In this document: positions 1 to 64,000 of the stretch, in pieces
How positions within the stretch are numbered: position 1 is the first letter of the stretch
How the letters are laid out: every line of letters begins with the position of its first letter
From: Bryobacterales bacterium
GTDB taxonomy: Bacteria; Acidobacteriota; Terriglobia; Bryobacterales; Bryobacteraceae
DNA length: 64,000 nt
Reading direction: 5' to 3'
Assembly: GCA_003164035.1 (NCBI GenBank)
Contig: PLRS01000014.1
Coordinates: 56,582-120,581 of the forward strand
Made by a program: the position numbers and the translations under genes
Notes under the pieces: model-generated
What the model was told of the DNA's origin: nothing
Seen by the model: the letters and a program-made list of their open reading frames with translations, nothing else
The model's database searches: none

Positions 1-203
1 AAGAGGTCGCCCTCCTCACCCAACTCGCTGCCAGTAAAGGAGAAACCTACGACATCGAGCGCGATTACCCGCGCCAGGCCCTCCCCCCGCAATTTGATTT
101 TTCAATCCCCGAAATCGCTCGCCTCGCCACCCACCTGACCCGCCTCGCCGAAGCTAAGGAGCTCCTCCAAGCGACCCCAAGGCCCCTCCGTAAGGCCGCC
201 TAA
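1..203 (+). CDS. 3' end of an unidentified protein (truncated by window edge)
   Basis: An open frame enters from the left edge (first full codon at base 3) and ends at TAA 201-203. It gives the last 66 residues of a protein ending in LRKAA. The visible part is mostly helical in character, with an alternating Leu/Ala/Arg pattern (IARLATHLTRLAEAKELL) that could form an amphipathic or coiled-coil helix. I do not recognise the family and the N-terminus is missing. The high third-position GC and in-frame stop support a real gene end. Confidence 0.5.
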   Translation, partial: EVALLTQLAASKGETYDIERDYPRQALPPQFDFSIPEIARLATHLTRLAEAKELLQATPRPLRKAA

Positions 204-269
204 GGCCGCCGGAGTACGTGGTTTCGCAATTACGCTTGCGCACTTTCGACGCGTGTGCCACAACTCCCT

Positions 270-1643
270 TTACGGCCGGGGCTCCGGCTCGGGGCGCGAC
301 CCATCACGCGCGCGAATACTCAGCTCGCGGAATTTCGAGGTTATGTAGCCTGTCGCCGAAAGAGTCGAAACCAGCCATACTACGCCGGCCAGGAACACCA
401 TCGCCATCAGCCAGCGCAGCGCGACCGCCAAAAACGCGGCGCTCAACACCGGCCACTCGAAGGGAAATTGGCGCAGCCTGCCGGCGCGGTCGGCCATCCA
501 GTGCCACCCGGTATGTGCCACCAGCGCCGACAGAACGATGGCGCCCATTCGCTCCGCCACCGCGTAGCGGAAAAACGCCTCCAGCAGCGGGATCAGCAGC
601 AGCAGCACCAGAAGCTGCCCCAGTTCCACTCCTATATTGAAGGACAGCAGCGACGTCAGCAGGTGCGCGCCGGCGAATTGCATGGTCCGGCGCAGAGCGA
701 ACGAAAAGCCAAAGCCGTGAACCAGCCCGAACCCGAAAGCCATCATCCAGCGCCGCCGCGGGGCCTTGCCTTCCTTCACGATGTTTTCCAGCGCCATGTA
801 TACGATGGAAACCGCGATCAGCGTTTCGATCAGCGGCGGAAACCATAAAGCGTCCGGCGCCAGGTTGTAAGCCGAGGCGATGAGCGTAATCGAGTGCGCC
901 ACGGTGAAGGCCGTCACCACGGGAATGAGCGCGCGCAGGCGCCGCAGAGGGATCACCAGGCAAAACAGGAACAGCAGGTGGTCGGTGCCGTCCAGGATGT
1001 GAAAGAAGCCCAGTTCGACGAACCGCAGCGCGGCCTGGTGCCAGCGCGGATCGAGACGCACCAGTCCCGGATCGCCCTCGAACTCGAAGGCGCGAACCAC
1101 CCCCGAGGGCGGCAGAAACCGCAGCACGGTCTCGACCCGCAGGCCCAGGTGCGACACGCGCGGGTGGATCGAAAACTCCGACCGCTCGGACCGAATCGGA
1201 TATTCGAACAGCACGTCGAGCATCGCCTGGTTCCAGACGACGTCGAGCGAATCCGGCAGGCGGGCGCCGGTAACGTGCGCCAGCGCCTCGTCATACGATG
1301 CGAACGACCGGTCGGATTCGAGCGACACGCGCGCGGCAGCCAGCCGTGGCGCCGGCAGGCGGCGATCGCCTTCGAAGATTTCGAGCGGATCGGCGATCCA
1401 AACTGCGGCTCCGTCGCGCAGGGAGGCGTCCATCCGCGCCAGATCCAGATAGAGGCGACCCCGCAGCGGAAATTCGACGTCGCGCATGGCCTGAAGCGGC
1501 GCCCGCACCAGCAGCCGCAGCCGCGTGCCCTCCGGTTTGAGGAACACCTGCAGCGTCACGTCATTGGGTATGTCGTGGGCGGCCGCGAATTGCGGCAGCG
1601 CCAGCAACAGCACGGCCGGAGGCAGGATTGATTTGCGAGGCAT
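270..1643 (-). CDS. HupE/UreJ-2 family membrane protein
   Basis: A 457-residue protein with a signal peptide (about 1-22, ending AAAHD), an extracytoplasmic beta-rich domain (about 25-200) and a C-terminal membrane domain of roughly six helices (about 205-440). The membrane domain carries the HupE/UreJ-2 pattern FFHILDGTDHLLF (213-225) with H215, D218, D221 and H222, and a second conserved His in TAFTVAH (H250). These His/Asp residues are typical of the family and may bind metal; relatives are proposed nickel or cobalt permeases, but the substrate here is unknown. The gene is divergent from the NHL gene, with 59 bases between the starts. No hydrogenase or urease genes are nearby. Confidence 0.8.
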   Translation of the reverse strand: MPRKSILPPAVLLLALPQFAAAHDIPNDVTLQVFLKPEGTRLRLLVRAPLQAMRDVEFPLRGRLYLDLARMDASLRDGAAVWIADPLEIFEGDRRLPAPRLAAARVSLESDRSFASYDEALAHVTGARLPDSLDVVWNQAMLDVLFEYPIRSERSEFSIHPRVSHLGLRVETVLRFLPPSGVVRAFEFEGDPGLVRLDPRWHQAALRFVELGFFHILDGTDHLLFLFCLVIPLRRLRALIPVVTAFTVAHSITLIASAYNLAPDALWFPPLIETLIAVSIVYMALENIVKEGKAPRRRWMMAFGFGLVHGFGFSFALRRTMQFAGAHLLTSLLSFNIGVELGQLLVLLLLIPLLEAFFRYAVAERMGAIVLSALVAHTGWHWMADRAGRLRQFPFEWPVLSAAFLAVALRWLMAMVFLAGVVWLVSTLSATGYITSKFRELSIRARDGSRPEPEPRP

Positions 1644-1702
1644 GGCCCCTTTGAACCCGAATCGTGTATAGTAGCTTACATTAAAACGAACGGAGGTTTG
1701 GC

Positions 1703-2881
1703 GTGCGGCGTAACGTATCGATTGGCATGAGTTGGGTCGCGCTTCTGGCGGCGCTCGGAACCGGTTCTGCGGTGCTCACCCGGATGGCCCGAGTCGAGGC
1801 CGCGGGCGTGCAGGCGCCCAGGTTTGAAGTCGACCCCTTGTGGCCCAAGCCGCTGCCCAATCACTGGCTGATGGGGATGACCATCGGTGTCGCCGTGGAT
1901 GCCCACGATCACGTCTGGGTCATCCATCGGGGCGCTTCGCTCGAGCCGAAGGAAGTCTACGCCACCGCCAACCCTCCCGCGGCGGAGTGTTGCGCGCCCG
2001 CCCCGCCGGTGCTCGAGTTCGATCAGGCGGGCAACCTGCTCCGTCACTGGGGCGGGCCCGGCAACGGCTATGACTGGCCGGATTCGAACCACGGCATCAC
2101 CATCGATTACAAAGGCAACGTCTGGATCGGCGGAAACGGAGCCGGAAGTAACCAGGTACTGAAATTCACTCAGGACGGCAAATTCCTGATGCAGATCGGC
2201 CACCCCAAGTCGAGCCAGGGCAGCAACGACATCCGGAACCTCAACCGCCCGGCCAAAACTTTTGTCGACCCGCTCAGCAATGAGCTGTATGTGGCCGATG
2301 GCTACGGCAATCGCCGCGTCATTGTGTACGACGCCGAAACCGGCCAATACAAGCGGCACTGGGGCGCCTACGGCCACCAGCCCGACGATACCAATTTGGG
2401 GCCCTACGACCCCGATGCGCCGCCCGCCCAGCAGTTCCGCAACCCGGTGCACTGCGCCGAACTCTCCCACGATGGCCTTTTGTACGTCTGCGACCGCACC
2501 AACGACCGAATCCAGGTATTCAAGAAGGACGGCACGTTCGTCAAAGAAGCCTTCATCGCCAAAAACACGCGCGGCGACGGCTCGGTGTTCGACATCGCCT
2601 TCTCCAAGGATCCGGAGCAGAAATACATCTACCTGGCGGATGGGTCGAACCAGAAAGTTTACGTGATTCTGCGCGAAACGCTGGAGATTCTGACCAGCTT
2701 CGGCGACGGCGGACGCCAACCGGGCGAATTCTACGCCGTCCACAGCATCGCCACCGATTCCAAGGGCAATATCTACACCACGGAAACCTACCGCGGCCAG
2801 CGCGTGCAGAAGTTCGTTTATATGGGTCTGGCCGCGGTTACCAAAAAAGACCAGGGCGTGGTGTGGCCCACCCGAAGGTGA
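1703..2881 (+). CDS. NHL-repeat beta-propeller protein, exported
   Basis: A 392-residue protein starting at GTG 1703 behind a good ribosome site (GGAGG at about 1691). Residues 1-36 form a signal peptide or anchor (hydrophobic stretch about 10-26). The rest has repeated NHL/six-bladed propeller motifs, for example VAVDAHDHVWVIHRG, ITIDYKGNVWIGGNG, YVADGYGNRRVIVYD, YVCDRTNDRIQVF and IATDSKGNIYTTE, each a strand pattern with G-N or D-R-I-Q-V-F ends. Such proteins act as extracytoplasmic scaffolds or as peptidyl-hydroxyglycine lyase-like enzymes; no catalytic assignment is possible here. It converges on the isomerase gene, with only 2 bases between the stop codons. Confidence 0.8.
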   Translation: MRRNVSIGMSWVALLAALGTGSAVLTRMARVEAAGVQAPRFEVDPLWPKPLPNHWLMGMTIGVAVDAHDHVWVIHRGASLEPKEVYATANPPAAECCAPAPPVLEFDQAGNLLRHWGGPGNGYDWPDSNHGITIDYKGNVWIGGNGAGSNQVLKFTQDGKFLMQIGHPKSSQGSNDIRNLNRPAKTFVDPLSNELYVADGYGNRRVIVYDAETGQYKRHWGAYGHQPDDTNLGPYDPDAPPAQQFRNPVHCAELSHDGLLYVCDRTNDRIQVFKKDGTFVKEAFIAKNTRGDGSVFDIAFSKDPEQKYIYLADGSNQKVYVILRETLEILTSFGDGGRQPGEFYAVHSIATDSKGNIYTTETYRGQRVQKFVYMGLAAVTKKDQGVVWPTRR

Positions 2882-2883
2882 AT

Positions 2884-3825
2884 TCAGGCCACGCCGGCTT
2901 TGCGCATCACCGCGAGCCCGCTATCGAGCCCCAGCCGGGCCCCCTCCTCGGGTGACATGTCTTTGGGAATGCGGCCGATGGGCTCGGGGCTGACGCCGCC
3001 TTCATAACCGATCTTCTTGAGGGTCTGAAAAAACTCCACCAGGGGGATCACGCCCTCCCCGGGCAGCACGCGCTGGTTGTCGCGCACCTGATCGGCGGGC
3101 AACTTGAGGCAGTCGGAAAGGTGTACGTGAACGATCCGCGACTTGCCCGCTGCGACGATATCGCCCGTGGTTGCGCCGGCGTGGTACCAATGCCACACGT
3201 CCAGCAACAGCCCGATGTTGGGACCGCACTCCTTGGCAAACTCCAGCGCCTCGTCCATGCGCCAGATGAACTCGTGGGGCTGGGCGGTGCGGAAGTGCAA
3301 GGGTCCCAGGAATTCAAGACCCAGATGGACATTCGCACCGAGCAGAATAGCGGAAATCTCAGTCAAACGGTCCTTCAGCAGTTTCCGCAATTCCGCCTTC
3401 GGCGTCTGGCTGGCCGGCGGTAAAACGGTCAGCATGCGCGGGCAGTCGATCGCGGCCGCGAACTTGGCCGCTTCCTCCAACCCCGCCATGCCTTGCCGGT
3501 ACGTCTCCTCGTCTCTGGTGTATGCCACCGGCAGGCCGCAGTTGGAGGCTTTGATCCGCAGCTCGGAAAAAAGCCCGCGGGTGGCATCGGTCCCCTCTTT
3601 CATGGCCGCGGCCAGATTCACGTCCACGCCCCCGTATCCCGTCTTGGCCGCCAGGCGCGCGAATTCCGGCCAGCCGACCTTCCCCCCGGTCAGAGAGCCG
3701 TTCAGCGACAGGTACATGCCGGACGTGCCTCCCCGCGCGCGGTCTCTCATGCCGAGCGCCGCGCCAAGGACAAGCGACGACCGGATCAGATCGCGCCTGC
3801 CAACCTGCTCATGCCAGAATGCCAT
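2884..3825 (-). CDS. Sugar phosphate isomerase/epimerase-like TIM-barrel protein with Tat-like leader
   Basis: A 313-residue protein of the xylose-isomerase-like TIM-barrel family (AP endonuclease 2 fold). The start at 3825 is chosen because AAGGAGG lies just upstream and the protein then begins with a Tat-like leader (GRRDLIRSSLVLGAALGM). Family features include LGLEFLGP with a metal-ligand Glu, a central LLLDVWHWYHAG segment (Asp and His ligands), IVHVHLSDC and a late LPGEGVIPLVEFFQTLKKIGYEGG with Glu. Such enzymes isomerise or epimerise keto-sugars or inositols; the substrate here is unknown. It is the last gene of the minus-strand catabolic locus, and the hairpin repeat 3860-3940 lies just upstream. 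Confidence 0.8.
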   Translation of the reverse strand: MAFWHEQVGRRDLIRSSLVLGAALGMRDRARGGTSGMYLSLNGSLTGGKVGWPEFARLAAKTGYGGVDVNLAAAMKEGTDATRGLFSELRIKASNCGLPVAYTRDEETYRQGMAGLEEAAKFAAAIDCPRMLTVLPPASQTPKAELRKLLKDRLTEISAILLGANVHLGLEFLGPLHFRTAQPHEFIWRMDEALEFAKECGPNIGLLLDVWHWYHAGATTGDIVAAGKSRIVHVHLSDCLKLPADQVRDNQRVLPGEGVIPLVEFFQTLKKIGYEGGVSPEPIGRIPKDMSPEEGARLGLDSGLAVMRKAGVA

Positions 3826-3859
3826 TTGAGCCTCCTTGCGCAGTGTACAACTTCCAGGC

Positions 3860-3940
3860 GGCAACCGCTCCCTCATGGTCGCGGCTCGGTTCAGGTAGGC
3901 GAGAGTCCAACCGAGCCGCGACCGTGAGGGAGCGGTTGCC
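3860..3940. repeat. Family A inverted repeat (long hairpin)
   Basis: Two 32-base arms (3860-3891 and 3909-3940) are reverse complements with one mismatch, separated by a short loop. The arm core is GGCAACCGCTCCCT followed by GGTCGCGGCTCGGTT. The same arm recurs at 22475, 27204, 53086, 53138, 55016, 55061 and 55106. It lies between the MFS gene and the isomerase gene, so the transcript of a shared operon would fold here. Confidence 0.9.
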
Positions 3941-4020
3941 GGACCATAACATGAGCCCTAAACCAAGTCCTCGTATTCGTTCCGGTCTTCGGCGACCGCC
4001 TCCGCATGGGTAGCCATGGC

Positions 4021-5298
4021 TCAACTCACCGCTTCGCCGGCCTTGGGAGCGTAGCTTTCCCTGATCATGAGCAGGTAAGAAAGTACACCGACCAGCAGTA
4101 CGACCAGGATCGCTACCATCGGAGCGTCGTAGCTGCCGGTCTTTTGCAACAGCCAGCCAGTGAGGATCGGAGCGGCGATGCCGGCCAGACTGCACGAGCA
4201 GTTCTGAATCCCGGAAATCCGTCCAATGGCCGCGCCCGGGATTAGCGTTTGAGTGAGCGCCCAGTAGTTGGCCGTCGCCAATCCCAGCCCGGAGAGCGAG
4301 ACCACCGCGAACAGCAGCGCTGTATCGAGCGAAGTGGCTCGCGCGCCGATCAGTTCCGTGCAGGCGATGGAAAAACCGGCGATGGTGAAGCACTTTCGAA
4401 CAGTCACCGCGCTATATCCACGCCCTATCAACCGGTCCGCCGCCCATCCCGCCAGGGTTGCCACGATGGCCATGCCGCCGAAACTGAAAAAGACGAACAG
4501 ACCCATCTTACTAAGACTGAGATGACGCCTTTCCATGAAATAAGCCGGCATCCAGGTCATACAGAAGTAGACGAAGTACATGTAACAGAACGACGCGATG
4601 ACAGTGCCCCAAGTCACTGGACTCGCCATGATCCGGCCGAACGGGATGGGCCTTCCGCCCTCTTTCTTCACGGCCACCCGCTCGAGTTGCCGATCGTCGT
4701 TGCGGACAAGTAACAGCCAGGGTGCCAGCCATATCATGCCGCCCAGTCCGACCAGCACGAACATCAGCCGCCAGTCGTACATGCCGATCAGCCAGGCGGC
4801 CAGCGGCGTTCCGATAGCCGGCCCGATCTTGGTGCCCGTCATGTAGAGGCCGACCGCCAGGCCGCGTTCTTTCTCGGCGAAGTGGTACCGTATCCAGCGA
4901 TAACTCGCCGGGGCCACCACCGCCTGTCCGGCGCCCAAAAGAACCTGCACCAGGATCAATTGCGGAATCGACCGCGTCAGGGCCGTACTCGCCGACGCCA
5001 GGCACCAAATCGCAAAGCCCACGAAATAGGGAAACTTGACGCCGTAACGGTCTACCACAAAGCCGGCCGGTATCTGAAGCACGGCGTAGGTCCAGAAGAA
5101 CGCCGAGTTCAGCATCCCCCGATCCGTGTGGGTTAGATGAAAGGTCCTGATGAACTCCGGCAGCGCCAGGGGAACCGACAAGGCGGAGCGCGACACATAG
5201 GCGATGATCATGCCGAGGCTCAGCACCCCGATGATCATCCAGCGCACCTGCGGAGCTTCACCTCCGGTAGATTTCAGTGGGGTAATTGTGCTGGTCAT
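4021..5298 (-). CDS. MFS transporter, anion:cation symporter (hexuronate/aldonate) type
   Basis: A 425-residue permease with about 12 hydrophobic helices split by a central loop near 190-215. It shows MFS signatures: the loop 2-3 motif GFVVDRYGVKFPY (about 79-91), YRWIRYHFAEKERGLAVGLYMTGTKIG in the ACS-type region between helices 4 and 5, and WAADRLIGRG in the second half. This arrangement resembles transporters of hexuronates, galactonate or glucarate. Position in the sugar-acid locus supports an organic-acid substrate, probably taken up from the periplasm with protons. It lies 252 bases downstream of the UxuA-like gene. The exact substrate is inference. Confidence 0.85.
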   Translation of the reverse strand: MTSTITPLKSTGGEAPQVRWMIIGVLSLGMIIAYVSRSALSVPLALPEFIRTFHLTHTDRGMLNSAFFWTYAVLQIPAGFVVDRYGVKFPYFVGFAIWCLASASTALTRSIPQLILVQVLLGAGQAVVAPASYRWIRYHFAEKERGLAVGLYMTGTKIGPAIGTPLAAWLIGMYDWRLMFVLVGLGGMIWLAPWLLLVRNDDRQLERVAVKKEGGRPIPFGRIMASPVTWGTVIASFCYMYFVYFCMTWMPAYFMERRHLSLSKMGLFVFFSFGGMAIVATLAGWAADRLIGRGYSAVTVRKCFTIAGFSIACTELIGARATSLDTALLFAVVSLSGLGLATANYWALTQTLIPGAAIGRISGIQNCSCSLAGIAAPILTGWLLQKTGSYDAPMVAILVVLLVGVLSYLLMIRESYAPKAGEAVS

Positions 5299-5550
5299 AG
5301 AGTAGCTATTTCACTTAGTCGATCTGCTGGCCGCCTCCGGTTCGTTCCTTTCTAGGCGCGCTGGCAGCCTGAATGCGCCGCCAGCCTCCATGATTATGAC
5401 AGTCTTGAGCGATAAATTCCACGCCAGGATGGTCGCTCGACCCGCCTATCGCGTCCACGCGGTTGCCACAGAAGCGCTGCCTTTCGTCGGGCCTTGAAGC
5501 GCTGCACCGTTCGAATGCGAACTCCGCCCAACGGGTCGAAAAACGATCCG

Positions 5551-6639
5551 TCAGCTCATCTGGTCCACCGCCTGAATCAGCGCGCGGATATAGCCGAAGC
5601 AGAAGGCAAAAGACTGCTGTCCGCCGGGATCGCCGGGAGCTTGCGGCACGTGGTCGGGCATCAGCATTCCGGAATAGTCGACCTCTTTGTAAACCTGGAT
5701 AGCCTTTACGAAGTCGACATCACCCTCATCCGGGTATACCTCGACGAACTCGTCGCGGTGGCCGCGGATATTGCGGAAATGAACATTGAAGATCTTCTTC
5801 CGCGAACCGAAATACCGGATCACGTCAAAAATCTCCTTGCCGGGGTCCTGGAGCATCTCCGATACCGTGCCCTGGCAGAAGTTGAGCCCGTGATAGGGAC
5901 TTTCCTTGATGGAGAGGAACTTTTTCAGGCCGTCTACTGTCCCGAGCACGCGGTCAACGCCCTGATAACCTTCCGGCGGCACTCCTGGGTCTTGCGGGTG
6001 GCACGCCATACGGACCTTATACTCGTCCGCGACCGGGATGACGCGATCGAGGAAGTAGGTGATGCGCTCCCAAAACCTATCGGCAGTCACGCGGCCCGCT
6101 CGCGTGAGCGGCGTCTCGGGATGGGCGGTCTTAAGACTCCACGCGCTGTACGTGGCGTCGCCGCGGCCGGGCACGCGGCCGGTACGAAGCACGCCCAGAA
6201 TGCTCATGTTGTACTTAATGCCCGGTATCCCGGCCGCGGCGCAATTCTTGATCATAGTCTGCATCGCCTCGATATCACGGTCCCGTTCGGGACTTTCCGC
6301 CAGCATGATCGCCGGATGCCGTTCGCGATCGATATGGCTCGATGCGAAAAACGGCGGTGTAACGAGGTCGTAGCTGATTCCGTTCTTTTCCGCCACATCG
6401 CGGGCCTGTTTGAGTTCGTCCACGGTGGCGTACAGCCGCCCCTCCGCAATGGGCGGCGGTCCGCCGACATTCTTGAGGCCATAGCGGGCCAAACTCTTCA
6501 AACGCGCGTCGTTTAGCCCTGTCTCGGTTCCGAGCTTCATGAGAGCGCGCTTAGCTGGCGCGGCGGACGCGGCGTCGGTTGTCAGGCCACTGGAAAGCGC
6601 CGCGGCGCCGGAAGACGAAATAAACTGCCTTCGATTCAT
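5551..6639 (-). CDS. UxuA-like mannonate dehydratase family protein with Tat leader
   Basis: A 362-residue protein with a twin-arginine leader (MNRRQFISSSGAAALSSG) and a mature TIM barrel resembling D-mannonate dehydratase. Family marks include ACHPQDPGVPPEGYQGV (metal His), GLNFCQGTVSEM (Cys ligand region), IFNVHFRNIRGH (His ligand) and LMPDHVPQ (Asp/His). UxuA converts mannonate to 2-keto-3-deoxygluconate, normally in the cytoplasm, so the leader is notable. The start has CGAGG about 8 bases upstream. It follows the amidohydrolase by 66 bases. A close paralogue begins at 62928 with nearly the same leader and catalytic segments. Confidence 0.82.
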   Translation of the reverse strand: MNRRQFISSSGAAALSSGLTTDAASAAPAKRALMKLGTETGLNDARLKSLARYGLKNVGGPPPIAEGRLYATVDELKQARDVAEKNGISYDLVTPPFFASSHIDRERHPAIMLAESPERDRDIEAMQTMIKNCAAAGIPGIKYNMSILGVLRTGRVPGRGDATYSAWSLKTAHPETPLTRAGRVTADRFWERITYFLDRVIPVADEYKVRMACHPQDPGVPPEGYQGVDRVLGTVDGLKKFLSIKESPYHGLNFCQGTVSEMLQDPGKEIFDVIRYFGSRKKIFNVHFRNIRGHRDEFVEVYPDEGDVDFVKAIQVYKEVDYSGMLMPDHVPQAPGDPGGQQSFAFCFGYIRALIQAVDQMS

Positions 6640-6705
6640 GATTGAACCTCGTACATTATTTCGGTTGTCGGAATTGCGCCCAGTTAGTCCAGCACCTGCC
6701 TGATT

Positions 6706-7629
6706 TCAGGAAAAACCGAATAGTTTTTGGGACGTGAGGCCGCGTACCTTAGCCCGTTCCGGCTCTGGCGCGAAGTCAAACATCGCGTCAAATAGCTGTT
6801 CGGCCCGGTCAAACTCCGCCATACTGTACCCTAATTCTCCCCAAATCATCCGATCGGGTCCGAACGCCTCGTAGACCCGCTTCACCAGAGGCTTCGCGTC
6901 CGAATGAGGAAATGGCTGCTTTGACGCCGAGGTGGCGCCCGTACCCGAGAATTTCATATACACTCGCGGAGACTCCGCCAGCCTGAGGACCTGCTCATAC
7001 TCCGCGGAAGTCCCCTGCCCCGGGCGAGCCAGGTGATCGAGAATAACGGGCATCTCGCGAAACTTAGCCGCCAGTTCCCCGATTTGTGGCGCATGGTAGG
7101 GAATCAGTTGCACCTGGATGGCGAGCCCCAGTTCGTGTGCGGCGCGCCAACTCACCACCATCTGCGGATCTCTCAGATCCCGGTCCCGGATCGCACCGGT
7201 TGCCGTGGAAGGGGTCCCCGCCGGGTGAACTTCATGGATCCTCAGGGCCACAATCCGTCCTGCATTCCTTCGGACCAGCGCCTCGAGACGCTTCGGTGTT
7301 TGCGGGTCGATTGGATCGAAGAGGCACGTGGCCTTAAAGAATCCGCTGGAAGGCTCGCGGGTCAAGCAGTATTCCAGGTAGCGATGATCATCCTGATAAG
7401 GCTCCGGGTGAACGATAACCGCATGATCGAGCCTGACCTCCCGGGCGAATTTCACGTAGTCTTCCACCGGCGCGGGACGGGGCTTGTAAGCTGCGCTGTT
7501 GTACGGGAACCGGTCCGGATCGTTGGCGAACAGGTGAACATGCGATTCGATCAATATCCCTTGAGGGCGCGCAGCCCGCGCCCAGGGAGCCAGAACCGTG
7601 CCCGCCATCCACTCTCGTCGGGAAATCAT
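6706..7629 (-). CDS. Amidohydrolase 2 family (COG3618-like, lactonase-type) protein
   Basis: A 307-residue metal-dependent hydrolase of the TIM-barrel amidohydrolase 2 family. ATG 7629 is chosen as the start: it lies 7 bases after the receptor stop, and the protein then begins MISRREWMAGTVLAPWARAA, a short Tat-like leader. The first metal motif is ESHVH, an unusual Glu in place of the common Asp-x-His-x-His. Later marks are VILDHLARPG and the C-terminal MIWGELGYSM, where family members usually have an Asp. COG3618 members include L-rhamnono- and L-fucono-lactonases, which fits a sugar-lactone step here; that substrate is inference. Translational coupling to the receptor is likely. Confidence 0.78.
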   Translation of the reverse strand: MISRREWMAGTVLAPWARAARPQGILIESHVHLFANDPDRFPYNSAAYKPRPAPVEDYVKFAREVRLDHAVIVHPEPYQDDHRYLEYCLTREPSSGFFKATCLFDPIDPQTPKRLEALVRRNAGRIVALRIHEVHPAGTPSTATGAIRDRDLRDPQMVVSWRAAHELGLAIQVQLIPYHAPQIGELAAKFREMPVILDHLARPGQGTSAEYEQVLRLAESPRVYMKFSGTGATSASKQPFPHSDAKPLVKRVYEAFGPDRMIWGELGYSMAEFDRAEQLFDAMFDFAPEPERAKVRGLTSQKLFGFS

Positions 7630-7636
7630 ACGCCCG

Positions 7637-10600
7637 TCAGAAACCCAACCGCAGACCAAATCGAAGCATTCGCTGATCGATGCCTTCGCGGCCGGTTCCT
7701 TGCGTGGCGGTGATTATCATGAAAGCGGAGGTGCCGGCGCTTCCGCTTGGAGCCGCGAAACTGGGGTGGTTGGTGGTGTTGAATGATTCGGCGCGGAACT
7801 GCAGCGAGAATTTCTCGTGGATGAAAAATTCACGGAAAACGGACAAATTAAGGACATGCGTACCTGGGCTATCGAGCACCAGCCAACCGGCAGTGCCGAA
7901 TCGGACTTGGGTGACTTGGGCGAATGCATTCGGATTGTAGTACGGATGCCCCGTGCCGATGCCTCCGGGCTCGGCCACGTTGGGAAGAATCTGATCCGCC
8001 CGTTGCGTGCTGCCCGGCGCGTTGACTGACGTACCCGGCGCGGTAACGTTGAATGGCGCACCCGAATACAGGCTGAGCAAGCCATTGACTCGCCAGCCAC
8101 CGAGCAGCTTCGAGGCAATGCCAGTCTTGGCGAACATCTTAGTGCGGCCGAACGGCAACTCGGCGACACTCTCGATCTCCATATTGTGAGTGTGATCGAG
8201 GTCGGTGCGAGCGTAGTTGAGAAAGTTATAGCCTGGCGCCTGGATTAGCGGGGCTCCGTCGCCATTGTCGTTCCCCGCAACGCCCATGGCCTTTGAAAAC
8301 GTGTAGTTGACGCCCACTTGATAACCGGACGCGAAATTGCGCTGGAGGCGGGATTGTAACGCGTCGTACTTGTAAGTCCCCAACCCCGTGATCTGATTTG
8401 TGTACGCCGTGCGGCCGTACAATATGTTTAGCGGCTCGCTGGCGATGCCACCGCCCACCGTCCCGGCGTTGCGATCCACGTTGGCCAACTGGTCTACCGC
8501 GCGTGTCCCCACATAGCCGGCTTGCGCCGTCCACCCGTGGCCCAACTTCGTCTGCGTAGTGAAGTTCCACGACTGAACGTACCCTCGCTTGAACTGGTCA
8601 GGAATGATCGTGTTGACTGCAATGGCTCCAGGGATGGGAATGATTCCATTGCCCCAGGACGGTTCCACTACAGGAGGAATGCCACTCTGGAAAGAGCTGG
8701 CCGGAACATACCCGTTTGGGCCGTTGAATATCAAGGTTATCATCTCCGGATAGTTCACCCGAAACGGTCGGAGAAGGTTGTACGGATCATTGGCCATACC
8801 GTAGCCGGCGCGGATCACCAGCCTGTCGGAAACGCGATAGGCGATACCGGCGCGCGGCGTGAACAATTTCTTGCTCATACTGATTCCGCAGTTTTTCGGA
8901 AGCAAGTCGTAACCGCAGATATCCATCTCATTGTTACCGAAATCGTATAGCTCGACACCACGGTTGGCGCGCGTGGGGAACGGAAAGTACTCCCATCGCA
9001 GCCCGTAATTAACGGTCAGCTTTGGGGTCGCCTGCCACTGGTCCTGCACATAAGCGCCGTATTGCCAACTGCGCAGCGTGTACCCGTTGGAAGCGTCAGG
9101 TGCAAGGTAGCTCGTGCCCACGCTATCGACGGCGCCGACCAGGAAGGACGCGAAGGCGTTATACTCGCTCGTCTTTGCTCCCGGCGTCGAGGTTTCACCC
9201 ACCGCGAACCCGAATCCGCCCTGAGCGCCGTATACAGTGCCGCCCGCTCCAGAAGTGAATTGAGCCTGCAACTCGTTGAGATCCTGCCTGAAAATGCTCC
9301 CTCCAAAGCGAACGGAATGGGATCCGTGTATCCAGCCGACGTTGAAGACCTCCTCGTACTCCGGGTCACTGAGCAAATTCGGTTGATAATTGGTGGGTGC
9401 GCCGATCGCGGCGAAGTTGGCGATGGTGATCTGCGGCCAACCACCCTCGAACCAGCGCGTGCCATTGGTTCCGGGAAGGCGGAGGACGTTGAGGCCGATG
9501 TCCTCGTTCAGGTCCGGCTGCCGGCTGTCGGCCACCGCACGCGTGTAGCCGAAATAGGTATCCAAGACAACCGTGGGACTCACGATGTAAGTGGCGGCGC
9601 CCGTGATACTGGTGGTGTGTCCAGTCGCTGTGCCCCCCTGGCCGCCGACAGGCGGAAGGGGCGCGCCGCCGAGTGCGTCACCGAAGGTCTGACCATTCTC
9701 CGTCGAAAAGTGCATGTAGCTGTAACGAAGGAACGTTGACAATTTCGGTGTGGCGTTCCAGTTCACCTTGGTGTCAACGGTGTGGCGGTCCAGGTAAAAC
9801 GGGCCGGTTGCGTAGTAGTTATTCTGGTCTCCATTGTTATAGGTGGGACTGGGCCACAACGGCAGAATCTGCTGCACAGCGTAAGGCATGCGTGACAAAG
9901 GGATCTGGCCGTTGGGAAACACCGTACGGCCGGTGCCGTCGGAATTGCCGCTAAACGGATCGTAGATCGGCGTAGGCGAAGCGCTGAGGTTACCAGCGAT
10001 CATGGCGGGCGTGGGGATCGAGACGGTTCCGTAGCCTAAACTATGCCAAAGATAACCTTCGTAGCTGCCAAAATAGAATAGCTTGTCTTTTACAATTGGC
10101 CCTCCGAGCGTTCCACCGAACTGATTTTCGACGAGCTTAGCGTTGCCCTGGCTCGACGGAAGAAAGAAGGAACGCGCCTCAAGCGCATTGCCGTCGTAGT
10201 ACTCGAATGCCGATCCGTGGAGCGCATTCGTGCCGCTCTTGACCTGCACGTGGATTACGGCCCCGCCGGCCAGCCCGTTCTCCGCGGTGAAGGCGGCCGT
10301 AACCACATTGACCGACTCGATGGCTTCCAGCGCCGGGATATAGGCGACGGCATTGGGCCGCCAAATGTTCGTGCTACTGGCTCCATCAATGCGTGTGACA
10401 ACCCCCTCGCCGTTCGTTCCGTTCACGTTGAACAGGAGTGCTCGCGTAGGGTTTCCCGGAATGGAAACCTGGCTGGCCGGTGGTTGGAAGCCCGGTAGCA
10501 TCACAAACATACTCTGGTAGTTTCTACCGGGAGCAACGGGGAGATTTTCAAGAGGCGTGGAGTTAAGGTCATCGTGCACATCGGCGGTATCAGTCTGCAA

Positions 10601-11005
10601 CGTGGCGGCGTTGGCCGCAACAGTCACGGCTTGCGAAAGCTGCCCCAACTCAAGTTGAAAATCGGCGCGGCTTACACTGTTTACAGCGATGTTAACTCCC
10701 GATCGCACCGCCGAACGAAAGCCGCCCTTCTCCACTTTGACTTCATAAGCAGCCGGCGGAAGCGCCAGGAAGGAAAAGGCGCCCGTGTCGCTGGTCGTCG
10801 TGCTGCGAGTCTGGTTGGTTTCAATGTCGCGAATTGTGACTGTAGCTCCCGGGACGGCGGCTTGAGACACGTCCCTGACATCGCCTACCATCGACCCGGA
10901 AACGGCCTGAGCATAGGCGGGCAAAACAGACGCACCAGAGAATGCGAATGTGGATACCACCAGGGCGGCAATCGGACGAAAGTGTACGTTGCGTTTGATC
11001 GACAT
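7637..11005 (-). CDS. Oar-like TonB-dependent receptor with carboxypeptidase-regulatory domain
   Basis: A 1122-residue outer-membrane protein. Residues 1-33 are a signal peptide (ending AYAQA), about 36-118 a carboxypeptidase-regulatory-like domain (MVGDVRDVSQAAVPGATVTIRD), about 125-260 a plug-like region (PLENLPVAPGRNYQSM, NGTNGEGVVTRIDGASS), and the rest a beta-barrel ending in an aromatic residue (RFGLRLGF). This is the expanded Oar/CarboxypepD_reg receptor type of Acidobacteria. Such receptors import oligosaccharides or other large substrates. The ribosome site TAGGAG precedes ATG 11005. It sits between the oxidoreductase (29 bases) and the amidohydrolase (7 bases), so it probably supplies their substrate. 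Confidence 0.9.
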   Translation of the reverse strand: MSIKRNVHFRPIAALVVSTFAFSGASVLPAYAQAVSGSMVGDVRDVSQAAVPGATVTIRDIETNQTRSTTTSDTGAFSFLALPPAAYEVKVEKGGFRSAVRSGVNIAVNSVSRADFQLELGQLSQAVTVAANAATLQTDTADVHDDLNSTPLENLPVAPGRNYQSMFVMLPGFQPPASQVSIPGNPTRALLFNVNGTNGEGVVTRIDGASSTNIWRPNAVAYIPALEAIESVNVVTAAFTAENGLAGGAVIHVQVKSGTNALHGSAFEYYDGNALEARSFFLPSSQGNAKLVENQFGGTLGGPIVKDKLFYFGSYEGYLWHSLGYGTVSIPTPAMIAGNLSASPTPIYDPFSGNSDGTGRTVFPNGQIPLSRMPYAVQQILPLWPSPTYNNGDQNNYYATGPFYLDRHTVDTKVNWNATPKLSTFLRYSYMHFSTENGQTFGDALGGAPLPPVGGQGGTATGHTTSITGAATYIVSPTVVLDTYFGYTRAVADSRQPDLNEDIGLNVLRLPGTNGTRWFEGGWPQITIANFAAIGAPTNYQPNLLSDPEYEEVFNVGWIHGSHSVRFGGSIFRQDLNELQAQFTSGAGGTVYGAQGGFGFAVGETSTPGAKTSEYNAFASFLVGAVDSVGTSYLAPDASNGYTLRSWQYGAYVQDQWQATPKLTVNYGLRWEYFPFPTRANRGVELYDFGNNEMDICGYDLLPKNCGISMSKKLFTPRAGIAYRVSDRLVIRAGYGMANDPYNLLRPFRVNYPEMITLIFNGPNGYVPASSFQSGIPPVVEPSWGNGIIPIPGAIAVNTIIPDQFKRGYVQSWNFTTQTKLGHGWTAQAGYVGTRAVDQLANVDRNAGTVGGGIASEPLNILYGRTAYTNQITGLGTYKYDALQSRLQRNFASGYQVGVNYTFSKAMGVAGNDNGDGAPLIQAPGYNFLNYARTDLDHTHNMEIESVAELPFGRTKMFAKTGIASKLLGGWRVNGLLSLYSGAPFNVTAPGTSVNAPGSTQRADQILPNVAEPGGIGTGHPYYNPNAFAQVTQVRFGTAGWLVLDSPGTHVLNLSVFREFFIHEKFSLQFRAESFNTTNHPSFAAPSGSAGTSAFMIITATQGTGREGIDQRMLRFGLRLGF

Positions 11006-11034
11006 AGATACTCCTAACCCTCAGATCCGCGAAA

Positions 11035-12342
11035 TCAACCGAGCGTCCAGGGCTTCCGATATGGTTTGGACAGAAGTTGGTTAGCCTCTCTATCGCCGAT
11101 CACTTCCTCTTTCTCGGAATCCCATCGCAGCGTGCGTCCGAGTTTAGTCGCGATGTTGGCAAGGTGACACATCACGACAGTGCGATGACCTTCTTCGACA
11201 TCCGCTATGGGCAACTTTCTGCTTTTCACGCTATCTAAGAAATTGCGCGCGTGAGGGAAGCCCGATGCGGTGTCGCTGAGGGGCTGCATGGCCGGCGTTT
11301 GTCGGTCCTCTCCGTCCCCGGTCCAGATTTGAGGGGTCACCCAGTAGCCTTGCCTCGTCAGCACCATACTCCCTTTGGTGCCGTGAAATTCCAAAAGAGG
11401 TTTTACTCGCGTATCACCTTGCGGGTAACGGATCGCTTCGAAGCCGCCGATTTCGCAACCTGTCCAAGTTACGACGCAGCCTGGAAAGCTGTAAATGGCT
11501 TGTTGGACGTCGGGTGTTTGCCCACCGTCCTTTAGTTCGTAACGGCCGCCGAAGGCTGCAACGGCTGTCGGTGCTTTGGCATCGAGCGCCCATCTGGCGA
11601 TGTCGAGGCTATGGGCACCCCAATTCGTCATCTGTCCCCCTGAGTAATCCCAGAACCAGCGCCAGTTATAAGCGAAGCGGAGCGGATCGAAGGGCACGTA
11701 GGGCGCGGGCCCCAGCCAGAGATCCCAATCCAGCGCGTCCGTTAAGCCGGATTTCAATTCCCTGGGCTTGAAGCCCGGCATGATGTTTCTCGTCCAGTTT
11801 GCGCTGATACTGTGAACCGCGCCCAACGTACCATCCTGGATGAGCCTTATGGCTCTGGTATAGTGTTCCCCGGAGCGCTGCTGCGCGCCCACCTGCACAA
11901 TCCGGTTGTGTTTGCGGGCGGTATCCACCATAACCCGGCCTTCGTGGAGAGTCAGGGACAGAGGCTTCTCCACGTAAACGTCCTTGCCTGCCTTACAGGC
12001 CATTACAGTCAGGAGCGCGTGCCAATGATCGGGAGTGGCGACGATGACTGCGTCGATGTCGTTGCGATCGAGCAGGCGGCGAAAGTCTTTGAACTGGGCA
12101 ACCTTTTCTTTACACATCTGGGCCGCCCGCTCGCGAAAGGGATCGTACACGTCGCAAACCGCGACCGGCTCGACGTCGGGCTGCGCCAGAAAACTCCGCC
12201 AGTCGCCGGTGCCCATGCCGCCACATCCAATGATCCCAACTCTGATTCGGTCATTGGCACCGAGAACTCGGGACGAACTCATGCCCAGGCAGGCACCCGC
12301 CGCCAAGGTTCTCGCAAATAGGCGTCTGCTTGGCAGACTCAA
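11035..12342 (-). CDS. Gfo/Idh/MocA family oxidoreductase with Tat leader
   Basis: A 435-residue NAD(P)-dependent sugar oxidoreductase. It starts at TTG 12342, just after a strong GAGGAGG. The leader contains SRRLFARTL (residues 5-13), a Tat motif. The Rossmann nucleotide site is GIIGCGGMGTGDW (36-48), and the family EKP catalytic motif is at 125-127. The C-terminal half contains WWF-type substrate-pocket residues (WRWFWDYSGGQMTNWGAHSLD) with the family His in GAHSLDIARW. Exported Gfo/Idh enzymes often carry tightly bound cofactor, as in glucose-fructose oxidoreductase. It is the first gene of the tight block running into the receptor, amidohydrolase and UxuA-like genes. Confidence 0.9.
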   Translation of the reverse strand: MSLPSRRLFARTLAAGACLGMSSSRVLGANDRIRVGIIGCGGMGTGDWRSFLAQPDVEPVAVCDVYDPFRERAAQMCKEKVAQFKDFRRLLDRNDIDAVIVATPDHWHALLTVMACKAGKDVYVEKPLSLTLHEGRVMVDTARKHNRIVQVGAQQRSGEHYTRAIRLIQDGTLGAVHSISANWTRNIMPGFKPRELKSGLTDALDWDLWLGPAPYVPFDPLRFAYNWRWFWDYSGGQMTNWGAHSLDIARWALDAKAPTAVAAFGGRYELKDGGQTPDVQQAIYSFPGCVVTWTGCEIGGFEAIRYPQGDTRVKPLLEFHGTKGSMVLTRQGYWVTPQIWTGDGEDRQTPAMQPLSDTASGFPHARNFLDSVKSRKLPIADVEEGHRTVVMCHLANIATKLGRTLRWDSEKEEVIGDREANQLLSKPYRKPWTLG

Positions 12343-12411
12343 GAGACCTCCTCAGGCCCCCGGCGCCGCGCCAGTGCCGCGCCGCTAATTTGGCAGCACT
12401 TCGTAGAGGAG

Positions 12412-12438
12412 GTTATAACAAGCGAAATAGGCTGTCAA
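12412..12438 (-). promoter_or_regulatory. Predicted sigma-70-type promoter of the oxidoreductase-receptor operon
   Basis: On the minus strand a perfect TTGACA (12433-12438) is followed after 15 bases by TATAAC (12412-12417). An upstream TG gives an extended -10 (TGTTATAAC). The spacer is short, but the extended -10 compensates in known promoters. It would give a leader of about 60 bases before TTG 12342. Confidence 0.55.
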
Positions 12439-12583
12439 GCAAAATGATGTCAGATGTCGCCGCAAAATGAGAATATCGTCACGGCAGCGGCCATGCATCC
12501 ATCGTACGGCTGTTCTGGCCGTGAGAAAGGCATGGAATCGTACACATGCCGTATTCTGCTGACATACACTCCGCGTCCAGGAC

Positions 12584-13384
12584 TCATTTGACGAGACCGG
12601 AAGCCCGTTGCTTCGATTGTGCCGCCAACTTCTCAGCGCCGCGGGCGAGAATTCCAACGTCGCTGCCGACAGCCACAAAGGTGAAACCGGATTCTAAGTA
12701 TCGCGCCGCTTCGTCGGGATCGGAGGTCAGGATGCCCGCCGCTTTGCCCGCGGCGCGAATGCGGGCACAGCCGTCGCCAATGGCGGTCTGAACCTCCGGA
12801 TGGCGCGGATTGGCGAGATGGCCGAAATCCGCCGCGAGGTCGCTCGGCCCGATGAAAATCCCATCCACGCCCTCCACCGAGGCGATGGCCTCGATTTCGC
12901 CGAGAGCCGTACGCGTCTCTACCTGGACCAGCACGCAGGTGCTCTCGTGGGCCGTGCGATGATAGTCGGCGACCCTGCCGTAGCGATTCGCCCGCGGCGC
13001 CACCGCCACGCCCCGGATGCCGCGCGGAGGATAGCGGGTGGCCGCGACCGCGCGCCGCGCCTCTTCGCCGTTCTGCACGAACGGAACCAGAAGCGACCGC
13101 GCACCCACGTCCAGAATGCGCTTGATCAGCACGGCGTCGTTCCAGGCACACCGCACCACCGGCTCCGCGGTCCCGTTCGACATAGCTTGCAACTGGGATA
13201 ATAGCCCCGGAATTTCGTTGGGAGCATGCTCGGTATCGATGACGATCCAGTCGAAACCGGCGCCCGCAATAATTTCGGAGGCGATATTACTGCAAAGAGC
13301 ACTCCACAACCCGATCTGCGGCTGGCCGGCGCCGAGCGCGGCTTTGAACAGATTCGGAGGCAGGGAGGCGGGAGCGTAAGCCAT
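12584..13384 (-). CDS. HpcH/HpaI aldolase family protein
   Basis: A 266-residue class II pyruvate aldolase. ATG 13384 is the start, with GAGGAG 5 bases upstream. Motifs are [17 protein letters not shown] (Asp-Glu-His active-site loop), [37 protein letters not shown] (metal Glu, then Asp in GPSDLA) and a C-terminal [16 protein letters not shown]. The family cleaves 2-keto-3-deoxy acids such as 2-keto-3-deoxyrhamnonate into pyruvate plus an aldehyde. It has no leader, so it is cytoplasmic, and would complete the oxidative pathway suggested by its neighbours. It lies 241 bases upstream of the oxidoreductase, which seems to have its own promoter. Confidence 0.9.
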
Positions 13385-13876
13385 CGGTCTCCTCTCCAGC
13401 GTCAAATTTTGCAATCGTACCAAGGCTGTACCGGAGTACCGCGTCCGGAAAGCCATAGGTACCCCGGCGGATCGATGTGGAAACACATCGATGCGCTTTC
13501 CTTCTCAGCCATCATACAACGCCAGGTGGTTCGTTACCATGGTCCGAGTCGAGGAGGGCGCTTAACCGATCCCAGGAAGTTATTTCCCGTCGACCGGAGG
13601 GTGTGAAAGAATCGTCTGGCAGGCGGTACCGCCCATAGGCGCTAACTTAACGTGGCGCACGCACTCCTGCGTGCCGCGTCGAGACTTTCTCGACGCCTGC
13701 GCTCGGACTGGTGCGACGTGTGATTAAGGGCTCAGAATCGCAGCCCCGAGAGGGAGTCTCCCAATCGAACCAAAGCGCGTCGAGACGAGTCTCGACGCGG
13801 CACGCAAAAGTGCGTGCGCCACGTTGGGGCTAAGTTAGCGCCTATAGGCGGAACCGCCTGCCCCACCAAAGGACCG
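13385..13876. other. 492-base intergenic region dominated by a long palindrome
   Basis: No gene is supported between the aldolase start and the radical SAM gene end. The main content is the 245-base nested inverted repeat 13618-13862. The flanks (13385-13617) show no clear coding or structural signal. Confidence 0.6.
13618..13862. repeat. Long nested inverted repeat containing two family B units
   Basis: The outer arms begin GGCAGGCGGTACCGCC at 13618 and end with the reverse complement at 13862. They continue through GGCGCTAACTTA and the family B core GTGGCGCACGCACT (left arm to about 13697, right arm from about 13776). The arms differ by a few substitutions and one short insertion (GCCCC next to CTAAGTTAG). 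Each B unit contains its own smaller palindromes (GCACGCACT..TGCGTGC and CGTCGAGAC..GTCTCGACG). The size and symmetry resemble a non-autonomous mobile element or a composite REP-like element; no target-site duplication was confirmed. Confidence 0.85.
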
Positions 13877-14929
13877 TCAGCCGCCGGGCTGCCAGAAGCC
13901 CGGAATCGAGCATTGGCAATCCGGGCAGGCGCCGTCGGCGGTCAATCGATTCCGGAGGACCACGAAGCCGCGCCGTTCCACTACGAGCGCCCGGCAATTC
14001 GGACAGTTCGTATTTTCGAGTTCACCTACGCCCGGAAGGTTCCCGGCGTAAACGTAGCGGAGTCCGGCCGCGCGCCCGATCGTAGCGGCGCGCTCCAGCA
14101 TGGCAGCGGTGGTATTGCCCGGCCCGGTCATCTTGTAATCGGCGTGGAACGCGGTGACGTGCCAGGGGATGTCCGGAGAGATGCCGGCCAGGAAACCCGC
14201 CAGCGCTTCCAGTTCGGCCTGCGAGTCGTTGAACCCCGGCACCACCAGGGTGACGACTTCCAGCCAGAACCCCATGCGGTGGATTCGCGCAATCGAATCG
14301 AGGACCGGTTCGAGACGCCCGCCCAACTCGCGATAGCGCCGGCGATCGAAGCTCTTCAGATCCACCTTGTAGAGATCCACCCAGGGGCGCAGGTACTCGA
14401 GCGCCTGGGGAGTGGCGTTTCCGTTGGATACGTATCCGGTGGCGAGGCCGGCCTGGCGGGCTTCGCGGAAGACGGCCACCGCCCATTCGCTCGATATCAG
14501 CGGCTCGTTGTAAGTGCTGACGATCGACGAGGCGTTCCGCCGCAGCCCCAGACTGACAATTTCGGCCGGCTCGATCTCACGGAAATCCAGCGTCGAGCCC
14601 GGCTCGCGCAACGCCTGCGAACTCACCCAGTTCTGGCAGTAGCCGCAATGCAAGTCGCAGCCGAGCATGCCGAAACTGAGCGCGCGTGTTCCCGGCAGGG
14701 CGTGGAAAAACGGCTTCTTTTCAATCGGATCGCACGCGAGGGCGTTGACGTAGCCGTAGGGAACCAGCAACTTGCCGCCGCGATTGAACCGGACTTTGCA
14801 GACACCGGCAAACCCGGAAGAGATCGGGCAGCAGTGGCCGCAGGCGTAGCAACGAACGCGGTCCCCCTCCAGCGGTTCGTACAAATCGCCTTCGCGGGTG
14901 TGCCAAGCGAGCTGTTCGGCCAGCGCCAT
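13877..14929 (-). CDS. amrS: AmmeMemoRadiSam-type radical SAM enzyme (AmrS-like)
   Basis: A 350-residue radical SAM protein of the PflA-like COG1180 group. The SAM cluster motif CDLHCGYC is at C91, C95 and C98. An N-terminal Cys-rich segment (C27, C30, C33, C34, C44) and a C-terminal pair CPNC and CPDC may bind zinc, a pattern typical of AmrS. Other marks are VSTYNEPLIS, LYKVDLKSF and WHVTAFHADYKM. AmrS normally co-occurs with MEMO1-like and AMMECR1-like partners (AmrB and AmrA); neither is adjacent. The name is given by family resemblance and the reaction is not assigned. A possible small-peptide gene lies 85 bases upstream on the same strand. Confidence 0.85.
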   Translation of the reverse strand: MALAEQLAWHTREGDLYEPLEGDRVRCYACGHCCPISSGFAGVCKVRFNRGGKLLVPYGYVNALACDPIEKKPFFHALPGTRALSFGMLGCDLHCGYCQNWVSSQALREPGSTLDFREIEPAEIVSLGLRRNASSIVSTYNEPLISSEWAVAVFREARQAGLATGYVSNGNATPQALEYLRPWVDLYKVDLKSFDRRRYRELGGRLEPVLDSIARIHRMGFWLEVVTLVVPGFNDSQAELEALAGFLAGISPDIPWHVTAFHADYKMTGPGNTTAAMLERAATIGRAAGLRYVYAGNLPGVGELENTNCPNCRALVVERRGFVVLRNRLTADGACPDCQCSIPGFWQPGG

Positions 14930-15013
14930 GCTCGCGATCCACTTTCATTCTAGCCCGGATGTAGCGAGGAGGTTGTCGGAGGATTCCGACCGTCGCCGAT
15001 TGCCACCAGCCTG

Positions 15014-15076
15014 TCAAAGGCTACGGAACAGCGCGGCGAGGAAGTTGAACACAATAATAATGGGATCGTCGGTCAT
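15014..15076 (-). CDS. Candidate 20-residue hydrophobic peptide
   Basis: ATG 15076 to TGA 15014 encodes MTDDPIIIVFNFLAALFRSL. An AGAAAGGAG sequence, complementary to the 3' end of 16S rRNA over about nine bases, lies 10 bases upstream, which is one of the strongest ribosome sites in the window. The peptide has an acidic N-terminus, a hydrophobic core of about 12 residues and a C-terminal Arg, as in small single-pass or surface membrane peptides. It precedes the AmrS-like gene on the same strand. I know no family for it. It could instead be a leader peptide or chance. Confidence 0.4.
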   Translation of the reverse strand: MTDDPIIIVFNFLAALFRSL

Positions 15077-15279
15077 GCGGGATTATCTCCTTTCTCCCAA
15101 GAAACAGGGCGGGGGCCGGTTCGATTCCGTAAACGGTGGCCCACTGTCGAGCACGTATCCATGACGAGTTAAGGATCGGCGGGACGTGCGTCGGACTTTA
15201 TGCCCCTGTTGGAACAGCCCGCCCCGGATGGGCAGCGTAGCCGGGAGGCATCTCCGCGTTCCGGAGCACGGCAGGCAAT

Positions 15280-15337
15280 GCGAGAGAAGCACCGGGATGA
15301 GTCCCGGCGTGGCAGACTAAAAGTCCGCTCCACGAAG
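15280..15337 (+). repeat. Family E repeat
   Basis: Contains AGCACCGGGATGAGTCCCGG followed by CGTGGCAGACTAAAAGTCCGCTCCACG. It includes the palindrome CCGGGATGAGTCCCGG and a second imperfect one, GGCAGACT..AGTCCGCTCC. Related copies are at 18428-18456 and, reversed, at 48223-48270. Confidence 0.75.
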
Positions 15338-15473
15338 AAGTCGTTGCGGCCACTTTTATGTCGCGCAGGCTGTCCGCCATGGCTACGGGTAACGGGTCTG
15401 AAAATCCTCTACACTATGTAGTGATCCCCGTCAGATTCCAAGGGGAGCCGTCTACCAGAGAAGGGAAAAGGCT

Positions 15474-16694
15474 ATGAGTCTCAGCCAACTGGCAAGATCG
15501 ATTTCCGAATCGCCGACGCTGAAGCTGAACGAAACGGCGGCGCTGCTGCGTGAAAAGGGCGAACCGGTCATCCACCTGGGCGGGGGGGAACCGAGGAGCA
15601 AGGCGCCGGTGGACGCGATTGTGAGCTGCGCGGCGCTGCTCGCTACCGGCGAGGTGCGGTACACCCCGGCCGACGGAATTCCGGCGCTCAAGAAGGCCAT
15701 CATCCGCTACACCGAGGAACACTACGGGCGCCTCGCGGCCGCGGGGAACGTGATCGCTTCAAGCGGGGCCAAGCAGGCCATCATGGTGCTGTTGCACGCC
15801 ATCCTCGACCCCAAGCAGGAAGTCGTCTTTCCGGTTCCCTACTGGGTGAGCTATCCGGAGATGGTGAAGCTGGCGGGCGGCGTGCCGGTCCCGGTGGCGG
15901 CGTCGGGCGGCGGCTTCGAGCCGACGGTGGAGGAGATTGCCGAGGCCGTAGGCCCGTACACAAAGGCGATCATCCTCAACAGTCCGAACAATCCCTCTGG
16001 GGTGGTGTACTCGGACGAGTTCGTGGCGGGCGTGGTGGAGCTGTGCGAGAAACGGAACCTCTACCTGATCATGGACGACACCTACAATCGCCTGGTCTTC
16101 GACGGCCGCGCGGCGGCGAACTGCTACCACTTCAGCAAGGTGCACAACCTGGACAGCTCCAAGCTGGTGGTGGTGAATTGCGTGTCGAAGATGTACGCCA
16201 TGACGGGGTTCCGCATCGGCTGGGCCATCGGAAACCGGGAAGTAATCCGCGCCATGGCGAACATCCAGTCGCAGGAGACTTCCGGGCCGGCGGCGCCGTC
16301 GCAGTGGGCGGCGGTGGGCGCGCTGAACGGGGTGCAGTCGTCCATCGAAAGTTTGCGGCTGACGCTCGAAAACAACCGCAACGTGATGGTGAACCGGCTG
16401 TCGGCCATCGACGGGGTGAAAGTGACTAAGCCGGCAGGCACCTTTTACTGCTTCCCGGATTTCAGCGCCTACGAGAAGGATTCGCAGAAGCTATCCCGGT
16501 TGCTGCTCGACAAGGTGCGGGTGGTGACGGTGCCGGGGCGCGAGTTCGGCATGGAGGGGCACCTGCGGCTGAGTTTCTGCGGCGGCACGCGGGAGGTGAC
16601 CGAAGGCATCGAGCGCATTCGTTGGGCGATCGACCCGACGGCGCCCAATGAAATGTTCCTGGGCGACCGCAAGCTGGTGAGGGACTGGCGATGA
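15474..16694 (+). CDS. Class I/II pyridoxal-phosphate aminotransferase (aspartate aminotransferase type)
   Basis: A 406-residue fold-type I aminotransferase. Key elements are GAKQAIM (residues 98-104, PLP phosphate region), YWVSYPEM (123-130), NSPNNPSG (169-176), the PLP ring Asp in MDDTYN (200-205), the Schiff-base lysine K239 in NCVSKMYAMTGFRIGW, and a C-terminal RLSFCGG with the carboxylate-binding Arg. The start has GAAGGGAAAAGG upstream. Its stop overlaps the next start (ATGA, 16691-16694), so it is translationally coupled to PEP carboxykinase. Transamination of aspartate would give oxaloacetate, the substrate of that enzyme; the amino donor is inferred. Confidence 0.88.
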   Translation: MSLSQLARSISESPTLKLNETAALLREKGEPVIHLGGGEPRSKAPVDAIVSCAALLATGEVRYTPADGIPALKKAIIRYTEEHYGRLAAAGNVIASSGAKQAIMVLLHAILDPKQEVVFPVPYWVSYPEMVKLAGGVPVPVAASGGGFEPTVEEIAEAVGPYTKAIILNSPNNPSGVVYSDEFVAGVVELCEKRNLYLIMDDTYNRLVFDGRAAANCYHFSKVHNLDSSKLVVVNCVSKMYAMTGFRIGWAIGNREVIRAMANIQSQETSGPAAPSQWAAVGALNGVQSSIESLRLTLENNRNVMVNRLSAIDGVKVTKPAGTFYCFPDFSAYEKDSQKLSRLLLDKVRVVTVPGREFGMEGHLRLSFCGGTREVTEGIERIRWAIDPTAPNEMFLGDRKLVRDWR

Positions 16695-18346
16695 ATCCTT
16701 ATCTCGATCTGCCGTCTCCGGCGCAGCCGGAAGCCGGCCAACTGGCGAGCGTTTACGGGTTGCAGAACCACGGGCTGACGAACCTGCACCGCGTCTACTG
16801 GAACCTGCCGACGGCGTCGCTGTACGAAGAGGTGGTGTTCCGCGGCGAAGCGCGCGTCTCCCACCTGGGGCCGGTGGTGGTGACCACGGGCAAGCACACC
16901 GCGCGGGCGGCGGCCGATAAGTTCATCGTCCGCGAGCATTCCACCGAGAACCGCATCTGGTGGGGGGAATACAACCGTCCGTTCAGCGCGGAAAAATTCA
17001 GCGGGTTGCTTACCCGCATCCAGGGTTTCCTGCAGGGCCGCGACGTGTTCGTGCAGGATTGCTACGCGGGCGCCGACCCGCGCTACCGCATGCCGATCCG
17101 CATCGTCACCGAGAAGGCGTGGCACAGCCTGTTCGCGCGCAATATGTTCATGAAGATCCGCCGCAGCGAAGAGCTGAAGCACCACGTGCCGGAGTTCACG
17201 GTGATCGCGGTGCCGTCTTTTCAGGCTTCGCCGATCATGGACGGCACCCGCACCGAGACGTTTATCATCATCCATTTCGCCCAGCGGCTGGCCATTATCG
17301 GCGGCTCAGAGTACGGCGGCGAGATCAAGAAGACGGTGTTCACGGTACTGAATTTCCTGCTGCCGCTCGAGGGCGTGCTGCCCATGCATTGCTCGGCGAA
17401 CGTGGGGCCGGATGGCGATGCGGCGCTGTTTTTCGGGCTCTCGGGCACCGGCAAGACCACCCTTTCGGCGGACCCCTCGCGGCAACTGGTGGGCGACGAC
17501 GAACACGGCTGGAGCGAGGACGGCGTATTCAATTTCGAAGACGGCTGCTACGCCAAGGTGATCCGGCTGTCGCCGGAGGCGGAGCCGCAGATCCACGCCT
17601 GCACGCGGCGTTTCGGGACGATCCTGGAGAACGTGGTGCTGGATCCGCTCTCGCGGCGCCTGGATCTCAACGACGATGCCCTGACGGAGAACACCCGCGG
17701 GGCGTACCCCCTGGATTACATCGAGAATTATCTGCCGCCCAAAATGGCGGGGCATCCGCGCAACGTGGTGTTCCTGACGTGCGATGCCAGCGGGGTGATG
17801 CCGCCCATCGCGCGCCTTTCGCCGGAGCAGGCGATTTACCATTTCATTTCGGGGTACACCAGCAAAATCGCGGGCACCGAAATCGGGCTGGGCGCGGAGC
17901 CGGAGATCACCTTCAGCACCTGCTTCGGCGGCCCGTTCATGGTGCACCATCCCTATCGATACGCGGAAATGCTGAAATCCCGGCTGCTGCGGCACGGTTC
18001 CACCTGCTGGCTGGTGAACACGGGCTGGACGGGCGGGCCGTTCGGAGTGGGCAAGCGGATCAGCATCCGCTACACCCGCGCGCTGTTGAACGCGGCCCTG
18101 GCGGGAAGGTTGAACGGCGTCGAATTTCGCCAGGACCCGGTGTTCCGCTTCGAGGTGCCGGTGGAATGCGCGGACGTGCCAGCCCAGATTCTGGACCCGG
18201 CGGCGGCGTGGCCCAGCCGCGAGGCCTACGCGCGCAAATACGCCACCCTGGCCGCGCGCTTCGTGCAGAACTTCAAACTCTTCGGCGAGGAGTGCCCCGA
18301 GGAAGTGCGGGAGGGCGGGCCGAAGGTTGCCATCGCCGAGGGGTGA
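16691..18346 (+). CDS. pckA: Phosphoenolpyruvate carboxykinase (ATP)
   Basis: A 551-residue cytoplasmic enzyme that converts oxaloacetate and ATP to PEP, ADP and CO2. The kinase-1a P-loop GLSGTGKTT spans 249-257, followed by the metal-binding LVGDDEHGWSEDGVFNFEDG segment. The RMPIRIVTEKAWHSLFARNMF region and the C-terminal TGWTGGPFGVGKRISIRYTR are typical of the ATP-dependent type. Length is near the family norm of about 530-550. It starts within the aminotransferase stop codon (ATGA). The pair suggests feeding of aspartate-derived carbon into gluconeogenesis. It converges on mnmE, with a repeat and hairpin between them. Confidence 0.95.
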   Translation: MNPYLDLPSPAQPEAGQLASVYGLQNHGLTNLHRVYWNLPTASLYEEVVFRGEARVSHLGPVVVTTGKHTARAAADKFIVREHSTENRIWWGEYNRPFSAEKFSGLLTRIQGFLQGRDVFVQDCYAGADPRYRMPIRIVTEKAWHSLFARNMFMKIRRSEELKHHVPEFTVIAVPSFQASPIMDGTRTETFIIIHFAQRLAIIGGSEYGGEIKKTVFTVLNFLLPLEGVLPMHCSANVGPDGDAALFFGLSGTGKTTLSADPSRQLVGDDEHGWSEDGVFNFEDGCYAKVIRLSPEAEPQIHACTRRFGTILENVVLDPLSRRLDLNDDALTENTRGAYPLDYIENYLPPKMAGHPRNVVFLTCDASGVMPPIARLSPEQAIYHFISGYTSKIAGTEIGLGAEPEITFSTCFGGPFMVHHPYRYAEMLKSRLLRHGSTCWLVNTGWTGGPFGVGKRISIRYTRALLNAALAGRLNGVEFRQDPVFRFEVPVECADVPAQILDPAAAWPSREAYARKYATLAARFVQNFKLFGEECPEEVREGGPKVAIAEG

Positions 18347-18427
18347 GGCTCGGCCGGCCGGGTACCGAATGCTGGAGTAAGAGCCGCGACCAGAGGCGCG
18401 GGCCGTTCCCGTTGCACCGCAGCCTAT

Positions 18428-18456
18428 GCGAGAAAGCACCGGGATGAGTCCTGGCG
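18428..18456 (+). repeat. Family E repeat (partial)
   Basis: GCGAGAAAGCACCGGGATGAGTCCTGGCGC matches the copy at 15280 with few changes. It lies between the convergent pckA and mnmE genes. Confidence 0.65.
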
Positions 18457-18459
18457 CCC

Positions 18460-18479
18460 GACCGGCCAGGGGGCCGGTC
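18460..18479. terminator. Possible bidirectional terminator hairpin
   Basis: GACCGGCC (18460-18467) and GGCCGGTC (18472-18479) form a perfect 8-base stem with a 4-base loop between two convergent genes. No U-tract follows, so it may only block RNA decay. Confidence 0.35.
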
Positions 18480-18493
18480 CCACAGCGGCTGCC

Positions 18494-19840
18494 CTACTTC
18501 CCGATACAGAACGTGGAAAAGATGCGATTCAGAATATCGTCGGCGGTGGTGGCGCCGGTGATGGCGTCGATCGGGTGCAGGGCGGCGTAGAGTTCGACGA
18601 GCACCATTTCATGCGGAATCCGAGCTTCGACCGCGCATTGCGCTGTCGCCAGGTGAATGCCGGACTCCAGCAGCAGGCGCTCGTGGCGCAGGCTGGTGAT
18701 GAAGCCGGTCTGGTTTTCCATCGCGCCGGCTGGCAGCACGGCATCGAGAATGGCTTGGCGGAGTTGCTCGATGCCTTCGCCGGTGAGGGCGGAAACGGCA
18801 ATGGCATCTTCGATATCCACTCGTCCCAGATCGCATTTATTGCCGGCCACGAGCGTGCGCCCCCCGTCCCGCGCGCGGCGGACAATCTCGCGGTCTTCTT
18901 GATCGAGCGGGCGCGAGACATCCACCACCACCAGGGCCAGATCGGCATCGGCCAGGGCTTCGAAGCTGCGCTCGATACCAAGAGATTCGACGGTTTCCTT
19001 CGATTCCCGAATCCCCGCCGTATCTACCAGTTTCACCGGGAATCCGCCAATCGAAGCGGTTTCGGAAATGGCGTCCCGAGTGGTTCCGGGAATGTCGGTG
19101 ACGATGGCGCGATCCTGTTCCAGCAGGCGGTTGAACAGGCTGCTCTTGCCGACGTTGGGCCGGCCGACGATGGCGAGAGTCAGCCCCGAGCGCACCAGGC
19201 CGCCGTAGGCGAAACTCGCCACCAGCTTGACCACGCCCGTCTGAATCGGCTCCAGGCGCGCGAGGATCTGGTCCGCCGAGGCCACGCTGACGTCGTCCTC
19301 GGCGAAATCGATGCCGGCCTCGAGCAAGGCAATCAGTTCCAGCAGCTTTTCTTTCACCGGTGCCAGACGCCGCGATACGGAGCCGGCGGCCTGCTCGGCC
19401 GCCACGCGAGCCTGATAAAGTGTAGTCGCTTCGATCAGGTCGCGGACGGCCTCAGCCTGGGGCAAATCGATGCGGCCGTTGAGGAAGGCGCGCAAGGTGA
19501 ACTCGCCGGGTTCGGCCAGCCGCGCGCCGGCCTCTAGCGCTCGCGCCACGGCATGCCGCAAAACGACCGGCGCGCCGTGGCAGGAGATTTCCACCACGTC
19601 TTCGGCGGTATAGGAGCGCGGCGCTTCGAAGTATGTCGCCACCACCTGGTCCACCGCGTGGCCGGAGCCGTCCGGCAACTCCGCCATGCGCGCGCGCCAG
19701 GATCGCCAGGAGCCGGCGGTGGGGAACCGCAGCACGGCTTCGGCGATGCGGCGCGCCTCGCGGCCGGAGAGGCGCACAACGCCCAGCCCGCCCGGCCCCG
19801 GCGGAGTGGAAATGGCGACGATGGTATCGTGGGTGGACAC
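18494..19840 (-). CDS. mnmE: tRNA uridine-5-carboxymethylaminomethyl modification GTPase MnmE
   Basis: A 448-residue GTPase that acts with MnmG on the wobble uridine of tRNAs. GTG 19840 is preferred because AGGTG lies 6 bases upstream and the protein then begins with the usual [14 protein letters not shown]; an upstream GTG at 19849 lacks a ribosome site. Features are the N-terminal folate-binding domain, G1 GRPNVGKS (226-233), a G3 DTAG motif, G4 NKCD, and the canonical C-terminal CIGK with the functional Cys. It ends the rpmH-rnpA-yidD-yidC-jag block. The partner gene mnmG, often next, is not present. A long inverted repeat separates it from jag. Confidence 0.95.
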
Positions 19841-19855
19841 TTGTCTCACCTAATT

Positions 19856-20030
19856 GTGGCGCGCGCACTCTTGCGTGCCGCGTCGAGACTCGTCTCGACG
19901 CCGACGCTCGACCGGGCCACGTCCGGTGAATTGAAGACGAGGCGGTTTTGCCAAAAGAGGTTGAGCCATTCCAACAAGAGCGGGCGTCGAGATGAGTCTC
20001 GACGCGGCACGCACGAGTGCGTGCGCCACG
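19856..20030. repeat. Family B inverted pair between jag and mnmE
   Basis: The left arm 19856-19902 (GTGGCGCGCGCACT... to TCTCGACGC) and right arm 19984-20030 (GCGTCGAGATGAGTCTCGACGC... to GTGCGCCAC) are reverse complements with a few mismatches, separated by about 80 bases. It fills nearly the whole gap between the jag stop (20034) and the mnmE start, inside a conserved operon. Confidence 0.85.
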
Positions 20031-20033
20031 TTT

Positions 20034-20675
20034 CTACCGCCGGGGACCCCGCCTGGGTGGGCCGGAATCGCGGCGGCGCCCTTCGCCATGCGCGCCGCGG
20101 GGGCGGGTATCGCGGCCATGGCGGCCGTCTCCGCCGCGCGGTACGAAAGCGGTGGGTGGCGGCTCCGGCAGGCTGGCCATGCCGGCGGGGTACACCACCA
20201 CCTGGCGGGACGGGCCGGAGCCCTGGCTTTCGCTGCGAATTGTGGTATCGTTGCGCAACGCCAGGTGGATCACGCGCCGCTCGCGGCTGTTCATGGGATT
20301 AAAGCGAAATGGCGTGCCGGTGCGCTTCACCTTTTCGGCCGCCGCCGTGGCGCTTAGCCGCAACTCCTCAATGCGCAGCAGGCGATAGTCGTTGGCGTCG
20401 AACGATAGCCGCGAATGGTCTTCCGACGGCATGCGCAGCATTTCCATGGTGACGTGTTCCAGGGCCAGCAGCAGCTCGGCGCGATTGGCCAGCAGGGCAT
20501 CCACGTCGGCGCCGGTGAACTTCACCAGCACGTCGGGCGTTTCCACGTCGTCCTCGCCGGGCCGCGCGTCCGCGATCGAGAATTCGAGATCGAACCCGCC
20601 GCCTGCAAACACCGTTCGCAAGAACTCTTCGATGCGTGGGGCTATGGAGGACGCGGTATACTTTCTCTCTGTCAC
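20034..20675 (-). CDS. jag: Jag/KhpB-like RNA-binding protein (KH and R3H domains)
   Basis: A 213-residue protein directly after yidC, as in most bacteria. Residues about 8-90 resemble the Jag KH domain (VDALLANRAELLLALEHVTM), and 100-165 the R3H domain, with the Arg-x3-His signature in SRERRVIHLAL. The usual N-terminal Jag_N domain is absent. Instead a C-terminal tail of about 35 residues is very rich in Arg and Gly (GGDGRHGRDTRPRG), likely disordered and RNA-binding. In other bacteria KhpB binds many RNAs and influences cell-wall synthesis. Only 3 bases separate it from yidC. Confidence 0.85.
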   Translation of the reverse strand: MTERKYTASSIAPRIEEFLRTVFAGGGFDLEFSIADARPGEDDVETPDVLVKFTGADVDALLANRAELLLALEHVTMEMLRMPSEDHSRLSFDANDYRLLRIEELRLSATAAAEKVKRTGTPFRFNPMNSRERRVIHLALRNDTTIRSESQGSGPSRQVVVYPAGMASLPEPPPTAFVPRGGDGRHGRDTRPRGAHGEGRRRDSGPPRRGPRR

Positions 20676-20678
20676 TGG

Positions 20679-22436
20679 CTATTTCCTGCCGTTCTTTTTC
20701 TTGGGAGGCTCAACGCTGCGAGCCGCTTCCAGGGCGGCTTCGGTGTGGTTGAAGAACCATTGCTGGCCCATATTCACGAGATTGCTGGTCAAGTAGTATA
20801 GCACCAGGCCGCTCGGCAGATTATAGAACATGGCGCCGAAAATCAGCGGCATCATCATCATCATGTTCTTCTGATTGGGATCGACGTTCGCCTGCGGGGT
20901 CATCTTCTGCATCCAGAACTGGCTGGCGATCATGATGATGGGCAGGAACTTGATGGCCAGGTGTTCGGGCTGGGAGAGATCCGTCACCCACAGCCAGGTG
21001 GCGCCGCGCATTTCCACCGAAACCGAAAAGACCTTATAGAAAGCGATGAAGAACGGAATCTGGATCAGCATCGGGAAACAGCCGCCCATGGGATTCACGC
21101 CATACTTTTTATACAGGCCCATCACCTCCTGGTTCTGATCGGCCTTTTTCGGATCGCGCATGCCCACGTTCTTGTACTTGGCGTTGATGGCGTCGATCTG
21201 CGGTTTGAGCGCCTGCATTTTCCGCATGGACTTCATATTGGAAAGCCGCAGCGGGAACAGGATGGAATTCAGGACGACGGTGACCACCACGATCGACCAT
21301 CCGAAATTATGAAGGAAGGCGTGGTTCGCCCAGTTCACCACCAGGAATAGCGGCTTGGCCACCACCCCCAGCCAGCCGAAATCCACCACCTGCTCGAGTT
21401 TGGGATCGATACCCTTGAGCAGGTCGTAGTCTTTGGGACCGACGAACACGCGAAAACGATTCGTCTCTCCGTCGCCCACCGCCGCGCCGGCGAACGGAAC
21501 TTTCTTGGCCTCGAACGGCGTCGCCACGACATCGGATAACGTGACCGCCTCGACGCTGGAAGTCTGTTCGGGCAGGACCACTATGGCGAAGTACTTGTCG
21601 CTTAGACTGAGAAAGGAAAAATCCCCGTGCGCGACGATGGGGCCGTTCTTCGCGCTGCCCGGAGTCACCAGCTTCTGCTGCGCCAGATCGTAATACGCGG
21701 TCGACTCGGTGACGGCGGGGGCGCCCAGGGTCAGATCGCCGAATCCGCCGCGCCAGTCGATCAGGTGCGGGAGCGGCTGTCCATCGACGGAAACTTCGGT
21801 GGCAACCTCCAGCAGGTAGCTGTTCTTGCGAAAGTGGAATACCTTGCGGACGCTGGTGTGGCCATCGGAGAAGGCGTAGGTCACACCCAGCCCGTCGGCG
21901 TCCGGCGTTTGCGTGTAGTACGCCCAATTGACCTTGGCCGAGGGCTGCTGGCTGGTGAAGTAGAGCGAGAAGGGATATTCCAGGCCGGCGGCGGTGTTGA
22001 CCAGGTCGAGCGGCTTGTCGTCGTTCCCCTTATATCTCTTGAGCACCCAGTCGTGCACGGTGGCGCCCTGGTTGCTGAATACGACGTGGAACAGGTTGGT
22101 ATCCACCACGAACGGAGGCGCCGGTTGCTGCGGCGTGGCGCCCGGCGCCGGAACGGAAGCTGCTCGGGGCGCTGCCATGGCCGGCTTCTCCGCCGCGGGT
22201 ACCACCGGTTGAGCCGGCGCGGACGCAGCCGGTGCGGATGCCGCCGGCAGTGGCGCGGGCGCGGAGACCGCCGGGGCGGCGGGCGGCGGCCCAAACATTT
22301 TGAGGAAATACGGCGTGACCAGCATCACCACGCCCATCAGGATGAACGCCAGGAGAAGCCGAAGTTCCATCGACATCTCTTTCGGCGGCGTCTGGTCCGA
22401 TTCTCTCGCCGGCGGGCTCTTTTCCAAATCTGCCAT
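20679..22436 (-). CDS. yidC: Membrane protein insertase YidC
   Basis: A 585-residue insertase of the Gram-negative type. The first helix is at about 23-43, followed by a Pro/Ala-rich linker (about 48-112) and the large periplasmic P1 domain to about 350. The C-terminal 60KD_IMP domain has five helices with the hydrophilic-groove Arg in LFPLRLSNMKSM, the cytoplasmic helical hairpin MRDPKKADQNQEVMGLYKKYGVNPMGGCFPML, and QWFFNHTEAALEA near the end. The C-terminus is basic (PPKKKNGRK). It inserts inner-membrane proteins alone or with SecYEG. Confidence 0.97.
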   Translation of the reverse strand: MADLEKSPPARESDQTPPKEMSMELRLLLAFILMGVVMLVTPYFLKMFGPPPAAPAVSAPAPLPAASAPAASAPAQPVVPAAEKPAMAAPRAASVPAPGATPQQPAPPFVVDTNLFHVVFSNQGATVHDWVLKRYKGNDDKPLDLVNTAAGLEYPFSLYFTSQQPSAKVNWAYYTQTPDADGLGVTYAFSDGHTSVRKVFHFRKNSYLLEVATEVSVDGQPLPHLIDWRGGFGDLTLGAPAVTESTAYYDLAQQKLVTPGSAKNGPIVAHGDFSFLSLSDKYFAIVVLPEQTSSVEAVTLSDVVATPFEAKKVPFAGAAVGDGETNRFRVFVGPKDYDLLKGIDPKLEQVVDFGWLGVVAKPLFLVVNWANHAFLHNFGWSIVVVTVVLNSILFPLRLSNMKSMRKMQALKPQIDAINAKYKNVGMRDPKKADQNQEVMGLYKKYGVNPMGGCFPMLIQIPFFIAFYKVFSVSVEMRGATWLWVTDLSQPEHLAIKFLPIIMIASQFWMQKMTPQANVDPNQKNMMMMMPLIFGAMFYNLPSGLVLYYLTSNLVNMGQQWFFNHTEAALEAARSVEPPKKKNGRK

Positions 22437-22474
22437 GCTTAGTATTCGTTTCTCGCAATCATGTTTGCACCTTC

Positions 22475-22503
22475 GGCAACCGCTCCCTTACGGCCGCGGC
22501 TGG
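22475..22503 (+). repeat. Family A repeat inside the yidD-yidC gap
   Basis: GGCAACCGCTCCCTTACGG continues into CCGCGGC, a single unpaired arm of the family A hairpin. It lies between the yidD stop (22510) and yidC start (22436), so it is transcribed within the operon. Confidence 0.75.
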
Positions 22504-22509
22504 GAGTTG

Positions 22510-22749
22510 TCATCGCACCGGGTCGTACCCACCCTGGTGAAAGGGATGGCACCGGACCAGCCGGCACACCCCCATCCACGCGCCTTTCGCAACGCCATAA
22601 CGCACCACCGCCTCGCGCATATAAACCGAACAGGTCGGATAAAACCGGCAAGCCGAAGGGAGGAGCGGGGAAATCCAGTACTTATACGTATCGAGCAGCC
22701 AGGCTACGCCCCGCCGCAGCGGCGGAAGAGCCGCTCCACTTCCGCGCAA
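22510..22749 (-). CDS. yidD: Membrane protein insertion efficiency factor YidD
   Basis: A small protein of 79 residues when started at TTG 22749. The family core is clear: [20 protein letters not shown], then [16 protein letters not shown], then [15 protein letters not shown]. Three conserved Cys residues are present (SACRF, PTCSVY, VRCHPF). YidD assists YidC-mediated insertion at the inner membrane. No ATG or GTG lies close upstream of the core; TTG 22749 overlaps the rnpA 3' end by 46 bases, while ATG 22806 would overlap by 103 bases, so the start is uncertain. Confidence 0.85.
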
Positions 22750-23057
22750 ATCTCCACAAACGGAGCCTGAAACGCTTTGCGCCGGGGGTTGATGACGATG
22801 GACCACTGTGGATTCAACCGTTCCAGGTGGAGGCGCACAGCTTCGCGGACGCGCCGGCGAATGCGGTTGCGGACCACAGCCTTGGCAACCTTGCGGGGCA
22901 CGGTGAAGCCCACGCGAGGACCGTCCGCCGCCTCGCCGCGCAGGCAGAAAGCCGCGAAAAGCGAATTCGAGTGGCGAATTCCCTGGTCGTAGATCCTCCG
23001 GAAATCTTGCGATCGCAACAGGCGGACACGTTTCGGAAATGCGTTCGGGCCGGGCAC
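22704..23057 (-). CDS. rnpA: Ribonuclease P protein component
   Basis: A 117-residue basic protein that binds RNase P RNA for tRNA 5' maturation. Family marks are [20 protein letters not shown] at the start, [28 protein letters not shown] (the RNR signature, about residues 48-75) and [12 protein letters not shown] later. It starts 9 bases after rpmH and overlaps yidD at its end, the usual arrangement. Confidence 0.96.
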
Positions 23058-23066
23058 GGCCCTTGG

Positions 23067-23216
23067 CTACCTCTCGGAACTGACGGTGAGTTTCTTCCGC
23101 CCGCGGGCGCGGCGGCGGGCAAGCACTGCGCGGCCATTCTTGGTTTCCATCCGGCTCAGAAACCCGTGCGTCTTCGCGCGGTGCCGGTTATTCGGTTGAA
23201 AGGTACGTTTCGGCAT
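23067..23216 (-). CDS. rpmH: Large ribosomal subunit protein bL34
   Basis: A 49-residue ribosomal protein starting at ATG 23216 and ending at TAG 23067. The product begins [20 protein letters not shown] and continues [23 protein letters not shown], an almost canonical bL34 with the conserved KRTFQP and HGF segments. It is the first gene of the rnpA-yidD-yidC-jag-mnmE block, and a good promoter lies just upstream. Confidence 0.97.
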
Positions 23217-23983
23217 TTTAACTCAAGCTCTCATTATAAGGGAAGCGGCGGATGTCGGCAAACCGGGCTCGGAGTCCGAACAGTCGGCTTGCGGAAGGAG
23301 TTGGCTCCTCTATGACTATATCATATTCTATATCAGTGGTTTGTAGGCATGGATGGGTTCGTTTGGGCACGGCGATTTGGGGCAGGATTTGTGCATTATT
23401 GTGCATCTTCGGGCGAAACCCTGGTCGTGGAACACGCCGAGAGAACGCCGGTGGAGAATCGACGGGAGCATTTCAGCGATCGGCGGGAGCGGGAACAAGT
23501 TCGCTGAATATTGCGTCATATCCCAAGTCGGGGCCGGAGAATGGAGTCGCGGTTCCACGATCTACCCTTTGGTTGCGTCTTCCCGTGTAGTTAGCGCCGA
23601 CAGTGAAAGGAATGAACGGTCGTCCGATAATTCCACAGCCGCTTTCTCGTCTTATCCCTATACGCGATTTCATGCATAAAAGGGTAAAGGCATTGTGCTT
23701 CGGGGCCGATATCTTGCCCAAGGGCAGAGCGATTGTGACAAAGAGCATTCCGATCTTGATTCTCGGCAGCCTGGCGGGCGCAATTAGACGGATCGGATTT
23801 GCTGCCATTTTTGTGGTTCCGGCGTCGTCATATCAAAAGTCATGAAGCGGCTCAATCGTTGCCCCTTACGTTCGTTACACACATTTTGCGTAGAGAACAT
23901 GCGGGGCGGGGCATACTTGGGGTCGGCGGGCGAAGACCGAAAAAAAGACAGGCCGGGAGGCCTGTCCCTGTCCCACTACGATC
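23217..23983. other. 767-base low-GC intergenic region
   Basis: Between the divergent rpmH and receptor genes. Base composition is visibly more AT-rich than the rest of the window (for example ACTATATCATATTCTATATC near 23304). No dnaA, no TTATNCACA-type DnaA boxes and no convincing gene were seen; the open frames here lack family features and ribosome sites. It may be decayed or foreign DNA. Confidence 0.5.
23233..23261 (-). promoter_or_regulatory. Predicted promoter of the rpmH operon
   Basis: On the minus strand a perfect TATAAT (23233-23238) lies 17 bases downstream of TTGCCG (23256-23261, four of six consensus bases). It would start transcription about 10 bases before the rpmH ATG at 23216, giving a very short leader. 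Confidence 0.65.
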
Positions 23984-26900
23984 ATGCGGATAAAGTCACT
24001 ACCGGTCATTGATCTCCGGAGGGCCTGGCGCGGGCTGCTTCTGGCTTGCCTTTTGGCGGCTTCGGCCTTGGCCACCGAGCACCACGGCGCTGTGCTGTTC
24101 GGCGGCATGCCAGTGCCCGGCGCCATGGTGACGGCCACCAAAGACGACAAGCGGCTGGTTGCGATTACCGACGACCGGGGCGCGTATTCGTTTCCCGACC
24201 TGGCCGACGGCGTCTGGACCATACGCGTGGAGATGCTCTGTTTCGAAACGATCGCCCGCGAAGTCGCCATCGAGGCGGGTGCGCCGCCGCCGACGTGGGA
24301 ATTGAAGTTATTGCCTCCCGGCCAGCTCCATGCGCTGGAACAGCAGGCCGCGGCGCCCCAGACGGCGACGCCGGCCACACCGGCCGGGCCAGTCGCCGCT
24401 GCCGCCGACGGCGCCAAGTCCGCCAAAGGGAACGGCAAGAACGCCCAGCCCGCGGCGCCGGCGCAGAACGGTTTTCAGCGCACCGACCTGAAGGCTTCCG
24501 CCGATGCCGGTTCGATTGCGGCCGAGGCGCCGACTTCGGGTGAAGCGCAGAGCTCGGGCGACGCCTTTACGGTCAACGGCAGCATGAATAACGGCGCCGC
24601 GTCTCCATATGCCCAATCGGCGGCATTCGGTAACGGCCGCAAGGGGCCGCGATCCATGTACCAGGCGCAACTCAGCGTGACGGCGGATAATTCCGCGCTC
24701 GACGCCCGGACTTTTTCGGTCAATGGGCAGGCCACGCCCAAGACCGCCTACAACCAGCTCAGCGGCGCAGCTTCGGTTTCGGGTCCGCTGCTGATTCCGC
24801 ACGTGATTCCGCCCAGCCGCCAGCCGGCATTTTTCTTCCTGAGCTATCAGTGGATTCGCCAGCGCAATTCCACCATCTCGCCCAACCTGGTGCCCACCGA
24901 AAGCGAGCGCGGCGGAGATTTTTCGCAGGCGGCGAGCGCGCTGGGCGTGCCGCTCACCATTTACGATCCCAAAACCGGGGCGCCGTTTCCCGGCAATGTC
25001 ATTCCCCAGACCCGCATCAGCCCGCAGGCGCAAGCTCTGCTGGCCTATTACCCGTTGCCCAATTTCGCGTCCAGCACTTACAACTATCAGGTGCCGACTC
25101 CCAGCACCACCAGCCAGGACGGAGTGCAAGCGCGCCTGGGTAAGGCGCTGAGCATGAAAAACCAGTTCAACGGCAATTTCGCCTGGCAGCATACCAATTC
25201 CGGTTCCACCAACGCTTTCGAGTTTCTCGATAACACCCATCAGAGCAGCCTGGATGTCTCGCCCAACTGGAACCACCGTTTCAGCAACCGTGTTTTCGCG
25301 ACCCTGAAGTTCGATTTCAGCCGCCAGACTACGCTTCTGACTCCCTACTTCGCCAACCGGGAAAACGTCTCCGGCAACGCCGGCATTACCGGCAACGATC
25401 AGGATGCCCTTTACTGGGGCCCTCCCAGCCTTTCGTTCAGCAGCAGTGCCATCATGGGCCTGAGCGACGGCAACGCGCAGGACCGACGCAACCAGACCGG
25501 CTGGCTTTCCTTTAATACCTTCTGGAACCATCGCTCGCATAACGTCAACTTCGGCGCCGACTACCGCTGGCAGCTCTACAACTACCTTTCCCAGTCGAAC
25601 CCGCGCGGCAGCTTCGGATTTACCGGCGCGGCCACCGAAGCCGTTTCGGGCGGCCTGCCGGTTGCCAATACCGGCATGGACTTCGCCGACTTTCTGCTGG
25701 GCACTCCCGATACCAGCTCGATCGCTTACGGCAACGCCGACAAGTATTTGCGTTCTTCGTTCGACGACGCCTACATCAACGACGACTGGCGCGTCAAGCC
25801 CGGGCTCAGCATCAACGCCGGCTTGCGCTGGGAGTACAGCGCGCCCATCACCGAACTGCGCGGCCGGCTGGTGAATCTGGACGTTCTGCCCGGGTACGCG
25901 GGCGAAGCTCCGGTGGTGGCCTACGATCCGATCGGCTCCCTCACCGGGCAACACTACCCCGCTTCCCTGATCCGCCCCGACCGTCGCGAATTCCAACCGC
26001 GCGTGGCGATGGCGTGGCATCCCATCGCCGCGTCGCCCCTGACTATCCGCGCGGGTTACGGGCTTTATTACAATACTTCCATCTATCAGACCATCGCCAC
26101 GCAAATGTACCAGCAGGCGCCGCTGTCGAAGAGCCTGAGCGTGGCCAACAGCGCAGCCGATCCGCTCACGCTGGCCAACGGGTTCAACGCCTCACCCAAT
26201 ATCGCCACGGACACTTTCGGCATCGATCCGAACTTCAAGGTGGGTTACGCGCACAACTGGCAACTCTCCGTGCAGCGCGACCTGCCCGGAGGCCTAGTGG
26301 GCGTGGTCACTTATAACGGCATCAAGGGCACGCGCGCGGTCGAACTGTCGCTGCCCAACACCTATCCGGCCGGCGCGGCCGATCCGTGCCCCGCGTGTAC
26401 GGCCGGATACTACTATATGACCTCGAACGGAAACTCGACCCGCGAGGCCCTGATCGCGCAATTGCGCCGGCGCCTGCGCAACGGTTTCACCGCCAGCGTG
26501 CAGTACACTTATTCGAAATCCATCGACGACGCGGCTCTCGGCGGGCGCGGTACGGGCGCGGCATCCACCGGGCAGGCTCAGACCAGCGCGGTGATCGCGC
26601 AGAACTGGCTCGATCTTTCCGCTGAGCGCGGGCCTTCCACTTTCGACCAGCGCAATCTGCTGACCGGGCTGGTGCAATACACTACCGGCATGGGAGTGCG
26701 AGGCGGTGCACTCGCGAACGGGTGGAAGGGCGAGATATGGAAGCACTGGACGGTGTCGTCGCAAGTCAACGCCGGCTCGGGGCTGCCCGAAACGCCGACT
26801 TATTCGCTCACCGACCCGGGCACGGGCGTGACGGGTCCGATTCGTCCCAGCTACACCGGCGAAGGGATTTACAACGCCCCGGCGGGTTACTACCTGAACC

Positions 26901-27166
26901 CGGCGGCCTTCACCGGGCCGGCGGCGGGGCAGTGGGGGACGGCCGGCCGGGATTCGATCGTCGGGCCGAACCAGTTTTCGCTCAACACTTCCATGTCGCG
27001 CACGTTCGACGAAGGCAAACTGGATTTCATGATCGCCACCACCAACACTCTCAACCATGTCACCTGGACGAGTTGGAACGTGGCCGTTACCAGCGGGCAG
27101 TTCGGTTTGCCCGCCAACGCCAACCAGATGCGCCGGGTGGTCGCCTCGCTGAGGTTCCGGTTCTGA
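23984..27166 (+). CDS. Oar-like TonB-dependent receptor-type outer-membrane protein
   Basis: A 1060-residue protein. A signal peptide (about 1-30, ending ASALATE) is followed by a carboxypeptidase-regulatory-like domain (35-110: VLFGGMPVPGAMVTATKDD) and an Ala/Pro-rich linker (about 115-160). The large barrel ends with an aromatic residue (VVASLRFRF). Barrel hallmarks of the acidobacterial group include FFLSYQWIRQRN, NWNHRFSNRVFATLKFDFS, INAGLRWEYSAP and HNWQLSVQRDLPGG. The plug domain is less obvious than in the receptor at 7637, so a TonB requirement is uncertain. The VWFA gene follows after 179 bases. Confidence 0.85.
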   Translation: MRIKSLPVIDLRRAWRGLLLACLLAASALATEHHGAVLFGGMPVPGAMVTATKDDKRLVAITDDRGAYSFPDLADGVWTIRVEMLCFETIAREVAIEAGAPPPTWELKLLPPGQLHALEQQAAAPQTATPATPAGPVAAAADGAKSAKGNGKNAQPAAPAQNGFQRTDLKASADAGSIAAEAPTSGEAQSSGDAFTVNGSMNNGAASPYAQSAAFGNGRKGPRSMYQAQLSVTADNSALDARTFSVNGQATPKTAYNQLSGAASVSGPLLIPHVIPPSRQPAFFFLSYQWIRQRNSTISPNLVPTESERGGDFSQAASALGVPLTIYDPKTGAPFPGNVIPQTRISPQAQALLAYYPLPNFASSTYNYQVPTPSTTSQDGVQARLGKALSMKNQFNGNFAWQHTNSGSTNAFEFLDNTHQSSLDVSPNWNHRFSNRVFATLKFDFSRQTTLLTPYFANRENVSGNAGITGNDQDALYWGPPSLSFSSSAIMGLSDGNAQDRRNQTGWLSFNTFWNHRSHNVNFGADYRWQLYNYLSQSNPRGSFGFTGAATEAVSGGLPVANTGMDFADFLLGTPDTSSIAYGNADKYLRSSFDDAYINDDWRVKPGLSINAGLRWEYSAPITELRGRLVNLDVLPGYAGEAPVVAYDPIGSLTGQHYPASLIRPDRREFQPRVAMAWHPIAASPLTIRAGYGLYYNTSIYQTIATQMYQQAPLSKSLSVANSAADPLTLANGFNASPNIATDTFGIDPNFKVGYAHNWQLSVQRDLPGGLVGVVTYNGIKGTRAVELSLPNTYPAGAADPCPACTAGYYYMTSNGNSTREALIAQLRRRLRNGFTASVQYTYSKSIDDAALGGRGTGAASTGQAQTSAVIAQNWLDLSAERGPSTFDQRNLLTGLVQYTTGMGVRGGALANGWKGEIWKHWTVSSQVNAGSGLPETPTYSLTDPGTGVTGPIRPSYTGEGIYNAPAGYYLNPAAFTGPAAGQWGTAGRDSIVGPNQFSLNTSMSRTFDEGKLDFMIATTNTLNHVTWTSWNVAVTSGQFGLPANANQMRRVVASLRFRF

Positions 27167-27203
27167 CGATGAGACTACTAGTGAATAACCGGTTCAGTTG
27201 CCT

Positions 27204-27284
27204 GCGACCGCTCCCTTACGGTTGCGGTACCGATCGACGTGGCGCACGCACTCGTGCGTGCCGTGTCGAGACTCTTCTCGACAC
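27204..27284 (+). repeat. Adjacent family A and family B repeats
   Basis: A diverged family A arm (27204-27233, ACCGCTCCCTTACGGTTGCGG) is followed within a few bases by a family B unit (27239-27284, GTGGCGCACGCACTCGTGCG then CGAGACTCTTCTCGACAC). They fill the gap between the receptor and VWFA genes. Confidence 0.75.
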
Positions 27285-27345
27285 CCGCCCCGCGGATGGT
27301 GCGCCGAGCCCCGGCATTTTTGCGCCAGAAAGTAGTTAGGGAGCG

Positions 27346-29475
27346 ATGTCTAGGATGCCGATCACTTATCGTTACCTGCGGCCTTTCGCCATGCTTGCGA
27401 CCGTCGCGATGGCGTTTCCCCAGACGCGGCCGAACGCGGTGCAGCAGCCCGACACCGGCCCGGTGAAGTTCGAAACTACGCTGCAACTGGTGGTGGAGAT
27501 GGTGAGCGTCACCGACAAGAACGGCAAGACCGTGGAGGGCCTGACCGCCAAAGACTTCACCGTGACCGAGGACGGCAAACCCCAGGAGATCCGCTTCTGC
27601 GAATACCAGAAACTTGCCGACGACGCGCCGCCGCCTCCACGCCCGGCGGCGCCGCCGCAGTCCTCCCAGGTGCTAGGCATGACCCAGCACCAGATCGCGC
27701 CCGAGAAACCGGGAGAAATCGGCCATCGCGACCGGCGCATGCTGGCGGTCTATTTCGACATGTCCGCCATGCCGCCTCCCGACCAGTTGCGCGCCATCAG
27801 CTACACCGAGAAATTCATCAAGACCCGGATGAAAGCGCCGGACCTGATGGCGCTGCTGAAATACGACGGCGGGTCGGTTTCGGTGCTGACCGATTTCACC
27901 GACGACCGCGACCTGCTGGACCAAACCCTGCAGAAGCTGATCGTGGGCTCCGGTCAGGGTTTCAACGATACCGACGACGACGACAGTTCGGCCGACACCG
28001 GCACGGCTTTCGGCCAGGATAACAGCGAGTTCAACATCTTCAATACCGACCGCCAGTTGGCCGCGCTCGAAACCGCCGCCAAAATGCTGGGTAACCTCAA
28101 CGAGAAGAAAGTCCTGATCTACTTCGCCAGCGGGTTGAGGCTGCAGGGCATCGACAACCAGGCGCAATTGCAGGCATTTACCAACGCCGCCGTCCGCGCC
28201 AATGTGGTGCTGTACTCGGTGGACGCCCGCGGCCTGGTAGCCAGCGCGCCGCTGGGGGACGCCACCCAGGGATCGCCGGGCGGCAGCGGCATGTACTCCG
28301 GCAGTTCGGCACTGGCCGCCCAGGCCAACTTCGCCAAGACTCAGGATACCCTCTGGACACTCGCCGCCGATACGGGCGGCAAGGCGCTGCTCGACAACAA
28401 CGACCTGGCGCTCGGTATCGTACAGGCCGAACAGTCGATTTCCAATTACTACGCCATCGGTTACTACACCACCAATACGTCGCTCGACGGCAAGTTCCGG
28501 CGCATCAAAATCACCCTGAACAATAACGCGGCAGCGACTCTCAACTTTCGCCAGGGTTACTACGCCGGCAAGACATTCAATAAGTTCACCACGGCCGACA
28601 AAGAGCGTCAGTTGGAGGATGCGTTCATGCTTGGCGACCCGATTACGGATCTTACCATCCGGATGGAGGTGAATTACTTCCAGTTGAATCGCGCCGAGTA
28701 TTTCGTGCCGGTGGCGGTGAAGATTCCCGGCAGCGAGCTGGCCCTGGCGCGCCACGGTGGCGCCGAGCACACCGTAATCGCCTTCATGACCGAAGTCAAA
28801 GACGAATACGGCGCCACTGTCACCAATGTGCGCGATAAGGTGGATATCAAGCTAACCGGGGAAACCGCCGCGCAACTGAACGCCCATCCGATCCAGTATG
28901 AAACCGGGTTCACGCTGCTGCCCGGCACTTACACCCTGAAGACTCTGGCGCGCGACGAGGAAACCGGCCGCATCGGAACTTTTATCTTCAAGTTCGCGAT
29001 TCCTAACTTGAACAAGGAGGAGAAGCGTATTCCCATCAGCTCGGTGGTATTGAGCAGCCAGCGGCAGGCGGTGCGCGACGCGGTCTACACCGCCGGAAGG
29101 GGCTCCACGCAGGCCGCCGCGCAGGCCACCGATCCGCTGGTGGAAGACGGGGTGAAACTGATCCCCAGCGTGACGCGCGTGTTCAATAAGAACAGCGACC
29201 TGTATGTTTACTTACAGGCCTATGAGCGGGCCGCCACCACCACTCAGCCGCTGCTGGCCTACGTGACTTTCTATCGCGGCAAAACCAAGGCGTACGAAAC
29301 CGCGCCGGTCTCGGTCACCGACGGCCTGGACGCGAAATCGAAGGCCGTCCCGCTGCGCTTCAGCTTTCCGTTGAACCAGCTTCCGGCGGGCCGCTATAAC
29401 TGCCAGGTCAGCGTGATCGACCCGGGCACTCAGAAGGCCGCGTTCTGGCAGGCGCCGGTGATGCTGCTGCCATAG
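27346..29475 (+). CDS. VWFA-domain protein (TIGR03436 type), exported
   Basis: A 709-residue protein with an N-terminal hydrophobic leader (about 8-25). An Ig-like segment follows (about 40-85: LVVEMVSVTDKNGKTVEGL, DFTVTEDGKPQEI) that is characteristic of the acidobacterial VWFA family TIGR03436. The VWA fold begins at LAVYFDMSAM, where D138 and S140 occupy the MIDAS positions but M142 replaces the usual second Ser. It continues through KVLIYFASGLRLQG and ANVVLYSVDARGL. The C-terminal half is beta-rich. Such proteins probably mediate adhesion or assembly outside the inner membrane. It follows the receptor on the same strand. Confidence 0.85.
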   Translation: MSRMPITYRYLRPFAMLATVAMAFPQTRPNAVQQPDTGPVKFETTLQLVVEMVSVTDKNGKTVEGLTAKDFTVTEDGKPQEIRFCEYQKLADDAPPPPRPAAPPQSSQVLGMTQHQIAPEKPGEIGHRDRRMLAVYFDMSAMPPPDQLRAISYTEKFIKTRMKAPDLMALLKYDGGSVSVLTDFTDDRDLLDQTLQKLIVGSGQGFNDTDDDDSSADTGTAFGQDNSEFNIFNTDRQLAALETAAKMLGNLNEKKVLIYFASGLRLQGIDNQAQLQAFTNAAVRANVVLYSVDARGLVASAPLGDATQGSPGGSGMYSGSSALAAQANFAKTQDTLWTLAADTGGKALLDNNDLALGIVQAEQSISNYYAIGYYTTNTSLDGKFRRIKITLNNNAAATLNFRQGYYAGKTFNKFTTADKERQLEDAFMLGDPITDLTIRMEVNYFQLNRAEYFVPVAVKIPGSELALARHGGAEHTVIAFMTEVKDEYGATVTNVRDKVDIKLTGETAAQLNAHPIQYETGFTLLPGTYTLKTLARDEETGRIGTFIFKFAIPNLNKEEKRIPISSVVLSSQRQAVRDAVYTAGRGSTQAAAQATDPLVEDGVKLIPSVTRVFNKNSDLYVYLQAYERAATTTQPLLAYVTFYRGKTKAYETAPVSVTDGLDAKSKAVPLRFSFPLNQLPAGRYNCQVSVIDPGTQKAAFWQAPVMLLP

Positions 29476-29817
29476 TAGCCCCTGTGCTGTCCCATTCTGG
29501 AATCTCGCGGTGAAGGCGTACAACCGAGAGACGCTGGAAGAACTCCAACCTCCGCGACCTGTACCGGGACCTGACCAGCGGCAAGATTCCGGGCATTGGG
29601 TGGGTCGACGAAATCGCAGTCGGATGAAGTTTGGTGGGACAGACCATCGCCTTTCGTGGTCTGTCGTGCCCTGTCGACGCGCCCCCGCGTGACAGACGAC
29701 AAAATACGATCGTCTGTCCCACCTCTCCCTGCACCGGCTAAGCCTGCGCCACCGGACGACAGCCGAGGCACTGCTGGAAGCCTGATAAAATTATAGTTTC
29801 CCTTGGAGGTTCAGACG
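29476..29817. other. 342-base intergenic region with a family D inverted repeat
   Basis: Between the VWFA and ispG genes. It holds the inverted repeat at 29633-29723 and, near 29785, an AT-rich TGATAAAATTATAG that may belong to the ispG promoter. No gene is supported. Confidence 0.5.
29633..29723. repeat. Family D inverted repeat
   Basis: The left half begins GGTGGGACAGACCATCG and the right half ends CGATCGTCTGTCCCACC, the reverse complement with small changes. Inner arms CTGTCGTG and GACAGACGAC add a second stem. The element matches 56754-56845 and half of 54927-54960. Confidence 0.85.
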
Positions 29818-31077
29818 ATGGCCGTGAAAGCTCGCCGCAAGGCGGTAGTTGTGGATGTCGGTGGAGTGAAGGTCGGCGGCGATCACCCGATCGTGGTGCA
29901 GTCGATGACTAACACCGACACGGCCGACACTGTCGCCACCGTCAATCAGGTGATGGCGCTGGCGCGCGCCGGTTCGGAACTGGTGCGCGTCACCGTCAAC
30001 ACCGAGGACGCCGCCGCCGCGGTGGCACCGATCGTGGATACGCTCGATAAGTTCGGCGTGCGCGTTCCCATCATCGGCGACTTTCACTATAACGGCCATA
30101 TCCTGCTGAAGAAGTATCCCGAATGCGCGCGCGCACTGGCCAAGTACCGCATCAATCCGGGCAACTCCGACATTGGCCGCAAGACCGACGAGAACTTCCG
30201 CACCATGATCGAGGTGGCTCTGGCCAACCGCAAGCCGGTGCGCATCGGGGTGAACTGGGGATCGCTCGATCAACAACTGCTTACCCGCATGATGGACGAA
30301 AACTCGCGACGCGCGGAACCGAAGGCGGCCCGCGAAGTCACCATGGACGCCATGGTGGTGTCGGCGGTGGAATCGGCCAAAGCGGCCGAGCGCTACGGCC
30401 TGGGCCACGACCGGATCATCCTCAGCGCCAAGGTGAGCGGGGTGCAGGACCTGATCGACGTGTACCGCGCGCTGGCCGAAGCGTGCGATTACCCGCTGCA
30501 CCTGGGTTTGACTGAAGCCGGTATGGGCTCGAAGGGGATCGTGGCCACCACGGCCGCACTGGCGCCGGTGCTGCAGGATGGCATTGGCGATACCATCCGC
30601 GCCTCGCTGACGCCGCTGCCCAATGGAGACCGCACCGAGGAAGTCGTCGTTTCGCAGCAGATTCTGCAGTCGCTGGGCATTCGCAGCTTCACCCCGCAAG
30701 TGACCGCGTGCCCGGGCTGCGGCCGCACCACCAGCACCTTTTTCCAGGAGATGGCCGACCAGATCCAGACCTATCTGCGCGAGCAGATGCCCAAGTGGAA
30801 AGAGGGCCATCCGGGGGTGGAAACCATGAAAGTGGCGGTGATGGGCTGCGTGGTGAACGGGCCGGGGGAATCCAAGCACTCGAATATCGGAATCTCGCTG
30901 CCGGGAACCTTCGAGGAACCCGTTGCGCCGGTGTACGTGGATGGCCGGCTCACCGTCACTCTTCGCGGGGAGGGCATCGTCCCCCGGTTCATCGATATCT
31001 TGAACGATTACGTGGATTCGCACTACGCACAGGGCGCCGATTTCGCGCCCGATGCCGCCGCGGCCGTCCTGTTATAA
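29818..31077 (+). CDS. ispG: 4-hydroxy-3-methylbut-2-en-1-yl diphosphate synthase
   Basis: A 419-residue Fe-S enzyme of the MEP isoprenoid pathway. ATG 29818 is the start, with TTGGAGG 8 bases upstream. The N-terminal TIM barrel carries [18 protein letters not shown] and [19 protein letters not shown]. The 4Fe-4S ligands are C298 and C301 (TACPGCGR) and C344 ([10 protein letters not shown]), with the conserved Glu after the third Cys. It converts MEcPP to HMBPP using reduced flavodoxin or ferredoxin. It stands apart from other MEP genes and leads a plus-strand group of housekeeping and unknown genes. Confidence 0.96.
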
Positions 31078-31171
31078 TCGAAACAAAATCGGTACGGGCA
31101 GCCGCTCGTTGTCGGTTCAGGTATCCTGAGTGTAGCTGTCCGGATCGCGGTTTCGCGCGGTCCAACTACTC

Positions 31172-31615
31172 ATGTCCAAGCGCTTCACACTCGCCCAGGC
31201 AGAGGCCCTTTTACCCCAGGTGGAAAAATTGTTGCGGGACGCGGTAGCTCAGCGCGCGGAATTTTCCGAAGCTTTCCTGGCGGTGGATGTGGTCCGCCAG
31301 CGGGTGGCGCTGGTAGGCGGCATGGTGGTGGACCGGGAGAAGTTCGCCGCCAACGCGCGCCGCCGCGACACCGCCGAGAGCCGCCTTCGCCAGACAGTGC
31401 ATCGATTCGAGGAGATCGGCTGCCAGGTGAAGGACCTGGACGTCGGCCTGGTGGACTTTCCCACCGTACTCCGCGGCGTCGAAGTGTGCCTGTGCTGGAA
31501 ATTGGGTGAGCCGCGCATTGCCTACTGGCACGGCCTCGAGGAAGGCTTCGGCGGGCGTAAACCCATCGACCAGGATTTTCTGGCGCACCACTCGGCGCCC
31601 GAAGACGAGCCCTGA
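31172..31615 (+). CDS. DUF2203 family protein
   Basis: A 147-residue protein. It starts FTLAQAEALLPQVEKLLRDAV and contains a helical middle section. The family signature follows: IGCQVKDLDVGLVDFPTVLRG (about 86-106), then CLCWKLGEPRIAYWHGLEEGFGGRKPI. DUF2203 proteins are small cytoplasmic proteins of unknown function. The C-terminus is acidic. The gene lies 94 bases after ispG and 10 bases before the CYTH gene, so the three may be co-transcribed. Confidence 0.85.
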   Translation: MSKRFTLAQAEALLPQVEKLLRDAVAQRAEFSEAFLAVDVVRQRVALVGGMVVDREKFAANARRRDTAESRLRQTVHRFEEIGCQVKDLDVGLVDFPTVLRGVEVCLCWKLGEPRIAYWHGLEEGFGGRKPIDQDFLAHHSAPEDEP

Positions 31616-31625
31616 TACCGGCGCC

Positions 31626-32201
31626 ATGTCCCAGGGCTCCCAGGAAAATGAGATCAAGCTGGCGGTCGCCGACGCCGCCGCGGTCCGCGGCCTGCTCCGC
31701 CGGGTGGGCTTTCGCCTGGCCCGCCGCCGCGTATTTGAAGCCAACACGGTCTTCGACACCCCCGGGCTGACGTTGCGGCGCGGCAGCCGCCTGCTGCGCC
31801 TCCGCCAGGCAGGCCGCGTCATCACTCTGACCTTCAAAGGGCGGCCCTTGCCCGGCCCTCACAAGAATCGCGAAGAGCTGGAGACCACCCTGTCCGATGC
31901 CGCCCGCTTCGCCGCGATCCTGGCGCGCCTCGGCTTCCATCCCGTCTTTCGCTACGAAAAATATCGCACCGAATTCCGCATGGAACGCGGCCCCGGCATG
32001 GCCATGCTCGACGAAACGCCCATTGGCCTCTACCTGGAACTGGAGGGTCCGCCCGCCTGGATCGATCGGACCGCGCGGCGGATGGGCTTCAGCCGGAGCG
32101 ACTACATCACCGCCAGCTACGCGAGCCTGTATCTGGACTGGTGCAAACAGCAGGGGCTGAAACCGGGCGACATGGTGCTGAAGGGGCCGATAGTTAAATA
32201 A
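31626..32201 (+). CDS. CYTH-domain protein (class IV adenylate cyclase / triphosphatase fold)
   Basis: A 191-residue protein beginning at ATG 31626. The CYTH signature ENEIKL gives the E-x-E-x-K motif at E7, E9 and K11. Charged strands of the triphosphate tunnel follow: LRLRQAGRVITLTFKG, HKNREELETTL, RYEKYRTEFRM, MLDETPIGLYLELEG. CYTH proteins act on triphosphate substrates such as ATP, thiamine triphosphate or inorganic triphosphate; which one is not clear here. Frame 31506 extends further upstream but overlaps the DUF2203 gene and lacks family sequence. Confidence 0.88.
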   Translation: MSQGSQENEIKLAVADAAAVRGLLRRVGFRLARRRVFEANTVFDTPGLTLRRGSRLLRLRQAGRVITLTFKGRPLPGPHKNREELETTLSDAARFAAILARLGFHPVFRYEKYRTEFRMERGPGMAMLDETPIGLYLELEGPPAWIDRTARRMGFSRSDYITASYASLYLDWCKQQGLKPGDMVLKGPIVK

Positions 32202-32287
32202 ATTTACCGCATCGAGTGCGGCCGCGGCCTGTCCGCGTTTAATGTCCCGCAACGGTGGGTCGCTTCTGGCACGAGCGATAATCAACC

Positions 32288-33205
32288 ATGCCATTGCGCA
32301 ACCCGATCCTGACAGTCCTGGCCTTCCTTGTATCCGCCGTCGGCGCCCCGGCCCAAACCATGCCGGTACCCGCCGGTCCGGTGCAGCCGCCGGCCCTCAC
32401 CGCGCTCAACAACGCTTTCCGCGCGGCCTACGCCAAGGCCAAAACCCGCGTCCTGGCGTCCTCCGGTCCGACACTGATCGTCAATGGCGATCGCTTTAGC
32501 CTGCTGCGCGGCGGACGGCGCGTTGAAGCCAACGTCGGGGTCCCGATCTACGACCCCATCAAGACCATCGCCCACATCCCGCTGGCGATTTACGTGATCC
32601 TCACACCGGGCGATGGAGCCATCGACGACGGCCGCCTCAAGACCCTGGCTGGGCTGCGCGAACTCATCCCGCCGGCCGAGGCCAGCCTCGACACAGTGAA
32701 ACTCTCCGCCGCCACGCTCGCCCGCCAGAAGCGGATCGTGGCCGCCTCCCTGGCTTTCGTCGACGATGTCGCCGGCAAACGCCAGTTCGCGCGTTCCGTG
32801 CTGCTGCAGTTCACTCGCGCCATGGCTCCGCTCGTCATGGAGAATGTCACCGAGGCGACCCGCGCGCAGCTCGATGCCACCCACGCCCAGGTCTCGGCCT
32901 GGCGCCGCGACTTGAATCCGCAAGAATGGGACCAACTACACGTCTTGATCGTGGGTCCTCACATGCCGCGCGAGGACTTGGCGGTCACTCAGTACTTCCT
33001 GCGCCTGCTGCACGAGCCAAGGGAGGGCCGCCGCGTGGTGTACGCCGAATCCCTCTGGGAGGAACCGCAGGCTCTGGATCTGCTCGCCACCCACCTGCTT
33101 GATGGCGGTGTCGGCGAGGCATTTTTTGGCGACTACATGCGCATGCACCGCGACTTGCTGGGAGACGCCGCCAGCGAGTACCTCCCTCGCCTGCTGCCGG
33201 AATAG
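32288..33205 (+). CDS. Secreted protein of unknown function
   Basis: A 305-residue protein with a clear signal peptide (MPLRNPILTVLAFLVSAVGAPAQ). The mature part is mainly helical, with patches such as LNNAFRAAYAKAKTRVLAS, KLSAATLARQKRIVAASLAF and ESLWEEPQALDLLATHLLDG. Two acidic-aromatic elements (WDQLHVLIVGPHMPRED and FFGDYMRMHRDLLGDAASEYLP) look conserved rather than random. I do not recognise a family. Codon use matches its neighbours. It converges on the TIGR03435 gene. Confidence 0.75.
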   Translation: MPLRNPILTVLAFLVSAVGAPAQTMPVPAGPVQPPALTALNNAFRAAYAKAKTRVLASSGPTLIVNGDRFSLLRGGRRVEANVGVPIYDPIKTIAHIPLAIYVILTPGDGAIDDGRLKTLAGLRELIPPAEASLDTVKLSAATLARQKRIVAASLAFVDDVAGKRQFARSVLLQFTRAMAPLVMENVTEATRAQLDATHAQVSAWRRDLNPQEWDQLHVLIVGPHMPREDLAVTQYFLRLLHEPREGRRVVYAESLWEEPQALDLLATHLLDGGVGEAFFGDYMRMHRDLLGDAASEYLPRLLPE

Positions 33206-33264
33206 GCGTGTGTGTCTCCGGTCGCAACTGGTCAAAAGGGTGGGCCCCGCGCATGGACGGGTTT

Positions 33265-34164
33265 TCAGTTCTCGCTCGGCGTCTTCTGCGCCTGATCGAT
33301 CACTAATACGTCCAGGGGCGCCTTGCGCGAATCCAGCTTGAGCCCCACTGTTTGGACGGCCGTAAAGAGCGCTTCATCGCCGATGCGGTCCGCGAACTGG
33401 AGCGCCTCCGGCCGCAGAACCATTCCAGCGGAGACGGCGGCCCGCACGGTCATGGCACGGAACTCCTCGTGGGGGAACTCCAGCTTGAAGTCGTAAGTGC
33501 CCTTTACATCCGTCATATCGACGACCGGGCGCTGCGAGAAGCGGGACAGCATGTCGGCCAGGTACGGCATGGTCAGCTTTTTTCCTTCCACCTCGTCGTC
33601 GCCAATCGTAAAATACGCCCCTTTGCCGAAGCCGACCGTCGCGCCGCCCCGCCCGCCGCTCACGTCCACGTTGGTCGCGCCCGCGCCGCCATTGGAACTG
33701 TCGGCATCCGGATCGACCGGCGACTCCTTCATCTTGAGCCCGCTCTTCGCCACTGTCAGGGCGTAGACCGGAAACTCCTTGGAGTCGTGGTGCATTTTGA
33801 TTTGGAAGCGGTTGAGCAGCAAAGTCTGCAGCATGTCGTCCACCTGGTCGCGCCTGCCCCCCTCCGGCAGTTTCGCCGAGATGTCGTACCGCTCCGACCC
33901 GATCCATTCCGGCCCGATCACCTGGTAGTCTTTGATTCGAAAGGCGATACGGATGTAATCCCGCAACGACAGGCCGGTGCAGCGGACCATGGCGCCATCC
34001 ACATGGATGCCGAAGTTGATCTGTCCGGGAGCCGGCGGCGGAGCCGGTTTGATCGAGGCGACCTCGAACTCCAGGCGGGGGGATGCGGGCACAGGCGCCG
34101 CGATTTGCCCAAATGCCGCCACTGCAACAAAACACAAGCCAAGCACTTTCCAAACGGAGTTCAT
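33265..34164 (-). CDS. TIGR03435 family protein (soil-associated)
   Basis: A 299-residue exported protein. The signal peptide (about 1-20) is followed by the family hallmark FEVASIKPA (about residues 34-42). Other marks are SLRDYIRIAFRIKDYQVIGPEWI, RYDISAKLPEGGRRDQVDDMLQTLLLNRFQIKMH and a C-terminal GLKLDSRKAPLDVLVID. This family is strongly expanded in Solibacter-like Acidobacteria and its function is unknown. It is divergent from the small zinc-finger fragment. Confidence 0.92.
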   Translation of the reverse strand: MNSVWKVLGLCFVAVAAFGQIAAPVPASPRLEFEVASIKPAPPPAPGQINFGIHVDGAMVRCTGLSLRDYIRIAFRIKDYQVIGPEWIGSERYDISAKLPEGGRRDQVDDMLQTLLLNRFQIKMHHDSKEFPVYALTVAKSGLKMKESPVDPDADSSNGGAGATNVDVSGGRGGATVGFGKGAYFTIGDDEVEGKKLTMPYLADMLSRFSQRPVVDMTDVKGTYDFKLEFPHEEFRAMTVRAAVSAGMVLRPEALQFADRIGDEALFTAVQTVGLKLDSRKAPLDVLVIDQAQKTPSEN

Positions 34165-34265
34165 GTGTCCGTATACGACCCGGCTCTGTATTAAGATCCG
34201 TTAAATTGGCGCCGCCGGAGCCAAAGCGCTTGCAATTATTTTCTTTTTCTGCGAGAAATAGAGAT

Positions 34266-34541
34266 GTGAAAAGCGATCGACGCTGCAGGTTTGCGTCCGG
34301 CGAGAAGGTGGAAGCGTACCTAGCCGGCGAACTTTCCGAGGCGGAAGCGGCCCGTTTTGAAGATCACTATATCCTCTGCGCGGAATGCACCGACCTGCTG
34401 GAATCGACCGATCTTTTCATCCGTTCGATCCGTGCGGCGGGTGGAATCCTCGAAGGCTCCGCGCCCTGCCGCCTTCTCCCCCAACGCGCCGATGTGGGCT
34501 CGAGATCGGCCCGGAAGCGCCCGGCTGGGAACGCGCTCTAA
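34266..34541 (+). CDS. Short zinc-finger (anti-sigma-like) protein or fragment
   Basis: A 91-residue frame from GTG 34266. It contains GEKVEAYLAGELSEAEAARFEDHY followed by HYILCAEC, an H-x3-C-x2-C zinc motif as in zf-HC2 anti-sigma factors. The usual transmembrane helix and periplasmic part are missing; the C-terminus is basic and of low complexity. It may be a soluble zinc-finger protein or a truncated anti-sigma gene. No sigma-factor gene is adjacent. The start codon has no strong ribosome site. Confidence 0.5.
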   Translation: MKSDRRCRFASGEKVEAYLAGELSEAEAARFEDHYILCAECTDLLESTDLFIRSIRAAGGILEGSAPCRLLPQRADVGSRSARKRPAGNAL

Positions 34542-34960
34542 CCAGCTAACCGGTTGCCTGGGTCCCAGCGTCTTCCCTCCCAACTCAAGCACTTCGTAAA
34601 AGTCTTGCCGGCGCGCCTCGCGTGGCCCCCGCCATCGCTTTGGTACTCTTAGGGTCATTACCTAAGACCTAAGGCTCTGACTGGCACAGCATCTCGGATA
34701 CTGATTATCCAGTTTGGCGGCGTGCCTAGGGAAATGGCTAAATCGTTTCGCACCGACGTGCAGTGTGTCACAATTACCGCGATTATTGCCGCGGTTTGTG
34801 TTGACTTAGATTGTCCGTAACTCTTAAAATCGCTACCAAGCTATAGTGTTTGATTCCGCACCGGAGGGTGGTACCTGTTACCCCAGTGGTACGCCGCGTT
34901 CTTGTTCGCCGTAAACGGCCGATGCTATTCTCAAGTCGAAATTAACAGGAAGACCAGGCG
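34542..34960. other. 419-base region upstream of the exopolysaccharide cluster
   Basis: No gene is supported. The stretch is more AT-rich than the flanks near 34790-34860 and contains a promoter-like pair at 34801-34830. A short palindrome CCTAAGACCTAAGG lies near 34661. Confidence 0.5.
34801..34830 (+). promoter_or_regulatory. Predicted promoter ahead of the PAS gene and exopolysaccharide cluster
   Basis: TTGACT (34801-34806) is followed after 18 bases by TAAAAT (34825-34830). It is the best promoter-like pair in the region and points toward the gene at 34961, about 130 bases downstream. Confidence 0.45.
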
Positions 34961-35545
34961 ATGAACTCTTTTGGCACGGCGGATAACGCGGCCAGCATGG
35001 TGATCGGCTCCGATCTGCGGGTAGAGAAATCGAGCTTGGGCTGGCGCCAACTGGGTCTTAGCACGGCCGGCCGCCTGAAAGGGAAGCGCATCGATGAGTT
35101 ATTTCCCGCGGCCGATATTCGAGCCAAAACGCTGGACGTTTTGGCTTCGGGACAACCGCTCGAAAACGTGCTGCTGGCGGTGGCGGAGACGCATGGGACC
35201 CGCTATCTGAGCGCGTCTCTGACGCCGGCGGCGGCGGATGGACCGAAACCAAGAAAGATATTGCTGCGGGCATGCGAGTTAGCCGGTGAGTTGGTGGTGG
35301 ATGAAGATTCCGGAGAGATTCTGGAAATCAACGACGCCGCCGCGGAGGTTTTGGGGGGCACGCGGGAACAATGGATGGGGCGCGCGGTTTGGGAATCGGG
35401 GATTCTGAACGACGCCGGAAATCGGCGTACCAGTCTGGCGACATTGGAGCGAAAGCGCGCTATGCATTTAGGACGGTTTAGGCTGTCAGTGGAGCGGGGG
35501 CAACAGGTCGAGATCGAAGGGGCTCTGATATCGGCCGAGGGGTAA
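34961..35545 (+). CDS. Stand-alone PAS-domain protein
   Basis: A 194-residue soluble protein. Residues about 105-165 are PAS-like (GELVVDEDSGEILEINDAAAEVLGG, then EQWMGRAVWESG). An N-terminal half (about 10-85) may be a degenerate second PAS (IGSDLRVEKSSLGWRQLGL...LKGKRIDELFP). There is no kinase, cyclase or DNA-binding output domain, so it would sense or bind a partner rather than act alone. It precedes the wza-like gene by about 110 bases and may regulate the cluster; that role is inference. Confidence 0.7.
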   Translation: MNSFGTADNAASMVIGSDLRVEKSSLGWRQLGLSTAGRLKGKRIDELFPAADIRAKTLDVLASGQPLENVLLAVAETHGTRYLSASLTPAAADGPKPRKILLRACELAGELVVDEDSGEILEINDAAAEVLGGTREQWMGRAVWESGILNDAGNRRTSLATLERKRAMHLGRFRLSVERGQQVEIEGALISAEG

Positions 35546-35657
35546 GTGCACTTAGTGTAAGGAACTGCTGAGAAGCTGCCTCAGGCGGCGATTCACTCCC
35601 GACAAGTCAGTGATCGGACGAAGGGTCGTGAGGGACCCATATGGCGGTAGCTTGCCC

Positions 35658-36617
35658 ATGAAGAGAACTAAGATAATCCGGATCGAATGGTTGTTAGCCG
35701 CGGCCTCGGCAGCCACGCTGGCGGCGCAAGCGTCGCTTCCCGGCAACCCCACCATGGGTTACATACTGGGACCGAACGATCAGATAGTGGTTCACGCGCT
35801 GCTGGTGCCGGAGATCCCCGAAAAACCCATCCGGATCGAGTCCGACGGCTCGCTGAATCTCCCGTTGGTTGGTCGCGTGGACGCCGGCGGTCTGACGGCG
35901 CGGCAACTCGAGTCGGCCATTGCCGCGCGCCTCGGCGTTTTTGTCGAGCACCCGCAGGTTTCCATCGACGTTGCCGAGCAAGGCAGCCAGCCGGTTTCCG
36001 TTCTGGGCGCGGTGAAGAATCCCGGCGTACACCAGTTGCGCGGGCCTAAGTCGCTGGTGGAAGTACTCTCGATCGCCGGCGGCGTGGAGCAGGACGCGGG
36101 ATACATCGTGCGCATCGAACGCCACACGGAACGCGGGGCGCTGCCGCTGGCCGGCGCGACGGTCGATCCGACCGGCCAGTTCAGCGTGGCGGAAGTGAAC
36201 CTGGAAGACGTTATGGATGGCAAACACGCCGCCGGCGCGCTGATCGTGAAGCCGGACGACGTGATCACGGTGCCGCGGGCGCGGCTGGTCTACGTGATCG
36301 GCGAAGTCAAGAGATCGGGCGGATTTCCGATGCACGAGAAGCGGAACATTTCCGTGCTGCAGGCGCTCTCACTGGCCGAAGGGCTGACCCGCACCGCCGG
36401 CATGAGTGGCGCGCGCGTGTTGCGGAACAACCCCGACACCGGCGAGCGCGAGGAGATCCCCATCAACCTCAAGAGCATTTTCGACGGCAAGAGCCCGGAC
36501 CCGGCCCTGCTGCCCGAGGACATTCTATTCGTGCCCAACAGCATGGCCAAGAGCAGCGCCCTGCGCGCGGTGGAAGCGGCCATCCAGATGGGCACCGGCG
36601 TGGTGATCTGGAAATGA
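35658..36617 (+). CDS. Wza-like polysaccharide export protein
   Basis: A 319-residue periplasmic/outer-membrane export protein. ATG 35658 gives a good signal peptide (MKRTKIIRIEWLLAAASAAT). A poly-export domain follows (about 35-110: YILGPNDQIVVHAL, IRIESDGSLNLPLVGRV), then two SLBB domains (about 114-190, VSVLGAVKNPGVHQL; and about 200-285, VYVIGEVKRSGGFPM). No lipobox Cys is visible, unlike E. coli Wza, so the membrane anchor may differ. It overlaps the Wzc-like gene by ATGA, implying coupled synthesis of exporter and kinase. Confidence 0.9.
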   Translation: MKRTKIIRIEWLLAAASAATLAAQASLPGNPTMGYILGPNDQIVVHALLVPEIPEKPIRIESDGSLNLPLVGRVDAGGLTARQLESAIAARLGVFVEHPQVSIDVAEQGSQPVSVLGAVKNPGVHQLRGPKSLVEVLSIAGGVEQDAGYIVRIERHTERGALPLAGATVDPTGQFSVAEVNLEDVMDGKHAAGALIVKPDDVITVPRARLVYVIGEVKRSGGFPMHEKRNISVLQALSLAEGLTRTAGMSGARVLRNNPDTGEREEIPINLKSIFDGKSPDPALLPEDILFVPNSMAKSSALRAVEAAIQMGTGVVIWK

Positions 36618-38953
36618 GCCGCGAACTTTCTCCCCTTCCAGGCAACGGGGCGCGCGGGCTGGCCGCGCCGCAGCCGCGCATCCCGGTGGTGAACGCGACC
36701 GCGGAAGGCGCGGCAACCGCCGACGTTTTTCTCACCTTCGGCGAAGTGTTCGGCGCGCTTTGGGCGGCGAAAGGGCGGGTGATGGTACTGGCAGCCGCGG
36801 GAGCGGCCGTGGCCCTCGCGGTGGCGTTCTCCCAGCCGCCGGTGTTCCAGGCCAAAGCCTTGATCGAAGTCCAGGGCATCAACGAGAACTTCCTCAATCA
36901 CCGCGATATCGACCCCACCGTGGAAGCGGGATCGATCGAGATCGAATCCTACCTGCAAACGCAAATCAAGATCATCGAAACCGACAGCCTGCTGGGCAGC
37001 GTGGCCGACCGTTTGCACCTGGAACGGTCGGCGGAATTCCAGCCGCGGCCAGGGATGTTGGCGCGTGTCCTCGCTCTGCTCCGCCGGAAGCCCGCGGCGG
37101 CGCCGGCGAATCCGCGCCCGGCGGTGATCGCCTCCATGGCGAAAGCCCTGACCGTGCGGTTGAGCGGCGAGACACACATCATCGAAGTAGCTTTTGAATC
37201 TCACAGCCCGCAGACGGCGGCCGCGGTAGCCAACGCCATCGCCGAGGAGTACATCGCCCGCAACCTCGATAAACGTTTGAGCGCCACCGAGCACACCGCC
37301 GCCTGGCTATCCGGGCAACTCACCGAACTCAAGGGCAACCTGGACCAGGCCGAAGCGGGCCTGGAACGCTACGTCATGTCCCACGACCTGCTCTACACCG
37401 GCGACGAACAGAAAGACAGCGTCGCCGAGGCCCGCCTGCGGCAGCTCCAGAGTTCCTTCACCACCGCCCAGGAAGCCCGCTTCACCGAGCAATCGCACTA
37501 TGAACTGGTGGCCGCGACACCGGTGGATAAGCTTTCCGACGCGGTCGACAGCGAGACCATGCGCGCCTACCAGGCCAAGCTCACCGAACTGCGCGAAAAA
37601 TACGCCGAGGCGCGCGCCGTCTACACTCCCGAGCACTACAAAGTGAAGCAGATTCAAGGGCAGTTGAACGAGGTTTCGAGCGCCATCGAACGCGAACGGC
37701 AGGCGCTGCTGAACCGGCTGAAGGGCCAGTACACGGCGTCGGTGCGCCGCGAAAAACTGATCCAGTCGGACCTGGACTCGCAAGCCGGCGTGGTGCGGGC
37801 GCAATCGGCCGGAGCGGTGGAATACAACACCCTGAAGCGCTCGGTCGAAACCTATCGCAAGCTGTACGATTCCACTCTCGAACGGGTGAAGGAAACCGAG
37901 CTGGCCGCGGCCATCCGCGCCAACAACGTGCAGATGGCCGAAAGCGCTACGCCGCCCATGGCTCCGGTACGCCCCTCCAAGCCGATGTACGGGGCGGTGG
38001 GAATGCTTGCGGGGCTGGTAGCCGGGCTGGTGATGGCCATGGGCCGGGACCGGCGACACCGCCAGTTGCGTGTGCCCGGAGAAATCGCCGCGCGGCTGGG
38101 GTTGCACGAGCTGGGCTCGATTCCCTCGGCTGCCATCGACCTGCCGTACTCGGTGAAGGAAGCAGCCGGTATTCGAGACCGCATTCGCGCTTACCGGCGG
38201 ATCGAGCCGGCGGCCGGCGCACCCGGCGAGTTCCTGCGCGACTGGCTGGAAACCGTCACCTGGCGGCAGCGGGAATCCGCCCTGGCCGAATCCTATCGCG
38301 GCGTGCTGGCCTCGCTGATGCACTCGGGAGCGGAAGCGCCTCGGGTGGTGGCCGTCACCAGCGCCACCGAGGGAGAGGGCAAAACCACCACCGCCACCAA
38401 CCTTGCCATCGCCCTGGCCGAATCCGGCCGCAGGGTCCTCGTGATCGACGGCGACCGGCGCCGGCCGCACCTGGACCGCATCTTCCGCGTGCCCAACCAG
38501 TGGGGGTTGAGCGATTACCTGCTGGAAACCACGCCTGCCCGGCTGATGGATGTCGCCCGCCTCGTCAGCGCCACCGATGTGCCCAACCTGTTCGTGCTGC
38601 CGGCGGGGACCGACCGCTCCTGCGTGCCGAACCTGGTGGATAACGCCCGTGCCGCCGATTTGCTGGCGGCGCTAGGCCAAAGCTACGACACCATCGTGAT
38701 TGACACGCCGCCCATGCTGGCGCTTTCCGACGCGCGCGGCATCGGCCGTATGACCGACGGCGTGGTGCTGGTCGTGCGCGCCGGGCACACCCCGGAGCAA
38801 CTGCTGCTGGCCATGGCCGAGAAACTGGCGCTCGACGGCACCCCGGTGCTGGGAGCGGTTCTGAACGACTGGAAGCCGGCGCGGGGGTCGAAGGCTTCCG
38901 ATTATCAACGCGCGGAGTATTCGTACCGCGCTTCGGGTAGCTACCGGAGCTGA
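36614..38953 (+). CDS. Wzc/GumC-like polysaccharide co-polymerase with tyrosine autokinase domain
   Basis: A 779-residue inner-membrane protein. A Wzz chain-length domain starts after the first helix (about 56-75). A long periplasmic coiled-coil region follows (about 240-420), then a second helix at about 458-478. The cytoplasmic BY-kinase has Walker A TEGEGKTTTATN (about 583-594), Walker A' VLVIDGDRRRPHLD (about 607-620) and Walker B TIVIDTPPML (about 693-702). The C-terminus holds a small tyrosine cluster (four Tyr in the last 16 residues) for autophosphorylation. It controls polymer length and export with the Wza-like protein. Confidence 0.93.
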   Translation: MSRELSPLPGNGARGLAAPQPRIPVVNATAEGAATADVFLTFGEVFGALWAAKGRVMVLAAAGAAVALAVAFSQPPVFQAKALIEVQGINENFLNHRDIDPTVEAGSIEIESYLQTQIKIIETDSLLGSVADRLHLERSAEFQPRPGMLARVLALLRRKPAAAPANPRPAVIASMAKALTVRLSGETHIIEVAFESHSPQTAAAVANAIAEEYIARNLDKRLSATEHTAAWLSGQLTELKGNLDQAEAGLERYVMSHDLLYTGDEQKDSVAEARLRQLQSSFTTAQEARFTEQSHYELVAATPVDKLSDAVDSETMRAYQAKLTELREKYAEARAVYTPEHYKVKQIQGQLNEVSSAIERERQALLNRLKGQYTASVRREKLIQSDLDSQAGVVRAQSAGAVEYNTLKRSVETYRKLYDSTLERVKETELAAAIRANNVQMAESATPPMAPVRPSKPMYGAVGMLAGLVAGLVMAMGRDRRHRQLRVPGEIAARLGLHELGSIPSAAIDLPYSVKEAAGIRDRIRAYRRIEPAAGAPGEFLRDWLETVTWRQRESALAESYRGVLASLMHSGAEAPRVVAVTSATEGEGKTTTATNLAIALAESGRRVLVIDGDRRRPHLDRIFRVPNQWGLSDYLLETTPARLMDVARLVSATDVPNLFVLPAGTDRSCVPNLVDNARAADLLAALGQSYDTIVIDTPPMLALSDARGIGRMTDGVVLVVRAGHTPEQLLLAMAEKLALDGTPVLGAVLNDWKPARGSKASDYQRAEYSYRASGSYRS

Positions 38954-38958
38954 TACCG

Positions 38959-40347
38959 ATGGCCGCAACTTCCGTCGCCGCGCCCGTTAGCCGCCCGCTT
39001 TCCTGGCAGTGGAACCTGGTCTGGACCTCACTGGGAACCGCCGTTTATGCCGCCTGCAACTGGGCCATGCTGAGCGCTATCGCCAAGCTGGGCACGCCCG
39101 AAATGGTGGGCGAATTCGCGCTTGGCCTGGCGGTGACGGCGCCGGTGCTGCTGCTGGCGCAGATGAATCTACGCGCGGTTCTGGCCACCGATACCACCGA
39201 CGAGTACAGCTTTCGCGATTACCGGGCGTTACGGTTGAACGCCACCTTGGCGGGCCTTGTCGCCATCGCGGCCATCGCCTGGGCGGGTTACGGCTCGAAG
39301 ACCGCAACGGTGGTGATGGCGGTGGGGCTGGCGCAGGCCATCGAAGGGGTGAGCGACATTTACTACGGTCTGATGCAGCAGCACGAGCGCATGGACCGGA
39401 TCACCATTTCGCAGCTCTGGCGGGGGCCGGCGGGATTGGTGGCGATGGCGGTGGGCGTGGCCCTGACCGGGTCGGTGCTCTGGGGTGCGGTGGCGCTGGT
39501 AGCGGTGCGCCTGGCCGTGCTGGCGATCTACGACGCCGGCGCCGGCACGCGCGATTTTCTGCTGAAAGACGGCGCGAAGTCTCACTTGTGGGGCAGCCTT
39601 TTGTGGGGCAGGTTGTCCAACCTGCGGACCGATTTTCAATCGGTCCAGCCGGGCGAAGCCCGGCCTTTCTTGCCCCGCGATTGGCGCCAGCGCGCCTCGC
39701 GGCAGTTTTCCATCTTCTGGCTGGCGGCGCCGCTCAGTAGCGTCATGCTGTTGAATTCGCTTTCCACCAACATGCCGCGCTATTTCATCGAACACCACAG
39801 CGGCACGCGCGAGCTGGGCATGTTTTCGGCGGCGGCTTCACTGGTGGCCGTGGGCAACACCCTCATCAACGCCCTCGGCCAGGCGGTAACGCCCAAGCTG
39901 GCCAAGATGTTCGCCTGGGAGGGCGCAGCCAAATTCGCCGCCTTCAGCGGACGGTTGGTGGCCCTCGCGGTCGCATTGGGGTTGTGCGCCATCGGCTGCT
40001 CGATGGTGCTCGGGCGCTGGGTGCTGACGCTGATGTTTCGTCCCGAGTACGCAGCCCAAGCCGGGCTGCTCACCAGCCTCATGATTGCCGGCTCCATCGG
40101 CTACGTGGCCACGCTCCTCGGCTACGCGGTGACAGCGGCCCGCTCCTTCCGGCCGCAATTGCCGCTTTTCGTGATCGTGACGCTGGTGACGCTGGTCGGC
40201 TGCGCGGTTTGGATTCCGGCGCGAGGGTTGGCTGGCGCCGCCATCGCCACCGGAGTTTCCTCGGCGGTGCAACTCGCCGGCCTGGGCTATTTGGTCTGGC
40301 GCGTGATTCGCCACGCCCGCCGCGCGGAGGCCCAAACCCATGCGTAG
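38959..40347 (+). CDS. Wzx-like polysaccharide flippase carrying an in-frame family C repeat
   Basis: A 462-residue membrane protein with about 12 helices, of the oligosaccharide flippase (Polysacc_synt) type. It moves lipid-linked repeat units across the inner membrane. Residues about 215-236 (SNLRTDFQSVQPGEARP) come from the dispersed family C repeat at 39601-39664 and sit in a loop between helices. The core family does not need this stretch, so it looks like an insertion tolerated by the protein. The gene begins 5 bases after the Wzc-like stop and overlaps the next gene by 8 bases. Confidence 0.85.
   Translation: MAATSVAAPVSRPLSWQWNLVWTSLGTAVYAACNWAMLSAIAKLGTPEMVGEFALGLAVTAPVLLLAQMNLRAVLATDTTDEYSFRDYRALRLNATLAGLVAIAAIAWAGYGSKTATVVMAVGLAQAIEGVSDIYYGLMQQHERMDRITISQLWRGPAGLVAMAVGVALTGSVLWGAVALVAVRLAVLAIYDAGAGTRDFLLKDGAKSHLWGSLLWGRLSNLRTDFQSVQPGEARPFLPRDWRQRASRQFSIFWLAAPLSSVMLLNSLSTNMPRYFIEHHSGTRELGMFSAAASLVAVGNTLINALGQAVTPKLAKMFAWEGAAKFAAFSGRLVALAVALGLCAIGCSMVLGRWVLTLMFRPEYAAQAGLLTSLMIAGSIGYVATLLGYAVTAARSFRPQLPLFVIVTLVTLVGCAVWIPARGLAGAAIATGVSSAVQLAGLGYLVWRVIRHARRAEAQTHA
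39601..39664 (+). repeat. Family C triple-hairpin repeat, inside the flippase gene
   Basis: TTGTGGGGCAGGTTGTCCAACC leads into three hairpins: GGTTG..CAACC, GACCGATT-TTC-AATCGGTC (a perfect 8-base stem) and CCGGGCGAAGCCCGG. Other copies: 40369-40434, 48291-48358, 50646-50700 and 50758-50806. Confidence 0.88.
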
Positions 40348-41749
40348 CGCCTCGGCAGCCCCCAGTTTTTGTGGGGCAGGCTGTCAACCTGCGGACCGAT
40401 TTTCAATCGGTCCAGCCGGGCGCCAGCCGGGCCGTTCGCTGCTGGAACCGGTACCGGCCTCAGCCCGCATTCCGCGACCTCGCGATTTCGGAGTCTTCCC
40501 CCGCCAGGCACGAGTGCCCGCGCCAGCATCCGATCTGAGTGCCGCCGGCCGCGTTGCCTACGCGTTCCTCTGGCTGTTCGTGCTCTCTTTCCCGGCCGAG
40601 AAAGCCTTCGAGATTCCCGGCCTGGGAACGGTGTCGCGTCTGTTCGGCCTGTTGGCGCTCGGCGCGGGAGTGCTCGCCGCCATCGCCGACCGGCGCCTGC
40701 GTCCGCTCAGCCGGACCCACGCCGCCCTGGCGGTGTTCGTGCTTTGGGCCACTGTGACCGTGCGCTGGAGCCTGGCCCCGGACGATACCGCGGTCAAGGT
40801 CCAAACCTACCTGCAATTGCTCGGCATGGCGTGGCTGGTTTGGGAATTCTGCCCCACCGAGACGCGCATCGCCGGCATCATGCGGGCCTATGTCTTCGGC
40901 ACCTTCTACGCGGATTACGACACCTTCCACCGCTGGCTTGGCGCCCATGCGACCTACTACCAGCGCTATGCCACGGCCGGCTTCGATCCCAACGATCTGG
41001 CACTGACGCTGGCCCTCAGCCTTCCGCTTTCGTTCTACCTGGCGCGGCGCGCCCGCCCCTCCCTCGCGTGGATCTATTGGCTGCAGATGGCCCTGGCGTT
41101 TCTGACCATTCTGCTTTCCGCCTCGCGAACGGGCTTTCTTACCGCGTGCCTGGCGGCGGCCATCGTGCCCCTCGGCGCGCGTTACATGAGCCGGACCGAG
41201 CGCCGCCTGATCGCTTTGGGCCTCGCCGCGGCGGTGACCGGCGCCCTGGCGGTGATTCCCGCAACCAGTTGGAAAAGGCTTTCCACCATCGGCGCGGAAG
41301 TATCTTCGGGATCGCTCAACAGCCGCACGCTGATCTGGAGCGCGGGGTGGCAGGAGTTTCGCGAACGGCCGCTGGCCGGCGCTGGCGCGGGTGCGTATCC
41401 GCGCGCCGTGGAGCCGGTAATGGGCTGGCCCACCTGGTGGCGGATCGTGGCGCACAATACCTTTTTTTCGGTGCTGGTGGAAACCGGGATCGTCGGTTTC
41501 GCCCTGTTTGCCACCGTGCTGGGGATGCTGGTGGCGGCGGTAAAGCGCATGGCGGGCTTGGACCGGCTGCTCTGGGCGGTGATGCTGGCGGTCTGGACGG
41601 TGGGAGTCAACACGCTGAGTTGGGAAATCCGCAAGCCGACCTGGCTGCTGTTCGCGCTGGTGCTGGGAACGGCGAGGCTGGGGGCCAAGGCGGCAACCGC
41701 CGGCCCGCCGCGGCGGTATCCCGTCGCGCCCGAGGTGGTGCTGCCGTGA
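40340..41749 (+). CDS. O-antigen ligase/Wzy-like membrane protein
   Basis: A 469-residue protein with about 11 helices (about 65-455) and a large periplasmic loop, of the O-antigen ligase family (Wzy_C). The loop segment SSGSLNSRTLIWSAGWQEFRERPLAGAG contains the conserved R-x10-G-type pattern. It probably polymerises the repeat units. Residues 10-32 are family C repeat sequence (FCGAGCQPADRFSIGPAG), so the true start may be downstream, for example GTG 40511, just before the first helix. ATG 40340 overlaps the flippase stop, which supports coupling. Its stop overlaps the next start (GTGA). Confidence 0.82.
   Translation: MRSASAAPSFCGAGCQPADRFSIGPAGRQPGRSLLEPVPASARIPRPRDFGVFPRQARVPAPASDLSAAGRVAYAFLWLFVLSFPAEKAFEIPGLGTVSRLFGLLALGAGVLAAIADRRLRPLSRTHAALAVFVLWATVTVRWSLAPDDTAVKVQTYLQLLGMAWLVWEFCPTETRIAGIMRAYVFGTFYADYDTFHRWLGAHATYYQRYATAGFDPNDLALTLALSLPLSFYLARRARPSLAWIYWLQMALAFLTILLSASRTGFLTACLAAAIVPLGARYMSRTERRLIALGLAAAVTGALAVIPATSWKRLSTIGAEVSSGSLNSRTLIWSAGWQEFRERPLAGAGAGAYPRAVEPVMGWPTWWRIVAHNTFFSVLVETGIVGFALFATVLGMLVAAVKRMAGLDRLLWAVMLAVWTVGVNTLSWEIRKPTWLLFALVLGTARLGAKAATAGPPRRYPVAPEVVLP
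40369..40434 (+). repeat. Family C repeat at the 5' end of the ligase gene
   Basis: TTGTGGGGCAGGCTGTCAACC, then GGACCGATTTTCAATCGGTCC and CCGGGCGCCAGCCGGGCC. It is read in a different frame from the flippase copy. The following 60 bases resemble those after the copy at 48291 (CGCTGG..ACCGG..CTCA..ATTCCGC), so the mobile unit may be longer. Confidence 0.85.
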
Positions 41750-42915
41750 CGCGCATCTTGCACGTGGTTCCCAATCTGCACTCCTATGGGCTGCAGAACA
41801 TGGTGGCCGGACTGGTCCGCTCGATGGACCGTACCCGCTACGAGCCGGCGGTGGCGAGCCTCTACGACGAATCGGAAATCGGCCTGGAGCCGGGCTTGCG
41901 CGCCGGCGGCATTCGCATGTTCCATCTGGACAAGCGGGCGGGCTTCGATGTCCGCATGTACTGGCGCCTGGCCCGCGTACTGCGGGAGTTTCAGCCGCAC
42001 GTCGTCCACACGCACAACTACGTCCTCCGCTACGTTTATCCGCTGCTCGCCGGCACCCTGAGAAAGCCGGCACGGATTCCGCGGGTGGTCCACACGGTCC
42101 ACAACGTGGCGGATAAGGAAGTGGACAGCCTCGGCATCCGGCTGCAGCGATTTGCGTTTCGTCACGGGGTCGCGGCGGTGACCATCGCGGCGGAAGTGTC
42201 GGCCAGTTTTCGGCGGCTGTACGGGTTTGCGGAAGCGGCCACCATCTTCAACGGTATTCCGGTGGCCCGGTATCGCAGGCCCGTGGTTCCGCGGGAGGAA
42301 TGGCGGGCGCGTCACGGCCTTTCAAACGGCGATTTCGTGTTCCTGACGGTAGCGCGGTTTTCCGAACAAAAGGACCACGCCACGCTGCTGGAAGCTTTCG
42401 CCAAGGGTCCGGCACGGAATCCGGCGGCGCGCCTGCTGCTGGCCGGAGCCGGGGAATTGCGGGGAAGCATCGAAGCGCGCCTGCGGGAACTGGGACTGGA
42501 AACCCGCGTTTTGTTGATCGGCCAGCGCCGGGACGTCGCCGATGTGGCTGCCGCCAGCGACGCCTTCGTGCTGACGTCGCGCTGGGAGGGCAACCCGCTG
42601 GCGGTGATGGAGGCCATGGCCGCGGGACTGCCGGTGGTGGCGACCAACGTAGGTGCGATTCCGGAACTGGTCCGCCACGGAATCGACGGCATGCTGGCCG
42701 CGCCGGGAAATGCCGACAAGATTGCGCAAGCCATGACGTGGCTGTGCGAGCACCCCAAAGAAGCACGGGCCATGGGCGCGCAAGGCCGGGCGCGCGCCAG
42801 GGATAGTTTCGACCTCGCCGCCATGGTCCGCGCCTACAGCGAACTCTATGACCGCGTATTGGACGAAACCACGTCCCACGAACCCGCCGAGGCCGGCCTG
42901 GTGACCGCGCTATGA
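41746..42915 (+). CDS. GT4 family glycosyltransferase
   Basis: A 389-residue transferase starting at GTG 41746, overlapping the upstream stop (GTGA). It has the GT-B layout: an N-terminal ILHVVPNLHSYGLQNMVAGL and PHVVHTHNYV, and a C-terminal nucleotide-sugar domain (VARFSEQKDHATLLEAF, LLLAGAGELR). The E-x7-E motif is E281-E289 in WEGNPLAVMEAMAAGLPVVAT. It adds a sugar from an NDP donor to the growing repeat unit on the cytoplasmic side. The acceptor and sugar are unknown. It ends with ATGA into the next transferase. Confidence 0.92.
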   Translation: MTRILHVVPNLHSYGLQNMVAGLVRSMDRTRYEPAVASLYDESEIGLEPGLRAGGIRMFHLDKRAGFDVRMYWRLARVLREFQPHVVHTHNYVLRYVYPLLAGTLRKPARIPRVVHTVHNVADKEVDSLGIRLQRFAFRHGVAAVTIAAEVSASFRRLYGFAEAATIFNGIPVARYRRPVVPREEWRARHGLSNGDFVFLTVARFSEQKDHATLLEAFAKGPARNPAARLLLAGAGELRGSIEARLRELGLETRVLLIGQRRDVADVAAASDAFVLTSRWEGNPLAVMEAMAAGLPVVATNVGAIPELVRHGIDGMLAAPGNADKIAQAMTWLCEHPKEARAMGAQGRARARDSFDLAAMVRAYSELYDRVLDETTSHEPAEAGLVTAL

Positions 42916-44120
42916 CAGCCGCCATGGAAGCTCCACGCCTTATTGCCAGGCAGCCTGGCCGGCTGATGTTGGTGATGACGTATCTGTCGCCCGCGGGCGG
43001 AGCCGAGACGCAGGTGGTGGACCTGGCGCGCGGCTTCGATCGCCGCGGTTGGGACGTTCACCTGGTTTCGATGCTCGTGCCCGCCCCTCCCCTGCCCGAC
43101 CTGACGCGGACCCGCATCCGCGTCACTTCGCTCGAAATGCAGCGCGGCGTGGCCAGCCCGGCGGCGTTGGCGCGCTTCGTGGCGCTGGTCCGGCGCGAAC
43201 GCCCGGACGTGGTTCACAGCCACATGACTCACGCCAACCTGCTGGTGCGCGCCGCGCGCCCGTTGGTGAGCGTGCCGGTGGTGGTGAACACCCTGCATGG
43301 CCACAAGATGTACTCGGTCCGTTCCGACCGCTCGGCGTTTCGCGAGTTGGCGCACCGGTTCACCGACTTTCTGGCGGATGCGACCACCGCTGTCTCGCAA
43401 GCCGCGGCGGATCGTTATCTCCAGGTGAAAGCCGTCTCGCCGCGCCGCCTGGCGATGATTCCCAATGGTATTCCGGTGCGCGCCTACGAACCGGACGAGC
43501 GTGCCCGCGAGCGGCTGCGCCGCGTGCTCGATGCGCGCGGAGACTTCCTGTGGCTGGCGGTCGGGCGTCTGGAAAAAGTGAAGGACTACGCCACCATGGC
43601 GCGCGCTTTCGCCATCGCGTCCCAGGCCGAGCCGCGCCAGACCCTGGCGATTGCCGGCGACGGTTCCGAGCGCGCCATGCTGGAAGCTTTGGCCGCGGAA
43701 CTGGGCATCGCCGCGCGGATACGGTTCCTGGGTGTGCGGCACGACGTGACGGCGCTGCTGCAGGCCGCCGATGGATTCCTGCTCTCCTCCATGTTCGAAG
43801 GCATGCCCTTGGCCATGCTGGAAGCCGGCGCCACCGGTTTGCCCATGGTGGCTACGCGGGTGGGAGGCAATGCCGAAGTATTGCCGCCGGAACAGCGGGG
43901 CCGGCTGGTTCCACCCCAAAATCCACCGGCGCTGGCCGAAGCCATGCTCACCGTTCTGAACATGACCGAGGGGGAACGCCGCGGAATGGGCTCGGCGGCC
44001 CGCGGCTTCGTGTTCGCGCACTACCGCATGGATTCGGTGCTGGACCGCTGGGAGGAGCTTTACGCGCGGCTGCTGGCGAAAAAAGGCGTGGCTCCGGTGG
44101 CGGCGGGAGGGGCGCGATGA
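42912..44120 (+). CDS. GT4 family glycosyltransferase
   Basis: A 402-residue GT-B transferase. The N-terminal part contains MTYLSPAGGAETQVVDLARGF and PDVVHSHMTHANLL; the donor domain has VGRLEKVKDYATMARAF and IAGDGSERAMLEAL. The E-x7-E motif is E296-E304 in FEGMPLAMLEAGATGLPMVAT. It is overlapped by ATGA at both ends (42912 and 44117). It resembles the transferases on either side, so the repeat unit may hold several sugars added by related enzymes. Confidence 0.92.
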   Translation: MTAAMEAPRLIARQPGRLMLVMTYLSPAGGAETQVVDLARGFDRRGWDVHLVSMLVPAPPLPDLTRTRIRVTSLEMQRGVASPAALARFVALVRRERPDVVHSHMTHANLLVRAARPLVSVPVVVNTLHGHKMYSVRSDRSAFRELAHRFTDFLADATTAVSQAAADRYLQVKAVSPRRLAMIPNGIPVRAYEPDERARERLRRVLDARGDFLWLAVGRLEKVKDYATMARAFAIASQAEPRQTLAIAGDGSERAMLEALAAELGIAARIRFLGVRHDVTALLQAADGFLLSSMFEGMPLAMLEAGATGLPMVATRVGGNAEVLPPEQRGRLVPPQNPPALAEAMLTVLNMTEGERRGMGSAARGFVFAHYRMDSVLDRWEELYARLLAKKGVAPVAAGGAR

Positions 44121-44887
44121 TCCGCTACCAAAAGGCTCGCCTTCGGGTGGCCGAATTCTTCTTCGACGAGCGCGAAACCGCCGCCGAAGCCGACATCGTG
44201 CGCTACCAGTTCCGGCCCGAGCCGATTGCCGGCTGCCGCTCGCACGACTTTCATAGCTTGTGTCTCGACTTGAGCCGCGATGCCGGCGCTTTGTTCGCGC
44301 GGATCCACCGGGAGACGCGCTATGAAATCCGCCGCGCGGGCCAGGACGGCTTGGAGCACGAGTTTGCCGCCCGCCCCGAGGCGCCATGGATGGCGGCGTT
44401 TTACGATTTCTACGACCGCTTCGCCGATAGCCGGCAACTGCTGCGGGTCAATCGCACCCGCGTGGACGCCCTGGCCGGCCACGGCATGTTTTCCCTGTCG
44501 CGTATATCGGCAGGCGGCCGGGTGCTGGTATGGCACGCCTATCTGCTCAGCGGCGCGCGCGCCTGCCTCATGCACTCGGCCTCTTTTTTCCGCCACGGCG
44601 GACCGGGCGAAGCCGCCCTGGTGAGCCGCGCCAATCGCTTCCATCACTGGGCCGACATTCTGCGTTTCCGCGCCGAAGGCTTGGCCATTTACGATTTCGG
44701 CGGCTGGTACGCCGGCCGCGAGGATACCGAAAAGCTTCGCGTCAACCGCTTCAAGGAAAGTTTCGGCGGCGAAGCCGTGCACGAATACAGTGCCGACCGG
44801 GCCAATACCTGGAAGGGAGTGGCGGCGCTGGGAGTTCACGGCTTGAAGCAGGCGTTGACGCAATCGCTGGGCGGGAGGAAATGCTGA
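44117..44887 (+). CDS. FemAB-like / GNAT acyltransferase
   Basis: A 256-residue protein of the FemAB-related acyltransferase group found in exopolysaccharide clusters. Features are SLCLDLSRDAGALFARIHRETRYEIRRA, then a pocket region (MFSLSRISAGGRVLVWHAYLLSGARACLMHSASFF) and ANRFHHWADILRFRAEGLAIYDFGGWY. Such proteins may transfer an acyl or aminoacyl group to the sugar chain; donor and acceptor are unknown. It overlaps both neighbours (ATGA at the start, TGATG at the end). Confidence 0.75.
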   Translation: MIRYQKARLRVAEFFFDERETAAEADIVRYQFRPEPIAGCRSHDFHSLCLDLSRDAGALFARIHRETRYEIRRAGQDGLEHEFAARPEAPWMAAFYDFYDRFADSRQLLRVNRTRVDALAGHGMFSLSRISAGGRVLVWHAYLLSGARACLMHSASFFRHGGPGEAALVSRANRFHHWADILRFRAEGLAIYDFGGWYAGREDTEKLRVNRFKESFGGEAVHEYSADRANTWKGVAALGVHGLKQALTQSLGGRKC

Positions 44888-45651
44888 TGCTTACGCGTTA
44901 TTTGGTGCGCTTCGACGATATCTGTCCCACCATGAACTGGACCGTGTGGCGGCAGGTGGAAGAGGCGCTGGTGGAAGAGGGTGTGGAACCGATTCTGGCG
45001 GTGGTCCCCGACAATCGCGACCCTAACCTGACCTTCGATTGGCCGGAGCCGCGCTTTTGGGATCGGGTGCGGCAATGGCAGGCGCGGGGTTGGACGATCG
45101 GCATGCACGGCTACCATCATCGTTACGAAACCGAGGACGCCGGCATCGTCGGCCGCAACCGCTACAGCGAATTCGCCGGCTTGAGCCGCGCCGCGCAGCG
45201 CCACAAGATCGCCGCCGCGCTCGAGATTTTCGCCCGCGAAGGCGTGGCGCCCGAGGTTTGGGTGGCCCCGGCGCACTCCTTCGACGCCATCACCCTGGAA
45301 GAACTGGCCGAACAGGGGATGCGCTTCGTGAGCGATGGCTACTCGCTGCTGCCGCACCTGGACGAGCGCGGCCTGCTCTGGGTTCCGCAGCAACTGGGTG
45401 CATTCCGCCGGATGCCCTTCGGGCTGTGGACCGTGTGCCTCCACCACAACCGCTGGAAGGCCGCGGAGATTGCCGGGTTCCGCGCCCGGCTGAAGCAATA
45501 TCGCTCCCGGATCGCCAACTTCCGCCAGGTGGTCGAAACCTACGCCGACCGCGAGGCGCGGCTGGCAGACCGGCTCAGCTCGGAATCCATCCGCCTGGCG
45601 CGCTCGGCCCGCGGCGTGTTGGGACAAGCCTTGGGGAACGCGGCGTTATGA
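44887..45651 (+). CDS. DUF2334-like polysaccharide deacetylase-fold protein
   Basis: A 254-residue protein starting at ATG 44887, with GGAGG 8 bases upstream. ATG 44881 is possible but too close to the ribosome site. The fold matches the DUF2334/NodB superfamily: YLVRFDDICPTMNW supplies metal-type Asp residues, GMHGYHHRYE supplies His ligands, and VWVAPAHSFDAITLEEL is the later active-site segment. It may remove acetyl groups from the polymer or its precursor. It lacks a signal peptide, so it may act on cytoplasmic intermediates. It overlaps the next start. Confidence 0.8.
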   Translation: MLTRYLVRFDDICPTMNWTVWRQVEEALVEEGVEPILAVVPDNRDPNLTFDWPEPRFWDRVRQWQARGWTIGMHGYHHRYETEDAGIVGRNRYSEFAGLSRAAQRHKIAAALEIFAREGVAPEVWVAPAHSFDAITLEELAEQGMRFVSDGYSLLPHLDERGLLWVPQQLGAFRRMPFGLWTVCLHHNRWKAAEIAGFRARLKQYRSRIANFRQVVETYADREARLADRLSSESIRLARSARGVLGQALGNAAL

Positions 45652-46784
45652 AGATCGCATTTGTCATTACCCGGGCCGATGCCGTGGGCGGCGCCACCAT
45701 TCACGTCCGCGACCTGGCCGTGGCGCTGGCGGCGGAAGGCCATTCGCCCACGGTGCTGGTGGGCGGAAGCGGGCCGGTGAGCCGGGAACTCGACGCCTGC
45801 GGGATTCGCGTGGTTTCGCTGCCGCACCTGGCCCGGCCCATGAATCCGCTGCACGACGCCCTGGCGGTGCGCGAAATCGCCGGCGCCATCTCGCGGCTCG
45901 CCCCGGACCTGGTTTCCGCGCACACGGCCAAGGCCGGCTGCCTGGCTCGTCTGGCTTGCTCCCGGATGAACGTACCGGTGCTCTATACCCCCCACGGCTG
46001 GACCATCGCCGACCGGCTTTCGGTCCGCGGGGGACGCTTCTATCGCGTGGTGGAACGCGCCACGGCGCCGCTCGCCACCGCCATCGTGAACGTTTGCGCC
46101 TACGAGCGGCGGCTGGCCGAAGCCCACCGCATCGGCCGCGCCGCGCAGCACCGGGTCATCTATAACGGCATGCCCGATATTCCCCACGAGCTGCTGGCCC
46201 GTCCCGAGTCCGATCCGCCCCACATCGTGATGGTCGCGCGCTTTGAGCCGCCCAAGGATCACGAAACCCTGCTCCGCGCGCTCGCCGCTTTGCGCGACTG
46301 GGCCTGGACGTGCGAACTGGTCGGCGACGGCCCGGGTCTCGGGCGCGCCCGCGCTCTGGCTACCCGGCTCGGGCTTCGCCCCCGAGTGCGTTTTGTCGGC
46401 TCCACGCCGCACGTCGCCACCGCCCTGGCCGGCGCCCAGGTCTTCGCCCTGGCGACGCGTTCGGAGGCCTTTCCCCGCAGCATTCTCGAAGCCATGCGCG
46501 CCGGCTTGCCGGTGGTGGCAACCGGCGTGGGCGGAGTCCGCGAGGCGGTGGAACACGGCGCAACCGGCCTGGTGGTGCCGCGCCAATCCGTCGACGCCAT
46601 GACGGACGCGCTGGGCGAATTGATTACGGACCGGGCCTTGCGGGTGCGCCTGGGCGCCGCCGGCCGCCGGGCTTACGCCAGCCGTTTCACTTTCGGGCGC
46701 ATGCTGGCCCAGACCCTTTCGCTGTATGAGGAAGTGACCGGGGCCGCGGTCCCCTCTGCGCTGTACCAGGCGCGGGAGAAATAA
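45648..46784 (+). CDS. GT4 family glycosyltransferase
   Basis: A 378-residue GT-B transferase beginning MKIAFVITRADAVGGATIHVRDL, with ATGA overlap to the previous gene. The acceptor side includes PDLVSAHTAKAGCLARLA and YTPHGWTIADRLS; the donor domain has VARFEPPKDHETLLRAL and LVGDGPGLGRA. The E-x7-E motif is E273-E281 in SEAFPRSILEAMRAGLPVVAT. It is the third GT4 gene of the cluster and precedes the initiating sugar transferase directly. Confidence 0.92.
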   Translation: MKIAFVITRADAVGGATIHVRDLAVALAAEGHSPTVLVGGSGPVSRELDACGIRVVSLPHLARPMNPLHDALAVREIAGAISRLAPDLVSAHTAKAGCLARLACSRMNVPVLYTPHGWTIADRLSVRGGRFYRVVERATAPLATAIVNVCAYERRLAEAHRIGRAAQHRVIYNGMPDIPHELLARPESDPPHIVMVARFEPPKDHETLLRALAALRDWAWTCELVGDGPGLGRARALATRLGLRPRVRFVGSTPHVATALAGAQVFALATRSEAFPRSILEAMRAGLPVVATGVGGVREAVEHGATGLVVPRQSVDAMTDALGELITDRALRVRLGAAGRRAYASRFTFGRMLAQTLSLYEEVTGAAVPSALYQAREK

Positions 46785-48221
46785 ATGGCTACTGCTCTTA
46801 CCATGCGCGCGGCCCTGGCGGTGGAACGCCCCAGGCCTTGCCTGACGGGGGCCATCCTGGTGGTGTCGGACGTTACCGCCATCGCTTTCGCCATCGCCGC
46901 GGCGGTGCTGATCCGGCTGGCGCTCAGTGGCGAGTACGCTCCCAGCCTCTACTGGCGGCTGTGGCCGCTGTTGGGATTGTTTGCGGCGGCGTATGGCCTG
47001 TTCGGGCTCTATCCCGGCGTGGCCATGAACCCGGTGATGGAACTGCGCACCACCAGCTACGCCACCACCCTGGTATTCCTGGTGCTGGGCGCGTTGACGT
47101 TCCTGCTGCGCAATCCGAACGCCTATTCCCGGCTGGCGTTTTTCGGCGCCTGGCTGATGGCCCTGGTAGCGGTCCCGCTGGCCCGGGCCATGGCGCGCAC
47201 CCTCGCCGCCGAGGAACCATGGTGGGGATACCGGACGGTGATTCTGGGCGGCAGCGGAACCGGCGCGGCGGTGCTCGCCAAGCTCGTAAGCCAGCCGGAA
47301 ATCGGCCTCCGTCCGGTGGCGATCTTCGACGACGACCTGGCCCGAGGCACCCTCGTGCATGGCGTCCCCGTGCTGGGACCGATCGAAGCCGCGCCCCGAT
47401 TCGCCCAGGAATCCGGCGTTACCCGCGCCGTGGTGGCCATGCCCGAACCTGACACCGCCAGGCTGCTGGGTTTACTGGACGAATACGCGCACACCTTTTC
47501 GCGCGTCTTCATGGTGCCGCACTTCCAGGGAATTTCGGGCATCGGCATGCAGACCCGCGACGTGAGCCGGCTGCTGGCTCTCGAACTGCGCAAGCACCTG
47601 CTCATGACCGGGCCGCGCACGGTCAAGCGGACCCTGGACGTGCTGCTCTCGTCGCTATTGCTGGTGACGGGAGCGCCGCTGCTGGCCGCCATCGCCGCCG
47701 CCATCAAGCTGGAATCGCGCGGGCCGGCGCTCTACCGCCAAAGCCGGGTGGGCCTGGGGAGCGGCAGCTTCCAGGTCTGGAAATTCCGCTCCATGCGGCC
47801 GGATGCCGACCACGTGCTGAGCCGCTACCTGGAGGAGAATCCCCAATTGCGCGAAGAATGGGAGCGCGATCATAAGCTGAGGAACGATCCGCGCATCACC
47901 CGCGTCGGCCGCTTCCTGCGTAAGACTAGCCTGGACGAACTGCCCCAGTTGTTCAACGTGCTGCGCGGCGAGATGAGCCTGGTCGGACCCCGCCCCATCG
48001 TCAGCGGCGAGATTCAAAAATATGGTAGATCGTTTACCCTCTATCGCCAGGTGATCCCCGGTCTGACCGGACTATGGCAGGTTTCCGGCCGCAACCTGAC
48101 CTCCTATCGGGAGCGGGTTGAGCTGGACGACTATTACGTGCGCAACTGGTCGCCCTGGCTCGATGTGTATCTGCTGGCGCGAACCGTGAAAGTGGTGATA
48201 ACCGGCTATGGCGCATTCTAA
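46785..48221 (+). CDS. WbaP-like undecaprenyl-phosphate sugar phosphotransferase
   Basis: A 478-residue membrane enzyme with about five helices (about 20-125 and 285-310) and a central cytoplasmic CoA-binding-like domain. The C-terminal bacterial sugar transferase domain has [55 protein letters not shown], and [13 protein letters not shown]. It links the first sugar-1-phosphate to undecaprenyl phosphate and so starts repeat-unit synthesis. Its layout matches WbaP rather than shorter enzymes. Family E repeat begins 2 bases after its stop. Confidence 0.93.
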
Positions 48222-48222
48222 T

Positions 48223-48270
48223 TCGTGGAGCGGACTCTCAGTCTGCCACGCCGGGACTTATCCCGGCGCT
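48223..48270 (-). repeat. Family E repeat, reverse orientation
   Basis: TCGTGGAGCGGACTCTCAGTC then CTGCCACGCCGGGACTTATCCCGGCG is the reverse complement of the unit at 15280-15337. It starts immediately after the sugar transferase stop codon. Confidence 0.75.
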
Positions 48271-48290
48271 CTTGGCTGCGGCTCCGCTGC

Positions 48291-48358
48291 TTTGTGGGGC
48301 AGGTTGTCAACCTGCGGACTGATTTTCAATCGGTCCAGCCGGGCGCAGCCCGGCCGCT
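48291..48358 (+). repeat. Family C repeat, intergenic
   Basis: TTTGTGGGGCAGGTTGTCAACC, then a near-perfect GACTGATTTTCAATCGGTC stem and CCGGGCGCAGCCCGG. This is the cleanest copy. It lies just 3' of the family E unit and upstream of the beta-helix gene. Confidence 0.9.
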
Positions 48359-48438
48359 CGCTGGCAAGGACTGAGACCGGGCTCACCCTAAATTCCGCCA
48401 CCTGGGGATCGACGCCTTTGCGCGCCGGGAGACCGGCC

Positions 48439-49689
48439 ATGACCGGCCATCTGGCCCGGCTCGCCTTTCTCCTGCTGGCCCTCGCCCCCGCCGCCTTTTC
48501 CGCGGTCTATTACGTCGATAGCTACAACGGCCTGGACAACAATACCGGCCTGAGCCCGTCGGCGGCGTGGATGACGCTGGGACGCGTGCGCCAGGCGCGG
48601 CTGTTCCCCGGCGATTACGTGCTGCTGGTGCGCGGCGGCATCTGGTACGAGCAGTTGATCGTGAACGCTTCCGGCAGCGATGGAGCGCCGGTCGCGTTTG
48701 CGGCCTACGGGCCCGGTACCGCCATGCCGGTGATCGACGGCACTACCGTCAATGTGCCGCAACAGAGCGCCCTGGTCACGGTTTCCTCCCGCTCCTGGGT
48801 GACCATCGACGGCATCGAGATCCGCAACTCGGTGCGCGACGGCTTCATGGTTTACAACGCAGCCAATGTCGCTTTGCGCAATTGCGCGGTCCACGGCCAC
48901 CAGTTCAACGGCGTGATCGTTTTCGATTCGAGCAACGTCACCGTGGCGAACTGCGAACTCTACGGCAACAGCCTGAACACCGCCGCGAGCTATGCGGGCA
49001 TTTCGATCGACGGCGACAACAATACTCCGGTGGGATTTGGAATCCTGGGCAATCGCATCCACGATAACGTGGGCGGCCAGGGCTGGAACGGCGCCAACGG
49101 TATTTGCCTCGGCCACACCGGTAGCAACATACCCACGCTTTCCGGGGTCGAGATTCGCGGTAACCAGATCTACAACAACGGTAACCCCTCCCAGAACCAG
49201 GCCGGGCGCGGCATTTCGGGCAGCTTCAACGGCGACGTCACCATCGTGGATAACACCGTGTACCGCAATGCCTCGGCCGGCGTCTACCTGGGGGACGTGG
49301 GGCTCAGCCCCGTCATCGACATCGCCCAAAACGTCTTTTACGATAACGCCCTGCGCCAATTCGGCGGCTACACCACCGCCAGCGCCACCGCCAGCCAGAA
49401 CCTGCTGCTGGTGGACGATCCCACCATCACTGCCATGGGCGCGGAAGTCGGCGGGCTGGGACCGTGGACCATCGAGCAAAACACGTTCGTCTATACCACC
49501 AACACCACCGATCCTTACCGTGGCTTCATCCGCATCAACAACCCGGAGCAGGACGCCCTTCTGATCTCCAACTTCAACACCTTTTATTCCGCCGGCCCCA
49601 AGCGCTGGATCGATTCAGGCGACGTGGTTCTGACATTCGCGCAATGGCAGGCGGCGGGCTACGACGGCAATAGCGCCAATCCGAGATAA
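48439..49689 (+). CDS. Right-handed parallel beta-helix protein, exported
   Basis: A 416-residue protein. ATG 48439 is chosen because GGGAG lies 8 bases upstream and a signal peptide follows (MTGHLARLAFLLLALAPAAFS). Repeated beta-helix coils are visible, for example VTIDGIEIRNSVRDGFMVY, VALRNCAVHGHQFNGVIV, VTVANCELYGNS and VEIRGNQIYNNGNPSQ. Such folds often bind or cleave polysaccharides (pectate-lyase-like). The location suggests it trims, binds or epimerises the exported polymer. Upstream sequence 48222-48438 is repeat DNA, not coding. Confidence 0.82.
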   Translation: MTGHLARLAFLLLALAPAAFSAVYYVDSYNGLDNNTGLSPSAAWMTLGRVRQARLFPGDYVLLVRGGIWYEQLIVNASGSDGAPVAFAAYGPGTAMPVIDGTTVNVPQQSALVTVSSRSWVTIDGIEIRNSVRDGFMVYNAANVALRNCAVHGHQFNGVIVFDSSNVTVANCELYGNSLNTAASYAGISIDGDNNTPVGFGILGNRIHDNVGGQGWNGANGICLGHTGSNIPTLSGVEIRGNQIYNNGNPSQNQAGRGISGSFNGDVTIVDNTVYRNASAGVYLGDVGLSPVIDIAQNVFYDNALRQFGGYTTASATASQNLLLVDDPTITAMGAEVGGLGPWTIEQNTFVYTTNTTDPYRGFIRINNPEQDALLISNFNTFYSAGPKRWIDSGDVVLTFAQWQAAGYDGNSANPR

Positions 49690-49691
49690 CC

Positions 49692-50615
49692 GTGAAACAT
49701 TCCATCGCTACTCGCACTCTCGCGCTCTCGAAGCCGGTGTTCACCGTGAGTCTCGATTTTGAGTTGCTGTGGGGCACTCGAGACCGTCCTTATAACGAGG
49801 CGTTCGAATCGCTCTGCGCCATCGAACGGGAGAAGGTTTTCGACCGTTTGCTCGGCCTGCTGGCCGCGAGTCGCATCAGCGCCACCTGGGCGGTGGTCGG
49901 CAAACTGTTTTTGCAGGATGGCGGCCGCGACCCGCTCCTTCATGCCGCCGACCTGGTGGAGAGAATCCGCCGCTGTCCGGTGCCCCAGGAGATCGGTTCC
50001 CACACCCTCACCCACGCCGAGATGGGGAAAATCTCCCGGCGCGAAGCCAAAGCCGAACTGGAAGGCTGGGCGCGGCTGGCGCGGCTGGCCGGGTTGGAAT
50101 ATCAGTCGATTGTTTTTCCCCGCAACTGCCCCGGCCATGCGGACGTGGTTCGCGAGAGCGGCTTCCGTTGTTTCCGCGGACAAGAGCGCACCTGGTACGC
50201 CGCTCGCCCGCGCCCGCTGCGGCGGTTGGGGCACCTGCTGGACATCGTCACTGCCCGCACCCCTCAAACCGCGCTGCCGCGCCTCGAAGACGGGCTTTGG
50301 AACATACCCGGGTCGATGCTGTACACGCCCGCGTTCGGAGTGCGGCGTTTCCTGCCGGTTTGGCTGCGGGTGTTGCGCGCCAACCGCGGCCTGGACCGCG
50401 CCATCGGCCGCCGCGAGGTCTTCCACCTGTGGTTTCATCCGACCGACCTGACCCGCCGGACCGACGCCATGCTGGACGGCTTGCGCCGGATCTTCGAGCG
50501 CGCCGCCCGGTTGCGCGACGCTGGAGCGCTGGACATTCTTCCCATGCGTGCGCTCTTGCCGCCAGACTTGGAAACCCCTCGGGAGGAGGTTGTTCATGAC
50601 GCCGCTCACCGCTGA
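49692..50615 (+). CDS. NodB-type polysaccharide deacetylase
   Basis: A 307-residue protein starting at GTG 49692, 2 bases after the beta-helix stop. The NodB motif FTVSLDFELLWG has the Asp-Asp/Glu pair (about D22 and E24), and SHTLTHAEMG gives the metal His residues H104 and H108. Later FPRNCPGHADVVRESGFRCFRG and HLWFHPTDL resemble the XrtA-associated deacetylase group. It probably removes N-acetyl groups from the polymer. There is no obvious signal peptide. It overlaps the next frame's start by 20 bases. Confidence 0.85.
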   Translation: MKHSIATRTLALSKPVFTVSLDFELLWGTRDRPYNEAFESLCAIEREKVFDRLLGLLAASRISATWAVVGKLFLQDGGRDPLLHAADLVERIRRCPVPQEIGSHTLTHAEMGKISRREAKAELEGWARLARLAGLEYQSIVFPRNCPGHADVVRESGFRCFRGQERTWYAARPRPLRRLGHLLDIVTARTPQTALPRLEDGLWNIPGSMLYTPAFGVRRFLPVWLRVLRANRGLDRAIGRREVFHLWFHPTDLTRRTDAMLDGLRRIFERAARLRDAGALDILPMRALLPPDLETPREEVVHDAAHR

Positions 50616-51477
50616 GAACCAGCTTCCTGTGGAGCAGGTTGTTCCTGTGGGGCAGGTTGGCAACCCGCCGACCGATTGGGGGCGCCCCCTGGGCCCGGTC
50701 CAATCTTCCATCAGTCCGGTAGTTCAAGAACCCGTCTCGACGTCCGCTCGCGGCTGTGCTGTGGGGCAGGTTGGCAACCTGCCGACCGATTCTCAATCGG
50801 TCCAATCTTCCACCGGTTCGGACGTTCCGGGACCCGCCTCGACACCCGCTCGCGATTGTGATGCGGCGCCAATCTCGCTGGCCGTCCGTTTGTCCCGTGG
50901 CCATCTCGAAGCTCGCGAGGTCCTGCGCTACGCCACCGATCTCGCCGCCGATCTCGCCGCGCGCCATCGGGCGGGCCGCGCGCACGGCGCCATCGCGCCG
51001 GAAGCCGTACTGCTGGCCGGCGGCTCCGCGCGCCTCGAGGACCCGCCCCGGTTGGGCATTTCCGCGGGCCTCGATGCCGTGCAGTTCGCCGCCTTGCTCC
51101 GGGTAATGGCGCGCGCCTGCGCCGAACCGGATCGTGCCGCTCTCGGAGCCTCCCTCGGGGCGCTCTGCGGCCGCTATCTCAACCCGGAAGCCGGGCCCGG
51201 CGCGCAGTCTTTCAAGAAACTGCTGCTGGCGCTCAAGGTCCTGCGCGTGCAGTATGGGAACCGTGTGCCGGCAGCCGTGGCGCGGCCCGTGGAAATCGTC
51301 CCCGGCCCCGATCCGGCCGGCTCGCGGCCCGCGCCCGAACCTTCCAAGTCCAGGCGCCGCAAGATCCGGATCTTGATCCGCGCCGTGCCTTCCGCTACCC
51401 AACTGATTCCCTATCGACAGCCGGAGCCGCGCCCGTCTCTCTGGCGAAAACTTCGCTTCCTGTTCCTCGGGCGATGA
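50596..51477 (+). CDS. Pseudokinase-like protein with repeat-derived N-terminus
   Basis: A 293-residue protein starting at ATG 50596 behind a strong GGGAGGAGG. Residues about 17-88 are two tandem family C-derived units (VGQVGNPPTDWGRPLGPVQ and VGQVGNLPTDSQSVQ). The rest resembles the C-lobe of a Ser/Thr kinase: LRYATDLAADLAARHRAGRAHGAIAPEAVLL. The catalytic HRD is replaced by H130-G-A132, and no DFG motif is seen. A basic C-terminus follows (SRRRKIRILI). It is probably catalytically dead or a decayed kinase. The position among polysaccharide genes hints at a regulatory or scaffolding role; that is inference. Confidence 0.65.
   Translation: MTPLTAENQLPVEQVVPVGQVGNPPTDWGRPLGPVQSSISPVVQEPVSTSARGCAVGQVGNLPTDSQSVQSSTGSDVPGPASTPARDCDAAPISLAVRLSRGHLEAREVLRYATDLAADLAARHRAGRAHGAIAPEAVLLAGGSARLEDPPRLGISAGLDAVQFAALLRVMARACAEPDRAALGASLGALCGRYLNPEAGPGAQSFKKLLLALKVLRVQYGNRVPAAVARPVEIVPGPDPAGSRPAPEPSKSRRRKIRILIRAVPSATQLIPYRQPEPRPSLWRKLRFLFLGR
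50646..50700 (+). repeat. Family C repeat, first tandem unit (diverged)
   Basis: TGTGGGGCAGGTTGGCAACCCG, then ACCGATTGGGGGCGCCCCCT. The central stem has changed from TTTTCAA to a GC palindrome. It lies in frame in the pseudokinase-like gene. Confidence 0.75.
50758..50806 (+). repeat. Family C repeat, second tandem unit
   Basis: GCTGTGGGGCAGGTTGGCAACC and GACCGATTCTCAATCGGTC. Flanks after both units match (CAATCTTCCA..GTCTCGAC..CCGCTCGCG), so a stretch of about 110 bases is duplicated in tandem. Confidence 0.8.
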
Positions 51478-51504
51478 CAAGAACCGGAGACACAAGGAAC
51501 ACTC

Positions 51505-53025
51505 ATGCGTACCTACGCCGCGGTCGAACAACCGAAGCACCTGATACAGATTCAAGGCGCCGTGCCGTCCCCCGCCCGCCCGCCGGTTTCGCCGGATGGA
51601 TCGAACCTGGCGGCCTTTTGGGAGAATCGCGGCCTCCGCGTCTGCCGCCGGGATGGCGTTTCTTGGGGCGAATACAAAGGCGGATTCTTCTCGAGCCTGC
51701 CCTTTCACCTGAATCTCGACGCCACTGGCGAGCAGTTGCGCGCCGCCCTCCGCGCTACCGGGGCGCGCGGCTTGCGCTTCCCCTCCGCCAATCTGCCCGG
51801 CCTGGCTAGCGGGATCTACGTCTGCCGTCCCTCGGCTTACACCCTGCAGTCGGTTTCGCGCAAACAGCGCGGCCACGTCACCCACGGAATGGAGGCTTGC
51901 CAGTTCCGCGCCGTCGACCCGGATGAACTCCTCCGCGAGGGCATGAACTTGAACCGCGATACGCTCGACCGCCAGCAGCGCCACGACGCCCGTTTTCTGG
52001 ACCCGGCCCGATGGGCCGGTTTTGTGGACGCGGTGCGGCGCTCCCCCGGCGTCGCCGTCCACGGCGCCTATATTGGCGGGCGCCTGGCCGCCTACATGGT
52101 GAGCTGCCGCGACGGCGGCTGGCTGCACCTGATGTTCAAGATGTCCCGCGCCGCCGACCTGGATTTCTATCCCAATCATGCCCTCGACTATTGGGTACTG
52201 TCCCAGGCCGCTGGCGATCCGGAAATCGAGTTCGTCGGCAACGGCTTTGCCTCGCTCGTGCCGAATGAAGGTTTGGACCGCTATAAGCGCCAGATGGGTT
52301 ACCAGCTCCAGCCTCACAATCTCTGCCTGCACCTGGCTCCCGCGGCCGCGCCCTGGCTCGCCAACCGGCTGACCGTATCGATGGCGCGGGCCGCCGCCTC
52401 GCGTCTGCCCAACCATCCCGGCCTGGCCTACGCCGCGGCGATCCTGGAAGGCGTGCGCCAGACCCGCACGAAGCCGCCCGCGGACCCGGTCCAAACCGGT
52501 TCCGACGACATGTGCCAGCAGGAAGAGGCCACCGGTTTCTCGCGCATCCTCCGCCCCGCCGCGGCCTTCCCCCTGTTACGCGCCTGGCAAACCCTGCGCA
52601 AGGGCGGCGTGCCGTACATGTGGCGGCGCGGAACGGATTATCTCCGCCGCAAACTGCGCCGGCGTTCGGCCGGCCCGGCGAAGGTGCGTCCGCTGGCGCC
52701 GGAGGAAGTGCTCAACCTCCAGCCCGGCGATTGGGTGCAGGTGAAAACGATGGAAGAGATTCGCGCCACCCTCGACGCCCGCGGCAAGAATCGCGGCCTC
52801 TTGTTTACCGACGACATGCGCGGCTTCGCCGGCCGGCGCTTCCGCGTCTTCAAGCGCGTCGAGAGCATCTTCCTCGAAGAGTCCAAACAGCGCCGCACGC
52901 TCAAGAACACCGTCCTCCTCGAAACCGCGTACTGCCCCGGCATCACCTTCCGCTGCGACCGCTCCTGCTTTCTGTTCTGGAAAGAAGCGTGGCTCAGAAA
53001 AACCCCTCCGGAGGGCACCGAATGA
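51505..53025 (+). CDS. FemAB-like acyltransferase fused to an unknown C-terminal domain
   Basis: A 506-residue protein. The N-terminal two thirds look like a FemAB/GNAT-type acyltransferase (VHGAYIGGRLAAYMVSCRDGGWLHLMFKMSRAADLDFYPNHALDYWVL). Residues about 399-500 form a separate domain: NLQPGDWVQVKTMEEIRATLD, NRGLLFTDDMRGFAGRRFRV and CDRSCFLFWKEAWLRK. This C-terminal type is known to me from other polysaccharide clusters, but I cannot name a reaction. Two Cys pairs (ETAYCPGITFRCDRSC) may bind metal. AAGGA precedes the start. It is the last gene of the cluster. Confidence 0.72.
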   Translation: MRTYAAVEQPKHLIQIQGAVPSPARPPVSPDGSNLAAFWENRGLRVCRRDGVSWGEYKGGFFSSLPFHLNLDATGEQLRAALRATGARGLRFPSANLPGLASGIYVCRPSAYTLQSVSRKQRGHVTHGMEACQFRAVDPDELLREGMNLNRDTLDRQQRHDARFLDPARWAGFVDAVRRSPGVAVHGAYIGGRLAAYMVSCRDGGWLHLMFKMSRAADLDFYPNHALDYWVLSQAAGDPEIEFVGNGFASLVPNEGLDRYKRQMGYQLQPHNLCLHLAPAAAPWLANRLTVSMARAAASRLPNHPGLAYAAAILEGVRQTRTKPPADPVQTGSDDMCQQEEATGFSRILRPAAAFPLLRAWQTLRKGGVPYMWRRGTDYLRRKLRRRSAGPAKVRPLAPEEVLNLQPGDWVQVKTMEEIRATLDARGKNRGLLFTDDMRGFAGRRFRVFKRVESIFLEESKQRRTLKNTVLLETAYCPGITFRCDRSCFLFWKEAWLRKTPPEGTE

Positions 53026-53085
53026 AGCCGGAAATAGTCCGTCTCCCCGCCAGGCCATAACAGCCTGACAGCCGAGCGAGTTCCC

Positions 53086-53170
53086 GGCAACCGCTCCCTT
53101 ACGGTCGCGGTAAGCGATTGCAAACACGCGGTGTCCGTAACCGAGCCGCGACCGTAAGGGAGCGGTTGCC
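53086..53170. repeat. Family A inverted pair
   Basis: An arm GGCAACCGCTCCCTTACGG with CGCGG (53086-53110) and a full reversed arm (53138-53170, CCGAGCCGCGACCGTAAGGG then AGCGGTTGCC) enclose about 27 bases. It sits between the exopolysaccharide cluster and the M20 gene and could end or insulate transcripts. Confidence 0.88.
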
Positions 53171-53276
53171 GCGCCTAAACTAAGAAATCCCCAGATCGGC
53201 TAAGCACCCAGCCCTTCACCCCGCTCGCGATTGGTACACTATCCCAATATCCGTAACTCAACCAGGGAGGTCCGAA

Positions 53277-54893
53277 GTGCGAAGTGTACCGTTAGCCGTT
53301 CTATTCGCTGCCTGCGCCATGGCGCAGACGGCTGTCTCGCCGGAAAAAGAAGCTGGGATGAAGGCCGATCTCGAAGGCCAGATCGACGGCATGAAGAAAC
53401 AGGCGCAGGTCATGGTCGACAGCGTCTTCAGTTTTGGGGAATTGGGTTTTCACGAAGTGGAAACCTCGAAGTATCTCACCGGCGTGCTGGAAAAAGCCGG
53501 CTTCAAGATTGAGCGCGGCTATGCCGGCATTCCCACCGCGTGGGTGGCGAGTTGGGGCGAAGGCAAGCCGGTGATTTCGCTAGGCTCGGACATCGACGAC
53601 ATTCCGCAAGCCTCGCAAAAGCCCGGCGTGGGATACCACGATCCGCTCGTCGCCGGCGCTCCCGGCCATGGCGAAGGGCACAACTCCGGCGTGCCGCTGA
53701 ATATCCTGGCGGCGCTAGCGGTCAAGAAGGTGATGGAGCGCGAGCACCTGAAGGGCACCATTCGCCTGTGGCCCGGTGTGGCGGAAGAACTCGTCGGGAC
53801 CAAGGCTTACTACGTCCGCGAGGGCATGTTTAAGGATGTCGACGTGGTCTTGTTCTGCCACGTAGCGGCCGGCTTCGGCGTCTCTTACGGCCCGTCGGTC
53901 AACCAGAACGGCCTGGTCTCGGTGGAGTATTCGTTCAAGGGCGAAAGCGCCCATGCCGCCGGCGCTCCATGGCGCGGCAAAAGTGCGCTCGACGCGGTGG
54001 AGCTGATGGACGTGGGCTGGAACTTCCGCCGCGAGCATCTGCGCCTGGCGCAGCGCTCCCATTACGTCATCACCGATGGCGGCGATCAGCCCAACGTGGT
54101 GCCGCCCACCGCCGCCGTCTGGTATTACTTCCGCGAGGCCGACTACGACCACATCTTGGACCTCTGGCAAAAGGGCGACAACATGGCCAAGGGCGCCACG
54201 CTCATGACCGATACCACCTTCACTGAGCGCCTGCTGGGCACCGCCTGGCCCGGCTACTTCAGCAAGCCCATCGCTCTGGCCATGTACGAGAACATCAAGA
54301 AAGTCGGCTTGCCGGCATGGTCGGAAGACGACCAGAACCTGGCCCGCGGTTTGCAAAAGGAACTGAAGGTGCCCGTGCGCGGCCTCACCAGCAAAATCCC
54401 TCCCATGCGCGAGCCGCGCCCGCCCCAGACCGATGACGCCGAGGAGGGCCTGGGACAGGGCCAGCAGCCCACCGGCGGCGGTTCCGACGATATCGGCGAC
54501 GTCTCCTGGAACGTGCCCACTATCGTCCTTCGCTACCCGTCCAATATTCCCGGCGGTCCCGGCCACAATTGGGCCAACGGCGTTTCCATGGCAACGCCCA
54601 TCGCCCACAAGGGTGTCGTGGCCGGCGCCAAGGCCCAGGCCATGACCATGCTCGACATTTTGGTCCATCCCGAGCTGGTGAAGCAGGCCTGGGACTATTT
54701 CAACGACGTCCAGACCAAGGAGACCAAGTACAAGAGCTTCCTGCGCCCCGACGACAAGCCGGCCATCTGGCTCAATACCAGGATCATGGAAACCTACCGC
54801 GACAAAATGCGCCCGTTCTATTACGATCCGTCGAAGTACGACACCTACCTGGAACAACTCGGGATCAAATATCCCACCGTGCGGCCGGAATGA
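53277..54893 (+). CDS. M20 family amidohydrolase/peptidase (AbgB-like), exported
   Basis: A 538-residue zinc-dependent hydrolase starting at GTG 53277 with GGGAGG 7 bases upstream. A signal peptide is visible (about 1-16, ending AMAQT). The metal motif HGEGHNSG lies near residue 125. Further M20 features are GVAEELVGTKAYYVREGMF, the dimerisation domain FKGESAHAAGAPWRGKSALDAVELM, and VVPPTAAVWYYFREAD. The closest known group hydrolyses aminobenzoyl-glutamate or N-acyl amino acids. An acidic/Gln-rich insert (about 385-405) is unusual. It is a single gene flanked by repeats. Confidence 0.88.
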   Translation: MRSVPLAVLFAACAMAQTAVSPEKEAGMKADLEGQIDGMKKQAQVMVDSVFSFGELGFHEVETSKYLTGVLEKAGFKIERGYAGIPTAWVASWGEGKPVISLGSDIDDIPQASQKPGVGYHDPLVAGAPGHGEGHNSGVPLNILAALAVKKVMEREHLKGTIRLWPGVAEELVGTKAYYVREGMFKDVDVVLFCHVAAGFGVSYGPSVNQNGLVSVEYSFKGESAHAAGAPWRGKSALDAVELMDVGWNFRREHLRLAQRSHYVITDGGDQPNVVPPTAAVWYYFREADYDHILDLWQKGDNMAKGATLMTDTTFTERLLGTAWPGYFSKPIALAMYENIKKVGLPAWSEDDQNLARGLQKELKVPVRGLTSKIPPMREPRPPQTDDAEEGLGQGQQPTGGGSDDIGDVSWNVPTIVLRYPSNIPGGPGHNWANGVSMATPIAHKGVVAGAKAQAMTMLDILVHPELVKQAWDYFNDVQTKETKYKSFLRPDDKPAIWLNTRIMETYRDKMRPFYYDPSKYDTYLEQLGIKYPTVRPE

Positions 54894-54926
54894 GCTTCCG
54901 TCGCATTACGACCGCTGGCGGAACCC

Positions 54927-54960
54927 GTGGGGCAGACCATCGTTTTTTGTGGTCTGCCCT
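54927..54960 (+). repeat. Family D half-element
   Basis: GTGGGGCAGACCATCGTTTT then TTGTGGTCTGCCC matches the left arm of the family D repeat at 29633 and 56754. The right arm is absent. It forms its own small hairpin (GGGCAGACCA..TGGTCTGCCC). Confidence 0.75.
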
Positions 54961-55015
54961 TCACCACCCACCCGAACCTGCTCGCTCGTCCTCCTATTTA
55001 GCCTCTTACGATCAC

Positions 55016-55137
55016 AACCGAGCCGCGACCGCGAGGGAGCGGTTGCCGACAGCCTTCACCTACCGAGCCGCGACCGTAAGGGAGCGGTTGCCGACAGCCT
55101 TCACCTACCGAGCCGCGACCGTAAGGGAGCGGTTGCC
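55016..55137 (+). repeat. Family A triple tandem array with 45-base period
   Basis: Three direct copies of the family A arm (starting at about 55016, 55061 and 55106: CCGAGCCGCGACCG then GAGGGAGCGGTTGCC) are spaced by GACAGCCTTCACCTA. Copies 2 and 3 appear identical. A further direct repeat, GCTGATAGCTGA, follows at 55141-55166. The array precedes tldD. Confidence 0.92.
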
Positions 55138-55188
55138 TTGGCTGATAGCTGACCGCTGATAGCTGAAAGCTTCTGCTAGCCTGGAACT

Positions 55189-56619
55189 ATGCAGTTCTCA
55201 GAGTCCATCTTTGCGACCCGTTTTCAGATTACCCGGCGCGACCTGGAAGCTTACCTGGCGGAAGCGTTATCGGCGGGTGGCGATTACGCCGACCTGTATT
55301 TTGAATATATGCTGACAAGCTCCATCGGCATCGACGAATCGATGGTAAAGAGCGCGTCGCAGGGCGTTGGCATGGGCGTGGGCGTGCGGGTGATTGCGGG
55401 GGAACGCACCGGCTACGCTTATAGCGACGACCTGGCGCCGGAGAAAGTCCGCAAAGCGGCGCGCGTGGCGGCGTCGATCGCCTCCGGGCCCAGCAAAGTG
55501 GAAAAATTCGATCTGAACGAAGGCATGCGCCACAATTTGTATCCCGTCGTGACCGCGCCCACCGAAACGGCCTTCGCCGACCGTGTGGAGTTGATAAAGC
55601 GTGCCGACCGCGCCGCGCGGGCTTACGACCCACGCATCTTTCAGGTGCAGGCCGTGTACGCCGACCACCTGCGTTATGTGCTGGTGGCCACCAGCGAAGG
55701 CGTGCTCACGGCCGACCGCCAGCCGCTGGCGCGCATGAGCGTCTCGGCCCTGGCGCGGCAGAGCGGCGGCCGGCCGCAGCGGGGCCACGCCGGCGGCGGC
55801 GGCCGCGTCGAGCTGGATTTCTTTCTCAAGGAGAAGACTCCCGAACACTTCGCCCACGAAGCCGCGCGGGAAGCCGTCGTCATGCTGGATGCGGTGGAGA
55901 CGCCCGCCGGGGAAACTACGGTGGTGCTGGGGCCGGGCTGGCCGGGCATTCTCCTGCACGAGGCCGTGGGCCACGGATTGGAGGCCGATTTCAACCGCAA
56001 AGGCGTCTCGGCGTTCACCGGCCGGATCGGACAGAAAGTGGCCAGCGAGCTGTGTACGGTCGTCGACGACGGCACCATCCGCAGCCGCCGCGGCTCGCTC
56101 AACGTGGACGACGAAGGGCAGCCCACCGAACGCAACGTGCTGATCGAAAACGGCGTGCTGCGCGGCTACCTGCAGGACAAGCTTTCGAGCCGCCTGCTCC
56201 ACACAAAATCCACCGGCAGCGGCCGCCGCGAAAGCTACGCCCACATCCCCATGCCGCGCATGACCAATACATTTATGCTGGCCGGGGAAAGCGATCCCCA
56301 GGACATCGTGCGGTCGGTATCGAAGGGGATCTATTGCGCCAATTTCGGCGGCGGACAGGTAGACATCACCAGCGGCAATTTTGTTTTTTCAGCCTCGGAA
56401 AGCTACCTGATCGAGGACGGCAAACTGACCCGCCCGGTGCGCAACGCCACCCTCATCGGCAACGGTCCGGAAGCGTTGAAGCACGTCAGCATGGTGGGCA
56501 ACGACCTGCGTCTCGACGAAGGCATCGGCGTGTGCGGCAAGGAAGGCCAAAGCGTCCCTGTGGGCGTCGGCATCCCCACCATCAGGATCGACCATATGAC
56601 CGTGGGCGGAACGGCGTAG
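55189..56619 (+). CDS. tldD: TldD family metalloprotease
   Basis: A 476-residue protein. The N-terminal half matches TldD (GGDYADLYFEYMLTSSIGIDESMVKSASQGVGMGVGVRVI). The zinc motif HEAVGH is H257-H262 within LLHEAVGHGLEADF, and the C-terminal part includes YLIEDGKLTRPVRNATLIGNG. TldD works with TldE/PmbA to process modified peptides such as microcins and CcdA; no TldE gene is adjacent here. The product is a cytoplasmic protease, and its start is close to the repeat array. Confidence 0.95.
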   Translation: MQFSESIFATRFQITRRDLEAYLAEALSAGGDYADLYFEYMLTSSIGIDESMVKSASQGVGMGVGVRVIAGERTGYAYSDDLAPEKVRKAARVAASIASGPSKVEKFDLNEGMRHNLYPVVTAPTETAFADRVELIKRADRAARAYDPRIFQVQAVYADHLRYVLVATSEGVLTADRQPLARMSVSALARQSGGRPQRGHAGGGGRVELDFFLKEKTPEHFAHEAAREAVVMLDAVETPAGETTVVLGPGWPGILLHEAVGHGLEADFNRKGVSAFTGRIGQKVASELCTVVDDGTIRSRRGSLNVDDEGQPTERNVLIENGVLRGYLQDKLSSRLLHTKSTGSGRRESYAHIPMPRMTNTFMLAGESDPQDIVRSVSKGIYCANFGGGQVDITSGNFVFSASESYLIEDGKLTRPVRNATLIGNGPEALKHVSMVGNDLRLDEGIGVCGKEGQSVPVGVGIPTIRIDHMTVGGTA

Positions 56620-57000
56620 CGGCTCTCGGCCAAGACCCGTGAGGCAGGCACTTCTGCGTACCGCGTCGAGACTCCGAACTCTGAAGTCGCCCCGGCGGTT
56701 TTCTGGTGCTGAGGAAAATAGGCTCAACTGACGGGGACTGGCGCGGGGAGCCAGGTGGGACAGACGATCGTTTTTTGTCGTCTGTCAGGCTCGGGCAGCG
56801 TGTCGAGGCCTGACAGACGACGAAAAACGATCGTCTGTCCCACCTCCGGGTCGCCGAAACCCGGCTCACCTCAATTTCCATGACTTCCGGAGTTCGGAGA
56901 CTCGTCTCGACGCGCTTTGGTTTGATCGGGAGACCCGCCTTTCGTGCTAGGTCTTCGATCGCCTGGACAAGCCCTTTGGTGGGGAGTAGGCTGGTAACCT
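56620..57000. other. 381-base intergenic region of nested repeats
   Basis: Contains a diverged family B fragment (about 56640-56675), the family D inverted repeat 56754-56845, and a reversed B-type segment (56898-56942) with CTCGTCTCGACGCGCTTTGG that matches 13757-13790. No gene is supported. Confidence 0.65.
56754..56845. repeat. Family D inverted repeat, near-perfect
   Basis: AGGTGGGACAGACGATCG through GTCTGTCAGG is followed after about 20 bases by its reverse complement ending CGATCGTCTGTCCCACCT. The 37-base arms differ at one position. It matches 29633-29723. Confidence 0.92.
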
Positions 57001-58974
57001 GTGGAGAGCTTTAACCCCGCAGGTACCCGCTGGAATCCGAAACCCGGCGCACTCAAGCGATCGACTCTTTGCCGGATCCCGGCCGGCCTCCTGTTGCTCG
57101 CCTTATGGGCCTCGGCGCAGACCATCGCTGTTTCGCCCGCCGGTCCCATCCGCACCCTGGCGGAAGCGCGCGATGCCGCCCGGGCGCAACGCGGCGCCGG
57201 CCGCACCGGCACCATCACCATCCGGATTGGCGCCGGCGTCTATTTCCTGCCGGAGACGCTGGTTCTCTCACCCGACTATTCCGATACGGTTTGGGAAGCT
57301 GCCCCGGGAGCGCGCCCCGTCATCAGCGGCGGCCGTATCCTTACCGGCTGGAAAAAGGGCGCCGGTCCGCAGTGGACCGCCGACGCCTCGGGCCCTGACT
57401 TCCGCCAGCTTTTCATCGGCGGGCGCCGTGCCCAGAGAGCCCGCACCCCCAACGCCGGCTTCTACCGCATCGACGGGGCCAGCCCCCAGGACAAACCCGC
57501 ACAGATCCGCTTCCGCGGCAATGACATCCGCCCGGAGTGGGCCGCGCGCGGCGACGTCGAGGTGGTCGCGCTGCTGGCCTGGGCCGACTTTCGCATGCCT
57601 CTCGCCAGTGTGGACGAGAGCGCTCATACCGCCGTGCTCACCGACGACCCGCGCCCGTCCAACAAAGAAGCCGACGCCCGCTATTACATCGAAAACGCAC
57701 CCGACGCGCTGGACCAGCCGGGCGAATGGTATCTCGACCGCCAGACCCACACGGTTTCCTACTGGCCCCTGGCCGGCGAAAACCTGGCCATTGACCAGGC
57801 CATCGCACCGGCCCTGGTGGAACTCGTCCGCCTGGAGGGCAACCCCGAACGGGGACGCTTCGTCCACAACGTCGTCTTCCGCGGCCTGCAATTCGTCCAC
57901 GCCGATTGGACCATGCCCGGCCACGGCTACGCGGACACCCAGGCCGCCCAGCCCGCGCCGGCCGCCATCGTCGGCGTCGGCGCCACCGATTGCACCATCG
58001 AAAGATGCACCGTGGCCCATTCGGGCGGCTACGCCATCTTCTTCGGACGCGGCTCGAAACGCAACCGGATTCTGGCCAGCGAACTGTACGATCTGGGCGG
58101 AGGCGGCGTAAAGCTGGGCGAGCCTCGCCAGTTTCCCGACGAACCCGAGCGGAACTACGAAAACGTGGTGGCCGACAATCACATTCACGATCTCGGCCTG
58201 GTCTACGCCCCCGCGGTCGGCGTGTGGGTCCTCCAGAGCGGCCGCAACCAGATTGTCCACAACCACATTCACGATCTCTTCTATACCGCCATTTCCGTGG
58301 GCTGGACATGGGGGTACGCCGAAAATCAGTCCCAGGGCAATATCGTCGAGTACAACCACCTGCACCATATCGGCAAGGAGATGCTCAGCGATATGGGCGG
58401 CATTTACACCCTCGGCGTGCAGCCCGGGACGCGCATCCGCTACAACCTGATCCACGACATTTCGTCGTTCACCTACGGAGGCTGGGGCATCTATCCCGAC
58501 GAAGGCTCGTCGGAAATGCTGATTGAAAACAACGTGGTCTACCGGTGCAAGAGCGCCGGTTTCCACCAGCACTACGGCCGCGAGAATACGGTGCGCAACA
58601 ACATCTTCGCCTTCAACCAGGAAAACCAGTTGATGCGCACTCGCGCCGAGCCGCACGTTTCGTTCACCTTCGAACACAACATCGTCTACTTCGATCAGGG
58701 CCGTCTGCTGGGCACCAACTGGACCGGCGACGGCTTCATCATGAAGGGGAACCTCTATTTCGATACCCGCGGCAGCGAGATTAGCTTCGCCGGCCAGCCA
58801 TTCGCCGAGTGGCAGTCGGCCGGACGGGACGCCGGCTCTGCCATCGCCGACCCGCTCTTCGTGAATGCCGGAAACTTCGATTTCCGCCTGCTCCCCGAGT
58901 CGCCCGCCCTCAAGCTGGGCTTTCACCCGATCGACTTAAGCACTGTCGGCCCGCGCGTGCCGGCGGGCCAGTAA
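57001..58974 (+). CDS. Right-handed beta-helix protein, large, exported
   Basis: A 657-residue protein. GTG 57001 is the only start before the hydrophobic leader (LCRIPAGLLLLALWASAQ), though the ribosome site is weak. After the leader comes a DUF-type lead segment (GPIRTLAEARDAARAQRG) and a beta-helix with repeated coils such as CTIERCTVAHSGGYAIFFG, NVVADNHIHDLGLVYAPAV, NQIVHNHIHDLFYTAISVG and NIVEYNHLHHIGKEMLSD. Asp/His-rich turns resemble polysaccharide-lyase-like proteins. It probably acts on plant or microbial polysaccharides; no catalytic residues could be fixed. Confidence 0.8.
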   Translation: MESFNPAGTRWNPKPGALKRSTLCRIPAGLLLLALWASAQTIAVSPAGPIRTLAEARDAARAQRGAGRTGTITIRIGAGVYFLPETLVLSPDYSDTVWEAAPGARPVISGGRILTGWKKGAGPQWTADASGPDFRQLFIGGRRAQRARTPNAGFYRIDGASPQDKPAQIRFRGNDIRPEWAARGDVEVVALLAWADFRMPLASVDESAHTAVLTDDPRPSNKEADARYYIENAPDALDQPGEWYLDRQTHTVSYWPLAGENLAIDQAIAPALVELVRLEGNPERGRFVHNVVFRGLQFVHADWTMPGHGYADTQAAQPAPAAIVGVGATDCTIERCTVAHSGGYAIFFGRGSKRNRILASELYDLGGGGVKLGEPRQFPDEPERNYENVVADNHIHDLGLVYAPAVGVWVLQSGRNQIVHNHIHDLFYTAISVGWTWGYAENQSQGNIVEYNHLHHIGKEMLSDMGGIYTLGVQPGTRIRYNLIHDISSFTYGGWGIYPDEGSSEMLIENNVVYRCKSAGFHQHYGRENTVRNNIFAFNQENQLMRTRAEPHVSFTFEHNIVYFDQGRLLGTNWTGDGFIMKGNLYFDTRGSEISFAGQPFAEWQSAGRDAGSAIADPLFVNAGNFDFRLLPESPALKLGFHPIDLSTVGPRVPAGQ

Positions 58975-59000
58975 GCACCCTCCCCGGCAGGGGCAGCTCC

Positions 59001-60449
59001 CTACGCGCGAGCCCGCGAGGCGCTTGGCTGTCGTGAGGCGCGCCACGCTTCCCCTCGCGCCCGGATGTAGGCGGTGCATTCGCTGTCCGTCCTTAGCCGG
59101 GGCCTCGTGTAGTGGATTCCGCCCAGACTGTCGGGAACTGGAAGCTCCGCCATTAGCTCGGCATGCACTTCCTGCAAATGCGAAGGCCTCTCTTCATCCG
59201 GATTCAGCCCCGCGAATGCGGGCACCGTCACGCCCTGCAGCGGATCGTCCGTGCGCGGTTTTGCCAGGGTAAGTACGTCGCCCACGGCGCTCGCCGCGGC
59301 ATCGCGTGCCGTGAGCGCCGGCAAGTTCCAGCGCGTTTCGATGGTCTTCAAGATAGACGTGTGATCGAGCGGCGTCGCTCCCGCGGCCGCTCGAAACACG
59401 GTTCCCGCCGCGATCAAAGGCGATACCAGCACCGTCGGCACGCGTGGGCCGAAGCGCGTGAAGTCGAATCCATACTCGCCCGCCGAATTGTCCGGCGGTA
59501 CCGCGCCCGAAGGCGGCGGCACGTGGTCGAAGCAGCCTCCGTGCTCGTCGTAGGTGACGATCAGCAACGTTTGGTTCCAGGCGGGTCCGTTCCGCAGCGC
59601 ATAGTAGACGTCGTGAATCAGTTGCTCGCCCAACGCGACGTTATAGTTCGGGTGTTGGCTGTTCCCGCTCGCGCCCCAGCTCGGCTCCAGAAATGTGTAA
59701 GCCGGCAGGGTTCCGTTCGCCGCGGCCGTCTGGAAATCCGTGAACTGGCCGAAGTGGCTGTCATCCGCATTGGTTAGATCGGAGAAGTCCGACCGTGTCA
59801 GCGGCGGCGCGTCGTAGCCGTAAATACTCCACGTTACGTTGTTGTTTGAGAGCAAACTGAAAATAGTCGGGCAGGTGTACTTCGTGGTCTTGTCATCCAT
59901 GTGGCCCTGCGAAGTCCCCGCATTCACGAAGGCCCGGTTCGGCAGTGTCTCGGTCGGGACGGAGCCAAACCAGTTATCGCAAACCGCGAACCCCCTGGCA
60001 AGACCGGAAAGGACCGGCAGCATGGCCGGGGGAAACACGCCCATGATGCTGCCGGCAGTGGTGCCGGCAATGATCGAGTAGCCCTCTTTCGACTCCCATC
60101 CGAGGGTGTAGCTGAAATCGGTGACGAAGCCCTGGTTGGTTGCCACCGGCGGGGTGGGAGCCGTTGTGCTGCCGAAAAGCTGAGAGTTTGTAGCAGTGTA
60201 ACCTTCGCCTGGATCCGCGCCCGGCATGAGGTACGCATTGGCATCGGTCGCCGCGATCGCGAACACCGGAACCGCCGAACCATCCGTGCCCGGGTTCGAT
60301 TCATTTCCCGCCAGCCCTTCAAATGGCTGACCCGTGGGCGAAATATTGCCGCTACCTGAGTACAGGAGTCCCAACATGTGGTCAAACGAACGGTTTTCCA
60401 GCATCAGAACAACGATGTGATCGATCGACGATAGTTGATTATTGGGCAT
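59001..60449 (-). CDS. Phosphoesterase family protein (phospholipase C/AcpA-like)
   Basis: A 482-residue protein starting at ATG 60449 behind a GGGAGGG site. The phosphoesterase family signature IDHIVVLMLENRSFDHMLG begins near residue 9, with catalytic-type Glu-Asn. LIVTYDEHGGCFDHVPPP and GFDFTRFGPRVPTVLVSPLI are the metal-binding C-terminal segments. Family members are secreted phospholipases C or acid phosphatases, but no signal peptide is present here, so the protein may be cytoplasmic or exported by another route. It is divergent from the helicase gene. Confidence 0.85.
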   Translation of the reverse strand: MPNNQLSSIDHIVVLMLENRSFDHMLGLLYSGSGNISPTGQPFEGLAGNESNPGTDGSAVPVFAIAATDANAYLMPGADPGEGYTATNSQLFGSTTAPTPPVATNQGFVTDFSYTLGWESKEGYSIIAGTTAGSIMGVFPPAMLPVLSGLARGFAVCDNWFGSVPTETLPNRAFVNAGTSQGHMDDKTTKYTCPTIFSLLSNNNVTWSIYGYDAPPLTRSDFSDLTNADDSHFGQFTDFQTAAANGTLPAYTFLEPSWGASGNSQHPNYNVALGEQLIHDVYYALRNGPAWNQTLLIVTYDEHGGCFDHVPPPSGAVPPDNSAGEYGFDFTRFGPRVPTVLVSPLIAAGTVFRAAAGATPLDHTSILKTIETRWNLPALTARDAAASAVGDVLTLAKPRTDDPLQGVTVPAFAGLNPDEERPSHLQEVHAELMAELPVPDSLGGIHYTRPRLRTDSECTAYIRARGEAWRASRQPSASRARA

Positions 60450-60543
60450 CTGCCCTCCCCCCCCGGCTATCACTATAACGCCGCGGTTGTGAATCGCTGG
60501 TTACGTTTGGATGTCAATACCCCTGTTAGAATCGAATCATCCG

Positions 60544-62475
60544 ATGCCCACCCAGGCCCCTCCAGCATCCGCGCGTCAGTTTTTTTCGCGGCACGGCACG
60601 CTGTCGAAATGGCATCCGAACTACGAGTTTCGGCAGGGACAGGTGGAGATGGCCGAAGCGGTCGAATCGGCACTGCGCGACCGTCGTCACCTGATCGTAG
60701 AAGCCGGCACGGGCACGGGCAAGACGCTGGCCTACCTGGTTCCGGCGCTGCTCTCCGGCAAGCGCATCGTGGTTTCCACCGGTACCAAGAACCTGCAGGA
60801 GCAGCTTTTTTTCAAAGACGTTCCCTTCCTGCAGAAGCATTTTCCCCGGCCGCTCAAAGTCTGCTACATGAAGGGGCGGAACAACTACGCCTGCCGCCAG
60901 AAAATCTACGAGGCCGAGAAATCGCCGGTGCTCAACGGCCTGGAAGAAGTGGCCGATTTCGAAATCATTCAGAATTGGGAAAAGACCACCGAGTTCGGGG
61001 ACCGCGCCGAAATCGGGAAGCTGCCCGAATCGTCGACCGCCTGGGCCAAATTCGATGCCCGCAGCGATCTTTGCAGCGGCAGCAAGTGCCCCAACTTCGA
61101 CCGCTGCTTCATCACCCTGATGCACCGCCGCGCCGCCGAAAGCGACATCGTCATCGTCAATCACCACCTGTTCTTCGCCGACCTGGCTTTGAAAGACGAC
61201 AACGACGAAGGCGGCGTGCTGCCCGATTACCACGCCGTGGTGTTCGACGAGGCGCATGAGATCGAAGACACCGCCGGACAGTACTTCGGCGTTTCGCTCA
61301 GCAACTACCGCATCCACGATCTGCGCCGCGACCTGGCCGTGGTCAGCCGCATGAAGAAATTCGGCACCGTGGAGCTGGACCGCCTCCTGGACCGCATGGA
61401 AGAGCTGACCAACGACTTTTTCTCCCTGTTCGGCGAACCCGACCGCCGCATCGCCTTCCAGGGTCGCGACAGCTTTCGCGAGGCCAACCTCGAAGCCTAT
61501 TCCGACCTCGTCGCCACCTTCGATCTGCTGGCCGCGCACCTCAAGCTCATCGACAAGCCGCCGGAGGAAATCGCTCCCCTTCACCGGCGCACGCTGGAGC
61601 TTGCCATGGCGCTCCGTTTCGTGATCGAAGAAGACGACGAGCGTTACGTCTATTGGATCGAGAAGCGCGGCCGAGGCTGCTACCTGCAAGCCACGCCCAT
61701 CGACGTATCGAGCATTCTCTCCGAGCGCCTGTTCGAGCGCGTCGAAACGGTGATTTTGACTTCCGCCACGCTGGCCGTCGCCGGCGGATTCGATTTCCTG
61801 GAATCCCGGCTGGGCATGCGCAGCCCCCGCAGCTTAATTGTCGAGGGCCATTTCGACTACCGGAAACAAACCCTGCTCTACGTGCCGCAGCACCTGCCGG
61901 AACCGCGCAACCCCGCCTTTTCCGCCGCCGCCGCCGAGGAAGTCACCGAGATTCTCAACCATAGCCGCGGCCGCGCGTTCGTGCTCTTCACCAGCTTTCA
62001 GCAGATGCGCCTGGTGCACGACAAGGTTTCGCTGGCGATCGATTTCCCCATTCTGCTGCAGGGCACCGGCCCGCGCCGCGCCCTGCTCGAAGAGTTCCGG
62101 TCCACCCCCAACGCGGTGCTGTTCGCCACCTCTTCGTTCTGGCAGGGCGTGGACGTGCCGGGCGAGCAATTGAGCTGCGTTATTATAGATAAGTTGCCTT
62201 TCGCGGTGCCGAACGACCCGGTGGTAAACGCGCGCATCGAAAGCATCCGCAGGGCCGGCGGCAATCCGTTCTATGATTACCAGGTCCCGCAAGCCGCCAT
62301 TGCCCTGAAACAGGGATTCGGACGCCTCATCCGCGCCAGGACCGACCGCGGCGTGCTGGTGTTGCTCGATAACCGCATCACCAAGCAGCGTTACGGGCAG
62401 GTGTTTTTCGATAGCCTGCCGGATTACGGATTCACCACCAGCCGGAGCGACGTAGAGAAATTCTTCCGTATTTGA
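60544..62475 (+). CDS. DinG-type ATP-dependent DNA helicase (XPD-like)
   Basis: A 643-residue superfamily 2 helicase. ATG 60544 is used; an upstream ATG at 60511 adds 11 residues. Walker A GTGTGKT spans 55-61, and the DEAH box is at 235-238 (VVFDEAHE). The Fe-S cysteines C117, C177, C182 and C188 match the XPD pattern. Later motifs are LTSATL, FWQGVDVPGEQLSCVIIDKLPF and GFGRLIRARTDRGVLVLLDNR. It unwinds 5'-3' during DNA repair or R-loop removal. The queD gene follows after 7 bases. Confidence 0.93.
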   Translation: MPTQAPPASARQFFSRHGTLSKWHPNYEFRQGQVEMAEAVESALRDRRHLIVEAGTGTGKTLAYLVPALLSGKRIVVSTGTKNLQEQLFFKDVPFLQKHFPRPLKVCYMKGRNNYACRQKIYEAEKSPVLNGLEEVADFEIIQNWEKTTEFGDRAEIGKLPESSTAWAKFDARSDLCSGSKCPNFDRCFITLMHRRAAESDIVIVNHHLFFADLALKDDNDEGGVLPDYHAVVFDEAHEIEDTAGQYFGVSLSNYRIHDLRRDLAVVSRMKKFGTVELDRLLDRMEELTNDFFSLFGEPDRRIAFQGRDSFREANLEAYSDLVATFDLLAAHLKLIDKPPEEIAPLHRRTLELAMALRFVIEEDDERYVYWIEKRGRGCYLQATPIDVSSILSERLFERVETVILTSATLAVAGGFDFLESRLGMRSPRSLIVEGHFDYRKQTLLYVPQHLPEPRNPAFSAAAAEEVTEILNHSRGRAFVLFTSFQQMRLVHDKVSLAIDFPILLQGTGPRRALLEEFRSTPNAVLFATSSFWQGVDVPGEQLSCVIIDKLPFAVPNDPVVNARIESIRRAGGNPFYDYQVPQAAIALKQGFGRLIRARTDRGVLVLLDNRITKQRYGQVFFDSLPDYGFTTSRSDVEKFFRI

Positions 62476-62482
62476 AGCCACT

Positions 62483-62857
62483 ATGTTTGAAGTAACCATC
62501 GAAGAGAGCTTTTCCGCCGGACACGCCCTTCGCAACTACCACGGCAAATGCGAAAACGTACACGGGCACAACTACCGCTGCCAGGTGAACTTGGCCGGCG
62601 AGGAACTGGATGAAATCGGCCTGTTGGTGGATTTCGTGGCGCTGAAGAAGACGGTCCACGCGGTCCTCGACCGGCTCGACCATCAGTGGCTCAATGACCT
62701 TCCCCCTTTCGATAAGCTGAACCCGTCGGCCGAGAATATCGCCCGCCATATCCACGATGAAGTGGAAACCGGCCTCCAGTTGCCTTCAGGCGTGCGCATC
62801 CAGTTCGTGAAGCTGTGGGAAACGGACACCTGCAGCGCCACCTACCGGAGGTCCTGA
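62483..62857 (+). CDS. queD: 6-carboxytetrahydropterin synthase QueD
   Basis: A 124-residue T-fold enzyme of queuosine (7-deazapurine) synthesis. Zinc ligands are H14 (FSAGHAL), H27 and H29 (NVHGHNY), and the catalytic Cys is C23 in HGKCENVHGH. A later LDHQWLNDLPPF holds the catalytic Asp-His, and VKLWETDTCSATY carries the pterin-binding Glu. The gene follows the helicase closely and is not beside other queuosine genes. Confidence 0.95.
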   Translation: MFEVTIEESFSAGHALRNYHGKCENVHGHNYRCQVNLAGEELDEIGLLVDFVALKKTVHAVLDRLDHQWLNDLPPFDKLNPSAENIARHIHDEVETGLQLPSGVRIQFVKLWETDTCSATYRRS

Positions 62858-62927
62858 CCTCACGGGCTAAAGCCTGTGCCTCCGGCGCTACACTGATACA
62901 GACCGGAAGCCACTACGAGGTACGTTC

Positions 62928-64000
62928 ATGAATCGACGCCAGTTTGTTTCCTCCGCCGGAGCCGTGGCTCTGGCCCCCGCCGCTGCCCGGCAGGCCTCGG
63001 CCGACGCGCCCGCGCCGCGCGCGCGCATGCGGCTGGGATGCCAAAGCGCTCCCACCACCGGCGCCCACCTGAAGTACCTGGCGCGCTACGGCGTTCGCGA
63101 CATTTGCGGTTATCCCGAAATCCCGGCCGACCGGCTTTACGCCACCGTGGACGAGTTGAAGCGCATGCGCGATCTGGCCGAAGCGAACCGCATTCACGTG
63201 GAATGCGTGGCGCCGCCGTTCTTAGCCTCCAGCCACATCGACAAGGAAAAGCACCCGGCCATCATGCTGGCCCAAAGCCCGGAGCGCGACCGCGATATCG
63301 AGCAGTTGCAAACCTTCATTCGCAATTGCGCCGCCGGCGGGGTGCCCTCGTTCAAATACAACATGAGCATTCTGGGCGTGGTGCGCACCGGCCGCGTTCC
63401 GGGCCGCGGCGACTCGACCTACAGCGCCTGGAGCCTCGCCAGCGCCCATCCCCAGCCGCCCCTCACCCGCGCCGGCCGCGTGGATGCGGATCGCTTTTGG
63501 GAGCGAATTACCTATTTCCTCGACCGCGTGGTTCCGGTGGCCGATGAATATAAGGTGCGCATGGCCTGCCATCCCCACGATCCCGGCATGCCTCCGGAAG
63601 GCTACCAGGGCGTGAACCGCGTGCTGGGCACGGTGGACGGCTTGAAACGCTTCGTCTCCATTCGCGAAAGCCCCTATCACGGCTTGAATTTCTGCCAGGG
63701 CACGGTTTCCGAAATGTTGCGCGATCCCGGGAAGGAAATCTTCGACGTCATCCGCTACTTCGGCACGCGCAACAAGATCTTCAACGTGCATTTCCGCAAC
63801 ATCCGCGGCCACCGCGACGAATTCGTCGAAGTCTATCCCGACGAAGGCGACGTCGATTTCGTCGAAGCCATCAAGGTTTACCGGGAAGTGGGCTACCCCT
63901 ACCTGTTAATGCCCGACCACGTACCCCAAGCCGCCTCCGATCCCAACGGATTGCAAAGCTTCGCCTTCTGCTACGGATATATCCGGGCTCTGGTCCAGGC
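62928..64000 (+). CDS. UxuA-like mannonate dehydratase family protein, second copy (cut by window edge)
   Basis: ATG 62928 opens a frame that runs off the right edge (at least 357 residues). It begins MNRRQFVSSAGAVALAPAAA, a Tat leader nearly matching the copy at 5551. It keeps the same catalytic segments (ACHPHDPGMPPEGYQGV, GLNFCQGTVSEM, IFNVHFRNIRGH, LMPDHVPQ). The ribosome site region (TACGAGGT) also matches. Being 57 kb apart, the two are paralogues, perhaps with different substrates or locations of regulation. Only the last few residues lie outside the window. Confidence 0.88.
   Translation, partial: MNRRQFVSSAGAVALAPAAARQASADAPAPRARMRLGCQSAPTTGAHLKYLARYGVRDICGYPEIPADRLYATVDELKRMRDLAEANRIHVECVAPPFLASSHIDKEKHPAIMLAQSPERDRDIEQLQTFIRNCAAGGVPSFKYNMSILGVVRTGRVPGRGDSTYSAWSLASAHPQPPLTRAGRVDADRFWERITYFLDRVVPVADEYKVRMACHPHDPGMPPEGYQGVNRVLGTVDGLKRFVSIRESPYHGLNFCQGTVSEMLRDPGKEIFDVIRYFGTRNKIFNVHFRNIRGHRDEFVEVYPDEGDVDFVEAIKVYREVGYPYLLMPDHVPQAASDPNGLQSFAFCYGYIRALVQ

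Follow-up and report, generated by a model that had tools for sequence, protein, structure and literature searches.

The window analysed in this study is a stretch of 64,000 nucleotides (G000:C148:56582-120581) from a Bryobacterales genome of 8.0 Mb in 169 contigs. It contains a gene for a Wzx/MOP-type flippase (38959-40347, forward strand; an open reading frame of 462 aa), and a full copy of a palindromic repeat, family C, lies in frame within this gene at 39600-39665 on the same strand (covariance model, 90.2 bits, E 5.0e-13), corresponding approximately to residues 215-236. The copy is 66 nt long and carries the tag GTGGGGCAG at 39603, after which come three hairpins whose arms are fully complementary: hairpin 1 at 39608-39625 (8 pairs; arms 39608-39615/39618-39625), hairpin 2 at 39626-39646 (9 pairs; arms 39626-39634/39638-39646), and hairpin 3 at 39648-39664 (7 pairs; arms 39648-39654/39658-39664), all on the forward strand. 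The flippase reading frame is open throughout the copy; the triple-hairpin repeat that a first-pass annotation had reported inside a Wzx-like gene was found there. Furthermore, TTGTGGGGCAG forms a direct repeat with starts at 39586 and 39601 (spacing 15 nt), which indicates that an extra tag fragment (39586-39600, forward strand) lies ahead of the element.

The Pfam family Polysacc_synt matched the flippase with an E value of 5.9e-5 and 23.1 bits, under the cut-off of 28.2. When a structure was predicted from 19 sequences using AlphaFold, the model showed 12 long helices (pLDDT 88.2, pTM 0.85); the best solved structures matching this model in Foldseek were WzxE chains (E 7.2e-8 to 4.2e-7), and MATE and MurJ also matched. 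Judged from the model, the protein fits the 12-helix MOP fold. Helix 6 is predicted to end at residue 205 and helix 7 to start at residue 242, with a pLDDT below 50 at residues 205-237. In this prediction the insert sits in a linker, modelled with low confidence, that joins helix 6 of the first six-helix half to helix 7 of the second, in agreement with the earlier proposal of a loop between helices.

The insert site in relatives

Flippase matches were obtained in 18 of the 61 genomes searched. The nearest orthologue, 66% identical, was that of a Bryobacterales MAG (isolate palsa_129; record L114; hereafter G020), and it was found to be without approximately 31 residues at the insert site. The addition had been given as about 22 residues in the first-pass annotation; this figure holds for the element itself, whereas the host protein exceeds the closest orthologue by about 31 residues net. 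Homologues having the same residues, which would speak against an insertion, were also looked for. The repeat-encoded residues were present in none of 25 homologue rows (18 further named loci are included, and at least two of the rows, L014 and L119, are from the same genome), and the segment at the insert site was 65 aa long in the host flippase as against 22-46 aa in the homologues. These results support the proposal that the repeat has been accepted as protein sequence, here predicted, in a transporter. Seven repeat matches were observed elsewhere in G020; accordingly, this genome has the repeat but not at the flippase site. No target duplication was identified at the flippase site, where the exact ends of the insert are blurred at 66% orthologue identity.

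The dN/dS ratio between the host and G020 flippases was approximately 0.28 (NG86) or 0.14 (YN00), which suggests that the gene is constrained overall, the ratio spanning the whole divergence and not the time since the insertion. The differences between the two genes numbered 82 and 92 at the third codon positions, and 42/34 and 61/32 at the first/second positions.

A second family C copy (40368-40433, forward strand; 86.9 bits) lies just past the flippase stop, in the first codons of the next open reading frame, which is an O-antigen ligase/polymerase-like gene (40340-41749, forward strand; Wzy_C, E 1.1e-21). The first ATG of this Wzy-like gene overlaps the flippase stop, an arrangement also seen in G020, in which the neighbouring Wzy-like gene is conserved and the second copy is also missing from the alignment. 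The N-terminus reads MRSASAAPS...LSAAGR in the host versus MRRGNLTAAGR in G020. In this region (40340-40540), the repeat and its flank extend the N-terminus by about 60 residues ahead of the conserved protein start, unless a downstream in-frame GTG, which is a possible start, is used.

Family C copies in the window and the genome

When the window was searched for the central palindrome with up to three mismatches, seven matches were obtained against 0.10 expected, and none of 100 shuffles reached this number; because the sequence is palindromic, the seven matches represent four places. Besides the copies in the flippase and Wzy-like genes, the covariance model detected a copy at 48291-48355, which lies between genes as had been described, a copy at 50758-50818 consisting of hairpins 1 and 2 only, and a weak, degenerate copy at 50644-50721 (E 0.047; 91% over 32 nt), all on the forward strand. 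Just before the copy at 48291, a GTGG-tagged repeat of another family was observed at 48225-48269 (forward strand; 98% over 45 nt to the repeat of the RAYT gene L098). Other GTGG-tagged repeats were seen at 13652-13866, 15289-15333, 19856-20029, 27239-27282, 29634-29663, 54927-54959, and 56644-56843; each of the repeats in this set resembles the hairpins bordering one RAYT gene of the host genome, and the window holds at least four families besides family C.

A BLAST search of the host genome using window positions 39590-39675 as the query gave 42 matches, the query itself among them. The covariance model, built from 24 copies chosen from these 42, gave at least 58 distinct places at E < 1e-3 (counted from rows), which is a lower bound because 150 of 11,074 candidates were scored. 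The repeat is thus amplified in this genome, and matches were present in eight of the 61 genomes, the host included. GTGG opened an invariant block in all 24 aligned copies, and the GTGGGGCAG motif was missing from four of the 42 matches. Pairing was kept in 97.9% of cells. Two-sided pair changes were observed at five of the 24 pairs, as compared with a mean of 0.6 after shuffling (none of 500 shuffles was as high); the support from covariation for the hairpins is modest, resting on six cells. In four of 38 copies, read by eye, hairpins 1 and 2 were present but a matching hairpin 3 was missing. Some copies had flanks of 40-60 nt in common past the core on both sides, and in the BLAST list a few neighbouring copies were on opposite strands (for example, C140:83694/83843 and C21:28738/28889). 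We also considered whether the element is specially frame-opening. Of 38 copies, 34, 35, and 33 were open in the three sense frames and 24, 8, and 29 in the antisense frames; nothing was drawn from these counts, since short open frames are not rare at this base composition.

Subsequently to be considered is how often family C lies within coding sequence. Sixty-three places (42 from BLAST and 21 from the model, five of the latter above E 1e-3) were screened using a codon score for which 164 ORFs served as the training set; the threshold, chosen by us, was a score of more than 5 to the left and to the right of the copy within a single frame spanning it. The signal exceeded this threshold at two places, namely the flippase (24.0 on the left and 13.5 on the right) and an MFS transporter (C9:44622; 9.9/24.1). 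Since clear coding on both sides was seen for two of the 63 copies screened, it is only exceptionally that a copy has been accepted into protein; most family C copies lie outside clear genes. The MFS protein (MFS_1, E 1.6e-42) bears the repeat, antisense to the gene, in the middle of the protein, at a position that we take from the MFS fold to be the linker joining helix 6 to helix 7. The insert was missing in all 11 aligned relatives, with an excess of approximately 18-19 residues by eye, and in the BLAST list the flippase and MFS copies were each other's closest match (97%).

Other copies were less clear. A 1007-aa protein on contig C64 (codon score -2.0 on the left and 11.2 on the right) probably carries an in-frame copy in a low-complexity linker, where the relatives are too divergent to show an empty site. 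The C-terminal tail of NuoM (C7) probably derives from the repeat; relatives either stop or vary in this region. Four copies of G020 and G036 were looked at, and none was in a gene with coding on both sides. Separately, a diverged family C copy at C158:162538-162608 (L143), between co-directional genes, may provide a small membrane protein with its C-terminal tail; this protein adjoins a cytochrome-like gene.

RAYT genes bordered by the repeat

Twelve Y1_Tnp matches were found in the host genome, and family C borders none of these 12 loci. A strong match to the family C consensus was seen at L098 only, approximately 1.1 kb from the gene; hence, none of the 12 was regarded as a family C REPtron. 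A class 3 RAYT was likewise rejected as the source: L100, which is class 3-like (YVVEEQ), is bordered by another repeat. As read by eye, GTGG-foot hairpins with other stems border L094, L095, L097, L098, and L099 and, at least on the downstream side, L096 and L101. The repeat families of L094, L095, L096, L098, and L099 had 8 to 23 matches each in 382 kb of host DNA, and that of L097 had one. L101 (G000:C74, 2483-2707) is a class 2-like Y1_Tnp gene with an internal stop (TAG), another decayed RAYT. At L098 (G000:C81, gene at 1410-2253), the open frame ahead of the likely RAYT start includes, in translated form, the repeat that belongs to this gene (GADSQSATPG..., VADWESAPHF).

Six relatives yielded 37 Y1_Tnp matches, of which 30 were taken, so that 42 loci were scanned together with the 12 of the host. 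Family C adjoins the RAYT gene at L204 (G020), L181 (G001), and L191 (G015); at L098 and L194, family C matches lie about 1 kb from the gene. The three family C RAYTs have the NHVH and YIExNP motifs. In a tree of 22 of the 42 loci, which was made after the three loci had been found and from which other classes, short rows, and motif-filter failures were omitted (L099 was restored), L204, L181, and L191 form a clade with a support of 99/95 and with no host gene inside. In G001 and G015, the last part of the RAYT frame is translated repeat, in keeping with the in-frame entry of REPs into tnpA-REP genes that has been described (PMC6006769), and the C-terminus of the G020 RAYT also runs into family C. 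The repeat had been described as mobile or amplified; amplification was seen in the host genome, and mobility is supported by the bordering of a Y1_Tnp clade in three relatives.

When the G020 RAYT was used as the query on the host genome, a C-terminal fragment was found at C126:80194-80412; over 70 aa it shares 73% identity with the query. The YLEMNP motif is present in this relic and the HUH half is absent. Family C flanks it at 80018-80082 (forward strand) and approximately 80411-80451 (reverse strand). This locus (L150; G000:C126, 80018-80451), a relic between inverted family C copies, is a decayed REPtron. An intact cognate RAYT was not found among the matches listed for the 169-contig host assembly; accordingly, we infer the spreading enzyme from the relatives and the relic.

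Origin of the insert and comparison with known systems

We consider it highly probable that family C is a REP-type element spread by a RAYT and that in-frame copies survive in tolerant loops. A RAYT (HUH/Y1_Tnp) of the clade described above, intact in the relatives and a relic here, would spread the GTGG foot together with two or three hairpins, possibly as single-stranded DNA by analogy with TnpA-REP. One copy would have inserted into the flippase gene where the first six-helix half passes into the second. With the frame kept and a flexible linker at the site, the gene would have stayed open and the repeat would be translated in a presumably expressed and functional flippase, the addition of about 31 residues comprising the element and the flanking tag fragment. 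Insertions in genes would mostly be purged, and frame-keeping ones in flexible linkers would remain, probably through tolerance rather than benefit; the same event would have occurred independently in the MFS transporter. Against this explanation, the excess length is unequal, being about 31 residues in the flippase and about 18-19 by eye in the MFS transporter.

A broader reading, that RAYT-driven REPs are a recurrent source of coding sequence for transporter linkers, membrane-protein tails, and RAYT C-termini, some of them selected, fits the RAYT C-termini of G001, G015, and G020 that run into family C; we regard it as unlikely. It is rather improbable, too, that the insert is itself functional and selected, the loop or the mRNA hairpins altering how active the transporter is, how fast it folds, or how the flippase-Wzy operon is expressed. 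The three hairpins are still perfectly paired, two copies lie in one operon, one for each gene's frame or N-terminus, both clear internal insertions are in transporters, and the dN/dS values indicate constraint on the flippase overall. However, perfect pairing is the norm of the family and may mean only youth, the loop is predicted to be unstructured and varies freely in length among relatives, and the dN/dS values reach back beyond the insertion. Very unlikely, in our judgement, is a spread of the repeat by recombination or as a MITE of the classical kind belonging to a DDE insertion sequence, with an incidental link to the RAYT clade. The flanks shared beyond the core by some copies and the lack of an intact cognate RAYT among the host matches could be read in this way, but no strong terminal inverted repeat was seen around the flippase copy, the repeat borders all three members of one RAYT clade as well as the host relic, and several other host RAYT genes are bordered by GTGG-foot hairpins of their own. 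Finally, chance alone would leave the frame intact in one third of the genes hit, and the codon signal is lower on the right of the insert than on the left, but 462 codons without a stop, homology on both sides, a confident 12-helix model, and the codon-position bias in the differences from G020 make it very unlikely that the flippase is becoming a pseudogene and is in frame by luck.

With family C taken as a RAYT-spread REP, the flippase offers a two-sided case, the repeat being present here and the orthologue empty, in which a presumably mobile, non-autonomous hairpin has turned into predicted protein sequence and the change is dated by comparison. A probable mobilising enzyme clade can be named for family C; to our knowledge, the Rickettsia cases lack a named one. 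Whether transporter linkers tolerate the insertion of REPs becomes testable, and peptides such as NLRTDFQSVQPG should be annotated with caution as translated repeat, not conserved protein. We found no report of in-frame REPs in Acidobacteriota in the open-licence literature.

The kind of event is already known, because in-frame REPs and RPEs have been published. REPs inside genes, coding for 20-30 and more residues, have been described in several species, with DNA repair and synthesis genes stressed (PMC3733652). RAYT-associated REPs have a GT[AG]G foot, in-frame REPs have also been described inside tnpA-REP genes, and REP insertions may be harmless in loops (PMC6006769); TnpA-REP acts on single-stranded DNA (PMC8266576). 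Family C resembles the REP/RAYT systems in its short GTGG-foot hairpins, in its dispersed and mostly extragenic copies, and in adjoining a Y1_Tnp gene. It differs from them in that a single GTGG foot precedes a series of two or three unlike hairpins, in that no intact cognate RAYT was seen among the host matches, and in that the clear internal cases are transporter linkers. RPEs are palindromic repeats of approximately 150 bp that are translated in frame in unrelated Rickettsia proteins, nearly half of them being in ORFs (PMC10969869), and enterobacterial repeat units are likewise translated within genes (PMC2759123). Family C is similar to RPEs in being a palindrome in frame in unrelated proteins, the flippase and the MFS transporter, whereas its length of about 66 nt and its two clearly coding places out of 63 set it apart from the RPE descriptions. 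In the same phylum, many short repeats have been described in the Solibacter genome (PMC3174227), and the TIRYT/TIRtron elements of Acidobacteria comprise Y1_Tnp genes bordered by repeated palindromes (PMC3733652), an arrangement shared with family C and its RAYT clade. The class 3 TnpA-Y1 of Solibacter has a YVxxxQ motif and a CnGA foot (PMC6006769), whereas the family C RAYT has YIExNP and GTGG.
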